NCBI GenBank assembly: GCA_950295325.1
Contig: OX485805.1
Coordinates: 4,216,501-4,280,500, forward strand
Length of the DNA: 64,000 bases
Direction of reading: 5' to 3'
From: Polytrichum commune
Lineage: Eukaryota; Streptophyta; Polytrichopsida; Polytrichales; Polytrichaceae
Shown here: positions 1 through 64,000 of the stretch, piece by piece
Layout: the number at the start of each line of letters is the position of its first letter
Position numbering within the stretch: position 1 is the stretch's first letter
Made by a program: the position numbers and the translations under genes
Notes under the pieces: generated by a model
Database searches by the model: none
Told to the model about the DNA's origin: nothing
What the model saw: only the letters and a program-made list of their open reading frames with translations

Positions 1-506
1 GCCATTAAAATACTTGACAAAAAAATATTTGCCCTACACAAATCTATATGCGGCCTATCATAATGTATATCAAACGTTGTCACACAACTATCACATGACA
101 TGTTCAACATAGAAACATTCTCACTAAAAAAATTGCGTACATTGCATGTATTGGTGAACAACTCATTAATGCCCTCAATGACAAAGGAAGACTTGGAAAG
201 ATATACAAATAATTAGTACAACATATACTTGCGAAGCACAACACCTAACATGTATCTCACATCATGATTGTACATGCTCATGAATCACAAGAACCCTATT
301 TTCACTCAAAACAACAAGTGGAACCCACCTCAAAAGCACACTTGAAGCATTCCCCCTCGGCCCTACGCCACTAGAAACACAATGGATGCTACAAGCAAGA
401 AATATACCAACATTAACCCCAACACTATCACAATATCTATACAAAATTAATATTACATAATACATTTGAACTAAAACAAATAACACTCCCCAATGGAACA
501 CACGAA

Positions 507-695
507 ATGAGCAATGATGAATTCAAACATTATTACAACACACCAACAAAAATAAAGAAAATTGCATTAGAGTATGCTAGAACACTCTTTTGTGAACCCT
601 CATGCCACAATCATTGTACAAGCCAATGCCTAACACACGCGGCACCAAACACCCTGAAAAATGAATATAAAATACAAACCATAACATACACATAA
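507..695 (+). pseudogene. Cys/His-cluster segment of the retroelement polyprotein
   Basis: This is an open segment of 62 codons within the decayed element. It contains a compact Cys/His cluster (CEPSCHNHCTSQC) that could bind one zinc ion. The frame stays open upstream through a segment with LKQITLPNGTHE, so the ATG at 507 is probably internal to a larger polyprotein and not a start. It is followed by proline-rich and C-rich DNA (700-775) and then by the next open segment. I do not recognise this cluster as a named family. Confidence 0.5.
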
Positions 696-759
696 GACCA
701 CAAGAACACCCCACCTACCCCCCCACCTCCACCACCATTAGAACATCCCACCCCCCCCC

Positions 760-1321
760 CCTACATCCTCGAAGATCCAACACACCTCCCAATACACAAC
801 ATACTAAACGACTGCCCCAGCACATACAAAGACGAATACAAAATCATGAAAATGTTTACGTCTTACCTATGCCAATGGACACTCCCAAATGAAACAATTT
901 ACAACAAATGGCTACCCCAAAGAGATTTGTTTCCTTGGAATGGTCAAAACACCATAACCCATAACATACTACTCCTCACGCAATATTACACCTGAAAACA
1001 ACACCAACATTTCACTTACATAATAATCACAAACTTCCATCAAGATCAAATAAAAAACACCAAAATCATTCTCCCACCACAAACCATACCCTTGTGTCAC
1101 ATTCACATCAACAAATGCAACTCAGAAGATGACATCACATACACACAAAGCACCATCCAAACCCGACACGATACCGCACACATCTATGACAACACTGGCC
1201 GACATCTGACTACCATCCCTAAACTAAGACTAAAATGGCTATGGGACCAATACCACTTAGCACTAAATAGACCACATAACCTTGAGCCCCCTACCCAACC
1301 ATTCGAAATAGAAGTAGCATG
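760..1321 (+). pseudogene. N-terminal part of the PCIF1-like region of the element
   Basis: One frame runs from about 760 to 1321 with a single internal TGA (near 994) and ends at a TGA that probably replaces a Trp codon. Visible landmarks are MFTSYLCQWTLP, NKWLPQRDLFPW, CHIHINKCNSEDD and LKWLWDQYHLALN. It leads, after further breaks, into the PCIF1-like core, and its position fits the helical region that precedes the methyltransferase core in PCIF1 proteins. That assignment rests on position and on the downstream core. The segment alone is not diagnostic. Confidence 0.45.
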
Positions 1322-1374
1322 ATTACACCAAAGATATAAATGTTAAACTCCTAAAAATGACCCCCCTAAAATTC

Positions 1375-1795
1375 TCGCAATACACACTCCCAAACACCAT
1401 CCTTGAACACCTTACAAGTTCATTCCAAACAACACGCTCATATTTTTCATCACCAGTGACATGCTTTACCTCACTCAACAATTCTACTCCCCATTTCCTA
1501 GAGATATAGTATTCGGATCATTAGAAAAACGTTCCAACAAGAATGGCAAGGCAAAGGATACGCACACCCACATACAGAAACCAAAGCCCAACAAACCCTC
1601 CACTGGGCACGCCTTGCAGTAAAAAACGACCCAAACTTTGTCACAATACTAGTAGCAGTAGATGAAAATTGGTATAACAACCTTAACCCCCACATTGGAC
1701 CCTTCCCAAATTCGCATGTAATCACACACTTCAAAGTTGACACCATCATCTACGAAGAACTAACAATCCCCCCCCCCCCCCGAATTGTGAATTGA
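1375..1795 (+). pseudogene. PCIF1-like methyltransferase-fold core, catalytic motif altered
   Basis: Three frame pieces read in order: one with LPNTILEHL, then YFSSPVTC (about 1438-1461); one with FYSPFPRD and VFGSL (about 1480-1530); and one with GKGYAHPH, NWYNNL and GPFPNSHVITHF (about 1533-1790). The order and spacing match the core of PCIF1-type N6-adenosine methyltransferases. In that family a hydrophobic helix leads to an SPLNC-like motif, an FPDTD-like motif, FGS and then the catalytic NPPF. Here the NPPF position reads AHPH, so even an unbroken copy would probably lack adenine-N6 chemistry or have changed it. A poly-C run (about 1769-1780) ends the segment. A profile search of the pieces against PF12237 would decide the assignment. 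Confidence 0.5.
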
Positions 1796-1939
1796 ACTTA
1801 GAACAGAAAGCCGTGCCATCCATATACTACAAAAATCGTACACCACAAAAACACGCCCATTGGATCACATGAATATACCCAACAAATGAACGACATCGCC
1901 AACACCCTACAAATCCCTGCAATGTTCAACCAAGTTGCA

Positions 1940-2070
1940 CCGCCCATCAATGGCCACCCCAGTAAACTGCAATACAAAATGGGTTGAACAGGCATACACA
2001 CTAGCCAAACAAGGACGTGAACTAGATCTCATAAACGCCGCAACACCATAAGATTACGCACACCCTACAC
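1940..2070 (+). pseudogene. RNase H C-terminal remnant
   Basis: The frame at about 1980-2040 reads EQAYTLAKQGREL, matching the last motif of the RNase H fold in retroelements (usually ADxLAKxG). The residue corresponding to the catalytic Asp reads Tyr, a one-base change (GAC to TAC). Directly upstream the same frame reads TPVNCNTKW, with no room for the first three catalytic motifs. The RNase H core therefore appears deleted in this copy. Confidence 0.5.
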
Positions 2071-2102
2071 CATATTACTTCCAAAAAGATTGGTGGCACT
2101 CC

Positions 2103-2315
2103 ATGCAAGAGACACCAGACAAAGGACTCATTAAACACCTCGGAAAACACATCCTCAAACACGACAAAGGACACAACTTAGCAATTATAGCATGTCAAAC
2201 ACACCAACTACACAATTGGCTTGAGAACGTGGACATTGATAAAATATTATCAAATGACTTCTGGACAAACCATGCTGTCATGGATAAACCAAAAATGTGT
2301 CTAATAAAATTATAA
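2103..2315 (+). pseudogene. Linker segment between RNase H and zinc finger of the element
   Basis: This segment stays open for 70 codons and continues the frame that starts in the RNase H remnant; one stop near 2049 lies between them. It contains FWTNHAVMDKPK and ends at a stop near 2313. The following frame reads TGQYMGHA and QLFFGRESYP up to the zinc finger, as expected for the spacer between RNase H and the CCHC finger of LINE-type polyproteins. No independent function is visible. Confidence 0.45.
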
Positions 2316-2377
2316 ACTGGACAATATATGGGTCATGCCCCAAAACAACTCTTCTTTGGTAGAGAATCCTACCCATA

Positions 2378-2500
2378 AAAAATGTGCCCTATCTGCAACT
2401 CATTAGAGGCGGATACATGGTTACATGTACTATTTAAATGCAAACAACAACACATCCATGCACTAATAACAAAAAGACACAATAAAACCATATGAAAAAT
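2378..2500 (+). pseudogene. CCHC zinc finger of the retroelement
   Basis: The reading CPICNSLEADTWLHVLFKC (starting at 2385) gives C-x2-C-x9-H-x4-C. This is the zinc-knuckle pattern at the C-terminus of many non-LTR retrotransposons (zf-RVT type, and the CCHC motif before the endonuclease of R2-type elements). A stop (TAA near 2375) precedes it and another follows near 2490, so it is now isolated from its neighbours. Confidence 0.62.
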
Positions 2501-2604
2501 ACGTAGACTCATTCTATCAACTAAAATATCAAGACACTATACACTTATGAATGCAAGAATGCATAATGAACTAGCTCAAGAAAACACAATGCCACCATGG
2601 CTAC

Positions 2605-3058
2605 TGCCGTGCACATGTGGTGCCCAAAGATGTCATTGTTTTGCCAAGCTTAAACCTGACATACTATGCGTCATTGGCCACCCGTATGACCATTCTCCAC
2701 CAATAACCCTTGCACTAGAACTCACCATATAATTTATAGAATTTACATATTGTAATGATAGATTTGCTGCAAAAACCCTTGATAGGAAAACCACGAAATA
2801 CCAACCGCTCATCAACAACATTATAACAAAGGGGTGGAACGTAGCCCCACTCAAGATATTGGTCGTAGGTGCAAGGGCCACAACACACATCCCATCAATG
2901 AACAAACTAGAAACAATACTTAAACTCCGTATCATGAAAATCAAAAGTACATTCAAACAAATTAACATAATTGCCACACAATATGCACACTCAATACTAG
3001 TTCATAAACGTAGACTAGAGAACCGACAACCTATCACAAACCTCCAAGACTTACCATA
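2605..3058 (+). pseudogene. Restriction-like endonuclease (PD-(D/E)XK-like) C-terminal domain of the element
   Basis: Reading on from the finger: a Cys-rich turn (LPCTCGAQRCHC), then KPDIL (about 2652), IEFTYCNDRF (about 2740), KYQPLI, GW, VGARATTH, and a basic C-terminus ending at the TAA at 3057-3059. A KPD...E arrangement after a CCHC finger, followed by a KY...V-G-A-R segment, is the signature layout of the REL endonuclease in R2/NeSL-type non-LTR retrotransposons. One in-frame stop lies near 2730. REL-type elements are not the usual plant LINEs (L1 and RTE encode an APE endonuclease), which makes this copy notable. A structure-aware profile comparison would be the test. Confidence 0.55.
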
Positions 3059-3059
3059 A

Positions 3060-3337
3060 ACAAATAAATAAACTTACAACCCGCTCTAGCTTGACCCCTA
3101 GAGCAGTGCTATGCTTATTGGATGTCTTTTGGCTAAAGACGGTTACATGCTACCGGTTACCGATAACGATTATTATTTACTAAATATAATGTATACTCCC
3201 TGCAAAGGGTGAAGTAGTTTTACATCTAACGCCATTGCCCTAGGGCGTGGCCTAGGATGTTCTACAAACATACACTCTATCCACTCTGGCCCCCTCCATA
3301 GACCGGAGTTCTTCTTCTTCTTCTTCTTCTTCTTCTT
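3060..3337 (+). repeat. 3' noncoding tail of the element ending in (TTC)10
   Basis: After the last stop there are about 250 bp of noncoding DNA, then a pure TTC repeat at 3309-3337. Simple-sequence 3' tails are typical of many non-LTR elements, and this position fits the element's 3' end. A T/G-rich stretch and a short GT run (to about 3367) follow and may be part of the tail or of the target. Confidence 0.55.
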
Positions 3338-6300
3338 TTTGTTTTTTTTTGTTTTTGTGTGTGTGTGAGAGCATTACATAAGCTTGGTAAACACCATGAA
3401 TTAGTTTTCTGAAGGCTTGTTAAAATTCTTTGCATTTGGCAACACATGTGTGACCCTTCAATTGCAAGACCGTTGACTAGTTGTTGTTAAATTTTGTAAT
3501 CGAAGTGCATCCATGGAGTTCATACTGGACTGCAAGGCCATTGGCTCCATTTTAGTGAATGACTTGGAATAGAGTCTATTGAGTAAGGTCTGCAAGGTGT
3601 GATTCCTTGGTTCAAATCGTTATCTTGGTTTGTGTGTTAAATTGTTATTGCATTTCCGAGTCAAGCTATTGTCTTGTTGTGTTTGTATTGGAATGCATGT
3701 GGCAGTGACGCCCTTGGTATTGAAGTCTACGTGTGATCAAATTCATTCGGCCGGTAAGGAGTCTCGTTGGTTATGAAACGACAATGGCTTGAGTCAAGAT
3801 CTCTCTATCGTAGACATGCTACTAACCGTGCAGCACCACTTACCGTGCATGTCACGATACTCCACCATGCCACTTACCGTGTACTTATAATCTTGGCCGT
3901 CAAATTATATCACATGCAATCTCAACCGTCCGATGTCTCTCAAACTCAATCATGACCACGCCAATGACCTAAAACATCACTGTGAACTCACACTCATCAT
4001 GGAGTTTCCTTCAGTCGAATCACATAGCAAGGTGTAGATGTAGCAATTTGATGAAGATGAAAAGAGCAGACCTTGCCAGGGCCAAAAAAGAAGCAAAAAT
4101 TTCAACAACAACTTGAGAAGAAAATGGCTACACAAGTCAAAAGGACAATATCAAAACCTCATCAATTTCCTATGCCTACAAAGAAGAGGGCAACATTTGT
4201 AGCTCCTTTAGTGAAACCTAACATGCACGGTTAGTGAATGGCACATTGATCACACATTGATGCATATAGTTGTGAACTTGATTGTAGAAAGGTTACAACT
4301 TTTCAAATACAATTGTCATTTCATTTTACCACAATACTCTCATCTCATTTACTAATTACAAAATTTAATTTTTTTTTAAAAAGGTTTAACCCACCTTGTG
4401 GAAAACCATTTGAAACCCAAATATGCACGGTTAGTAGCATGTCTACGATATGGGTGTAGGAAGGAGATCATTCTACTTTGAAGAGGATGGCATGAAGTGC
4501 AAACACACAAGTGAGAAATGGTATCTAAAGGCTCGTTATAGAAAATAGTGCGGGCTCTAAAAACCCATTATGGCCCTTATTAATAGGACTATTCAATGTA
4601 ATACAAGATAGAGTTACGATGGAAGAAAGATCATCCATCCAACGATTGGTGAAGAACCATGGGAAAAAGACAAGGTGAACAATTAGTTTGCAGGAAAATT
4701 AAAAAAATATTAATAAAAGAAGAAGGAGTTAATGACTTGAGAACAAGGTGGCTCAAACCCAAGGCTTCAATGCAGATCCCATGGGGACTCCGAGGCTGGA
4801 ATGGTACTCAAATGGGTGACCTTCCTAGCATTTCATTTCTAGTGCACTCTACCACCTATAATCCACCCAATCATAGTGGGAGTATTTGTGTGAATTGGAT
4901 ATTTTCAACCAACCCATGTGGGAACTTAGGACCTTGCCCTTGGATGAGATAGGTGTTAGCCGGCTTATCCGCACCCATTCAAGGTGTTTACCTTTAAAGG
5001 AGACAATAGTCATCAAGGGTCTTCTGATTCTCGTAATGCATGTTTTGCGATTACATACGGATAAAGACCTACTCGAAAATGAAACAACACCATAATTCAC
5101 GCCAGTGGCAACATCAAAGTTGAGACCATTTGATCGCATCACCGACTCTTGCAGAGATCCATGTTGAAAGAACAATGTCGTTGAGAGTTACTCTTTGTTC
5201 CAAGGAGACACTCTTTGAATGTTGAGGGAATAGACTAAGGCAAGGGGGTGTGTGACGAACTCAATATGAAATACATATTGAAATAGACATGGCTGAAGTT
5301 ACATCTTGTGCCTGCTTTTGGAGTCCAACATAAGAGGCTCATTCTTTGAATGACATTGGAGACCAAAATGTAATCGAAACCTTATCTTTCAGAATGTCTG
5401 TCAATTCTTTTGGGAAAACACAGTTTAAAATATACACTCCATAACCTCACAAAATCAGCCCAAAAACCCCATAGAATGCAGCAACAAAGAATGAGAGCAC
5501 AAAACATGAGTGAAGAATGAAAAGACAATGAGACTCCGAACTAATAAGTACCCCTTTGCAACTGAAATAGTGCTGCCAGAAGAAGAGGCTTGAGGAAAAG
5601 GGTAAGTTAAATGTATAACACCCATCACAAGAGACCGTCACAACCTCCAAAGCTCAAGTCCAACAAAAAAATGAACATACCGAACTAATACACCCGCCTT
5701 GATTACATTCAAACTCCTTTGCAAATTTGTTGTGATACCCAGTGTGCTCAACACTTGTAGCTTTGTCATGGGCATTTGAGTGCAATTTTGTGTAGATTGC
5801 AGGGTCGAACACCTAGTGAATGTTACCGCTCTCTTTTTCTTTTCAACACGCCTATGCAATAATCTAATTTTCTCTGTGTTGGCTATGTGGACGTCCAACG
5901 GTGTGTTTTCCTACCCAATGCCATTCTAGGCCCACCTAGCTACCATGTTTGCCTTGTATGCATTAGCGTGGGCCATAGGGGTAGCGAGCCAAACCAAACT
6001 AGCTGGGGAACGACAACAAGGTAACCCTTGCATGGATTTCTTTGCACAAAGATTGGCAATAATATACGAGACCCATGATAATTTCCACCACTGTATTTTT
6101 GGAGGGGGTGTGAACCTTTGACGCTAGATAATGTTATGTGGATTTGAAATTCACAAGTCACAAATTTCATAAAACCTCTATTGAAACTCGAACAAGACAG
6201 GACGTGGCATGCAATAGCAATTTGAATGAAGAGCGAGTTGTATGTAATTTCAAGATATGAGCGGTTCCGAATCCTCGCGATTCCTATGTAAACCTATGAG

Positions 6301-6840
6301 ACCATCGTGGATAAAGGGGTTCTAATAATAAACAATGTCCTTACTAGAGGCCGAGGGCCAAATCATACTCGTACGAATATTGCCATTTCGAAAGTCAAAC
6401 AGTAGTATGTATCAAAATAGACATTTACAGTCTACAGACAAAGAGTATATTTTAACTTGCGTTTTTCACATTCCTAACGGATGGGTTTCTGTACACGTTG
6501 AAGACACTTTTGACAAGAGCCAATTGTTCATCCAAAATCTTTGATACAGAAGATAACTAAAATTCATCCACAATATTCGTACAGCGCGAATGATAAATTA
6601 TGGTCATCTAAAATCGTTGTTCTCTTTCACAATCTTCTTACTGCATAGATGAGAAATGTCGTTCATCCACTCGTCTTGATCATCCACAACATTGGTTCTA
6701 CATAGATGAAAATATATATTCATCCATAATCTTCGTACATATAAGTATAGTTCATTCCGAGATTCGTCGTTTTCATCCACTGGAGAGGCTCCGGTAAGGA
6801 TAACACTAAACCTTGGAGATTGAAGAAGCTCCCGCTGGCT
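3338..6840. other. Intergenic region upstream of AspRS
   Basis: I see no gene here. Short open frames lack conserved motifs and have AT-rich intergenic composition. Contents: a 27-bp perfect inverted repeat (3806-3832 against 4424-4450) around a segment with further copies of its core; unique-looking DNA from 4.5 to 6.5 kb; and at 6545-6780 loosely repeated units of the type TTCATCCACAATNTTCGT just upstream of AspRS. No convincing TATA box was found for the AspRS gene. Confidence 0.6.
3806..4450. repeat. Fold-back segment with 27-bp perfect inverted ends
   Basis: Bases 3806-3832 (containing TAGACATGCTACTAACCGTG) are an exact reverse complement of 4424-4450. The core ACCGTGCATG recurs inside (near 3845 and, inverted, near 4224). 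Together they make a 645-bp segment able to fold back. No clear target-site duplication flanks it, so a non-autonomous DNA transposon is only one possibility. Confidence 0.45.
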
Positions 6841-9800
6841 ATGGCGTCCGAGAGCTTGACGCGCACTGCCATGGCCATGGCAGCCAGGCTGGGGTCACCA
6901 CGGGCGCACGCCCTGACGCTCCTGAGATGCCCTTGCGTGCAGAAACCTTGGAGCCGTCCTCAAATTCGAGGTCCAACAAGGCCAAAATGGCAGAGAATGC
7001 TGCACACATCCCCCCCTGCTCTGCTTTCCAAACCCTACTCGCTCCCCATTCTGAGCGCAGCTCAAGACATCGCGATTGCGAAGCCGAGGACTGATAGCGC
7101 CGGAGGGTTCAGTCTGGATGGCGAGTCGTTGGAGTTCATCAGTCGGACGCATGAGTGCGGGAAGCTGAGTGAGAAGGACGTAGGGGTTAGGGTTCGGCTG
7201 TGTGGATGGGTTGCGTCGCAACGGAGCCATGGTGCTGTGGCCTTTGTCAATATGCGGGATCACACTGGCATTGTGCAGGTATCATTTCCGAGAAAATTGG
7301 TGCAGAACTGGATTTCTGAATTGCATTCTGAATTTTGAGACAACACAAATTAAGGAAAAATCTCATGAAAGTCCTGCATTCATAATTGGCAAGTTAATAC
7401 TCCGCCCCTTCCCTTAAAAACATACACACATACACTCTACCCTCAATGTTAATTGCATGTGATCTGGAACAAACGCCGGGGTTTATAGATGTTCAAGAGA
7501 GCTGGATGGATTGGATTTCTGTTGAATTTCCGTAATGCTGTAAAATTGGAGTTCTGAAGGAGATTCCTGCATTTTTGAAATCTTGAGACGTCGAAAAAAT
7601 CTCATCAAATTCCTGCATTCATGATGGCAATTTAATCCCCGTCCACCCCTTACACACATACTCTACCCTCAGGGTTAATTGCACGTTATCTGGAACGTAT
7701 GCTGGGTTTTATAGATGCTCACGAGAGATGATTGGATTGGATTCCTGTAGAATATTTGTAATGCTGTAGAATTGGATTTCTGGAAAGATTCCTGCAATTA
7801 TAATTTTGCGACACGCCACTTAGCATTCAAAGGAAAAGTGCCATCAATGTCCTGCATTTCGACTGGCAAGTTAACCTCCCGTCCCTCCCCCTGATTTTTT
7901 ACATGCATAAACCCTACCTGGAGGGTTAAGTACACAATGTGTGGAAGAAAGGCCGGGTTTTGTAGATGCTCATGAGAGGTGGATGGATTCGGTTTATGTG
8001 GAATTTCTGGAATCCTGTAGGATTGAATTTGCGAAAGAGGTTCCTGCATTTGTAACCGAGCTTACGTCACTTAGCATTCACGAAAAGAAAAGAAAAGAAA
8101 AGAAAAAGGCTCATCAAAGTACTGCATTCATGGTGTCCAGCTAACACCCTCCCCTTTTAAAAAAACATACACAAACACTCTATTTTCGGGATTAATTGCA
8201 CACTATCTGGAACAAATGCTGGTCTTTATAGATGTTGACGAGAGATGGATGGATTGGATTTCTGTAGAATTTCTACAATGCTGTAAAATTGGATCTCTCA
8301 AAGCATTTTCTTGCATTCTTAATTATGAGATGATGTTACATAGCATTCGCAACCAAAGAAAAAGTCTCATTAAAGTCCTGCATTCGTAGTGGCCAGTTAA
8401 CCCCTGCCCCTCCCCCTGAAAGCACACACACAGAGTTACTCTCTCTACCTCAGGGTTAATTGCAAATTGTCTGGAACAAACACCAGGTTTTATGTATGTT
8501 CATGAGAGATGAAAGGATTGGATTTCTGTAGAATTTCTGTTGAATTTTTGTAATTCTATGAAATTAGAATTCTGAAAGTAGATTTCTGCATTCTTGATGT
8601 TGAGACGACACCATTTAGCATCCACAGTTTTAGAAAAGTCTCATCAAAGACCTGCATTTACACTGACAAGTTAACACCCCATCCCTCCCTTTAAGACACA
8701 CAGACACAGACACACACACTCTACCTTCAGGGTTAATTGCACGTTCTCTGGAACAAATGCCAGGTTTGATATTTGTTCTAGTGTGAGAAGGAAGGCGATT
8801 TTGTTTCTGGAATCGAAGTTTTATGATTGAAGGCAATCGATCATTATTTCTTCTTTCAATCCCTGTGCGGTCTGAAATGTGGCAGGTCACTTCAGATCCC
8901 GTGAATTTTCCAGAAGGTCACGAGATTGCAGAGCACGTGCGAATTGAGTATGTGGTGGTGGTTGAGGGAACTGTGCGGCTCCGACCAAAGGAGGTTGTGA
9001 ATTCACGAATGGCAACAGGCGCTGTTGAGGTGAGATTCCAGAACTTGTAATTTTGAACGGGTTGGTAGTAATTGGGAGAAGCTAATGTACGAAATCCTCA
9101 CTTGAGCAATTAGCAATGTGTGTATCACATCACTTTAACATAAGGAATCATAGAGCATGCTATATTGTTAGTGAACATTGCTCTGCATTGTTCTTGTTCA
9201 AGATTGATCTCCTGCACGACAGTGACTTAATTGCATGAATTTTTTAAATTCTGCTAGTTGAAGAAATTGTTTGTTCTTAAGGATATCATCTCCATTTATG
9301 ACGCTAGTTAATGGGAATGACATTGTTAATACCACTATGCTTTCAGTGCGTCCTACAAAATGTATGATTCACGGTTTCTTACCACAGTATAATTGAGAAG
9401 GTGTGGTGTGGTTGAAGAAAATCGGGTGGGATCTATGCAGATTGTTGCAGAAAGTGTTCAGGTCTTGAACAAAGTGGGGTTGGCACTGCCATTCTTGGTG
9501 ACACTTGCTGAGGATAATAAAGAACTGCCTTCCGAAGAAGTTCGCCTCAGGTTTTAAATCTTGCATTGGATGCACAGGACTAAAGTAACTTAAATGCAAG
9601 TCACTTCAAACTAAATGAATGCATTTGCTCTTAGGACTTGTGGAAATGAAATGTTCTCACTTAGTCTAAACGTTCATTTTCTAAACGTCCTTTGAGGAGG
9701 ATACAGACACATGAATGGAGGGCAGGTGGCTGGTGTGCATGCAGGTATCGGCACCTTGACTTAAGGAGAGTGCAGATGAACACCAATTTGCGAATGCGGC

Positions 9801-12800
9801 ACTCTATTTTAAAGCTCATTCGAAGACATTTGGAAGATGCACATGACTTTGTTGAGGTTGACTACTTTCTTCAGCTGTAGCTTTATTTAATAAAACTTTT
9901 AAAGCATGGTCCACTGTTCAGAAACCTAAAGAGAGCACCTTGTGTCATGGTAAGATAGGCAGGAGTTTTGTGACACATAGTTCTAACACACATCATTATT
10001 TATGTGTGTATCTGTTCTATTATGGCCAGTTGCAGATTCTTAGTAATCCCACTTTTTTCAATAGTTATATTTAGTTCTTGGAAAGAAATACAGTCCACAC
10101 TAATTGGAGGATTTATGTCATTCGGATGGGATCTTTAACAATATTGCCACATTTTTTGGTTTTTTCTTTTTATGTTATATGATATATCACACACTCCTTG
10201 TCCATTCCTGGTACAGGAGGATATTGGTGAAGTGGAGATAGGTGTTTGCAGGAGTCATTTGAGGGGATTGTAATAATGTTTTCGAAGAATACACACAAGT
10301 GTGGTTTTGTGAGGATCTAGTTTAGAAATTTTGGCGAAATATTTTGTTTAAAAATATGAAGGACACATTTCAGAAGTATCAAATTCTTATTGCGTATGTA
10401 TTATTTTATGTCCAGATTGAGACACCAATACTCACTAGGTCAACTCCAGAAGGTGCCCGTGACTATCTTGTCCCATCACGTGTACAGGTAGTTTCTTTGA
10501 CTCAGATTCTCCTCCGATTTTTGTTAAATGATCTTAATCTTGTAAGCTAAAGTAGAGTCGGGTTGTGAGCACATTTATTGGTGATTAAGTATCCAATGAG
10601 AGTCATAATCAACACTTGTATGACTTGTAATGATTCTGTTGAAAAACTAAACTGGACTTCTTAGATGTCTGGTCAGTTGAAGATCTGTATAATGTATTGA
10701 TGCATTATACATAGATGCTTCAGTGATCCAGCTAAGAGGATTTTGAGAAGAGTTGGACTTGGTTTGGCAGCCTGGAGATTTCTATGCCCTACCTCAGAGT
10801 CCGCAGTTGTTCAAGCAGATGCTGATGGTTTCAGGGTTCAACAGATACTATCAATTAGCAAGGTTAGTCATCTGGCAATTTAAATTTTAATGAAAACATT
10901 TGGTATGCAATTCTGAAAGCCTAAGTCAGCATCCATGAGTCAATTGAGTCTTGAAATGTCTAACTCCAACATTATACCTCTGTTCAAATTTCAATCAAAT
11001 CTTAATTTACATACACTGGCAGGTATTCTCAAAGGTCTAGGAATAGTCACTGCTGCTCCAGGGTGCCTTGTTACCCTGTTATGAGGTCACAGTCATGGTT
11101 CTCTTTGGCAACAGGTTGTGATTTCAACTACATGGAGGTTTTGTGAACTTGCTTCCAGCACTCATGAGCCCTCATCCAATTACTAATCCTGAGTCTAAGT
11201 CATGCTAAGACATAAGATTCTCAGCGTTTGTGTTCACTTAGCACACCCATGAAATAGGATTAGACTGATTTGCAGAAGTGACAAGAGCCTCACTTTCTGA
11301 ATTTGCTTTTGCGATGCCACAGGTGTTTTAGGGATGAAGATTTGAGAGCAGATAGGCAACCGGAATTCACACAGCTGGATATGGAGATGGCTTTCACACC
11401 ACTGGAGGATATGCTGGAGCTTAATGAGGGGCTTATGAGACATGTATGCTTTCAGACTTACCTCTGCCAAGACTTCCTTTGCAATAGCATTCTCTGCTAA
11501 TTTATCAGTCTCTCTGTCAACGTTTGTAACATAGATGCCTTTGGTCTGCTTATAATTCCAGTTCATGCAATATTCGTATGTTGCAGGTTTTCAAGGAAAT
11601 AAAAGGAATTGACCTTCCAAATCCTTTTCCAAGACTCACATATGCTGAAGCAATGTCCCGTTTTGGGAGTGACAAACCCGACCTTCGTTATGGTTTAGAG
11701 CTTGTTGAGGTACAGTTTGATTCTCATCTTTATATTGCTTCATTAACCTTCACACAAAATGTCCAGGTTAACCTTTGGCTATGGCATTTATGTCTGCATT
11801 TGCATACTGATACTTGGTCTCAATGATGATGGACTTGCTCACAACTATGGCATTTTTAATAAACTGACAGATTTTTCATGTTTTTGGCTCTTAAAAGGTT
11901 TCAGATTTTTTTGCGGGATCAAGTTTTGCACCATTTTGCAGCGCGGTAGATGAGGGAGGGTTAGTGAAGGCGATCACTATTCCAGGTGGTTCCTCAAAGA
12001 TATCAGCTACGAAGTTGAAGAAAGGTGATGTTTATCAGCAGGCAATCAAATCAGGGGCAAAAGGCCTTCCTTACTTGAAGGTTTTGGAAGGAGGTATGTC
12101 TCCATGTGGGCCAGATTGTGGCCTTTCCATAATCCTTGAATTAGACTAATTTAGGTCCTTGTCCATATTGTATAGCTTTGTTAATATCACAGATGGGTCA
12201 GCTGCTGTGGGTCACTCCTGTTGTTACCAAGTCCATATTATAGAAGAGGAGTCAAGTGATTTTTATTACATATTCTATCAATAGTGTACTAGTAATTAGT
12301 CCAATTTTATATCTTTTTCAATAGGCCTCAATTGTGGTATTATGTGCTCATTGATGGTTTCCTTTGTCTACCCTTCCTACAATTTGACTGCATGCAAATG
12401 GAGCTGTCCATTGATTCAGTTCATGCCTCTTTATTTCAGGAAACACAATGGTACACATTTTGATGCATCAAGCCTAGGCAGTATAGGCATACAAGTATAA
12501 GTTGCTCAAATTTGTATGTTAGATTGGAAACTAAGTGCTGGACATTAAATGATTGATTTTTCAGGCGAGCTTGAGGGTCCACCTGCCCTGGCTGGAAGTC
12601 TAAGTGAAGAGAAGAAGCAGGAATTTGGAGCGCGTTGTGGTGCTAAAGCAGGGGATCTTATCTTGTTTGCAGCTGGCCCAGCTCCATCTGTGCACAGAAC
12701 CCTTGATGCTCTTCGTACTTATCTTGCTGAAAGCCTGGGTATTATTGACAAGGTTTTGATACTAAACAATCTTAGGATTGATATTTGAATCTTCCCTAGT

Positions 12801-14295
12801 CATGGATTTAACAATGTTTTCAGCTTGTGCTTGCTGCATAAATGTGTTGCTCCTAATTTGATATTTATAAGGTGCATGATGTCTTTGTTCCCCATCTAAC
12901 TCTCTATCTTCTTTGTAATTGGGGATCTCCAGACTGCACATGCTATATTGTGGGTCACAGACTTTCCCATGTTCGAATGGAATGAGGATGAGCAGAGGCT
13001 TGAGGTGAGCAATTACTAACTAAAATGAATGCGATGAAGAGATGTTTCAGTTCCCCTCCAGGGCTCTATTGATATTTCTAAATGCGTAGCCTTTTAAGAA
13101 GAATTTAGAATAACTTGGTTCCACTGATGGTTGAATGTATCATAGAGGTACTTTTTCTGTGCAATTCATATGCAATAAAATTGGCTTTGTGAGGCAGGCC
13201 TTACACCATCCCTTTACAGCTCCACACCCAGATGACATGGGTGACCTCAGATCTGCTCGAGCTTTGGCGTATGACCTTGTTTACAATGGTGTTGAGGTGA
13301 AATTCATATCTATGTGTTGAAAGTGGAGCACAATACTTCATCTCTTAATCTGTTGCATGGGTTTTGAAACGTCATTAATTCTGCTTTACAATTTGTCGTT
13401 ATCAGATTGGAGGTGGTAGTCTCAGAATCTATAGAAGAGCAGTACAAGAAAAGGTGTTGAGTGCAATCGGTTTGACACCAGAGGAGGTGTGTATTTCTAC
13501 CTGATGCTTCGAACCACATTGCTTCATATGGCACTGAAGGACTCTGATCAGAGAGGATGCCAGTGTTTTAATTAAATCTTTCTTCCAGATTAAGTTAAAA
13601 CTGTCCACTTTCACTTATAACCCCCAGCTGCAGCAATCGAATCGTGGTTATTTGTCTTTGTAACTAACATTGAAGCCGGTTCACTGGTGCTGGGCAGGCA
13701 CAAGAGAAATTCGGATTCCTTTTAGAGGCACTTGATCTTGGTGCTCCACCGCATGGTATTTCCTTTGTCTCCCTCCTTGAGGCAGCATCTTCTTGTAATT
13801 TTCAATTGTGTCTCCATAGCTGGAGCTGTTTTTGCTTCATATGCATTCTTAAACACTAATAGGTTTTGCGAAAGTGTCTAATTGGTGGAAATGAGATCCT
13901 GTACATTTAGTTTACTTTTGCCAAACATCATGATAATCTGATGGGCTTGTAATTGCATGAAAACCCTCTCCAAACAAACAGGCAGAGAGTTGTGGATGAG
14001 GCTTTGGCAACACATTCTCAGAATTTAATACTTAAATCTTGGATCCTGAGTGCTTCATTATAGGCAGGCAATGACAGTTACTGATTTTCATCTTTTGTGG
14101 TGCCCATGTGCAGGGGGCATAGCTTATGGTGTCGATCGGCTGGTAATGTTACTGGCAGGTGAAACCTCTATCCGAGATGTTATCGCCTTCCCAAAATCCA
14201 CCACTGCAAGGTGTTTACTCACCAATGCCCCGGCACCTGTGGACCCCTTACAATTGAGCCAACTTGCTTTGAGAAGTACAAATAGCACCACATGA
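6841..14295 (+). CDS. Aspartyl-tRNA synthetase, bacterial type, organellar (15 exons)
   Basis: Attaches Asp to tRNA(Asp) (class II synthetase) in mitochondria and/or plastids. Exons: 6841-7278, 8886-9029, 9441-9550, 9745-9856, 10416-10487, 10771-10862, 11323-11443, 11587-11709, 11898-12093, 12565-12752, 12933-13004, 13198-13296, 13406-13486, 13698-13755, 14114-14295. All introns are GT-AG, all phases agree, and the total is 695 codons plus TGA. Residues 1-90 are Arg/Ser-rich and poor in acidic residues, like a transit peptide. An OB-fold anticodon domain follows ([14 protein letters not shown]). The catalytic core has QSPQLFKQ (301-308), motif 2 [16 protein letters not shown] (Arg326), a bacterial GAD insertion (about 420-545), HHPFT (559-563), GGGS (591-594) and motif 3 GIAYGVDR (Arg644). 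The ATG at 6841 is the first ATG; an in-frame TTG at 6820 is not needed. The length suits plant organellar AspRS. His130, in the segment SHG, is at the position that helps separate discriminating from non-discriminating enzymes. Confidence 0.95.
7279..8885 (+). repeat. AspRS intron 1: tandem array of about six 230-280-bp units
   Basis: The intron is built almost wholly of diverged tandem units. The landmark TCTGGAACAAATGC-type motif recurs near 7462, 7690, 7940, 8208, 8470 and 8748. Each unit also carries a CCTGCATTCAT-like motif, a pyrimidine and CACACA-rich stretch, GGGTTAATTGCA, GATGTTCATGAGAGATGG and GGATTTCTGTAGAATTTC. The first partial unit begins within about 20 bases of the 5' splice site. 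The array stops about 100 bases before exon 2. Confidence 0.85.
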
Positions 14296-17200
14296 TAATA
14301 TGTAGTATATGCACCCATTTCTCTTGCGAGTTGTCTTGCTGTTATTTCCTCATTTTTAAAATCATGAGCTGTTACTTCTACACAAATTCCTACTTGGGCA
14401 TCATGTTCCCATCACCTGGGGGGCCCGGGTCCACCTTCTTGTGCCCTTAACATTCATTTTCACGTGTCCACTTTGCAGTGCTTGCAGTAGAAGGTGAGTG
14501 AACTTGTTTATATTCAGATTTACACGAAAGCAATGGATATACTAGAAATACGTAGGCAGCGTGAATTGTGATACTTGAAGAAACAAGCCGCTGCTCAAAA
14601 AGCATGTCTGTATAAGTACTTCTCAGAGCTGTCAGGAGTGAGCGTATGTGGCAGTCTGACATTGGTAATTGTCAGGCAACATATGAGTTTTCCTGTAACT
14701 TGGAAAACAGAGATGGCCTGTATGCAGCGTGAGAATTGACAATGACAAATTTAATGTGGATCCTTGTTGGTTTCCTGCTCAAGGAATTGTGGGGTCAGGT
14801 ATAAGATTCAGCTCAGACTTGATAGACTGCAACCCTGGCAGACCAGATTGAAATGACCACCTGAGCGCAGTCACAAATGTGTGGTTGAAAGATACGAATG
14901 TTTTTGAATGCAACTGACATTCTACACAAAGTTCACTTTACAAAAGTGACCAGCCTTTGGTTTCAGACTGAATTACCTTTCAAAAGGACGTGGGGTCTCA
15001 ATACATGGGCACATACACAATCTATACAGACTTCACCAAGTTCAGAAATCTCATTTTATACACCAAAATTTTATCGCAAAACGTGCGTAAAACACCATGA
15101 GGTATCTATGTGTTTCGAAACCTTATTACACACGGTTGTCTTTTGTTGAGACAAATATATAAATATACTCATACTAGACATTGATGATCACAATACGTTG
15201 TCTGTAATTGCATCAAGGGCATCGCGCTGTGTATTTGAACTTAAATCTTCAATATCATCAAAGTGTGTGATTTATTTAAACCGTACACTTGAAGGATAAG
15301 TCAATTGTGGATAGGGTCGCTTTTGACATGATTGGTTAAAAATGAAAGTATGTAGCTCAAATACGCTATGTTGTGCTTGGAGAGGTCTAGTATGGGCCCC
15401 TTAGACACTTAGGGGCTAAGGTAGATGTGCCTAAATTGGTTTCTGAACTTTAAAATGACACTTATATTTGAGTGGTGTATGGTTGGGTGTGAACCTAAGA
15501 ACATACACCAAATTAACATGTGTTGAAAAGAGATTGGACCATGTACTCGAATTGTGTTAAGCATAAATGGGGGGAACCTACATGATTGTTTAATGACTCA
15601 AAGAATCTTTGATTTGGCAATTGATAAGATATCATACGAGCTCCGAAAATTATGAGGAAAGTGGCCATGTGTACGATTTGGATTTGTTAATCATCTTGCA
15701 CTAATTGCATGTTTCGTATCCTACAAGAAGTGGGTGTAGAGAGGAAAGTGTCCATTTGGGTCCCGCTTACCTAATTAGCAATGATATGTAGCCCTATTGT
15801 GGGCACTTCCAAGTTCCAACTCCCACATGCAATTGACCACATAAGGCTCGCATACCTTGATTTATGGACTTGTTTACAAAATGTATGTGCTTGAGGAGAA
15901 TGGAACAATGGCATGCACTATGAAACTTGTGTTGGTGGGTCTAGAGTGCCTTGTGTAATGCAAACTTGAGAGCAAATGGGTGTGTTATAGAAAACTGGGA
16001 GTTCTAAAGACTTCAAAGTGTGAGATGTAGAATTGCAATGAACCCCCTTCCAAGGAAGAATGTTGGTTTCTAAGGTATGCGGATGTTAGTATGTAATTTT
16101 TCTTAATTGGACACCTATATTTGAATGGTTTGTGGTTAGGTGTAAATCTAAGAATGCCCACCATAAAGACACATGTTTAAAAGAGATTGAACTATGTTTT
16201 CTATGTTTATTAACTATATTCCACTTGATACATGTCGAACATGCATTTCATACAATCATAACTAAAATAGGAGAGGCCCAATTTTCACTCCAAATTTTCG
16301 TCGGTGTGTCATCATAAATTTGTTAATGCAACACAAATTTCAAAACATAAATCTGACTAGTACAAGATGGAGAATAAGAAAATCAAACCGAATAACTCCT
16401 ACTTACCAAAGGTCGAGCTTCTTCACCATAATGAACAAGGTATGTGGCCATTACATAGGGCCAACACTTAGTGTGGCTTATGGGAAGTATGTGCAGCAAG
16501 GGTATAATTCTTTGGGGGTACTATCTTGGTGACAAGCAACTAAATGACCATTGAATTAGGTAATTTTTTAATTGTGCATAGTTTGTGGTACATTTCAATT
16601 ACTTTGAAAGGCCAAGGTAAGTCATTTTTATGAACCACATGTTTATTACAGATCAATAAGCAACTTGTCGCAAGAGTGCTATGCCCTATGATTATCCTCC
16701 ACACATGGGCAATTCTAGTCGGTTGTCCAACCAAGGCCAAACTTTGGCTTACTTCAGAAACCATCTCAAAAGACAAAGCTAAGAATTCATTGCAATGATG
16801 TTTAGCCTCAAAGAAATTTCAAAAATATAGAATACAAAACAGACATACATAAAATAGATATGCACTCAAGAACGACAATCGTTTCTTTTATTATGGAATC
16901 ATAGACCAATTACATGTGATTTATACCATGGTATCTTAGAAATGATATAAATTTAATATTCCAAACTTTATAATAACCTATATCATTTAAACCTTAAAGC
17001 CACATATTGTATGAGGCTTATGTTATTTTGAAACCGCTTCAAATTTTTTGATACCTTCAATAAAATCAAATAAACCTTATCTTTGGCTACACGTAGTTTC
17101 TAAATTTTGGGGAGTGTCAACCCAAGGGCCCTTACTGTGAGCATTCCGAGCTACATACAAATTTGGTTGCTAGATTGGATCAAGATTACCTAGTCAAATT

Positions 17201-19260
17201 CAATATGCGCTATAAAAAATGAAGATTATCACTCCAAGTTTTAAGATTGGGGTTGAAATGCAAAACTTAGAAGAGGTCAAAGTGGAGATTCTCATTCTCA
17301 TTCAACGACTGCATAGGCCCTCCCAACTTGTGTCAATAAATTGACCCTATACCAGTTTCTATAATTTAAGCACATAATCCAATCTTATTGTAATACATGT
17401 CTTTTAAGTGCTCATGTTAAAATGTAAGCCTTGTTGTATACCACTCTAATTTGGGTGTCCAATTCAAATGAGTGAACACAAGGTCCGCATGCCTTGCATA
17501 ATGCAACAACCTTAGATACCTCTTACATGTATGTAACTCCCAAGGGTTGGAGCATAAGGGGGTTCTTACATGTGGAATGCATTGGGCATGGTGCATTACA
17601 TTGCATAATGTATCGGTATTGGTGCATAATGTTTGGTAGAATGCACCAACACACCTATATTATGTCACGAGTTGTTGGGTTCTTATACAAGACTAAGTAT
17701 GTGTATGTGTGTGTGTGGGAGGGGGGGTATTACAAAAAATATGAGGACGGACCATTCCTATATTCAATTGTGGATTTCATAGACTCCTCAAAGGCATTTA
17801 GATTAGTGACAATTCTACCATGTTGCTAAGTTAGGCAAAGATTGGACCTCTAGGTCTCTTTTGGAGCATCCCTTATTAAACTAAGATTCAAGTATATTTG
17901 GCTTTATGTATGACATTTGGACAATTTCAACCACTAATATGATGTATACTAGATTGTGAAACTACACAAATATGGTGGTTGACGAACATGGAATACAGAC
18001 ATTCAATGTTGTGGTTATTATGTTGTTACTTTTATTGTTGTTGTTTGATGTTTTTGCCCCCACCAGTGCACATCCTTTATTATTTTTGGAAAAGTGATTT
18101 ATCCAAATATACTCAAATGTCAATTTACTAGGATTACATAGCCTTGAGGCACTTGCCTTTGGAACAAAGAGTGATTATATCAATGGTGTCACACACACGC
18201 TTAATCTAAATGGCCCCAATGTTGTTTGAGGTGGACCTCACTTGCATAGTCTCCATTGTTGTCAAAGCATTGTATCCTTTTCAAACATGTTGACACTTGA
18301 TACATTGCTCTTATGGGTTGCTGAATATATAAAACCGCACATGCAATTATTTGCTCTTTCACTTTCAATTGTGTTTAGCCCGCACCTTTAATTTAACTTG
18401 ATTAATATGAACGCAACTTTCCTCTTACTTACCTACCCAAGTTTACCCCTCTTTGTGGCTCATACTTACTTACACCTTTACCCCTCTCTACCCCTCATAA
18501 TTACGTGCAAGTTTACCCCCTCCCATAATCTCATTCATATTGCAAATGTTTCCCCACTTCTTGCATAGCCCAATCAAAATTTGCTAATTTGTCTCATCTT
18601 CGAACATCTATGGCGCTCTTAAAAAATTGAAAATCCATCAATCAAATAAAATAAAATCAAGTTGGAAAATGATATAATGAAGTCAGAGCAAAGTTCTTTC
18701 TAACTGCATTCCAACATTATGTTCAACAAGTGTGCAACATTTTCCTTAGCAATTATAACAAAGGGAGGAAAACATTGCTAGTTATAAGTGTTCAGCATTG
18801 TAATTGTCATAGTTTGTCAAATAATATGGTTATCATATGATAACTTTGGCAGGTATTGTTGTATGACTTAGATGGAGCATGAAGTGTGGTACTACCATCT
18901 ATTCCCACTTGTGGCATGTGCCATTGTTAAGTCTAATCATCAAATGTAATGAGTGCAAAACAAGGAAGCAATGCAACGCTTGCAAGTGGCAACCACTTCG
19001 ACCTATGGTGCTTCATTCCGTCAAATTATAGCTCCACATGCAAGGTTGTTCATATCCCTTCGTTCATCTTGTGTGAGTAGGTCATTCAGTTGGACATTGG
19101 CAATTAATTAGTGAAGTGATTAAATGACGGAAGATAAAATTGACATCAAGCCTTATGGTAGCATTCCGGTGGCATAATATATCAACAAGGGATCTCCTCT
19201 TCATGTGACCCTTTACATTGAACTAGTGCTCTTGCGGGTAGAGTTTGTGCTCTTTAGTTC
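14296..19260. other. AspRS 3' flank and gene-poor repeat region
   Basis: Roughly the first few hundred bases should be the AspRS 3' UTR, but no canonical AATAAA was identified with confidence. The rest holds no supported gene. It includes one good copy (15462-15755) and a partial copy (16108-16200) of a dispersed repeat of about 330 bp, and otherwise AT-rich, low-information DNA. Open frames near 17.5 kb and elsewhere lack recognisable motifs. Confidence 0.6.
15462..15755 (+). repeat. Dispersed 330-bp repeat family, copy 1
   Basis: Landmarks are TTTGAGTGGTGTATGGTTGG, CCAAGAAC-type and AAAGAGATTGGACCATG segments, then ATTATGAGGAAAGTGGCCAT and TTTCGTATCCTACAAGAAGT. The same ordered landmarks occur at 23486-23805 (+) and at 63378-63690 in reverse, with partial copies at 16108-16200 and 47344-47450. 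There is no coding potential and no clear terminal repeats. Confidence 0.7.
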
Positions 19261-19270
19261 TCCTAGATAA

Positions 19271-19500
19271 GGTCCAAGATGATCCTAAGTTACCGGGTGA
19301 TAGTGGAGAGGTACCCATTTCCAAATGGAGTGGTTGGCGGTTTGATTCCCGCTGTGAAATCTTCTCTTTACTTGACGGAAGAAATTACCTAAGTAGATAG
19401 GAAGCTAAGAGCCCACCCACCACAAGGTAGGTAGTAAATCCCAACAGGCTCAAATTCACGTCGAATTATCTACGTTGGTTGTTTATTTTTTTTATTTTTT
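19271..19500 (+). mobile_element. tRNA-derived SINE, copy 1
   Basis: Starts GGTCCAAGATGATCC and carries a pol III B-box-like sequence, GGTTTGATTCC, about 95 bp in. It then has a non-tRNA body with CCCACCCACCACAAGGTAGG and CAAATTCACGTCG, and a T-rich TTTATTTTTT tail. A 9-bp direct repeat, TCCTAGATA, flanks it (19261-19269 and 19500-19508). Three relatives lie at 20.6, 21.3 and 62.9 kb. Confidence 0.82.
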
Positions 19501-19589
19501 CCTAGATATCCACCCCCTCCATGCTAGATGAGTACGTTGGTTTGACTATAAGATGCTTTGGTACCATGTGTTACCTCGTTTAAGAGTGT

Positions 19590-20614
19590 TTGATGTACGA
19601 CTCATGTGATCATGCCCTTAGAAAGGAAGAACATGTAAATACCCATCATCCGCCACATCTTTTTACGGTGGGCAAAGTATCCCAGCATTTTAAAGAAGAA
19701 CATAAACATTACTTAGTTGCATGGTCGTGTTCCATTCTATATTTAGCATATCACATGGGCCTCCATTATTTTACTTTCATGGGAAGAACCTTAGAACATA
19801 GGAAGAAACCGACACCGGAACGAATATTGAATAATGCCATTATGAATGGTAAGAATAATGTGAATAGTATTGGCATTTGCAATGATACTGCTCCTATGAA
19901 TAGTATCTTCAAGGAATAGTATTGAGATGAGCAATGTATCTTGAGAATATTACTTGACTGAACATTGATTCTTGCACATATTGCCGGGAGTACAACTCCA
20001 CCCGATTTTTCGAGTTCAATCTTAATGTGTAATCAATAAACAAATATTCTCAATTTTGTCTGGGGGCCACATAATATAATTGACATATTCCAAGGTCATG
20101 GAACCGACTCACATAGCTAAATGATGTTATGTGTTAGCTCAAAGCGGGATTACTAATAAAGGGTCGTGTGTGAGAGTTAGAACAAATGACATCATGATTT
20201 GTGCCAAAAAAAACAAAGGTATCTATCTATTATATTTTAAAGAAGGTGAACTTGCCTTTGACTCCCATTTGGTGGTCTTAGAAGACTAATGACAACATCC
20301 TCCAATTTTCGTCCAAGAAATGCGGAAATTTTCTCACTACTAAGCTTTCTCATTCTTGTTCAACATAATCCAAATGGGGCCTACCCATCAATGACATAAA
20401 CTTTGATTGGAGAAAAACTTGGCAACAAGATCAAGGTGGCAAAGAAGCATCTTTCAAATGGTCATTGTGGCCTCGTGCCAAGGTTGCTCGCTATATATGT
20501 TTGAATCGTACATGTTATCATCTACGTCTCACCAAAAGATGAGTTATAAATTTTGAGACCGTCCATAAGCGCAAATTGTGCGACAATGAAGTGTTAACAA
20601 AAATTTTACATAGT
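19590..20614. other. Spacer between SINE copies
   Basis: There is a 109-codon open frame at 19590-19919, but it has no recognised motif, begins just after a SINE and shows no codon bias different from its surroundings. I do not call it a gene. The rest is AT-rich and unremarkable. Confidence 0.5.
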
Positions 20615-20624
20615 GGTTAGTGAA

Positions 20625-20885
20625 GTCCGAGATGACCCTAAACTACCAGGTGATAGTGGAGAGGTACCCATTTCGATTCCCACTGTGAAATCTTCTCTCT
20701 ACTTGACGGGGAAGGAAAAGAAAAGAAAAAAAGAAAAAACTTAGGTAGGAAGACAAGACCCCACCCACCGCAAGGTAAGCAGTAAATCACACCTTGTACC
20801 AAGAAGATTCTTGAGCATGGTAGGGCCAACAAGCTCAAATTCACGTTGGATTACCCAAGGTTGGGGTTTTTTTTTGGGGGGGGGG
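20625..20885 (+). mobile_element. tRNA-derived SINE, copy 2 (partial tRNA-like head, T/G tail)
   Basis: Starts GTCCGAGATGACCC and follows the family body (GTGATAGTGGAGAGGTACCC, CACCCACCGCAAGGTAAG, CAAATTCACGTTGGATTACC). Part of the B-box stretch is deleted after TACCCATTTC. The tail is unusual: a run of T followed by about a dozen G. The flanking direct repeat GGTTAGTG (20615-20622 and 20886-20893) marks the insertion. Confidence 0.78.
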
Positions 20886-21331
20886 GGTTAGTGGACCTTC
20901 TAAGAATAGGCTTTTGAAGACACCTTAGGAGGCAAAACTAGGTTTTTTGCGACAAACTCGTGACAATATTAGGTTGTTGTGCACTTAGAGGAATTGCTTA
21001 TTGGATCACATGAATTTGTCGGAATGTCAAAGCATGAAACCAAGAAAATTCACCCTACTAGAAAATAGAAAGACACGGTGCGGGAACGCCTCCTCAATTA
21101 TGGGTGCTTGGGGTGGAGGGAAACCCAATCCGACATGAAAGCCACACCTATTCAAAGGGAATGGTACCTTGACCAATTTGACAAACCGTGAGGACCCCAC
21201 AAGCAACTCCCAATGTCCTTTGTGAGTGCAATGAAGATGTTATCGAGTGGGGAAATAGGCAGCCTTTGCAAACTGACACGGGTTTGATTGCATGCTTGCT
21301 CACGATGGATCTTCATTTTCTTGCTTCGAGG

Positions 21332-21601
21332 AAATAAATAATTAAATAAATAACCAACGTCGGGCAATCCGACGTGAATTTGAGCATGCTGGTCCTACCC
21401 TGCTCAAGAATTTTTTTGATGTAGGGTGGGGTTTACTGCCTATCCTGCAAGTGGGTAGGCTCTTGGTTTCCTACCTACCTGGCTAGTATATTCCGTCAAG
21501 TAGAGAGAAGATTTCATAACAGAAATCGAACCGCCAACCACTCCATTCGGAATTGTGTACCTCTCCATTATCACCCAGTAGGTTAGGGTCATCTCGGACC
21601 A
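21332..21601 (-). mobile_element. tRNA-derived SINE, copy 3
   Basis: In reverse orientation this has the full family structure. Its 5' end on the minus strand is GGTCCGAGATGACCC, the B box on that strand is GGTTCGATTTC, then come the body and a tail of TTATTTATTTAATTATTTA type. The flanking direct repeat TTGCTT(C/T)GAGG (21321-21331 and 21602-21612, one mismatch) bounds the insertion. Best-preserved copy together with the one at 62.9 kb. Confidence 0.83.
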
Positions 21602-21612
21602 TTGCTTTGAGG

Positions 21613-22334
21613 ATAGGTTAGTTGGTTACGGTAAGTTAGGTAAGCTTACAATTTCAAGTGGAGGCCTCTTAAGCACAGTCCAAGGTCATGGGTTTTTCTC
21701 ATGGTTGTAGATTTAAAACCCTTGTAATGGAATAACGTCCACTGCTCAAAAATAGAGGATAATAATTAATAAAATCAATGAATGATTTTGAACATACAAA
21801 AATTGTAAAATCATTATCTAAAAATATAAAAATGTTGAAATAACATCATATACTCTTGATTATTGGTGTGATGATCACAAGTTTTAAAACACTCTCCTCA
21901 AATATGTGTCACATTGTAATACTACAAAATGTTTTATTACATTATACACCACCCCTAGGGTTACTTTACACTAGACCTTGAGGGCCCTTGACTCTTGATA
22001 TATAAATTATGTGATTAGTCAAGAAGCCAATGACAATCCATGTACACCTTCCAAATATTATATTGTCATGGTGGGACACGAACATGAACATGTGTTGGGG
22101 TCCCTCAACATGGGCCACTTTCATCACAAAATTTCACACTAACTTAGGCCACTTTACACACAAGCCAAGGGCCGTAACCAAGAAAATTACTCAAAGGTTG
22201 TATTGTTGAAATTACGAATCTAATTTTGCAATGTTGGGTCCTTCAACATGGTCCACTTTCACTCCGCATTAAGCTTGAGGGACCATCGATTGCAAAATTG
22301 AATTCATGATTTCAACGGTACAACCTTTGAATAC
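21613..22334. other. Intergenic, repeats only
   Basis: No gene seen. Segments around 22070-22330 (landmarks GGGCCACTTT, CCAAGGGCCGT, CAATTGCAAAATTG-like) recur in diverged form near 27890 and 30040, so this is dispersed repeat DNA. Confidence 0.5.
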
Positions 22335-22612
22335 ACTCTAATCTCCCTAGTATTATGCTCGTGGCAACCAAAGTGCACATGATATTAAGGAGGTTATTAC
22401 TATTAACATGGATGCATGATAATAGAGAATTAGTGTAGCACGTGACATTATGAAATACCACAAAGTCCACACTACAATAATGACAATGATGACAACGTGA
22501 TGCATGTGAGCAAGTGATTTAGATTCTTTAGTAGATTATTTAATGTCTACAATTGTGATATATGGGAGGGAAATGTGACAACAAGGAGGGAGATTTAAAC
22601 TGAGCACGTCCA
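22335..22612. repeat. Left arm of a 275-bp inverted repeat pair
   Basis: This segment, starting ACTCTAATCTCCCTAG and ending near GAGCACGTC, is a close inverted match to 25297-25572. Shared landmarks include CATGGATGCATGATAATAGA and GAATTAGTGTAGCA near its start and GATATATGGGAGG, AATGTGACAACA and GGAGGGAGATTTAAA near its end. The arms enclose about 2.7 kb that includes the pogo-like element. Confidence 0.75.
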
Positions 22613-22637
22613 TCCCCTAGGGTTTCACGATGTAAAG

Positions 22638-22900
22638 TGCCATGGTCTCCTAGTTTTATGTTAAGCCTACCTCCAAGAGGCGGTTTTTGAAAATAGTCCA
22701 AGTCACCATGAAACACAATCCATTCAATGCCATGTAGGAATCCACATAGACTTTACATCCACCTTGCATTCACATGCTCCGTTGGTCCCTCAAGCGCAGT
22801 GTGAACCGAACTTGAACCGGCACCGGCCTTTTCCACCAATGAGAGTGCTTGAAGTGCACTGGTCACGGGCTCTCAGTCTCTCGTGTGTGAAGTGGTTCTT
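22638..22900 (+). repeat. Dispersed repeat pair, copy 1
   Basis: Shares ordered landmarks with 30287-30545: GGTCTCC, CTACCTCCAAG, CCATGAAACA, CATGTAGGAATCCA, TTGGTCCCTCAAGCG and GTGTGAAG. Same strand, roughly 80% alike by eye, noncoding. Confidence 0.65.
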
Positions 22901-23485
22901 AGTGTGAACGTTGTGATATATTTATAAACATATAACCACAAGTCGGATGAATATGACCGTTCAAGCTCCTCATAATGAAAACATCTAGTGGCACATAATT
23001 CCGTCCGCCGGAACCCTTATTTTGAGATGTATTTTCCAACACGTTTCTAAGCATAAAGGAGCCCAAATTTGGGTGGAAAACTCTTCCCAATTAAAAGGTG
23101 AGGTGGTTTAAATTTGGACTGGCATTTGCGTCACCCAATCCCTAAACATGAGGACCAAATATAATTCCATCCCTAGTGACCCCTCCTCCCAAGGAAGATT
23201 CCGGAGCTAAATTAACTCACCCCATCAATTTACTAAAAACAAGTGGGAATTGTGGGTGCTTTTCTAGGGGGGCCTAGTTTATAATATGCCTAGGGTTGTG
23301 TGGGAGATACATAGCCACTTCTTATAATATCACGGTGCCATGTCAGGCCTTTTAATGTCCATGATTGCGGATAGCCTTTCTTGCTTCGCAAGCCAACTTA
23401 TCACCATCTCTCTCTCTCTCTATCACTCATCCTAAGCTTACGGTAGACGTGCCTCATTCAATTACCGATCTCCATCCGACACCTA

Positions 23486-23805
23486 TGTTTGAGTGGGTAT
23501 GTGCATGGTTAGGTGTGGCTCCAAGAACGGATACCAAAAACACATGTGTTCATAAGAAAGTGGACTACACGCTCATTGATATGGTAACTATTATGGGTAC
23601 GATAGTCAAAGTCAATTGGGAGGACCTATATATATGACCCTTTAGTGAGCATCGTCACTTTGATGATGAATAAGATATCCATATATATGACTCTCATAAA
23701 TTATGAGGAAAGTGGCTATGGCCGTGATTTTGTTTTGTTAAGCTTCTCGTACTAATTGCGTGTGCTTTGTATCCTAGGAGAAGTAGGCTAGTCGGAGCAA
23801 GCAAC
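23486..23805 (+). repeat. Dispersed 330-bp repeat family, copy 2
   Basis: Follows the landmarks of copy 1 at 15.46 kb: GAGTGGGTATGTGCATGGTT, CCAAGAACGGATACC, AATTATGAGGAAAGTGGCTA and TGTATCCTAGGAGAAGTAGG. It ends just left of the pogo-like element. Confidence 0.7.
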
Positions 23806-23876
23806 CATTAAAGACACACCTAACTTACTACATGAATTCCTTGCCTCTTATCCACTGGAGAGAGGGAATGATTGTA

Positions 23877-24962
23877 CAGTCTAACCTTGATAATGTCACA
23901 CCATCCGTTTCACCAAAAAGAGTGATATAAACAAGGTGTGACATATTTGATAATGTCACATTTTGAAAATTTGTGCATAATGTGATATTATCAAAAAAAT
24001 AGGTAGAAAATCAAAATAAAATTACAATGTAAAAAAGAAAATAACAAATACGAGACTTCAATGTTTTTGAATGTAAAATCTAATTCAAAATTGTGAATAA
24101 CAACAAGAGCACATCACAATGTGTCATTGAAATCAGGTAAAGACCTCTCACTAGAGACAAAGAAGCTTCTAATGTCACATTGTTTTGTTGATGTTAAATG
24201 TGCAACACCAATTCTAATGAGTTTGTCATGGATTTTTTCCATTCCTAACAACTCCAAAGTGTTGAAAATCTGAGAATCTTGGCTAGCCATAAAATTCAAA
24301 ACATCTTTAGCATATTTTTGTGCATCGCTTAGCTTCACTACTTTAGACTCATCATCACTGCTATCAACAATCAATGGGTCTACTTCCATGGAATCAAGAA
24401 CTTGTTTGCCATCTTGCACTAATTGCACAAGCTCCTCAGTAGAAAATTCCACCTCAAAATTATCTTCACCTTCCATGTTTATGTACTCCAAAGGACAAAG
24501 CTTTTCTACAGGCTTGCCTTCGACATCCAAACCCAAATTCAATGCGGCGATGAGATTGCCCAATTCCAAAGCTGCTTCCTCCATTTTGGACTTCATACGT
24601 TCATCAAAATTGTTGATATCTGCATTCCACTCTGTAGGCAATATGGCGGGCTTCCTCCAACAATTTCTAATGGTTTGATCATCTAATTCATGCCATGCCG
24701 CCACACACCATAGCATAGCTTGAAATAGATCAACATTTGGCTTTCAGCTACTACAATCTGTCCATCCAACCATCACATACAATCCATCCATACTTGATAT
24801 TATCACATTTACACTACGGATTTTGGAAAAAAATAGTGACATTACCAAGGGTGATAGGGATAATAACGAGGGAGTTTTACACTATGAAAATTGGTTTCAA
24901 ACTTTTAGGTGACAATATCAAGGTGTTCTATTAACAAGGGTGACATTATCAAGGTTAGACTG
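23877..24962 (-). mobile_element. pogo/Tigger-like DNA transposon, internally deleted (1086 bp)
   Basis: The terminal inverted repeats are exact for 23 bp. The left end begins CAGTCTAACCTTGATAATGT at 23877, and the right end is its reverse complement ending at 24962. TA dinucleotides flank both ends (23875-23876, 24963-24964), as expected for Tc1/mariner-pogo insertion, and a CAGT start is typical of pogo-type ends. The TTGATAATGTCAC core recurs inside the left end near 23950. The only coding content is the C-terminal part of the transposase on the minus strand; the DNA-binding and catalytic parts are gone, so this copy cannot move itself. Confidence 0.88.
24114..24737 (-). pseudogene. C-terminal fragment of pogo/Tigger-like (DDE_1) transposase
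   Basis: The frame reads KPNVDLFQAMLWCVAAW and then DQTIRNCW (the tryptophan/cysteine motif after the DDE catalytic domain), an acidic middle, and a C-terminus with KQCDIRSFF before the stop at 24114. Upstream of about 24737 the similarity ends abruptly, so the DDE domain and the HTH/CENP-B-like DNA-binding region are deleted. About 207 codons remain open. The first Met (24716) is internal to the original protein. A close relative of this region lies at 59.4-60.2 kb. Confidence 0.7.
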
Positions 24963-24964
24963 TA

Positions 24965-25200
24965 TACAAGCGTACCTCTCAATTCATCAACATAATAGCC
25001 CTCATATTGTGTGGAGCTCAAAGGTTACTTTATATAGTTGATTTGACACCGGAATTAGCTTCAAATTACATTGATTTGGTCTACCCGATGTCATTTGAGA
25101 TGAATTGCCAACAAACCTCCGAGCCCTCAAATCACTAGATTGAATAATGATGAATATTGTGGGGCACACCAATAACAAGGAAGCAACACCATAACCTATT
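24965..25200 (+). repeat. Dispersed repeat that hosts the pogo insertion
   Basis: Sequence just right of the transposon (AAGCGTACCTCTCAATTCAT, TAGTTGATTTGACACCGG, GATGAATTGCCAACAAAC) recurs near 54220-54390. In that second copy the equivalent point (ATATAAGCGTACTTCTCATTC) has no insertion, which supports the element boundary called here. Confidence 0.6.
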
Positions 25201-25296
25201 GGCATGGCTAAACCTTCACCTTTTTGAGTTGGGCCCTTACCACTACACCCTAACCTCCGTAATGTAACCCTCTCTTCTATCCCAAAACCCTCGGGA

Positions 25297-25572
25297 ACGA
25301 ATGTGCTCGATTTAAATCTCCCTCCATGTTGTCACATTTTCCTCCCATATATCACAAGTATTGACATTAAAATATTCCACCAAAGAATTCAAACCACATG
25401 CTCGCACGCATCACATTGTCATTATTGCGATATTGACTTTGTGTTATCCCATAATACCACATCACATGCTACACTAATTCTCTATTATCATGCATCCATG
25501 TTAACACTACATACATCCTTAATATCACGTGCACTTTGATTGCCATATACATTATATTAGGGAGGTTAGAGT
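25297..25572. repeat. Right arm of the 275-bp inverted repeat pair
   Basis: Reverse complement of 22335-22612, with landmarks TCTATTATCATGCATCCATG and TATCACGTGCACTTTGATTG. No matching target-site duplication was found outside the arms, so I leave open whether they are ends of one large element or two independent insertions. Confidence 0.72.
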
Positions 25573-28500
25573 ATGTTGTTCAAGGTGGAAATGTTGTCCA
25601 TTATATTATAGCATATGGGGTTATTCTTTAGATGATTTCATCCCGGACTAAGCATCAAAGGCCCCGATTTAGTCTAGAAGGACCCATGTGGAATATGTTT
25701 AGTGCTAAGCAACTTGTCTTCCCGTCTCACCAATAGTAACAAGTATTCCGTAACTATTGGGGACTATTAAGAACTCACGGTGGACACATGGTTGTTAATC
25801 AAGCACAAATATGTGAACCTCGCTAGAGAATTTCAAATGGTTAACACCTTTGTGTTGGGTGCAAACCATGTGAGTTGAAGCATGTTTAAGATACTTATAG
25901 CATTTGAACATGCAAGTGATTGCCACATGAAAGAACAACGTAAGGGTGAATCTATTGATCGAGGGAGGCGTATAATGGTGACTACTTTGAGGCCCATTTA
26001 CACTATACAGGTTGAGAGCTTGAAGAAAAGAGCCTTCTCATTGGCGGGGAACATGAGTCTTGTGCATCCTTGTTCACTTAACTTTTCAATTTGAGAGCTT
26101 AAACTTTTACTTTTATTTGGGTTCCATCTCTGAAACGATGCCTTGATAAACCGTATGGAATAGCTACAAGAAACTATCGGTCATCCTAAACAATATTTTG
26201 ATTTGAATCCTGAGTCACCTTGTGGAGGTCTCTTAGGAATGTTGAAAGTACGAGCTCTAGTTATGTGGGTCCTAAAACCAATCGATTTTCATAACGATTT
26301 GTCATGACATGTCCTTCGTGTCATTCATTCCTCCTTTGACATCTTAGTCATAGTATGGCCACTTCACACTTGCTTAAACTATAGAGTGTTTGAGGATCAA
26401 TGAAGCTCCCCAACAATTTGAGCTTTGAATAAATAAACTTGTGAAAGCCAAGTATCAAACTCCTGAAAATCTCAAGTTCTACTGCCAATCGGGCTCTAGT
26501 GCAAAGGTGGCCTACATATTTGTCCATGATACAAATCCACAAAATATGAATCCACCAACTTATGAGATCCACAAGTTTGGGTTAAAATGTTAGCATATCC
26601 ATGTTTTCGCTTACCGTAAATATGTTAGCGTACTTAGGCTACATGTTTAGGCAAAATGCTTAGCACACACAAGCCTTAAGGATGGTATGAATCCATATGC
26701 TTGATTTCGTGGAGATTATTAGTTCCTTTGCAAGAGTAAAATTACAACCAAGTGACAACTTTCAAAAAATGAATCCAAAGTTTCCTCTAAAAACAAAACA
26801 CATTTGACCATTTGGAAAGGCAAGACCAAAAAAACGACCAAGTTTGGCCCTCCTCTTCCGTAGTAAGGTTTTAAGCTCTTCCCTAGTACCTACTAGAGAT
26901 GGAACTATTGCATTCAAGGAGACCCGTGCTTCATAGCACAACTATTCTATGAATGCACACCAATTAGACCCTTTATCATGGGTTACCATTTGGACATGTT
27001 GCTAGGATGTTCAATTGAGAATATCATTCTTTAAGTTATTTCATGATCCCTTATTTACATAATATTTGATTTTCATATATGAGTATATGATGATAACCTC
27101 GGTGAAAATATGTAGCAACACGTAAGTCCAAAGGACACCCCACACTAATAGGACTATTTGGTTTAATTCTCGTCCACTAAGTGGAAGTGTTGCGAATCGT
27201 TTTATTTTTTTATTGGAATTACTTCTCAAGTTGGAAGTTTACCATCAAAGATCTTGCCACGAACCAAGCCCCGATTCAACTCAAATGACTTGGACTAAAC
27301 CAATTTAGAGGATTTAAAACTAATTCTGTGGTGTCAAAAAAATTGTACGAGATAACTTCCAATATGCATACTATTTCAGAGTTTACATGTTAGATGAATG
27401 AGAGATACGTTCGTATGCAACAATTCCATCTCACTATTGTCCACAACCATAGAATTGTCATGTCCATTGAATGTTCACTTGACACTATTTGTCAATATAG
27501 GTTTTTTGTGGAATTCAACATATTTTTACTTCAACATATTTAGTGAAAGGAGTGATTTGTGAGGAATAGGTACAGAGTGAGGTGATAATTTAAGGTTGAC
27601 TCATCCTCATACGGCAGACCTATTTTTAAAGGACCTAAGAAGTTCGAATGGATGAAAATATGTATGACTTCCTACATGGCAACAAGTGGATAATGTTTTA
27701 TGGTCCACCTTACCATGCCCATTAAAAAGAGGTGGGTCTAATGCAAAACAAGGGGCCATGACAAGAAAGTAAATTGCCATTGGCTCCTAGAAGAAGAAAA
27801 AATTGCCATGGAAGGGTCCCAAACTACCCATTGTTATTGAATTGTCCATAAGATATGTTGCACTCCCTCGATATGGTCTACTTTCACTTGACACCAAACT
27901 TGAGGGCCCATCAATTGCAAAATTGGAAATATATTGCCCACATATGGCCTCTAGATGATTTTCAAGAGCCCTTATACTCTCATGGTCACGGCTCTTGGTC
28001 CATGTGTAAAGTGATCCTAACTAAAAGCATTATGCACTAAATATTGCATTTAGGTGTCACCAATTCCATTTGTCTTGCTCAATTCTAATTATAAAACCGC
28101 ATGTGTAGTGTCACCAAGACTAACTGTAAACCTAATATTATTTGTTATTCCTTATAAATTTGGTGGGTACTATAGATTTACAATGTTACAATTACCAACA
28201 CCTACTAAGTGAATTTTCAATGACATACAATACCATATCACACTAAATACAATATTTAGTGTCACGATTAACACAACCTATACATAGGCTTAAATACATG
28301 GTAAGTGCCAATAATGGGCCGGTGACACTAACAAGCTTAGGTACCACAAAAAGCGTAACAAGAACCTCAAACCTCGAAGGACGAGTTTAATCTAGAAAGA
28401 TGAAAAGTACGCTCCATATACGACAAATCCCAACACTCAACCCATTCTAGTTCTCATTGGTCGATGTGAAGGCTACTAACTTATATGACGTGATGTCACA

Positions 28501-30286
28501 TTCCTAGATGCTATCAAAACTCAATGGCTTTACAAGAACATAGAAGGAGGGCAATTAATGTCGATGGATGTAGAGAGAGCGAACTCCTCCCACAAGATAC
28601 ATGGTTGCCACAAAACACATCTCATGCTACTAACTTTAGGCCCGTGACATCTTTGGGGGCCGAACCTCTAAAAGTTTTTTGGGAAAAAGAAAAAGAAAAC
28701 ATAACATTTAATTGTCGGGCACACATGTCCTTGTTTCGTCGGTACTCCAATGTGAGATTGAGTTTTTTGGAGGGTAGTATAATAATGTTGAACAACCAAC
28801 TAGTTTTATGTTGGTGATGACAATTTGTTGACTTGATGTTAAAATATAGCCTTGAGATTCGATGAACAATAGAGTCATTCGTAAAGTAAAGCAGATGGAA
28901 TCATGGGTTTAGTCTTGAATCTTTGAGTTCGTGAGAATCAACACAAAGCCATCCAAGTTTTCTTACTGTTTATTATACACAAAGAGTGGTGTTAGGATTT
29001 TCTAGCTTGTCCTACTAAAATGAGTGGGGCAAGATAGTCTTGCACAACTTGATTTGGGATTTAGGATAGCAAGTCCCATGCATGTACCCTAGTTTAGATT
29101 TTAAAATTCTCTCAATGTCGGAGAGGCGGAACAAGGAAGTCCCAAAAGTTTCACCCAATTTTCAAGATTAACTCCAACACATGATGAACTCACGAGCTCT
29201 TAGTACAAAGGTTAATCAAAGAAGGATTCAAATTCATGGTTTCGAGGGACCTTATGGACAACTCTAATGGACCATCGAGAGAAAGCATCATTTGCAACTG
29301 AATTTAAATTGACATCATGATATTATTAAGCAGTGTGCGTTCGTTCATGTGGGTCTTCAAGAATGTAACCATGGGATGCCACAACCAATGCATTCTTCAA
29401 TCTGAATCGTCATGCAATTTCTATGCAATGTCTAAGGTGTTGAGGCCTTAAAGTAACATAGGTCCAATAGTGTCACCTAATTTGGGTCTATAACATGAAG
29501 TTAGTTAACATGTAAACTACATGCCTTCAAGTTATTTGAAGCTACATGAAAGGTTGAAATGCAAGAGAGCATGCACACACGAATAGACACCCCTACTTAA
29601 CAATGAAAAGCTCAAATAAAAAACGACCTTTCTAATTTTGTCTTATACTCATAGAAACTTTGTTTGCGTTGAAATTTAGTTGCTTCAATATGACTCATGT
29701 TCGTTGATCTAAGATGTTTTTCTACAACTATTTTGACATTTTTAATGATTTGAGACTTGCAACTAACTCTAAAAGTGACAATTTAAGGCCTCGACACCTT
29801 ATAAACGATAGAGGTTTGAGAGTTTTTATTTGTACGTAACTTTAGCTGCCAATTAAAGGGTACATATGATTGTGTGGAAGGGTGGCATCCGTAGGATCCT
29901 TTTTCTTTCTTTCTTTCTTTTTTGGCACAAATTGTAGGATCCAAAACTATCACACACGTGACGTGTCAGCTTTTATAGATGCCCAATGTTTGTCAGGGCC
30001 AGTGCTAACTTCAATGTCTTGCTCTTAGAAAGAGAGATTTTAGCTAGGGCCACTTCACACGTGAGCCAAGAGCGGTGACCATGAAATTGTGAGAGCCCAA
30101 AAGAAAGTGTCCAAAGGTCGTCCCAACACACTTTCAAAATCATTTAGTGTGGTCACAAACCCTCAAGTGTAGTGTGAAGTCATATGTGACTAGGCCCTTA
30201 ACCAAATGCTATTCCAATGTATTTCTATTCATGCGGGTCCTTATATATATGATACAATAGAATAAACCAATAATTGTGAGCTTTCA
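25573..30286. other. Gene-poor region
   Basis: No gene is supported. Open frames up to about 97 codons (for example 28524-28817) show no motif or codon signature. A partial repeat at about 28150-28270 (ATAGATTTACAATGTTACAA, CACTAAATACAATATTTAGTG) belongs to the family seen near 32.3 and 61.5 kb. Confidence 0.55.
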
Positions 30287-30545
30287 TAGTGTCGTGGTCT
30301 CCCGGTTTTGTGGTAGGCCTACCTTCAAGCGGTGGTTGTTGAAAATAATCCAAGTGACCATGAAACATGATCCATTTGGTATCATGTAGGAATCCATGTG
30401 CACTTAACATTGATCTTGCATTCACATACATTGTTGGTCCCTCAAGCGTAGTGTGAAGCGAACTTGGATTGGTTCCGCCTTTTCCATCAATGATAGTGTT
30501 TGAAGTTTATTGGTCGTAGACTCTCAGTCCCATGTGTGAAGGTTA
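30287..30545 (+). repeat. Dispersed repeat pair, copy 2
   Basis: Matches 22638-22900 in order and orientation (GTCGTGGTCTCCCGG, CATGTAGGAATCCATG, TTGGTCCCTCAAGCGTAG, GACTCTCAGTC). Noncoding. Confidence 0.65.
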
Positions 30546-32289
30546 CCCTTATTGCATATGAGCGAAGTTGTGATTTGTCCAACATAAAAACTTGGTCCCC
30601 ATATGTTTGTGGTCGATTCATCTCAATCGACATGGATTAGACTCATTTGGAGTCTTTTAAAGTATACTAAATAACCCTACTAGTGTGGGTGGAAAATTAG
30701 AGCGAGGCACACTAATTTTCTCAGACAAGGTGGAATCACCATGGATCCAAGATCCTAGGTTCTTCCATATATTTCCATGAAGACTTACATTGAATCAAAT
30801 AACCACCTTACATCAAAAGGAGCACCCACTTACATTTCTAAAAAAACAAATATTGTGACCACGCTAATTTTCAACTAGAATTTAGTGCGGGTTGAAAATT
30901 AATGTGGGCCACATTAAGTCTCAATATGAGAATTATCGAGGGCTCTATTGTACCAACTCTACATGGATAAGATTGGTGGAGAACCAACTTTTGACATCTA
31001 CATTGCTCGTGGTATGTCACAATGAGATTGACCGTGAACTCATAATATAGAAACTCATCACAAGTTTATTTATTATCATAATTAGGAAGTTCTTCTAATA
31101 TGAAAGTTTATATATAGAGAGAGAGATTCCTTAAACTTGCCAAGTAAGATTGTGAAGCTTGAAATGATAATTTGCATGATTCGCAGTAGTTAACCAAACA
31201 TTAAAAAAACAACCCCTGGTACAATCCAATAGTCATAATTGTTTGAGGAAATAGAATTGCCCGCATACCTTAAACCTTGCTATATCCAGTTGGGGGGAGT
31301 TGGGATCACAAGCAGTTGGACCAACTTACACATGTTCTATATAATCAACGGAACTCCCATATGATGACACAACAAACTTAAACAACACGTGCTGCCATAT
31401 AATAATACAAACATGTCCAACATGGTCTTGTTATAGAACTCCGCGCCCATAGGTGAGCCGAGGTCGGCCAGCTAGTGGGGGCCCAACCGCTTCTCATGCT
31501 TGTCGTGGAGCCAAGTTGAAACTTAAAATTAACTTATTATAAAACGCAAGGCATTCTTTCATCCGAGAATTTTGGCGTGTTGCTCCGAGGAAGCCAATAG
31601 GAAAGTGCATGGCACAACTTGACCATGGGGACTATTTCATCGGATTTCTTTTAAATGAAAATAAAAAAATTAGGAGTGACCCATCACCCTCCATGCACCG
31701 TCCCAATTCCCAAAGCGGCACATACCGATTGGCCCGGACTTCCATCGCGCGCTCGGGCAATGGCAATGGGAGGAGGAGTTGCATCGAAGTTTGGGAAGAG
31801 AAGAATGGGCCTCAAAAGAAGGAGAATAAGAACAAGACTTAAGACAAAGTGCAAAGGACGATGGTTACTTATCATATGTCTTGCTTTTCAAGTTGGGCTG
31901 CCTCCAATCTTTCCAAGGTGAAAACACATTCAATCATATTATGACATGACTATTGTGATCTTTAGGTGATTAAAATTAAAATTGAAATTAGAAACCTATT
32001 GGTGTAATTTTATCACAACTAGTTCACTTGGTAAGATTGGTGGGACCCATACAAGTTTCTTGTTGCATTGCTGCCTATTGTTTTCTATAGCTGAGTCAAC
32101 TCTAGATTTAACATTAGAGATATGTAATTATACCATGTCCACACTAGGACCGTCAACTAACTTACAATAATGAATGACTTTCCATTTGGATAGGAGTTTT
32201 TTTTTTGTCTTGGATGCAGTGAAGTGAACAGGCAAAATTGCAACACATTACATCTAATAAGGATGCTGTTTGGAGGAAAAAACTCTTTA
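30546..32289. other. Gene-poor region with a GC-richer patch
   Basis: No gene identified. The patch at about 31440-31860 is richer in G and C than its surroundings and has overlapping open frames on both strands of 60-90 codons, none with a recognised motif. 31980-32130 carries a segment (CTTGGTAAGATTGGTGGGAC, GTCAACTCTAGATTTA) repeated at 32860-33020. Confidence 0.5.
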
Positions 32290-32530
32290 CTTTTTTTTTG
32301 GAGGGGGATTATAGATCTATAGTGTTGCAGTTACTATTACTTATCAAGTGATTTTTCATCCAAATTTCAAGAGAAGGTAGGGTTTTGGCCAATGGATGAA
32401 CTCATTCATCATCCATCATCCATGACAATGTTTGCTCACTTATTCATGAGGAGTGTCATTTGAAATGTTACCATAATGACATAAAATACCATATGACACT
32501 AAATATCGTATTAAGTGTAGTAGCAACAAA
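32290..32530 (+). repeat. Dispersed repeat, inverted relative at 61470-61730
   Basis: Landmarks ATCTATAGTGTTGCAGTTAC, AAGTGATTTTTCATCCAAAT, TTGGCCAATGGATGAACTCA and CACTAAATATCGTATTAAGTG appear in reverse order and orientation at 61470-61730. Noncoding. Confidence 0.65.
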
Positions 32531-32640
32531 TTTCAGAAAGAGATGAACACTTTGTATTAATAAGGACTCCTCATGTTGCCAAGGAGCAACGACTGACCCT
32601 AGTGTGTAGGCATGGTATTAGTCTATTGAAATACATATTC

Positions 32641-32847
32641 ATTATCCCAATTAGTGTGTGTTATTATTTAGAGTTACACAATGCAATAACGTCTTACTCA
32701 TGAGTTTAATTTTTACTAACAAAAATTCAATAGGTTGTTGAGACATTATACAACATAAAGGACTTTGCTTAGTAAAATTTCACATTCTCATTAAATAGTT
32801 ATAGCATTGTGTAACTCCACATAGTAACCCACACAAATTGGGATGAT
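32641..32847. mobile_element. Fold-back MITE (ATTATCCCAATTAG family), copy 1
   Basis: A 207-bp element whose ends are long imperfect inverted repeats of about 50 bp. The left end is ATTATCCCAATTAGTGTGTG and the right end, reversed, is ATCATCCCAATTTGTGTGGG. The arms continue through GAGTTACACAATGC. Related copies lie at 46767-46973 and 48787-48994, with a partial one at 58430-58512. No coding capacity; a non-autonomous DNA transposon is the likely nature. Confidence 0.8.
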
Positions 32848-33049
32848 CACTGTAGTTGGGATGAAGTTACTACAACCACTTCAACTTGGTAAGATTGGTG
32901 GGACCCAAATGACATGCTACCAATATAATATGCGCAGAACTATTCTTCTACTACTGAAACATTGCTACTTATTGTTTTCTTTAGTTGATTCAACTCTAGA
33001 TTTAGCATTAGAGATCCAAAATTAGTCTATTGGAATCCAGTTGGGATGA

Positions 33050-33567
33050 AGTTTTACCTCAACTATTTTTACCCTATTAGGATTGGTGGGACCCACAAAA
33101 GGAGCTCGAAGTTAAAGCAGCCGTGGGCCAGGCGACGGGTCGCAGCCGGTCACGGGCAGATCGAAAATACTTCACCCTCTGCCCGCCTGCCCGACCTCCT
33201 ATATGAGGTTTTCGAAGCCCTCCGGCTTGAGAGATAGTGGCCAGACCGACCTTGTGTGGACTCCGAGCACTCCACCTCCTTCTTCACGCATCCGTTTGCG
33301 GTGATCTTTATCGTTTCGGGGATTATACTCGACGTGCTCAATTGGGCTCTAGAGGCTTTGTGACGAAATACGCCATCGATCGCGCTTTTTAGCGCCGAAG
33401 CTGGTGCATATTTGAAGGGGGAAGGAGGTGTTGCATTGATTGCGATCAAGCGGTGCGTCAGGGTGAGGATCGCGTGTGGTACCAAAGCGGTGCACATAGC
33501 TTAACTTGGGTTGTGTGTTTCTCTGTGTCTTTCTTGCAAGAAAGGAAGAAGAGACGGACTGATAGCC
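33050..33567 (+). promoter_or_regulatory. Putative promoter and 5' UTR of the RD21-like protease
   Basis: GC-rich DNA (33105-33240) contains a TATA-like TATATGA at 33200-33206. That places a possible start site near 33230 and a 5' UTR of roughly 330 bases before the ATG at 33568. Nothing here was tested against transcripts; the TATA call rests on position and sequence only. Confidence 0.4.
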
Positions 33568-36500
33568 ATGGGGTGGGGAAGGATTACGAAGCTATCTCTA
33601 TTGGTACTTTCGTTAGTGCTAACCCTTGCTATCGTATCGCAAGCACACCCGGATTCCATCTTAGAGTTCCAACCTCACCATCTGGAGTCAGAGGAAGATC
33701 TGTTGGACTTATTCCACTCATGGCTGGAGCGTCACTCACGTGTGTACCACTCCCTTTCTGAGAAGCAACACCGCTTCCAGATCTTCAAGGATAACCTGCG
33801 ATATATCCATGCGCACAACCAGCAGCAGAAGCCTTACTGGTTGGGTCTGAACAAGTTCAGTGACCTCTCGCACGATGAGTTTCGGTCTCAGTACCTTGGA
33901 ACTAAACCCAGCCGTGCTAACCGTGTTCGTAAGGACTCCGATTTCATCCACGCTGATGTTGAGGCAGCATCGCATGTAGATTGGCGCGATAGTGGTGCCG
34001 TTGCGGAGGTTAAGGACCAAGGCAGCTGTGGTAAGAAGCTTTTCCTTGCTGATTCCATGTTGCAGTCGAAGTAACTCCTGTGCCTCTGTTATGTTATGTA
34101 TTCGTTTTCGATGTGGGTTTGCCATCCTGAGTGTTTCTCTTGAGATAAGATATGAGATGTACATGCTTTGTGTTTTCTGCGTTCCTGCCGCAATGTACGC
34201 AAGCATGCGATGGTCCTTAAAGCATCGCATTAGGGTTTGGGTTTTCCGTCAGTACTTCGCAGTAAGAGTCAATTAAGTGGTTGTATCTGAGGGACCTCAG
34301 GATGGTAACCAAGCCTGCATACTCACTGTCTAACTTTGTGTCTCACAGTAGAAGGAACCTTTGTAGTTCTGTTATGCATGCCTTTCTGATGTTTTCATGC
34401 TATCCGAAGTCTTTTCAAGTTTTTTCCTTTTCGCTAAGCTCTTTGATACAGATGCTTGTGTATGTGGCGTGCTTGCCGCAATGTACGCAACCATGTGATG
34501 GTGCCTCATATTGCACTAGGGTTTCGGTTGTCGCTGTGTACGTCATTGTCCGAGGCAATTGACGACTGAGTAGTTGTCCCTGAGCCTGAGGGTAGTAACC
34601 AAGTTTGGATGGTGGCGACACTCATGGGCACCTTTTGTCGTCGGTTATTAAACCTTTTCTTTTTTGGTCAGGCGTTCCAATTATTCAGATAATTGGTGGA
34701 CATGAGTTCTGCTGTTATATGGTTCTTTCATGCATTCCTTACCAATGTTGTCTTGTATAGTAGCAGTCAAAAATCTTGGAACAGTGATTGCAATCTGTAA
34801 TCGATTTAACACACATGTATGTGTGTGTCCCGTGCTCATCGCAATGTACCTCAGCATATGATGGTCCTCCTCATCGCAATAGGGTTTCGGTTTTGATATG
34901 TTATTGTCAGAATTGAGTGGAGAGTCGGCGTTTTCGAGGAGTTTGAGAGGGTGCTCCCGAAGTTTAGTTGCTGGTTACCTTTATTGTGACTTCAGTGTAC
35001 TATTTTTGGGGTCTTCAGTCGCACTCTTTCTTTGGTTTAAGCAATTAGAACGGCTCATATGGTCGACATGTGCTTTGGTTGTCGTGTGTGAAGCCATTTA
35101 CTTTTCATGGGGTTTTTCCTTACAATGCGATTTTCTTCATATTACAGGAAGTTGCTGGGCTTTCTCCACAATTGGGTCGGTTGAGGGAGTCAACAAGATT
35201 GTTACCGGAGAATTGATCTCCCTCTCGGAGCAAGAGCTTGTAGACTGCGATACAAAGCAGAACCAGGGTTGCAATGGTGGTCTTATGGATTACGCCTTTG
35301 AGTTCATCATCAAGAACGGAGGTATCGATACCGAATCCGACTACCCATACAAGGGCACCGACGGTCGGTGTGACGAGGGCAGGGTAAGATTACAAACTTT
35401 CAGTACATCGATACACAATGTATGTGTAGGTGATAAATAGTTTGTGCCACTGATAAGTACTTTAAGCTCATCCCTTTGGAATAATTAGCCACAGCTATGA
35501 TTCTCTATTAAATCACTTTGCTGATGAAATTCTTGTTCTTTTCTGTAGAAGCAAAATTCGAAGGTCGTGGTTATAGATGACTATCAAGATGTTCCCACCA
35601 AGTCAGAGAGCTCCCTGCTCAAGGCTGTCACGAAGCAGCCTGTCAGCATTGCAATTGAAGCTTCCGGACGTGACTTCCAGCATTACCAAGGGGTGAGTTA
35701 GAACTGATTGTTTCTTATACATCAAATTGTAGGATCTTCCAATGTGTCAATCAATTGCCAACATGTTTCTGGAGCATCGTAGCCAACTGTGGTGTAAGCA
35801 TTGTTGTCGGTTATGGTTGATTATGGTTCCCATGTTTAATTTATGGTTTTGTTGGGTTATTGTGGCAACAGGGTGTGTTTACCGGCACTTGTGGCGCAGA
35901 ACTCGACCACGGAGTCCTTGCAGTCGGGTATGGCACAGACAACGATGGTCTTGACTACTGGATTGTAAAGAACTCATGGGGACCAAGCTGGGGAGAGAAG
36001 GGTTTCATCCGCATGGAGCGATTGGGATCGAACTCTGTTGATGGAAAATGTGGAATCAACATTGAGGCATCCTACCCCATCAAGAAGGGACCTAACCCTC
36101 CTCCCGGGCCACCATTGCCTCCTTCTCCAGTGAAGCCACCCACCGCATGTGACAACTCACACTCGTGCCCTGAATCCAGCACCTGCTGCTGTGCATTCAA
36201 CATTGGGAAGTACTGCCTCCAGTGGGGTTGCTGCCCAATGCAATCCGCTACCTGCTGCGAGGATCACTACCACTGCTGCCCCTCAGATTTCCCAGTCTGC
36301 AACTTGCGTGCAGGTCAATGTTTGAAGGTAATTAATATCCCATTTCTAATCCAATGCTCCTATTGTATTGCTTTTGTAAATCTGAAACAGTTCTTGAAAT
36401 GCCACTTGCAGTTTATTGTTTCTTAACTTCTGTCATGATGTGATGTGATACTGATATTGGAGAATTGTTGATACAGAGTAAGAACAATCCTTTTGGAGTC

Positions 36501-36578
36501 CCAATGTTGGAGCGCACTCGCGCCAAATTCAATTGGCCAGTGTTCACGGAAGCTAGTGAAGGAAAGGCTTCATCGTAG
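33568..36578 (+). CDS. RD21-like papain-family cysteine protease with granulin domain (5 exons)
   Basis: A secreted or vacuolar endopeptidase made as an inactive precursor. Exons 33568-34030, 35148-35383, 35549-35692, 35872-36327 and 36477-36578 join in phase (GT-AG) to 466 codons plus TAG, close to RD21A length. Residues 1-26 are a signal peptide (hydrophobic [15 protein letters not shown], cleavage after SQA). The I29 prodomain has an exact ERFNIN spacing (E-x3-R-x2-I-F-x2-N-x3-I-x3-N) and GLNKFSDLS. The mature enzyme begins near VDWR (137-140). The catalytic set is Gln151, Cys157 (QGSCGSCWAFS), His294 (LDHG) and Asn315 (KNSWG). A Pro-rich linker (about 354-371) leads to a granulin domain (374-432) with paired cysteines. 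The catalytic Cys lies just after the first splice junction. All key residues are intact. Confidence 0.96.
34031..35147 (+). repeat. Protease intron 1: three diverged tandem units
   Basis: The landmarks CGCAATGTACGCAA/C, CATG(C/T)GATGGT, CTAGGGTTTCGGTT-like and GAGGGTAGTAACCAAG-like recur near 34190, 34475 and 34840, giving three tandem copies spaced about 285-365 bp apart. They lie wholly inside the intron and do not include splice sites. Confidence 0.65.
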
Positions 36579-39101
36579 GCTGCAACTGCTCCACTGTAGT
36601 GTTGTTTGTGAGCTCAACCTTTCAAAGTGGCAGAAGTTTTTCCATCAGATAAGCAGCCATTAGCAACTCTGCCGAATCAGATTCAGGATATCGAAGGCTC
36701 TCAAAAGACCAGAGGATTTCTCATTGTTGTCCTCGTTGTGTTGCAACACGTAGTGAATTAGGCTGGTAAATTCAATCGAGTAGTTTCTTTGTACAAGGGT
36801 AATTATTTTAAGGTGTAGGTGTAATTCTGTTACATGTATTTTGTATAGGCCAATCTAGGGCACATCTTTACGTGTTCATTTTGTTGTAAATATATGATTT
36901 GTTGTTCACATGGTGGCAATACAAGATTATTTCTGGATGGTAGCATGGCTTATTCAAATCCTTTTCCTTTTTATTGTTTAAATTAAAAGTGTCCTTAAAA
37001 CATTGTTGCATGTGAGATGAATGTGATGTGTATGTTCTTCAAAATTCTGATGGTGCATAATTTGAAAGTTCCTACGTTTTTGCTCTGGCAATTCATCACG
37101 ATTCTTTGGGCTAATATCTGATGTAGACTTGCTTTTATGAGTGGTATTTGGGCTTTTTCTCTTTAGCAAGTAAGCCTTGGAGGTGTTGATTTCTTTGGTG
37201 TGCAAAATCTAGAGTTGTCTAGCTTCTTTCCCCATCAAGGTCAGCTTTGAAATTCGTAATTGAACGTGCAAGTACTTTGCTAGCATCCGTTTGCACGTGT
37301 TGGCAATTGATACATGTTTGTATTAGGAATTCATGTTACCATGCTTCATCATTCATGCACCAGGACTCCTGATATTTGTTCTTGATTTCACTCACCTTTC
37401 CTATTTGCTGGTTGATCTTTCACTTTTCAATTTTAAGTCTGTTGAACCATTTAAGAGTGCATGGGCATATTTTGTTCAATAATGTCCTCAGAATTACCAC
37501 TCAACCTCAACAAATGGCACACTTTATTACAAATTTCAAATTCCAAAACTTGTCACTGGAAAAAAATGGAGGGTTTATTATAGTGTTGCACGTATGAATG
37601 TAGATATGAAGTGATATTATATTTTCTATACAATATTATACACACGCACAAAGATGAGAAGGTCCAACTTTCTGCCTGTGGTTCCTCACAATGAACATTC
37701 TCAGACAATCGTCTTGCTACACAAATCAACTATTTTACAGGGATATGAAAAGGTCTTATCTAACACCAACTCTTTGTAAGAACCTATTTACCATAAACTG
37801 TAGGTTCCTGTCTTGTCAAGAAATGGAACTCATATTCCACATGGCCTCCTTGTAAGTTGGCTTGAGCCTTTTGGGAGATGGAAAACAATTCTTTGCAACC
37901 ATCTAATGTTGCATTGTCACCTGGACCTGAAACAATTGAACCCATTTCCACAACTTCTCCAAAGCTACAGAGTATTTACATCCACTTTACTAGCTCTGTT
38001 ACATGGTTCAAAGGAATGGTGTGAAGTGGCTCAACGTAAATGCTGAAACTTCCCTTGTAGTAGTAAGTACTCATAATTGTCGAGCACCTTATTCCAACCC
38101 CTTTAAATACACCTGTTGTCAACACAAATGAGCACTAAATGTATCACTTACAAGTTAGAAAAACTCAATCAGCTCATGACATCACTTGCATATTTTGGAA
38201 TCTTGTGGATGTTGGATTCATAGGCATTTATTTGGCTATGTTAAGACTCTATGTTTTTCAGCTAATTTTTTTTATATTGCGTATAGGAGAACAACGTGTT
38301 TTGATTAATTTGTTTATTTGGATTCCTCATGCGTTTGTCTTCCACATACAACCCATTCCATGTTGATTCAAGATCGGCGTATATGTTCAATTGCTTAAAG
38401 TGTTGGAAGCATGTGATCCTATCATGAAGCGAATGGGAAATTACCATGCAAGCTTCATCCTTGCTTGGTCAAATCCTTTGGTGCCATCCTTTACTTGTTT
38501 TAGCACCTTGTCCGGCATAACCTACACATCGTCCACACAAAATGTTGAAATTTTCACTAGCATATCCAATGGTGCATACAACAACTATACAAGAGGTACT
38601 CCTTTGAAGTCAACAATAAAAAATTTAGCCTCATTGCTAGTACCACTACGAGCATATGATGACACCAAGATAACAATCCCGTGTCACTGGAAAATCTACA
38701 CATCTACCACGCATTTATGCTAGAATATGTACAAAATAGAACTAGTATGTATTGTAATCACTCATGATCGGCTTTGCAGATAAATACATCAACCTCACAT
38801 AACTGAGGGGACATTTCTGCGAGGCTGACATTGCGTGATCCCAACAAAGAATCGAAATTGGATGGTCCAACTGTGAGCCCACGATGTTTGATACAATTGG
38901 AAAACTTGCAAATCTAACAATTAGATAGATTTGCAGAATTTTGTAACTGCGCAAGGCGCGGTGCTTTGGGACTTGTACGTTGATAGTGAATGTGCATTGT
39001 TGGCACTACAACCATCATTATTACTTATAAAATTATGAACACAAGACCTATGCACACAAATGCATATGAATTCGAGTTTCTAATATTTTATGTAGATTTT
39101 T
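36579..39101. other. Protease 3' flank and gene-poor region
   Basis: The first 300 bases are probably 3' UTR (AT-rich, TGTAAATATATG near 36888), without a certain poly(A) signal. Beyond this, 37.0-38.9 kb has several short open frames on both strands, none with a recognised motif or codon bias. Confidence 0.5.
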
Positions 39102-39420
39102 TTATTTTTTATTTTTTCTTTTCTTTTCTTTCATGGTACCATAATATCGGTAAAAATTGTATCGTTGACTTGGTCGAAGGTTGGCCCCCCCTCCTGCGGA
39201 GCTGGGCCTCACACTCCCACTTGCCTCCCCATAGGTTCGCTTGGGCGCGTTGTTTCTTTTATATAAACCCGTCTTTGTTGTTTTTGGCCTATAGCCTCCA
39301 CTAGAGTCCGCCGTTGCAGGCCTATTGCCGGTGTAACCACCATAGTTCATCCCATTGCTCTTATAACCGTCCTCCCCGGAGTCATACCCTCCTCCCCCTT
39401 CCCTGCACGGAATTCACATG
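39102..39420 (-). other. Possible Gly/Ser/Tyr-rich coding segment
   Basis: On the minus strand one frame reads a low-complexity stretch with GGGGYDSGEDGY, MNYGGYTGN and SGGYRPKTTK, then a basic tail ending in KKRKNKK-like residues. Its GC content is higher than its surroundings (especially 39180-39260). It could be an exon of a glycine-rich protein linked to the open frame at 40.1-40.4 kb, or chance. No splice evidence joins them. Confidence 0.25.
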
Positions 39421-39641
39421 TTTTTGTGTGGGTCGAGGTGAGGAGTAATCACATCAAGAAATCCAAATTTTGCTAGTCATAAAATGCCATCACAACAATA
39501 CAAAGTGAGACCGGGTGTCTCTTGAGAACGATCTTTCCTTTATGCTCGAATATCTTCGAATTCACATTGAATATGAGAAAACCCTATTCTGGGCGAAACC
39601 CTTGTCATCCCAACAACTTTGAAGAATTTCAAAGACCGAAA

Positions 39642-39938
39642 TAGGGTATGTCTATGGGACCTGTTACCCTAAACCCCAGATCAACCTATGTAAAGCTAAG
39701 CTTGACCCATCAATCCTAATAAAACAAGCTAAAATTTCACATTTTAATAATCTGACATGACCGCTCTTTGAGTACGATAACTTACGAGATAGGGTATGTC
39801 TATGGGACCTGCCACCCTGAACCTCGGATCAACCTATGCAAAGCTAAGCTTAGTCCACCCATTCCTTATAACACAAGCTAGAAATCCATGTTTTAATAAT
39901 ATGACACAACCGCTCTTTGAGCATGATAACTTACGCAT
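39642..39938 (+). repeat. Two-copy tandem repeat, about 148-bp unit
   Basis: AGGGTATGTCTATGGGACCT starts both units (39642 and 39791). Both continue through GATCAACCTATG, AAGCTAAGCTTA/G and CGCTCTTTGAG, ending ATAACTTACG. Confidence 0.8.
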
Positions 39939-40080
39939 TAAGAAAAGTTGAGGGACATTTATGCACAAAGCTCTCAAACTCACGTTTTAGCCAACACCTT
40001 CACAAGTAACCCTAATGCACGTTGTGTGTGGTGGTTACTACGGAGACGGGTTCGGTGAAATTTGTGTTTGGGGGTTTCAC

Positions 40081-40428
40081 TCACTTGGGGTAGTGGTCAC
40101 CCGGGTGGTCGCATTGGATGTTTCTTAGCAAGTGCATCGGGAGCTTCGGTTGCAAGCGTTTCACAAGGCGTGGGTGCCAAGCTCTTATGTGTTCCATGAG
40201 GAATTGGGGGTCGTGTTTCTTGCCTCCGTTGTAGTTGCTCATGGCTTCGGAGATGTATTGGTCGCATTGGAGTGGGCCGGGCTTGCCGGGGCACTCGCAA
40301 TTCCCAATCTTGGGCGAATTCACTTTCACACTCGGACAAGTGACATCTACGCGTGCAGCACAAAACGCCGCCGCCGCCCAAGAAGAAAAAGAAGAAGAAG
40401 AAAGAGGAGTGAGCTCAAAGAGGTACAT
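40081..40428 (-). CDS. Hypothetical small protein, possibly secreted
   Basis: An open frame of 115 codons on the minus strand whose GC and codon use stand out from the AT-rich surroundings. The N-terminus has a Ser-rich stretch and a short Ala-rich hydrophobic segment (WAAAAFCAARV) that could serve as a signal peptide. Then come four Cys (VTCPSV, GNCECPGKPGPLQC), YISEAMSNYNGGKKHD and a basic, helix-prone region ending near HPGDHYPK. I do not recognise the family. It may be a single-exon gene or one exon of a larger minus-strand gene continuing toward 39.1 kb. A pyrimidine-rich TCTTCTTCTT stretch inside its 5' part could instead be an acceptor tract, moving the true start of this exon. Confidence 0.35.
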   Translation of the reverse strand: MYLFELTPLSSSSFSSWAAAAFCAARVDVTCPSVKVNSPKIGNCECPGKPGPLQCDQYISEAMSNYNGGKKHDPQFLMEHIRAWHPRLVKRLQPKLPMHLLRNIQCDHPGDHYPK

Positions 40429-41635
40429 CGTTTACGGTATTTAGTGTCACTCACTACTTGGACTCATAATGCTACCACTTTTTAGCATAGGGTTTCGGCG
40501 TTTACAAAGTACAAGTACGTAGATTGGACAATATAGAACATAGAAGACTCGTTATGTAAGTAGCATATATTTTATAAATGCGTAACTCCTAATAGTAAGT
40601 GACACTAAATACCATAAACAATGTCGTATGGAGAAGACATTGAGTGGCATGTTTTATCTAGTGGCTTGGCCACTCCGCATTATTCTAGCTTTGGAAGCTT
40701 ACAAACTCATCAAAAGCCATGCCATCAGAATCCTTGCGTCATCTAAGTCTAGTCAGTTACAACCTTCACCCCAAACTCAATATGTCAATGCTGGATGATA
40801 ATATAGGGTGAGGAAGGGTCACTTGTCCACCCCGACCTCAAATATGTAGTATAATTGAGGTCGAGGCCCTTTTTCTCAAATGGAAGGTGATTGTGGCTTG
40901 GACTTGAGTTCAATACTTTTGAGATTGGGGTTGAGATTAGGGGTAACCTTGCTATCCTTCAAACATCACTTGCTAATTGTTGCAACATGTATTGCGACTT
41001 CGAATATAGGAAACCATGTCAACTTACTTATACAGGGTAACTAACTACAATCAAGAGACTGCATGGTTTTACAGTTGGTTCTGTCACTAGATGGATTTAG
41101 GATCTTAAAAAGTAATAGATTCTAAACCCACATTCATAGATTTTGTGCATTCCATCCAATGGGCGGGATGGAGACCAGTGCTTAGACCATGTGATCCCCA
41201 TGATACTACCTGAAGAGAAGGACACTAACTACTACCAATTAAACCACGGGTGCAAGGATAATTAAGCAATTCAAGAAATGTACTCGTTGGTAACCAATCA
41301 AAGCTGGAACAACAAATCTCAGAGCATATGACTCATTATGACTTAAAACGTATGCCCAAAACCAACAATTTTTACCATTATCGTACATTTGAAACTATCA
41401 TATCAAATGTATGCCTTATGACCGGTCTTCAACACGAGGTGGGTGCCAACAACCACTACAAACATTACACTCTTAGACAATCGTCCCACGTCATTGGAAA
41501 CATGTTCTACAACACTGCAAAAATCCACAAATCTACCATAATGATAGATTTGCGTTCTTCTTTCATTGGCACAAAATCCATTGCCTAGGACTCATATGTA
41601 GGTAGCTGAGTGAAAGAGTGAGGTTCCGATATAGA
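40429..41635. other. Spacer, nothing supported
   Basis: AT-rich, with no recognised coding or RNA gene. A weak tRNA-like patch near 41190-41250 lacks a proper B box and is not called. Confidence 0.5.
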
Positions 41636-44600
41636 TCAATGTAGAAGGAAGTCGGTTTTGCAATCACACAATAAAGCCAATGTTGCAACAATCCGATGCA
41701 TGGATTCAAGTTGCAGGGAAGTGAATGGCTCCATCACGATTCCAGTGGTGAACTTGCCAGACTTGGCTTCATTGCAGATCTCATATGAAGAGAAGACTAT
41801 CGTTAAATCGACCACATGGTGGTTGAAACAACCACACACTGGCAGAACTCTACGTAGATAATAGCGAAAGAGGAAACCTTGAATGTATAGAGAGAGGAAG
41901 CAACGTTGATACCTTGCTCCTCTTCATGTGTACGATGACAATTCAAACTTTGACAGGTCATGTGACCGCGCAACACGTCTCAATGGTCGTTTTAACAAAC
42001 TACGTGATCGATTTAACAATCCCCAAAAGCAAAACCTCTCATACGAAGGTTCGTGAAGATGATGACTTTCTCTGCACTTGGCAACAGAAGAAAAAAAATG
42101 TCCTGGTTGAGCAAAAATATAGGATTCACCAGGGCAAGGGTTGCAAGGTTTCTTCCTTCCTGAGCACAGCTTCAGTAGTTCCAACTCAGCCTTGCAATCG
42201 TTGAGCTCTTTCCCCAAGTCTGCACACTTCTGGTTGCAGTCCCTGTGAACAGCCCGTCTTTTTTCGACCTGGTGTTTGCAGGATCCCAGGAACTCCTCGT
42301 TATGTTAGTAATTTTGACAAAGTCGCGACAAACGTGGAAACAGGATACCTACTTCACCCTGAACACCTATCCTTGAACGAAGATTTCTGTGCTTTGACAC
42401 GAAATTTAATGAAGCTGACACTGGAACTTGGTATTTTGACTTTGCTAGTTACAATCCAGAAGATCCCCAAACTTGTATGTTAATTTCGACGAGTCTCGAC
42501 AACGTGGAAAAGGAGACCTAAATCATTCTGGATACCTAGGCTTGAAAAAAGGTTCACGTGCTTGACATGATGTGAAGCTGACATTAGAACTCTGCATTGT
42601 GACTTTGCTAATCAGAATTGAGGATCTGGAAACTCCTCATGATGTTAATTTCAACAAGTCGCGACAATGTGGATAAGGCATAAGTAATTCACCCTGGATA
42701 CGTATTCTTGAACGCTGACAATAGACTTCCATATTCTGACTTTGCTAGTCGGATCCAGGAACGTGGAGTAGGAAACATACTTCATCCTGGATGGATATCT
42801 CTTCTTGAACAAAGATTTACGTGCTTGAGATGCTGTCGTGAAGCTGACAATGGAATTCAGTAGAGTATCCTGACTTGCTATGTTGGAGAGGGGTTTAGGG
42901 TTTCCAGAAAAATCTGTCTGTAGTTTAGGTGATTGCCTGACCTAAAATAGCAGTCCATACTGTAGCAAGCTATGACTGATGCAGGCAATGGCCATACCTG
43001 CCCTGATTGCTGCCTATGGAGAAACCGATGAGACCTACATCGAAGTTGAGGAGCTTTGACAGGGTTCATTTACCTCCCTGTGGATGGAAACGTAGAATTT
43101 TCCATACTCAGAGTTTGTGGTCTGCCATCGCCATGCTTGGTCCTTTTTAGGACAGCAAACTCTCGGCCGTGGTGCAGCACAAGGAGAGCAAGCCCTCGGC
43201 GGCGTACTTGGACAGACTGGGGCAGTAGGACAGACTGGTTCACTCGGACAGCCTGTTCCATTCAAGTATTTTGCCATGACATTTTCTCTCAAATTACAAT
43301 GCCAAAATCCATTGAGCAGGTTTCCATGTGTCCACAGACACAACATGATTTACCGTATGGATCGGACGTCATGCAACTACTCTCGTAGTGGGTGTCTTGC
43401 AAGTCAAATGATCTAAACCCAAAACCCCAAAGCCCTGGATCACAATTCCCGAGGATTTCTCCACCCAGAGATTTCACTACATGTTAGCATCGGACGTAAA
43501 AAAATGTCATTCTGTATGCATGTGCAAACTGATTGAGTGATGCTTGGAATAACAATGAAGCTTAAATCTCCTCACTAATGATGTGTGATTGACAAGATTG
43601 AATTGGAACCTTACCCATGGCTGTTAGCATCGAAAGTAAGAAACTCTCCTATTTGCGTGTGCAACTGAATGAATGATGCACCTATGTATCCACTTGGGAA
43701 TAACGATGAAGCTTGAATCTCCCTACTTATGATGTGTGAATGAGAAGGTTGAATTGGAAGCTTTACCCATGGCTGAAGTCACATAGCTCTTCGGAGAACA
43801 TGAACAGGAGGCGGCTGCTGTACCTCTGCCGCTTCCCTCATCACTTATGCGTCACAGGCCTCCTGTTGCAGAAATTAGCCCTAATTAAACACTCTAAACG
43901 TTCCTTAGGGTTCGCCCGCGACTAGGTATGCGGTATGTGAAAGGTGTGCGATATGTAGGCATCGAATGGGAAAACGCAGGAAGGAGATGGTGTATGGTGA
44001 GCTGGGAATCGATTACTTATTAGCAGGAGTGCGTCCCTAGGAAAGAAATTTTCGGACATGATTTCAGAGTGAGTTCTCACACAACCATACCAGAGAGATC
44101 CGTGTGTCTGTAGATCTCTAGGGTACCATCATCACTCTTCTGCCATGTGGTGCTCTTTCAGGTTTACCAACGTGCATCCGGTACAGGGGTGGATGGATGT
44201 CTCAAACCTGATGAAGAGGATTCAGCTGTTGCAACAGTGACTGCAAGAAGAAGAGGCAAGCAGATGAATGACAGCAACAAAGAATTTGCAAGATCCACAG
44301 TAAATTGAAGTGGAGGATGAACGTCCAAAGCAGGGATTTGCATTCTTCTTCTGTCCCCCGAACTTAGCATATCACCAAGTTTCTCAAGTCGTCCGAAAGC
44401 TTGACCAGATTTCGGAGGTGCAAACTGGGAAACAAAAACACGACCATGAGAAAGCTTTACCTACCTGGTGGCAAGTTTGAGTGTAACAATTCAACCTGTG
44501 GTCTGCCAAAACACTTTTTAAAAGCTTATGCTCCCCGATTTTCCATGATAAAAGCCCGGTTCTCATGATCGGATGTCCCGGCGAACTGCCGCACCTACCT

Positions 44601-44856
44601 CCCCATGCATAAGTAAATGGTGTCTACATGAGCTCATTTTTGAAGGACATGACATACCTGGTTGAGATAGAACGAACAGGTCAAGCACGAGCAACAGCCC
44701 CAGGAATGGGGGCGAAAGGTCAGTTGGCGAAGAGGGAGAAATAGGAAGAGGCAGATTCAAGGGACGTGAAAGGGGCATATAGTTCAATCCTTTCACAAAT
44801 TGAAAAGGCAGACGTCCCCTTCTTCCAAAACTATCGATCGCCCTGATGTACTTCAT
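41636..44856 (-). CDS. Hypothetical Cys-rich membrane/secreted protein (8-exon model)
   Basis: Minus-strand exons in transcript order: 44658-44856, 44465-44502, 44208-44424, 43767-43836, 43354-43412, 43074-43252, 42130-42295, 41636-41838. Their phases join to 376 codons with one stop. Strong splice sites support the model at several borders: CAG/GTATGT after exon 1, CAG/GTAGGT after exon 2, a TTTGTTTCCCAG acceptor before exon 3, and a pyrimidine-rich acceptor before exon 8. The acceptor of exon 4 is weak. Visible features: a hydrophobic segment in exon 1 (FLGLLLVLDLFVL); a second in exon 3 (SLLLSFICLPLLLAVTVATA) that would be a signal peptide if translation began at its internal Met; a Cys/Pro repeat (CPSEPVCPTAPVCPS); a Cys-bearing helical stretch (CADLGKELNDCKAELELL); and a C-rich C-terminus (CNPCPVCGCF). 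The family was not recognised. Confidence 0.42.
42296..42890 (-). repeat. Four-copy tandem repeat in an intron of the Cys-rich gene
   Basis: Units of about 135-180 bp begin near 42292, 42471, 42621 and 42756 and share AATTTCGACAAGTCGCGACAA-like, ACGTGGA, TTCACCCTGGATAC-like, GAAGCTGACA and TTGACTTTGCTA motifs. Three of the units include a version of the exon-start sequence GGAACTCCTC, so the acceptor region of exon 7 has been duplicated along with the intron. Confidence 0.75.
43486..43780 (-). repeat. Two-copy tandem repeat in the intron after exon 4 of the Cys-rich gene
   Basis: GTTAGCATCG starts both units (43486 and 43622). They continue through AACGATGAAGCTTGAATCTC-like, TATGATGTGTGA and TTGAATTGGAA to CTTTACCCATGGCTG, so the 5' splice site of exon 4 (CCATGG/GTAAAG on the minus strand) is present in both. 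Confidence 0.7.
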
Positions 44857-45314
44857 TCGCAACCTTTCATCTCTGATTAATTAGAAGCTGTCTAGAGTCC
44901 CTCATGTCAAAGATTGACTCCCCCAAATTCTGCATATCCTTCTAGTTCTCCGTGTAGATTAGTGTGGTGTCTCCTTTTTGCAATGCCATTAGACCATTCC
45001 TTCTAGTCTCCATTGCTTGTACGATGGTTACCGTTACTAAGTAGATGGTCACCTCTGCCGATGCTTCATTTTCTCACATACCTTGATATGGTAAGAGTGA
45101 AAAATTCAGAGCTTATGCCTACAACCATCCTTTTCATATCCTTCGTGGTCAGAGGGCGGCCATGATTTCACATTGGTCTCTTTCCGGTGCCAAATTCTTT
45201 CAGAAAATCGAGTGAATTCTCGGCGATTCACCATATGATATGGAGCTGCAGTATGGTCTTCAAAATTAGTTTCTGCGAATCATCTCTTAATTTTCTGGTG
45301 GATTGCAGGAGGGG

Positions 45315-46025
45315 GGTTGGCTGGACTTAGATTCAAGTCAAAGTAGACCGAGGACACGATTTCTCAGCTCTCTTCTTCCTCCCTTTTGTTTTGTTGTTTT
45401 CGGTCTTGCTAAAGATCCAGCAGTGATGACCTCGCGGATTGCAACCTGACCTCAGGCCTCTCAGCAGATTGATTTACATCACAAGGAAAGAAGAGCATCA
45501 ATGTTCAACATTTACTTGCATGTGTAGAGTGAGAGAGAGATAAGTGAGAAGGCTTTTCCACTTCCATCTCAGATTAGGGTTGCATAGCTACTGTATTATG
45601 TGTTTCTTGGCAAGAATTCCGGGTGTCGCAAATATGCCATGGCCGCTCTCTCATAACAAATGTATCAGGGAGTTATTCAGGTCAGAGTAGACTGAGAATG
45701 AAGATTCTCAGTTTTCTTCTTCCTCCCTGGACTTTGTTGTTTTCAGTCTTGCTTAAGATCCAACATGATAACCTCCCGGATTGCAATCTGACCTCAGGCC
45801 TCTCAGTAGCCTCCATGACAAAGACAGAAGAAATCTAATCTTCATAGTTTCCTTGCATTGAGAGGATAACATCCATTCTTGCCTTCACTCACCACGTCCA
45901 TCCCAGATTAGGATTTGCAAATCTGCTGTCTGTAGTGTTTCATTAATTATTTGGTTTCATTTCTTCGTATGAATTCTGGTTTCGCAAAGATTCCTGGCCC
46001 ACTCTCATTAACCAACGAAGGCTTT
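45315..46025 (-). repeat. Two-copy tandem repeat upstream of the Cys-rich gene
   Basis: Two units of about 350 bp share AGTAGACCGAGGA/AGTAGACTGAGAA, CAG(C/T)(T)CT(C)TTCTTCCTCCC, TTGTTGTTTTC, GATTGCAA(C/T)CTGACCTCAG, GCCTCTCAG and CATC(C/T)CAGATTAGG. They lie directly 5' of the minus-strand gene and may include its promoter or a 5' UTR intron. Confidence 0.7.
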
Positions 46026-46766
46026 CAGTAACCTAGATACCAAGAGTTCAAATTCTGAAGTAGATTCCTGCCAAAATGTCGAGACCAGAACGCGATTGGT
46101 GCAACACAGGTCATGGGGAGTCGTCAAATTATACTCTCATCGAATGATTTGGGAGGCTTCTAATTCATTCGCCTCGACTTTTGCCTCTTGAAGACTCGAA
46201 AAGGCAAACTGATTCCAAGTTCCGGAGTCCTGCTGTTTGAAAATTTCCCTCGTACAAATGCAACATCTTGTTTTATAATTAGCACGACACATCATCGAAC
46301 ACTTGGCAACTGGCTACTAGCATTCACATACATAACATTCCGAGTTTCTCGCAGCCGTGAGGCAGGTGAACAAACACAATTTTGGACGGTTGTGCTTATA
46401 ATCAAATTGGCGGTAGCGTCTTGATGAATTTCCCTCGATAAGAACAGAGCCTGCACCGTCAGAGGTGATTTGTGAGCCTATGATCCCACATCTTTCTCTT
46501 GCCATGCAAGGTAAGGTACAAATTCACACAAACGATTCAGTTTCATTAATTGCTTTCCCAGAATGCCTAGCGCCGCAGCACAAATGTCAGTGTCCTGGGA
46601 AGATTTTTGGACATAACCGGTGAAGATCGTAGTCATTAAGTTACACTAGTAGGAAACTTGGCTTTACTGTATTTTGATGTCTTTTTATCCACGACTTGCG
46701 AGGGAAATTAGATGGCCAATTTTAGTAATATTGGGCAATGAATGGGGACAACCAACAACTACATTG

Positions 46767-46973
46767 ATTGACCCAATTAGTGTGTGTTACTATTTGAAGT
46801 TATGCAGTGGTATAACTATTTAATGAAAATATATTATTTTACCAAGTAAAGTCATTTATGTTCTATAATGTCCGAACAATCTATCACACTTTCATTAGTA
46901 ATAACTGAATTCTTGAGTAAGATGTTATTACACTACATAACTCCTTATAGAAACACATACTAATTGGGATAAT
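46767..46973. mobile_element. Fold-back MITE (ATTATCCCAATTAG family), copy 2
   Basis: Left end ATTGACCCAATTAGTGTGTG, right end CTAATTGGGATAAT, with the same inner landmarks as copy 1 (TTTTACCAAGTAAAGTC, TTCTATAATGTC). About 207 bp, noncoding. Confidence 0.78.
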
Positions 46974-46982
46974 TAGAATAGG

Positions 46983-47195
46983 TACGGATTAACTTGTTGA
47001 GGTTGAAAATAACTAGTTGAAGTTCAAGAATTTAGGAAAAGTACCGACTATTTAGAGAATTTTATTGAATATACCTCAATTAGTAAAGAAAAACCGAAAG
47101 ATGTCAACATGTAACCGGTTGGACTTGGAAACACTAGGATCTCGACCGATTATGCCCAGAAATCTCCCCGGACACTGATACTGGGCTTAGGATGA
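46983..47195 (-). repeat. Dispersed repeat (relative at 54537-54760)
   Basis: Read on the minus strand: CAGTGTCCGGGGAGATTTCT, GGGCATAATCGGTC, CCGGTTACATGTTG and CGGTTTTTCTTTA, in the same order as at 54537-54760 (+). Shorter pieces of the same 5' part occur at 46586 and 58370 (+). Confidence 0.7.
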
Positions 47196-47694
47196 AATGT
47201 GTATATAGGAAAGGATACAAGGTTAATAAGAGTTATCAACAAGAGTGTGCTAATGAACAACCTAGGATATGAAACCTACCAAAGGCAAGATAAATGATCC
47301 AAGATTAAAGGGTGTGTGGACCTTATGTGGTCACTCTTCTTAATTAGAATGTCACCTGTATTTGAATGGTATATGGCAAGTCTTGTAGTAGAGAAAAGAC
47401 ACCAATGGGCATGTGTTATGATAAGATTGGACTATGCGTACAAAATGTAAACACCATTCTAGGTTCATTACACCGTTTATGGTTTTTAGTTTAACATGCT
47501 CAATAGTGTCACTTACCATGCCATAAGACATATCCTAGGTTACATTGATGACTAACAATTGGACCACAAGTGGAACCTCATGACACTTGGCGTTAGTGTG
47601 CTTACTAATATCTAGGCACTATTATGCTCAGTAATATTATGAGGTCTATACATGTTTAGATTATGTAATGGTCAACAAGTTGACCATAAGAGTA

Positions 47695-47885
47695 TACACA
47701 TGAGACTTGACGTCAATGTGCTCAACAATATCTTCCTCTTGCATACTAAAATGTAAAACACATGGCCCTTGGCATGCGTATGCTCAATACTATCTTCCTC
47801 TTGCACCTGAAATGTAAATACATGACACTTGGCATCAATATGCGCAATAATATCCTCCTCTTGCATATTGGAATGCAAAACTATC
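47695..47885 (+). repeat. Three-copy tandem repeat, about 65-bp unit
   Basis: Each unit carries ACACATG/ACATGAC, CTTGGCAT or CTTGACGTC, ATATGCTCAATA-like, TCTTCCTCTTGCA and AAATGTAAA. A looser fourth copy may precede it near 47575. Confidence 0.75.
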
Positions 47886-48786
47886 ATCTCAAGTACTACA
47901 ATGTGCTACGCTAAATATCATATGGTAAATAATTATGCACTTCAAAAAGTTACTCATGTTGATCATCAACATACTTGTCACCCTGGGGGTGGACTCTTCA
48001 TACCACCTATGAACTAATGTGAGTGTAAAAAGGGTATTATTTGAGACATTAGCATACATAGTATATGTAAGGGGGGAGCAAGCACGGTTGTTATGAAACG
48101 AGTTTTTTTAGAGAGTTTTTTTTTTTTTTTTTTCTCACAATTGGTGAGGAACGCACATGCGGTTTTGTGAACACATATGGCACTTGCGTGTGCTATCCAA
48201 TCAACAAGATGAAGGTGGTTTTGTGGCGGATGAGGGTTTTGACGCAGCTCAAGCTTATCATGACTCTGCAAGGTCCCAAACAATCTCACCAAAGTCAAGT
48301 TTATCGCCACAACAACAATATTATCCCACATCGTAACAAAAACAAAACACCGCAATGTGTCCAAACATGTTTGGCCGATGCATCAATTTCCTCATCATCA
48401 GGTGCCATCTTTGAGTGACGAGGAGTTCTCGTTTACAAAATTGACTAGATCTTCCTCCTCCTCACAGTTTTGTAAACCCCTGATGGACTGAAGAAGGACC
48501 CAGATAATTTGTTACCAGAAACACAGACCCTAAAATTTTGATCCTGTAACTCATTTGTGTATGAGAAGGGTGGTTGAAGAGAGCCACTACCAACATATGG
48601 GTCTCATGTGTCGGTGAAGGAAACATGCATATCTAGAACTATGATGCACTTGTGAAATTTTCAATGATGTAGGGCAATTTTCCAGTGATGCAAGACAATT
48701 ATCCAAGACTAAAATGTTTTGAGATCAAGGATGGGAACCCGAGTTTTAAACTTGAGAATCCAAGAGTGTCTGAGACAATTATATTA

Positions 48787-48994
48787 ATTATCCCAATTAG
48801 TGCGTGTTATTATTTGAGGTTATGCAATGCTTGAACCGTTCAATGAGAATGCAATATTTTACCAAGCAAAAGTCATCTATGTTCTATAATGTCTAAACAA
48901 CCTATTGCACGTTCATTAGTGAAATTTGAACTCTTGAGTAAGATATTATTGCACTACAAAACTTTGAATAGTAACACACACTAATTGGATATCA
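48787..48994. mobile_element. Fold-back MITE (ATTATCCCAATTAG family), copy 3
   Basis: Left end ATTATCCCAATTAGTGCGTG, right arm GTAACACACACTAATTGGAT. The inner part matches copy 2 closely (TTTTACCAAGCAAAAGTC, TTCTATAATGTCT). Noncoding. Confidence 0.77.
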
Positions 48995-50059
48995 TTGTAC
49001 CCTTCTCCGGTGTATGACTACCATCATATGAGTTTCATGTGTTGGTGAATGAAATATGCATATCTACCACTATGATATATTTGCAATTTCTTTTTGGTGG
49101 TGTAGGATAATTATCCAAGGCTTATATGCTTGTAGTGGATGTTCGTACTTTAAAGAGTTTGGGATCAAAGACATGAACTTAAATGTTGAACGTGAGCATC
49201 CAAGGGGCGTATGAGACAACTACCCTTCTCCGGCGTAATAAACACACTTTCCCATACCCTTGTGCTTGTTCTCAAATCCTTATGTTTGTTCCCACTGTGG
49301 ATATTCCCTTGCCTTCAGGTCATCCTTACGTCTTATTATAAGATTCCTTGATACAAAAAGAAACACATAATATTACTCAACGACATGGACCCTCATAATA
49401 TAACAATGGAATGTTGGGAGCTCAGTTTCAGTCTACGTCTCCATGCACAGCTTTTCGAACATCCGACTGCTATATTTTGAAGACCCACATAACGAGAGTC
49501 GAACGCTGAGTAATATTATGACCTAGCCAAGTTTCTACACATTCATAACTCCTCAAAAACCTCACAAACACATTCAAGCTGAAGAATACTCCCGGAACCA
49601 AAGCATGCACCCCACCACTTGACCAAAAACTAATGAAGTCCCTTATACTGGTCACGGCATTTGTCGGGTATCACATGACTCACCAAGATCAATGTACTAA
49701 TTCACAAACTCAAAACCAAATGACGCATCAATTCTTCAAACTTCCTCCAATTTCACGTGACGCAAAAAGAAGCAGGAGGGTGACACCAAAGTTCATGTGA
49801 CAACATGCAGCAGCTGCAGAGAAAAACGCCCCGATCCTTGACATGCGTTGATCGAATTGGAAGCGAAGCAAAAACGAGTCACCAGAGCTTCACAAGATCA
49901 CATGATCTTCACGTGAGACTATCTAACGTCACATGAATCCCGTGTTGCAAACGCAATTGCGACTGCAAATTCCATGTGTCATCGAAGTCATGCTCAATCG
50001 TTTCTCAGAGGAAATGCCTCCATTTTTCATGGATGTTTTTGCAAGCTTCAAATGCATCT

Positions 50060-50541
50060 AAGGGCCGCTTCACACTATGGCCGTCCAAGTCGAGAGGCCG
50101 TGGGATTGAGTGGCCAAACTTTGTTGAGAGTGCAAAGAAATGGGCTGGAATTAAGTAGCCAATGAAATATAGTAATTGGAGCCTTCGGCCGGGCATAGAG
50201 TGAAGCCTCCAGAGGTCAGTCTGAAAGTCCAAACCCAAAGGAGCATCCCACTTTATTCCTTGCCCAAACAATCCCTTCAATCTAACGGTCAAGAACTTGC
50301 CAATGGTTGATTTTTTTAATGAAAAATAAAACCGACGGCCTCTTGACCATAGTTTGGGTTTCCATTCCCGTCCGACCCAAACTTCCTTCAAGCTAGAGTA
50401 TATCACCTTCGTCAAAAGTACGGTCTTTGGACTTTGGCCTTAGTGTGAAGGGTCAAGAGGCCGAACTCTTGGTTTCTTGCAATTTGATTGGTGGAAATCG
50501 ACGGCCTCTTGACCTTCGGCTATAGTGTGAAGTGCCCCTAA
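50060..50541. mobile_element. hAT-like MITE, about 480 bp
   Basis: The ends form imperfect inverted repeats of about 42 bp: left AAGGGCCGCTTCACACTATG, right (reversed) TTAGGGGCACTTCACACTAT, both continuing to (A/T)AGAGGCCGT-like sequence. Extra subterminal copies of the TAGTGTGAAG core lie near 50205 and 50440. Flanks ATGCATCT and AAGTATCT give a possible degenerate 8-bp duplication, the hAT length. No transposase; noncoding. Confidence 0.66.
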
Positions 50542-50679
50542 GTATCTCCGTTCTGGTTTGAACCAATATTGGACTAGTACAACCTTTTTGTCTTCTACCA
50601 CTTGGGTATATATAGATAAATGAGGATTTTGTATTTTGATTTATTAGTACAAGTAGGGGTATAGTGTTAAGGATATTTT

Positions 50680-51300
50680 TGTTTTGGATACCATTCAAGT
50701 TCATTTAGCATCCAAAAACCTTCATACCCGGGGGGTTGGACTCTTCATTACAAACCCAAATGATGTGCGTGGGTGAATATGAAGTAAAACCTTCAGATAA
50801 GAAATTATAGAACCAAAAAAGGAATGTACTAACATTAGGCTAGATAATGTACTCATGTATGTATACTAAACTCATCAATTTAATGTGATAAATGCATGCA
50901 CTACATACACAAAATGTAAATCAAGAAATAAGTAGGCCTTTATTACATATATTATCCACTTTCACTTTCCAATGAGAAAGTCATTGAGCATTATTACTTC
51001 CCTAAGATACAACTCACAAAAAATCTAGTCCTAATGCACAAGTGATTTGGATGAAATAAGGTCAAATGAATGAAATTAGCACATCTTCTGTCAATTTATT
51101 CTCCAAATTTAAGGCACCCTTTTGTACATCTACATTTACTCCAAACTTCTTTATAGCCTTCTCAAATATACACTATAGAGAAAAACAATACCGCTCTCTT
51201 ATGTATACTTTAGTTCGTACGTGGCATGAAGAGTCCCCCCTCTGCAACCCCTTCTTGGGCTTTATGGATGATATTGGCCCAAATAATGACTCCTAGTATA
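50680..51300 (+). repeat. Long dispersed repeat, copy 1 (relative at 56030-57270)
   Basis: Shared ordered landmarks: GATACCATT, AAAAACCTTCATA, CAATTTAATGTGATAAA, CCACTTTCACTTTCCAATGA, GAAAGTCATTGA and CATGAAGAGTCC. The second copy is longer because of internal insertions. No coding content. Confidence 0.65.
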
Positions 51301-52376
51301 CAAATATTTTTGTCATTTTATGATACTCATAAAGTTCCAATATATGACTAGTACTACAATGTCGATATCAATCATCTAGGTTCTTTAATACCATTATTGA
51401 TATTTGGGGAAGTCCGGAAATTGTTTGTGACATTGTTAGTCATATCAGTAATTGTCATTTGGTTCAAAATTTTGTTTACAAAATGCTTAATTAACGTGTT
51501 CAATCAAATCATGATGAAAATAACATTAGTATATGTCATTGGGTGCACTCAACTAGCAACCACCCTTGCTTAGTTGTGTCTATCCAATGGTCATTAAGGT
51601 TGAGGCACCTGTAACTGATAAAATAAGAGAATATTAATATGTTTAGGATGAGTATTAGCGGGGATTTACTTTTCTTGCAAACATAAACATATTCTAAGGA
51701 GAATGAAATTATTTAATTAAAAAAATTAATTAAAAATCGTGAATAGAAGAATTGCTACAAATTTTGAAGCATAAATTATAGGGTTACACACATTCAATTG
51801 ATAGGTTGAACCATAACCGTTCCTCTCAATGCTACTCCTTGGCTATGATAATTGTCAAAACTCTTATGAGGGTAATCAATCACAAGCCATCGCCACATAA
51901 AAATTCAACTGTGTTCACCTAAAAAATATAGAGCTCATCTATGTTGGCATTACATGACTCTAGTGAGTGGTTTAATGGACTTGGTCGACTATGGATGCCT
52001 TGACCTTATATATTCCTTACTACTTAACTTGGAATTATGAATGCCCAGCAATCAAAGAGTGTGGCACAAGGGAAATGGACACGAGCAATGAGCGGTGAGC
52101 AACAACACATGAGCCATCAGCAATAATACCTACCCAAATTTAATAAATACTCTATTTAGGGTACATATTCTAAAAGTAATACTTGTATTTTTCAAAATTT
52201 TCAATCATAAAGTACATGCATTTTGATCAAAGAAGAGTGAAGGGAGCCTATTACCATGGATGCTTTCAAGAACTATCAATCCATTACTAATTTTTATTAT
52301 AATAATCCACACTAATACATGTCATTTATTGAAATTCTCAAACATGCGGTTGAACACAACACTCGGAATGTTACTC

Positions 52377-52688
52377 TCACTCTATCACACCTGCAATTTC
52401 AAATAACAACATGATCTCATTATAGGAACATGTTAAAGAGTGAATGAATTTGCCATTATTGTAAACCACCTTGCATAAAAATCTAAACACATAATAAAGA
52501 TATTTGTTATACACCCATTTGCCTTTCCTTTCTGAAGACTGAGTTGACATTTTTGTGAAGTCAAGGCATGTGCAAAGCAGTATGTCACCAATTATGACAC
52601 GGTATGCAATGTCCTCCTTGGAAACAATTTTGATTAACACTCCAAATTTTGGATATGAAATGGCAGTTATAATAACCACAATAATCAT
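52377..52688 (-). pseudogene. Degenerate SWIM-like zinc-finger coding fragment
   Basis: An open frame of 103 codons on the minus strand. The middle reads CTCLDFTKM, then after about 15 residues YNKYLYYVFRFLCKV, then SYNEIMLL. The layout resembles a SWIM finger (C-x-C ... C-x-H) in which the second Cys and the His now read Asn and Tyr. SWIM fingers are common in MULE-type transposase-derived and plant-specific proteins. Neighbouring minus-strand DNA up to about 53.1 kb may hold more of the same relic, but no clear motif was found there. Likely a decayed fragment of a larger gene or transposon. Confidence 0.4.
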
Positions 52689-54536
52689 CTATGATCCCGG
52701 TGTTCTCTCATTCATGTTTTGAGAGATTAGTACCTATCTTCACCAACCATGTGTTGGATACTATAGGCCAATTTGGCATGTATTTCTTTTTGCTACCAAT
52801 TACACAATGCTTGATGCTCCACATTGTTAGTGGAGTGATGCTCATTCTTTAATCCATTGTATGTAGGAGAATGGGTGCCATGTTTGCCCAATCCGACTTT
52901 GGCATTGTACAAAGCCCCACTATTAGCTTGCATCGTCCAATGTCGTTTGACAAAGTTGGGTGGCAATCTTGCAATGTGCCAATGGGAAGAAAGACAATTA
53001 GTCTCTAACACCGATGTGATATATGCCACACCATGCTCTTCAGCTTATACATGCCCATTTAGTCCTAGTATTTGGATGAGGAATTAAGTGGTTCACTTTG
53101 TTAGATTGATGTGAAACACAATCTGAACCTTGTAGTGGATTAAGTTCCATTTGGTAGATCCAAGAAACTCAAACCCCTCCAAAGAACAATCCCTAGTGTT
53201 GACATTTTCCACCCCTAGTAGGACTTCATGGCATCTACCAATAACTTTAGATCTTCACACTTGGCAGCAACCTTCATTTCAAGGACGCGGAATCAAGGCC
53301 TTTACTAATAGAACCACCTCTCAACCACGACCTGTAATTTATAATCTCCATGAATGTACAGATCAAATTGTTTATTGTCGTTTTTTACAAACAAATCGTC
53401 TTGTTTTCATATTATAGGAGGCCACTTGTTGTACATCATCTCGCAAGGTTACACATTAGTATTTCCGCACATTCATCCATAGTCATATTCTGCAAACATT
53501 ACACAAATTGTAGTAAATTGTATATATCCTAGATACTCAAATTAGAGAATATTGCAAAATACACATTGATGATGCACTTACAAAAATCACTTGAACATCT
53601 CATTGCCTATAACATAAGTGCTAAAAACCCAACCACACAGAGAGCCCAAGGTTGCCTTCTTTTGCGGTAGTTCCAAATGACAACCACCATGAATGAATGA
53701 CATGATATTTAGTTTTGATTTTATCCATTGTTTTTGCATCCTTGTGGTCCTTGCATAGATATTTGTGCTAAAACTACAAAGATGTCTTCATATATTTATG
53801 CATAACCTTATCCAAACTTTGTGACCACTTGGAAAGGAAAAATAAAAAATAAAAAATAAAAAATCGTGACCCACCATTGGCAAACTAGGACCACCTTCAC
53901 CATATATCTTCCTAACCGCAATCTAATTGACCTATGTATTGTCCACCACAAAACCCTTAAATTTATGTTCAACACTCCATTCCCCGCCATGACAAAATTC
54001 AAGTTTTCCCATAAGAGAGTATGAACTACGCAATCTTCTAATCATGTGCCACAACACGCAATGGTCAGTACCTTAAAGTACTTGCTATCGTACACATGGT
54101 ATGCACTTGGGTGATCCAATCCTTCAGACATTTGACGTGGTCAAACATTATCCATGAATTATTTTTTTAACTCCTCCAACATGCACATACTTAACAGAAG
54201 CGGGAAGATGGAATTATCATATATAAGCGTACTTCTCATTCATCCAACATAAAAACCCTGAAAATATGCAACCTGGAGATTACTTCTTAAAGTTGATTTG
54301 ACATTGGGTTCAGCTTCAAAAATTCCAAATTAGTTTACTTGAGATCCTTTGAGATGAATCGGAAACAAACCTATAAGAGGTCAAGTTTTCATGATGGATG
54401 GATGAGAGGTAGGCTCGTATACAATAACCCCTTCTCTTCCAATGAAGCACCCCATTTTGCCTTCACCACTTGGAAATAGTTTTGTTTAAAAAAGAAGTCA
54501 AACTATTTCTTACATCTACTAATCATGCAACTATAC

Positions 54537-54760
54537 ATCAGTGTCTGGGAAGATTTTTGACATAATCAATCAAAATCCTAATTTCACCAAGTCCAACCAG
54601 TTACATGTTGTGATCCTTTGGTTTTTCTTTATTAATTTGAGGTACATTCCATAAATTCCTCTTAAATGATCGGTAATTCTCCTGAAGTCTTGAACTTCCG
54701 GTTATTTCTCAAACTCAACCGGTTCATCTGTAACTAGCAGTCAGTTCTCCCCGTTCATTG
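54537..54760 (+). repeat. Dispersed repeat, plus-strand copy
   Basis: Matches 46983-47195 in inverted orientation: CAGTGTCTGGGAAGATTTTT, GACATAATC, CCAGTTACATGTTGTGATCC and GGTTTTTCTTTATTAATT. Confidence 0.7.
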
Positions 54761-56029
54761 CTATACATGATTTCATTTCCACTCATCAAAATGAAAATGG
54801 AGTATACAAAATATTATAAAGGCCTTGCACATCTTCCACACCTACCTTAATGCTTTTCAAAGTATACATCACACCAACCATTCACTTCGATTGAATGTGA
54901 CGTGGTTGCATGAAAAGTGACCTTTCACATTTGCAAAGTATGAGAATTCCACAAAGTGCCACTAATGTTTTGTATTTGGTTTGTTTGTAGTTTACACATT
55001 TTTATAATAAAGCAAAGTTGCCACTAATATGGCTTTTGTGTAACATACACTACTTGCCTTAACACATCCATCAAATGCTCTCTCCAACAATCCACTTTCA
55101 CATTTCAAAGTCCACTAGAAGAAATTTAACACATAAACCAACACACCACCCAACCATACAACCCGTCATTATAGCAACACTCGTCACCATAATATTCCTC
55201 TTTTACATACCAATAGACACACCAAAAAGCCACATCCAATTGACCATTGGTATGGAAATATATTGAGATTTTTAAAAAATGCCTTATTGTGGAATCCATT
55301 TACATAGAACCATAACGTTATTCATATCCATAACATATTAACAATGTTATGTGGGAATGAAAATATTTCGCTGAATATTCCCCACATTCCATACCAAATA
55401 TAGAGAATATCCGGGAATAATATGTGGAATATTGTCAGTTCCATAGAACACTCTTATGGATCTAAATAATGTTATGACCTTGTCCTCCGAACATCAACTA
55501 TAATTAGGATTTGGACAATGTTGAATGATTCTCTTGTTTTGCATGTTCTCGTTTCCCAAGATGGCCAAAAAAAAATGGAGAGTTGCAAAGCAACCGTTGG
55601 GCGTAAGTAGACGTCAATGAATCTTGTTTGCATTTCTTTGTTCCTTAAGCATGATGGTTTGAATTGGATGGGTAGGTAGTGTATATCGTCGTTTCTTATT
55701 TAAAAGAAGGTTTTAAGTTAGAAACGTGAACGCATTTGTGATTTCATATGAAGCACATGAGAACCTTATGAATGCCATCCACTTATGGCTACGTGAAACT
55801 TGGATGGTTAGGAAGTATCACAACAAGCATGACATGAGAATAGGTAATTCTTGATTTGTGCTCAATTCCATTTTACTTGTTGAGTTCTTGAACCATGTTG
55901 CTAACATAGTCTACCTCTTTGCAATTATGGAGCTTAGGATAACATGATTGGATTGGCACCCTCTTCTTTTTTTGATAGCATTTGAGTATTTATGACAAGG
56001 ATTACACATTTTTTTGACATTGCTAGAGC

Positions 56030-57270
56030 ATAGATTTTTGACATTACTATTATTTTGGATACCATTTGGGTCTATATGCCATGCAAAAACCTTCATATTT
56101 AGGTATAATTTGTCCTAGTATCAATGTGGTTTAGAATGGTATTGACCCAAATAATAACTCAAGTATCACCTTTAGATACCCAACATATATCAATACTTGA
56201 TAGTAATATAATTACAATACCCACATGTAGTTTCTTTGATACCATTGTTGATGTTAATTATTGATACATGTGCATTCACCTATACCCTGGCCAAGGGGGG
56301 TGGGGGGTAACTCTTAATTAGAAACCTAAATGACATGCATGGGTCTCTTGTTGAAGGCAGAGCATTAGGTTGTTTGTAGTCATAAGATGGTGATTGTTAG
56401 AGCCATGAGAATGACTAAGGTTTGAACAACCCCATATAGTTTGTGGGAAGTGGGAGTTGAGATATCACATATCCATCACATAAACCGAGGAAAAATGCAA
56501 TAAAGGGCAAGGCAAGGAGTGGAGGTGATCATCTCACTCCAAGCATTGTTCATATGCCTTTGTGTCTATGTATTTGCTTATGCAATTTGATCTGTAGTTC
56601 TTTTATGCTTCAATATCATTATGAATATTTATTCCCTATATACATGATGTTCATAGTGAGAAACAAATGTACACATACTAATGGCAAGTTGGACAATGGA
56701 GTCATGTATTTCAACTAAATTTTCAATTTAATGTGATAAAGGCCTTCATTACAAATAAACAAATACAAATGATGAATTAAATGGGACTATATTACATAGA
56801 AAATCCACTTTCACTTTCCAATGAGAAAGTCATTGAACATGTTTTAATCCAAAGCATGTAACTCCACAATTGCATCAAACAAGAACACAAATAACCTAGC
56901 CACAATCCAAAGAGCAAAACTCAAGGGTGCCCATGAGCACTCCAAGAGCCTTCATATTGTAAGAGGCTAGAACTGAAATACTAATGCTAACAAGAATGAT
57001 CAAAGCAGTCATTGAGAACTATTACCATATGACCAAAATGGATGAAAACGTGAATTGGATGTTGTAGAAAATGTCATTAAACATAAATCTCCCCCCCCCC
57101 CTTTTGCACATCTATCTTTACTTCAGACTTCTTAAAAGCCCTTTGATTGTACACACTAGAGAAAGACAATGCCCTCTCCCTTACGCAAACTATGTGGGCT
57201 AATGCCTCAAATTATACCCCTTCTTACACTCCCGTTAGTTCAACACATGGAATGACATGAAGAGTCCAAC
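56030..57270 (+). repeat. Long dispersed repeat, copy 2
   Basis: Follows the landmarks of copy 1 at 50.7 kb (GATACCATTTGGG, AAAAACCTTCATATT, CCACTTTCACTTTCCAATGA, CATGAAGAGTCCAAC), with extra DNA around 56340-56690 and 56880-57080. Confidence 0.62.
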
Positions 57271-57970
57271 ATTAGCTTAGACCTTGGTCTACTAAATTTA
57301 GCACTTGCAATCCCAAGTCTTATCCAATCAACTTGAGCTTAGTTGGGAATTGGGAGCGGAATTTTGTCGAGCACCTCTCCACCTCGGTTGTTGGTGATGG
57401 TGGTCGTAACTTTAATTACACATTTCAAGGCAACTATTGCCGTTGTATATGGGCCGCCTGTGGCGGCTTTGTCCACCGGCCTTCGCCAAAGGGCTAGGGA
57501 TTCGTGCCATCTCCGTAAACTCATCCATTGTGGAGGAGAAAACAAAGTAAATAATAGTATAGTCTATAAACTGACTTTTTAAAAGACAGTTTGACTCCCA
57601 AAATAGTATCCAAGATCTCGAATTAGTCTAGTGGAATCCAGTTGGAATGACTTGACCCTCAACTTTATAAGGGTACTAGAATAGAGGCGCCTTTAACTAA
57701 TCACTTCAGAGATTTTGCACCAAATCTACATAAGTATAAGGCGGTGCAATTTTCACCCATGTTGGAAGATTGAAATCAGGAGGACCGCACAATATCTGGT
57801 AATTTTATTCCTTAAATTGAAAATACTGTGAATTTTTGAAGCCAAAAGTTGGCCTGAGCACATTACCAATGTCTAGAGTTTGCCATGACTGCTCATGAAA
57901 CGAATTCCTCCTCACTTTAGCACTCAAAACCAGAGACATGTGTCCTTGGTGATACCATAATTGAAGTTGG

Positions 57971-58007
57971 GGAAATGTAGATTCCACTTGGTGGAATCTA
58001 CATTTCC
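57971..58007. repeat. Perfect 17-bp hairpin
   Basis: GGAAATGTAGATTCCAC, a TTG loop, and the exact reverse complement. The arms are perfect and the loop is three bases, which is unusual among the diverged repeats here. No T-run follows, and there is no promoter context. Confidence 0.8.
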
Positions 58008-58429
58008 ACTAGAATTTGGTGAGCGAAGCAACATACATGGAAACAAACCCTTCGGAACCGTGAAACGTGGAACCTTATTTTAACCACCCATGAAAAGAAG
58101 TACCGAAATTAGTCCCAACCTTATCGAAATAATAACACCCTATAGATTCCCAATGGGATCCTAATCAGGAATAAGTGATTCTACTCTAGAACCCTTTCAT
58201 CCACAATGGATGAGTTTACACAAACGCCACAAATCCCAACCCTTCCCCAAATATTGACCGATCCATTCCCCTTAACTCCAATAGTTTCCAGCAAGTTTTT
58301 GAAGCCATCAGAATCTTAGCAATAACTTAGTCATTGGGGGCATAATCGGGACTTCTAACTTCTATAGTACAGTGTCCAAGGAGATTTTTGGGCATAATCG
58401 GTCAAATATGATATTTAGTGTACTTATGT

Positions 58430-58512
58430 TATTTGGGTAAAACACGATACTCTCAGTATAATGTTATAGCAACATGTAACTCCAAATGGTAACCCATACT
58501 AATTAGACAATA
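58430..58512. mobile_element. Truncated MITE (ATTATCCCAATTAG family)
   Basis: Only the right arm is present: ATGTTATAGCAACATGTAAC, CCAAATGGTAACCCATAC, TAATTAGACAATAT. The left half is replaced by the 3' part of another repeat (the TCAGTGTCC family, here at 58368). Confidence 0.6.
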
Positions 58513-59429
58513 TAGTGTAGCGGTGGTTATAGTAGCTTTGGAATATTGGTCAAAAGTCTTCCATTCATCCAACTTTCGTTACTCCTCTTCCATTTCTTTA
58601 TTGATGTGTTGGGAGCTTGAAAGTTGCAGCCCACCTCAAAGTTGGCATCTCAATATTACCCTATATATAGTCTACGCTATGTCTCACTTGAGGGTCAATA
58701 GACACTTTCCGAATTTTTGGGTTTTTGATATAAAAGTATGTGGCCCTATTGTGCGCACTCTTAGCTCCACAAATACTTTAAGCCATTGGATTGGATTGGG
58801 AACTGTCTCATCTAATCAACAATTGCAAATCACAAAGATTGTCCTCAAAATTGGAGAAAACAAGTCAAAATGAGGTTCTCTTTCTTCTTTGGTTCATTAT
58901 CAAATAGTACACAATTATGTGTGTATGATATTCATGCTAAAGATCGTGATTTTTTTTAATATTGTAATTAGTCACTTATTATTTGGAGTCACTCGGTTTA
59001 GGACTAGAAATTTAAGACTAGAATTATCATATAATAGGGTCAATTTAAGACTATAATTATCATATAATAGGGGTAATTAATGCACGTTTGTGGTGGGACC
59101 CATACTAAGGAAGTGACTTGGAGTACATGGTGAATTCATTCATGTGTTAACTTAACTTAACTTAACTCAAGCTCATTGTTTGAAACCTTAGTTTCAAAAC
59201 ATATTTTACACTTTGAGTCTTTGGGTTTGAGTGGAGGTTGAAGGATTTAGGGATTGTTGGATATCTAAACTATAATTATGAAGTTATTGATTCAAATTTT
59301 GCCCTCACATCTAAATCTCACATCTCTTTAGACTATAAATTTCAGTGGAAGGAAAAGTTCGTGGGCACAACATTCAAAACGACTGTCTCACTCTTGCTAT
59401 TGTTGTAAACAAGACAAACCCTAACTTTT

Positions 59430-60220
59430 GTAATTGGACAATCATGCTACTCATTCCCTTAAGCATGTTTCTAGGGGTGAATCATTTGATTTTTCAACCT
59501 TGTGGTTGAGCAATATTATTATTGTTTCTTACCACCTACTATTACAAAACTCGTACAACCCTTGGATCAAGGAATAATTTCTTCATTTAGTTTAGTGTAA
59601 GAAAAGCTTTTTGGAATGGGTTCTCTCTTAGTTTGATTCTTCTACTACTCGTCAAGACTTGAGGAAAACAATGCCTAATGTAAGGCATGCTATTATGTGG
59701 TGCTCTCAAGGGTGGAGATAGATGAATCCCCAAACCATACGAAACAACTAGATGATGTCCAAGATTGTACTTGCAGATTGGAGTGCTGATTTTGCCATGG
59801 ATGATGAATGTGAGAAATCGAGAATGAAAGAAGTAGCAAATGACTTGGCAAATCTTATTTCCTATTTGAATATTGGAAGTGAGGAAATGCTTATTAAAGA
59901 ATATGTGCAATGGGCAAGAGAGGAAATTGTTGATGCAAAACACAACATGGTCGAGTTGGTGGATTTGGCATGGAGTAGAGAAATTCATTTGGGTTTAGAT
60001 TTGAATAAAGAGCCAATGGAGGGGAATGATGTGGATGACTAGTCAAGACCAATTAATCGAGTGTCCTCAAGCCCATGAGTATGCTCAATTACTACCAAAT
60101 TTTGCAGTGGAGCATCCTTTGGATGTGGTGAACATGCAATCTATGATGAATATATTGAACAAAGATGTCGATTTCCAACACCATCAAAAGACAATAGATC
60201 CTTACTTTTGTAGTGTGTGA
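59430..60220 (+). pseudogene. pogo/Tigger-like (DDE_1) transposase relic
   Basis: Successive frame pieces read LDNHATH at 59434 (the second catalytic Asp of the DDE triad, in the usual DNC/DN-x-H context), VQPLDQGIISSF (about 59553; the canonical QPxDQG motif), then NVRHAIMWC, QTIRN and W, then an open stretch from 59752 to 60042 and, after a frameshift, a last stretch ending QKTIDPYF near 60210. The order matches pogo-type transposases and the fragment at 24.1-24.7 kb. Several stops and frameshifts make it nonfunctional. No terminal inverted repeats were found around it. Confidence 0.68.
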
Positions 60221-60243
60221 TGTGGTGAAGACATCATCATGGG

Positions 60244-60263
60244 ACCACACACACACACACACC
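60244..60263 (+). repeat. (CA)n microsatellite
   Basis: A CA dinucleotide run directly after the transposase relic, followed by a TATATATA stretch. Confidence 0.8.
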
Positions 60264-60779
60264 ATATATATATAAACTCCATATTTTGTGACATTGTGAG
60301 CATACAGTTTTTAATAAAAAAAAATTCATACCTATATATCTTCATTATATATACAATATGATATATTACATTGAAATAGGTCATTTTCTTGAAACCTCGA
60401 TAGTTCAACATTTGAGGCCAAAATATCATATTATGCAAAATACGACATTCAAATAATATAACATTTTCTTGCACAACCAACATGTCATATCAAAGGGAGA
60501 ACATTATGCAAATTTCTATCATGAAATCTATGTGGACTTGAAGACGGAATCAATAGTTTGTTGTTGTTGCCACTTCAAATTAGCAATAGATATCTTATTG
60601 AGTGTCTCCAAAATGGCTTACAATTTCATTATGTTTGCATGATAAAATTGAAATGGGTTGTTCATTAAAATTGTAGCTAACAATTGAGCACAATGTTCCA
60701 ACCTGACATTCACAAACCCCAACCACAAATAAATCACCAAAGTAGAGTTTGTAGATCACCCATTATTGTCATACATTTG

Positions 60780-61240
60780 TCGAAACAACTCATAATTGAG
60801 TAAAATTACCACCACGCGATGTGTTATTTCATTAGTTTCCCAACATTATGCAAATCAAATTGAACTCAAAAAGTGCAAAACTAGATAGTTATCTTGAAAT
60901 CAACTTCTTAAACTCAACTAGCCTTCAAGCAGTCATAACTCTGCCAATACAACTCAAAATTGAGTAAAACTACCACCAAAAGAAGTGCAATTTCAATAGC
61001 TTGTCAACAATATTTAGATGAGGAAGATCAAATTAGAATTGACCTCAAAATCTGCAAAAGTATATTGATGTCTAAAAATGAAGTGCAAAAACTTAACATG
61101 CCTTCAAATGCTCAAAACATTTTCAATACAACATGGAATTGGACTAAAATACCACTAAAAGAAGTGAAATTTCAAGAGTTTTCCAACAATATGCAAATCA
61201 AAGCAATATGACAAATATTGAGTTCAAAATGCTCAAAAAC
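60780..61240 (+). repeat. Three-copy tandem repeat, about 175-bp unit
   Basis: Units share AATTGAGTAAAA(T/C)TACCACC, GTG(C)AATTTCA, CAACAATATG/T and CTCAAAA. An 83-codon frame across the last units is a by-product of the repeat and not a gene. Confidence 0.68.
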
Positions 61241-61469
61241 AAATTGTGCACCTTGGTTAAGGGTTTAGGTGAAAAATTTGTTGCGAAAGAGACAAAAGCT
61301 AATGAGTCTCTTGATTAGGTATTAATATTGAGCTACGTACTTATACATGTATGGGACCCGTCGTATTACATTTATTACCTCTGTAATATTAAATTTTAGA
61401 AGTCCAAAAGTGTTGTATTATAGAGGTAGATTTTAATTAGAAATTTTGATTTACAAAAAAAATGCCATT

Positions 61470-61730
61470 ATATCAAGATGACACTTAGTGTTACTATGGT
61501 AACTTTTCATATGACACTTCTTATGAATATGTGAACAAATGTTGTCATGGATGAGTTCATCCATTGGCCAAAACCCTGCCTTCTCTTGTCAGCAACTTGT
61601 GATGAAATATTGTCATGGATGATTGAATTTTGGATGAGAAATCACTTGGTAAAGTGATAGTAATTGCAACACTGTAAATTTATAATCCCTCGATTTTTTT
61701 CTACAACAAATAACAAATAATGTTGGGTTA
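61470..61730 (-). repeat. Dispersed repeat, inverted copy of 32290-32530
   Basis: Contains GGATGAGTTCATCCATTGGC, GATGAGAAATCACTTGGTAA and AATTGCAACACTGTAAATTT, the reverse of the landmarks at 32.3 kb. Confidence 0.65.
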
Positions 61731-62862
61731 TCATTTAGTGTTAGTGACACTATACCGGGGTTAACAAATTAGTATTGAGCTAGACAATTAGAATTGGTGA
61801 CACTAAACATCATATTTAGTGTAATGAATTGTTGTGTTGTAAATCAAGGTTTACATGAAGGTGCCACCACAATGCCAAACTCCTATGAGCTAAGCTACCT
61901 ATTGTCATGATAGAGGCCCTACTTCTCACAAACAACATCCCAATTCCCCCCATGCCTCCCACGCACCCCTCGTTACTTCTTCACATCATTGAATTCATCA
62001 TCATCTCCCACCCATCAAAAAAAATAGTATGTTTTTGCCATGATTTGTATCTTAGAATTTATTGATCATGGAAATTTTTTATCATCATCATCACGAGGTG
62101 AAGAATCTCTTTCATCCTAACCAATCATTTAGTCACGAAGTGAAAACTAGTGAATGTCCTAGAAATGGTTAGGTATGCAAATACTTGAGCACGTACTTTT
62201 GATGAGATATCTTCTTGTGTTCATATCCAAGCCTCGCCATTCACCACTCACGTAACATCACTCGGTAGAGTGAGGGTCTTCCTACATAATTAGGCTGACA
62301 CTGTAGCATGGAGTATAAAGAATTACAAGATATTGTGATCTTACTCCTAAGATTTCATGGTCCACTCAATTAAAGGCATGTGTTGACTAATGTTATGCAT
62401 ACCATCTATTATGAAAGGTCCAAGAAGCCCATTATGGTTCTCAAAGTGTCATACGGAGATGTGTAAAGTCATCACTTGCTATATTTAGTTGTTTGTGTCA
62501 CATGTGACCTAATCTAAAAGTTATTTCTTTATCATTTACATTCTTTTGATCATAGTATACATATATGGCAAAGAAAATATTACATATATTAGGTCCCTTT
62601 AGATGACCTATATTCAGACTCACACTATGTATGTCTCATCATCATTGTCACATCTTACTGTACTTTCAGTTCCTCTTTGTAATAGGTTGACATTACATAT
62701 AAATACAATCTTATAAACCACAAATTTTTGATACTTTGATACTTTGGGGGTTTCAAACAAAGTATCGCTTAAGTATGGCTTAGAAAGTATATTGTTGCTC
62801 TTGAGGATTAGGATTGGGGACCAAATTAAAAAAGGCCCGTATATCATACGCATATCATGATC
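61731..62862. other. Intergenic, nothing supported
   Basis: AT-rich, no recognised gene or RNA. A 97-codon minus-strand frame at 62620-62913 overlaps the SINE at its end and shows no motif. Confidence 0.5.
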
Positions 62863-62863
62863 A

Positions 62864-63125
62864 ATAAATAGATAAATAACCAACATCAGGCAATCTGACA
62901 TGAATTTGAGCATGTTGGCCCTACCTTGCTCAAGAATCCTCTTGGTGCAGGGTGAGGTTTACTACCTACCTTGTGGTGGGTGGGCTCTTGGCTTCCTACC
63001 TACCTAGCTAGTTTTTCTGTTAAGTAGAGAGAAGATTTAACAGCGAATATCGAACCGCCAACCACTCCATTCAAAAATGGGTACCTTTCCACTATCACCT
63101 AATAGTTTAGGGTCATCTTGGACCT
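62864..63125 (-). mobile_element. tRNA-derived SINE, copy 4
   Basis: Reverse-oriented full copy. Its 5' end on the minus strand is AGGTCCAAGATGACCC, it carries the body with GGTAGGTAGTAAACCTCACC, and its TTATTTATCTATTTATT tail faces left. The perfect 12-bp direct repeat ATATCATGATCA (62852-62863 and 63126-63137) defines the insertion exactly and suggests the youngest copy of the four. Confidence 0.85.
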
Positions 63126-63377
63126 ATATCATGATCATAATATGTAACATACTTTCAGTTTCTCTTCTTAGTAGGTTGTGTTTGATATAATTTTAATCTT
63201 ATAGACCAAGTAAAATGTGAGTTTCATACTTTGGGGCTTCGTGCAAACTACTATTGCATATGCCATAGAAAGCATATTGGCACCTGCAAGTGTTAGTATT
63301 TGTGACCAAACAAGGCACGCTTACTTTATGTGGCTCCAACGAGTCAATAAGGTAAATGAGTCTTAAAAGGTTACTTT

Positions 63378-63690
63378 TTCCGACTAGCCTACTCCTCATA
63401 GGATACGAAACACATGATTAGTACATAATGGTTACCAACCCCAAATCGAGGCCATAGCCACTTTCCTCATATTTTTTAAAGCTCGTGTGAATACCTCAAT
63501 CATTATCAAAGTGAAGATTCTCATGCTCACTAAATGGTCATGTGGGTTCTTCCAATTATGTTGACTATCGAACTTAGAATGGTTATCAAATTTTGAGCAT
63601 GCAGCCCAATCTCTTTTAAGCACAAGTCTTTTTGGTACATATTCTTGGAACTACACTAACCACATACCACTCAAATATAGACAAAAAAGA
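63378..63690 (-). repeat. Dispersed 330-bp repeat family, copy 3
   Basis: On the minus strand: TATTTGAGTGGTATGTGGTT, AAAAGAGATTGGGC, TATGAGGAAAGTGGCTATGG and TTTCGTATCCTATGAGGAGT, in the same order as copies 1 and 2. Confidence 0.7.
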
Positions 63691-64000
63691 GTAACCGAAT
63701 AAGGTTGTTTACCTTATATATTTGCCGACCAATGTGGGACTCGGGATTAGTTCACATGGGGTCCCGAGTTCCAAATCCCAAGTCACTTGAGGTCAATCCG
63801 TGCAATCTTCGCCATTGAAGGCATGGAAGTTGGGACTTACCACCACTTCCCACATGGTCCCAAGTCCCAAGTATGACATGGACACCCACATGACAATACG
63901 TTCTGGTGGTTTTTGAGAGTTGGGTCGATCCAAAACCTGGACCCCAACTTTCAACATGAACACCGCAAGTGTTTTGGCCTAAAACAATCAAGACCCGACT

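Follow-up and report, generated by a model that had tools for sequence, protein, structure and literature searches.

Remains of a probable dual-endonuclease LINE with a PCIF1-like domain in the moss Polytrichum commune

At the left end of the window, a stretch of 64,000 nucleotides from the moss Polytrichum commune, the pieces of a retrotransposon include some that resemble PCIF1, the mRNA cap m6Am methyltransferase. What kind of element is this, and what use might a mobile element have for such a fold? The initial annotation saw a LINE relic, and in this it was right: by six-frame reading and tblastn, the plus strand of positions 1-3337 bears the 3' half of a non-LTR retrotransposon copy, now decayed, which matches residues 1742-2916 of an intact frame of 2,919 residues in a sister copy (L021, our reference) at E 3e-116 and 2e-111. 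We believe, with a probability of roughly three in four, that the parent was a long dual-endonuclease LINE with a PCIF1-like domain, a reading which, together with the life cycle proposed below, explains the observations best as a whole.

The motifs from which that annotation started all lie on the plus strand, with IGEQLINALND..GRLGKIY near 150-210, the Cys/His cluster near 586-640, and LAKQG, the CCHC finger, KPD, IEF and GARATTH further on; SPVTC, PFPRD, FGSL and NWY follow one another in the order described, at about 1450-1680 and spread over different frames. They are not chance occurrences, given the alignment to the intact frame and the at least 64 matches, self among them, that positions 1000-3337 find as DNA in the moss's genome (64 contigs totalling 407.8 Mb, about 406 Mb of it in seven). 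The top identities of these matches are 88-92%, one 39-base match aside, and one match extends at 92% over 665 bases. The parts of the copy are as follows.

1-3337, plus strand: decayed 3' half of the presumed dual-endonuclease LINE copy, by tblastn with the L021 frame; the copy extends a further 1.2 kb or so leftward of the window
4-129, plus strand: stretch directly after the RT domain (reference residues 1742-1783, 62% identical)
129-1225, plus strand: linker from RT to the PCIF1-like domain, placed by alignment; no Pfam family in its pieces
Near 586-640, plus strand: Cys/His cluster CEPSCHNHCTSQCLTH in the linker; the Cys cluster is present in most sister rows
1225-1795, plus strand: PCIF1-like domain with frameshifts and stops, by alignment to sister copies, in which PCIF1_WW is matched
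1559-1576, plus strand: YAHPHT at the NPPF position, in the frame 1502-1795
1971-2051, plus strand: RNase H tail, with LAKQG at 2001-2015, by alignment; RNase_H is matched in sister copies
2385-2441, plus strand: CCHC finger, C-x2-C-x9-H-x4-C, its four residues invariant in 15 sister copies
2652-2888, plus strand: REL-like stretch, with KPD at 2652-2660, a stop codon at 2730-2732, IEF at 2736-2744 and GARATTH at 2868-2888
3060-3309, plus strand: 3' untranslated end, with the terminal hairpin at about 3283-3309
3310-3337, plus strand: TTC-repeat tail belonging to the element; sister copies also have a TTC tail

The copy does not begin at the window's edge. About 10 kb was examined of the flank to the left (L009) and of each of seven sister copies, and homology between copies continues through and past this edge. 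Reference residues 1328-2916 correspond to window positions -1209 to 3035, and residues 1328-2251, which include the RT, to -1209 to 1523, so that remains of the RT supposed by the initial annotation sit just outside the window. The Pfam scan of the copy's own RT piece (L009:8602-8970, one piece) gave no RT match; RVT_1 is matched in three sister copies, with E of 3.4e-24 in a relic, 9.1e-28 in L021 and 6.2e-30 in L022. Alignment with the L021 frame found no APE part of the window copy within 10 kb leftward. Among nine pieces of the window's own sequence scanned against Pfam, one matched PCIF1_WW below the cut-off (E 0.046) and none matched RNase H; since these pieces are weak on their own, the domains are named from alignment to the sister copies. 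Reference residues 2388-2561, about 174 codons, are absent at a junction near 1982-1985, and many sister matches to positions 1000-3337 split at query positions 983-986, the sister having some 500 additional bases between the halves, so the window copy carries a deletion here. The RNase H and CCHC finger named at the outset are therefore both there, the former as a tail whose core the deletion has removed.

For the whole protein one must look to the sister copies, and the initial annotation's proposal that intact copies be sought in the same genome proved fruitful, with open frames of 2,919 residues (L021) and 2,924 residues. Behind ORF1, the sister ORF2 carries in one frame an APE, RT, the PCIF1-like domain, RNase H, the CCHC finger and a REL-like end. 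For example, a single frame in L022 holds the APE (Exo_endo_phos, E 0.059, under the cut-off), RT, PCIF1 (2.4e-11) and RNase H, and L021 holds the APE, RT and PCIF1 (4.2e-13) in the same order; the L021 scan covered all but its last piece, and its RNase H, CCHC and REL-like parts were placed by alignment to L022. Exo_endo_phos_2 passes its cut-off in L015 (E 1.3e-9) and L021 (2.8e-7), and RNase_H is matched in L014 (4.7e-12) and L022 (3.3e-13). The APE motifs GDF and SDH are retained in all five rows shown of the alignment of copies, and P, D, E and K..KY are invariant in the REL-like stretch of 15 sister copies. No Pfam family passed its cut-off in the pieces of ORF1 scanned; the first 1,100 or so residues of ORF1 have a low-complexity composition and might represent a leader in which no stop codon happens to fall. 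A search for relatives in viral contigs gave 23 pattern matches, none of them confirmed.

The family has moved recently, as indicated by target-site duplications and by the 99.67% identity of L022 and L024, which lie on different contigs and were compared with their flanks over 13,320 aligned columns. In the longer of the two, an exact 11-bp duplication flanks 14,586 bp of element. The shorter, with one stop in ORF2, lacks the first 1,266 bp of that length, is flanked by a 10-bp duplication and shows six additional bases where its 5' end meets the surrounding DNA, the pattern that 5' truncation during target-primed reverse transcription should leave. The window copy is older than this pair: its K2P distance is 0.16 to one of the five near sister copies compared and between 0.12 and 0.14 to the other four. 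A shared 3' end was found in 19 of 23 copies tried, the other four giving none. It is a conserved stretch of 130 nt that closes with an ACTCCGG..CCGGAGT-type hairpin (L031 and L037 have imperfect versions) and is followed by a tail of TTC in 10 of the 19 copies and CTAT in nine. The DNA beyond the tail varies between copies, and thus no single target site is seen. The consensus fold of this 3' end has 26 pairs, six of them kept through changes on both sides, at -12.1 kcal/mol, of which covariation contributes -1.99, making a structured 3' end likely by this prediction. A tRNA-like 3' untranslated region, prompted by the stretch GGAATCGAACC, was considered and rejected, ARAGORN reporting no genes at the eight loci scanned. 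From LINE biology in general, the ORF2 protein would bind its own RNA at the 3' hairpin, an endonuclease would nick the target, the RT would copy the RNA from the nick in target-primed reverse transcription, and RNase H would remove the template, with often the 3' part alone being copied.

What sets the family apart is the PCIF1-like domain. PCIF1_WW (PF12237) passes its Pfam cut-off in five of six long sister pieces containing part of the domain, with E from 5e-9 to 4e-13 (5.3e-9, 1.9e-9 and 3.1e-10 in relic sisters), and a piece holding the rear of the region only (L010:7395-8090) gave no Pfam match. The window's 1375-1795 pieces align to this matching region, in agreement with their initial reading as PCIF1-like rather than another fold. 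A profile built from 16 copies of the domain (alignment A1) drew just two sequences from the PDB at an E limit of 10; each was PCIF1, and each match was weak (E 0.0037 and 0.056). Genome-wide there are at least 150 matches to PF12237, all 150 that were scored from 697 first-look candidates being over the cut-off; the absence of matches from 14 control genomes says little, since PCIF1 is not expected in most of them. An open frame of at least 1,000 residues is present at 30 of the 150 scored rows, three with a stop inside the match, and five frames reach 2,625-2,924 residues. At 20 of 20 of these PF12237 loci examined in detail the match falls within a LINE frame and the neighbouring reference residues align too; four had been extracted by the search itself (L018 among them, identical with the copy L021) and another sixteen were hand-chosen, mostly for long frames, so the sample is not random. 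The reverse search, with an 85-residue PCIF1 fragment, gave at least 148 matches at E up to 1, 29-43% identical (150 of 216 candidates scored, many places shared with the PF12237 search). No host PCIF1 gene stood out above the LINE-type matches among the 150 candidates scored in either search (best 55.6 bits with PF12237, E 6e-4 with the fragment), a setting in which a gene of short exons could escape.

Does the chassis itself have a precedent? Dualen and RandI elements combine both an APE and a restriction-like endonuclease with RNase H, and in green-algal RandI all eight of eight families have 3' repeats other than A, as stated in the accessible portions of their descriptions (PMC4640811, PMC3747384, PMC3636483). 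The moss family resembles such elements, for example those of Chlamydomonas, in its APE before the RT, its RNase H behind the RT and its non-A 3' repeats, and in a putative REL suggested by motif. An RT placed between the REL and APE groups would be a further mark of Dualen/RandI elements; here R2 scores above LINE-1 among PDB chains. An APE together with a REL-like endonuclease argues for a Dualen/RandI-like rather than an R2-like element, and the lineage is better called Dualen/RandI-like, where Dualen is compared by description and REL by motif. To our knowledge, dual-endonuclease LINEs have been described mainly from green algae; the family here is 14.6 kb long, and its host is a land plant. 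The host genome encodes light-harvesting proteins of plant type, and one of these has as its nearest single-domain PDB chains 7xqp and 8htu, structures from the moss Physcomitrium (363 bits, against 351 or less for the other chains listed); one two-domain chain, 9vfj, reaches a higher total score. Dualen carries a cysteine protease; no peptidase family was matched in the scanned pieces of ORF1, of L022 or of L021 (all but its last), among which divergent forms could escape.

The chassis is thus of a known kind, and the new part is the PCIF1-like domain. The alternative that survives best holds that this part is new in name only, an old component of the whole Dualen/RandI group of which our element is an ordinary member. 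The domain is fixed in the sampled copies, those 20 loci included, as such a history would have it; at the same time, the accessible portions of the Dualen/RandI descriptions name APE, RLE and RNase H, and no such domain. We regard this as a serious contender, if short of even odds. Judged by title and beginning of abstract, the best-ranked matches to searches pairing PCIF1 or PF12237 with retrotransposon, retroelement or non-LTR, few subscription papers among them, held no report of the combination, and neither did the best-ranked matches for RandI with Physcomitrium or PCIF1 with moss. Retrotransposons carrying cytosine methyltransferases do exist, and the accessible part of their description gives a methyltransferase-type domain of the C5 cytosine kind, a DNMT (PMC5890265), whereas the moss family has a PCIF1-like domain without the motif of that enzyme.

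That loss bears directly on function. NPPF is the catalytic motif of PCIF1, and in the weak alignment to the second PDB chain it pairs with H-P-H-N. Across the 33 rows aligned at this site, all 31 that reach it have H-P-x instead of NPPF and read [A/G/V]-H-P; the following residue, covered by 30 rows, is H, P or Y. L016 and the window fall short, L018 represents the copy already present as L021, and L022 differs very little from L024. With 31 of 31 rows alike, the change is a trait of the family and not decay of a relic, and with NPPF replaced, normal methyltransferase activity is unlikely on the sequence evidence. PCIF1_WW is matched in the LINE domain, and PCIF1 was the sole family in the PDB profile search; the LINE domain differs from the PCIF1 enzyme in having no NPPF, in showing no WW domain in the sister pieces scanned with Pfam, and in lying inside a polyprotein. 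The initial annotation had proposed that a retroelement captured a PCIF1-like fold; the domain's place in a LINE is confirmed and its capture is plausible, but the domain lacks the catalytic motif of PCIF1.

The domain has nonetheless been kept. Pairwise Nei-Gojobori dN/dS among stop-free copies, for pairs with dS of 0.1-1.2, has a median of 0.104 in the PCIF1-like domain (62 pairs of 22 sequences, range 0.05-0.27), beside 0.092 in RNase H (63 pairs, 26 sequences, 0.03-0.32), 0.102 in CCHC-REL (37 pairs, 18 sequences, 0.05-0.16), 0.085 in the post-RT part (two pairs, five sequences), and 0.051 in the RT and 0.079 in the APE (two pairs and four sequences each), the pairs being non-independent and one copy counted twice, as L018 and L021. 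By these ratios the PCIF1-like domain is under purifying selection, with constraint similar to that on RNase H and CCHC-REL, and many of its residues are invariant in A1. Our tentative proposal is that it acts as a non-methylating, RNA-binding pseudo-enzyme for the element's own mRNA, one that would recognize the capped 5' end or the mRNA body and help to hold the 14-kb template on the protein. More broadly, and as speculation, a lineage of giant (~14.6 kb) dual-endonuclease LINEs in a moss may have acquired the fold of a cap methyltransferase, given up catalysis and made the fold an essential reader of the element's own capped RNA. The domain might instead be a mere structural spacer from RT to RNase H with no ligand, as its position between two conserved enzymes and the lost motif would allow; against this stand a dN/dS about as low as that of RNase H and CCHC-REL and the many invariant residues, and we think it rather unlikely. 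Less credible still is the view that the domain works as an adenine methyltransferase through a re-shaped active site, acting on the cap-proximal adenosine of the element's own RNA or on its cDNA to conceal it from the host: homology to PCIF1 and a median dN/dS of 0.10 speak for it, H-P-x in place of NPPF in every row that reaches the site speaks against it, the pairing of the motifs coming from one weak alignment, and we consider it improbable.

If the pseudo-enzyme reading is true, the capped-RNA reader would be a module not known from retrotransposons. A conserved pseudo-methyltransferase in a retrotransposon points to a testable route for recognition of the element's own RNA, and annotation pipelines may mislabel such copies as 'PCIF1 domain' host genes. 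Dual-endonuclease LINEs are thought, according to the accessible part of one account, to record the LINE endonuclease swap (PMC4640811), and a land-plant family with many copies and recent movement offers a wealth of natural sequences for studying that step.

There remains the assignment with which the initial annotation began, an R2/NeSL-type element with REL as its sole endonuclease, which is very improbable because, although the RT is closer to R2 than to any other PDB chain (E 1.7e-30, against 2e-17 for LINE-1) and a CCHC finger and a KPD..E C-terminus are common to both, an APE that was overlooked precedes the RT in the sister copies and RNase H follows it. R2 is not known to carry an APE, an RNase H or a PCIF1-like domain. 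As for the nuclease, KPD..IEF..GARATTH is there as claimed, and it is these motifs that suggest REL; the profile and fold searches lent no support. The single match in the PDB profile search was an irrelevant terpene synthase (E 0.58), and a single-sequence model of the window's piece (mean pLDDT 37) had no PDB match at E of 0.001 or below. The D-to-E spacing in KPD..E is 26 residues in the 15-copy alignment; in R2 it is 12-14. A separate REL-like fragment lies further left of the window, at L009 6866-7090 (36% identical, E 7e-5).

Upstream of the LINE copy in the window, its left flank carries a REL-like fragment at window positions -3035 to -2811 (6866-7090 of the flanking locus, L009). Aligned to the reference frame, the intact ORF2 of a sister copy, this fragment is 36% identical to residues 2748-2819; it is a second REL-like fragment, one that has diverged further than that of the window copy. 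An ORF1-like stretch (24% identical, E 7e-12) lies on the minus strand of the fetched locus L014, at 3278-3922, in a position upstream of the TTC-tailed sister LINE copy. Near the sister copy in another fetched locus, L016, positions 3-3398 form an open frame, 1,132 aa long, that reads, by eye, like the polyprotein of a Gypsy-type LTR retrotransposon.

In the genome profile search, the PF12237 matches at C24:11558-11947 and C3:874345-874734 are equal in both score and frame length; contig C24 is small, and the pair is possibly an assembly duplicate. Elsewhere in the same genome, C5:1751760-1846160 holds 14 light-harvesting (Chloroa_b-bind) matches of equal score, spread over about 95 kb and both strands, in what appears from these matches to be a cluster of near-identical LHC genes. 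Within the window itself, a 195 aa open frame at about 6751-7338 resembles, on reading, an aminoacyl-tRNA synthetase gene in its N-terminal portion.
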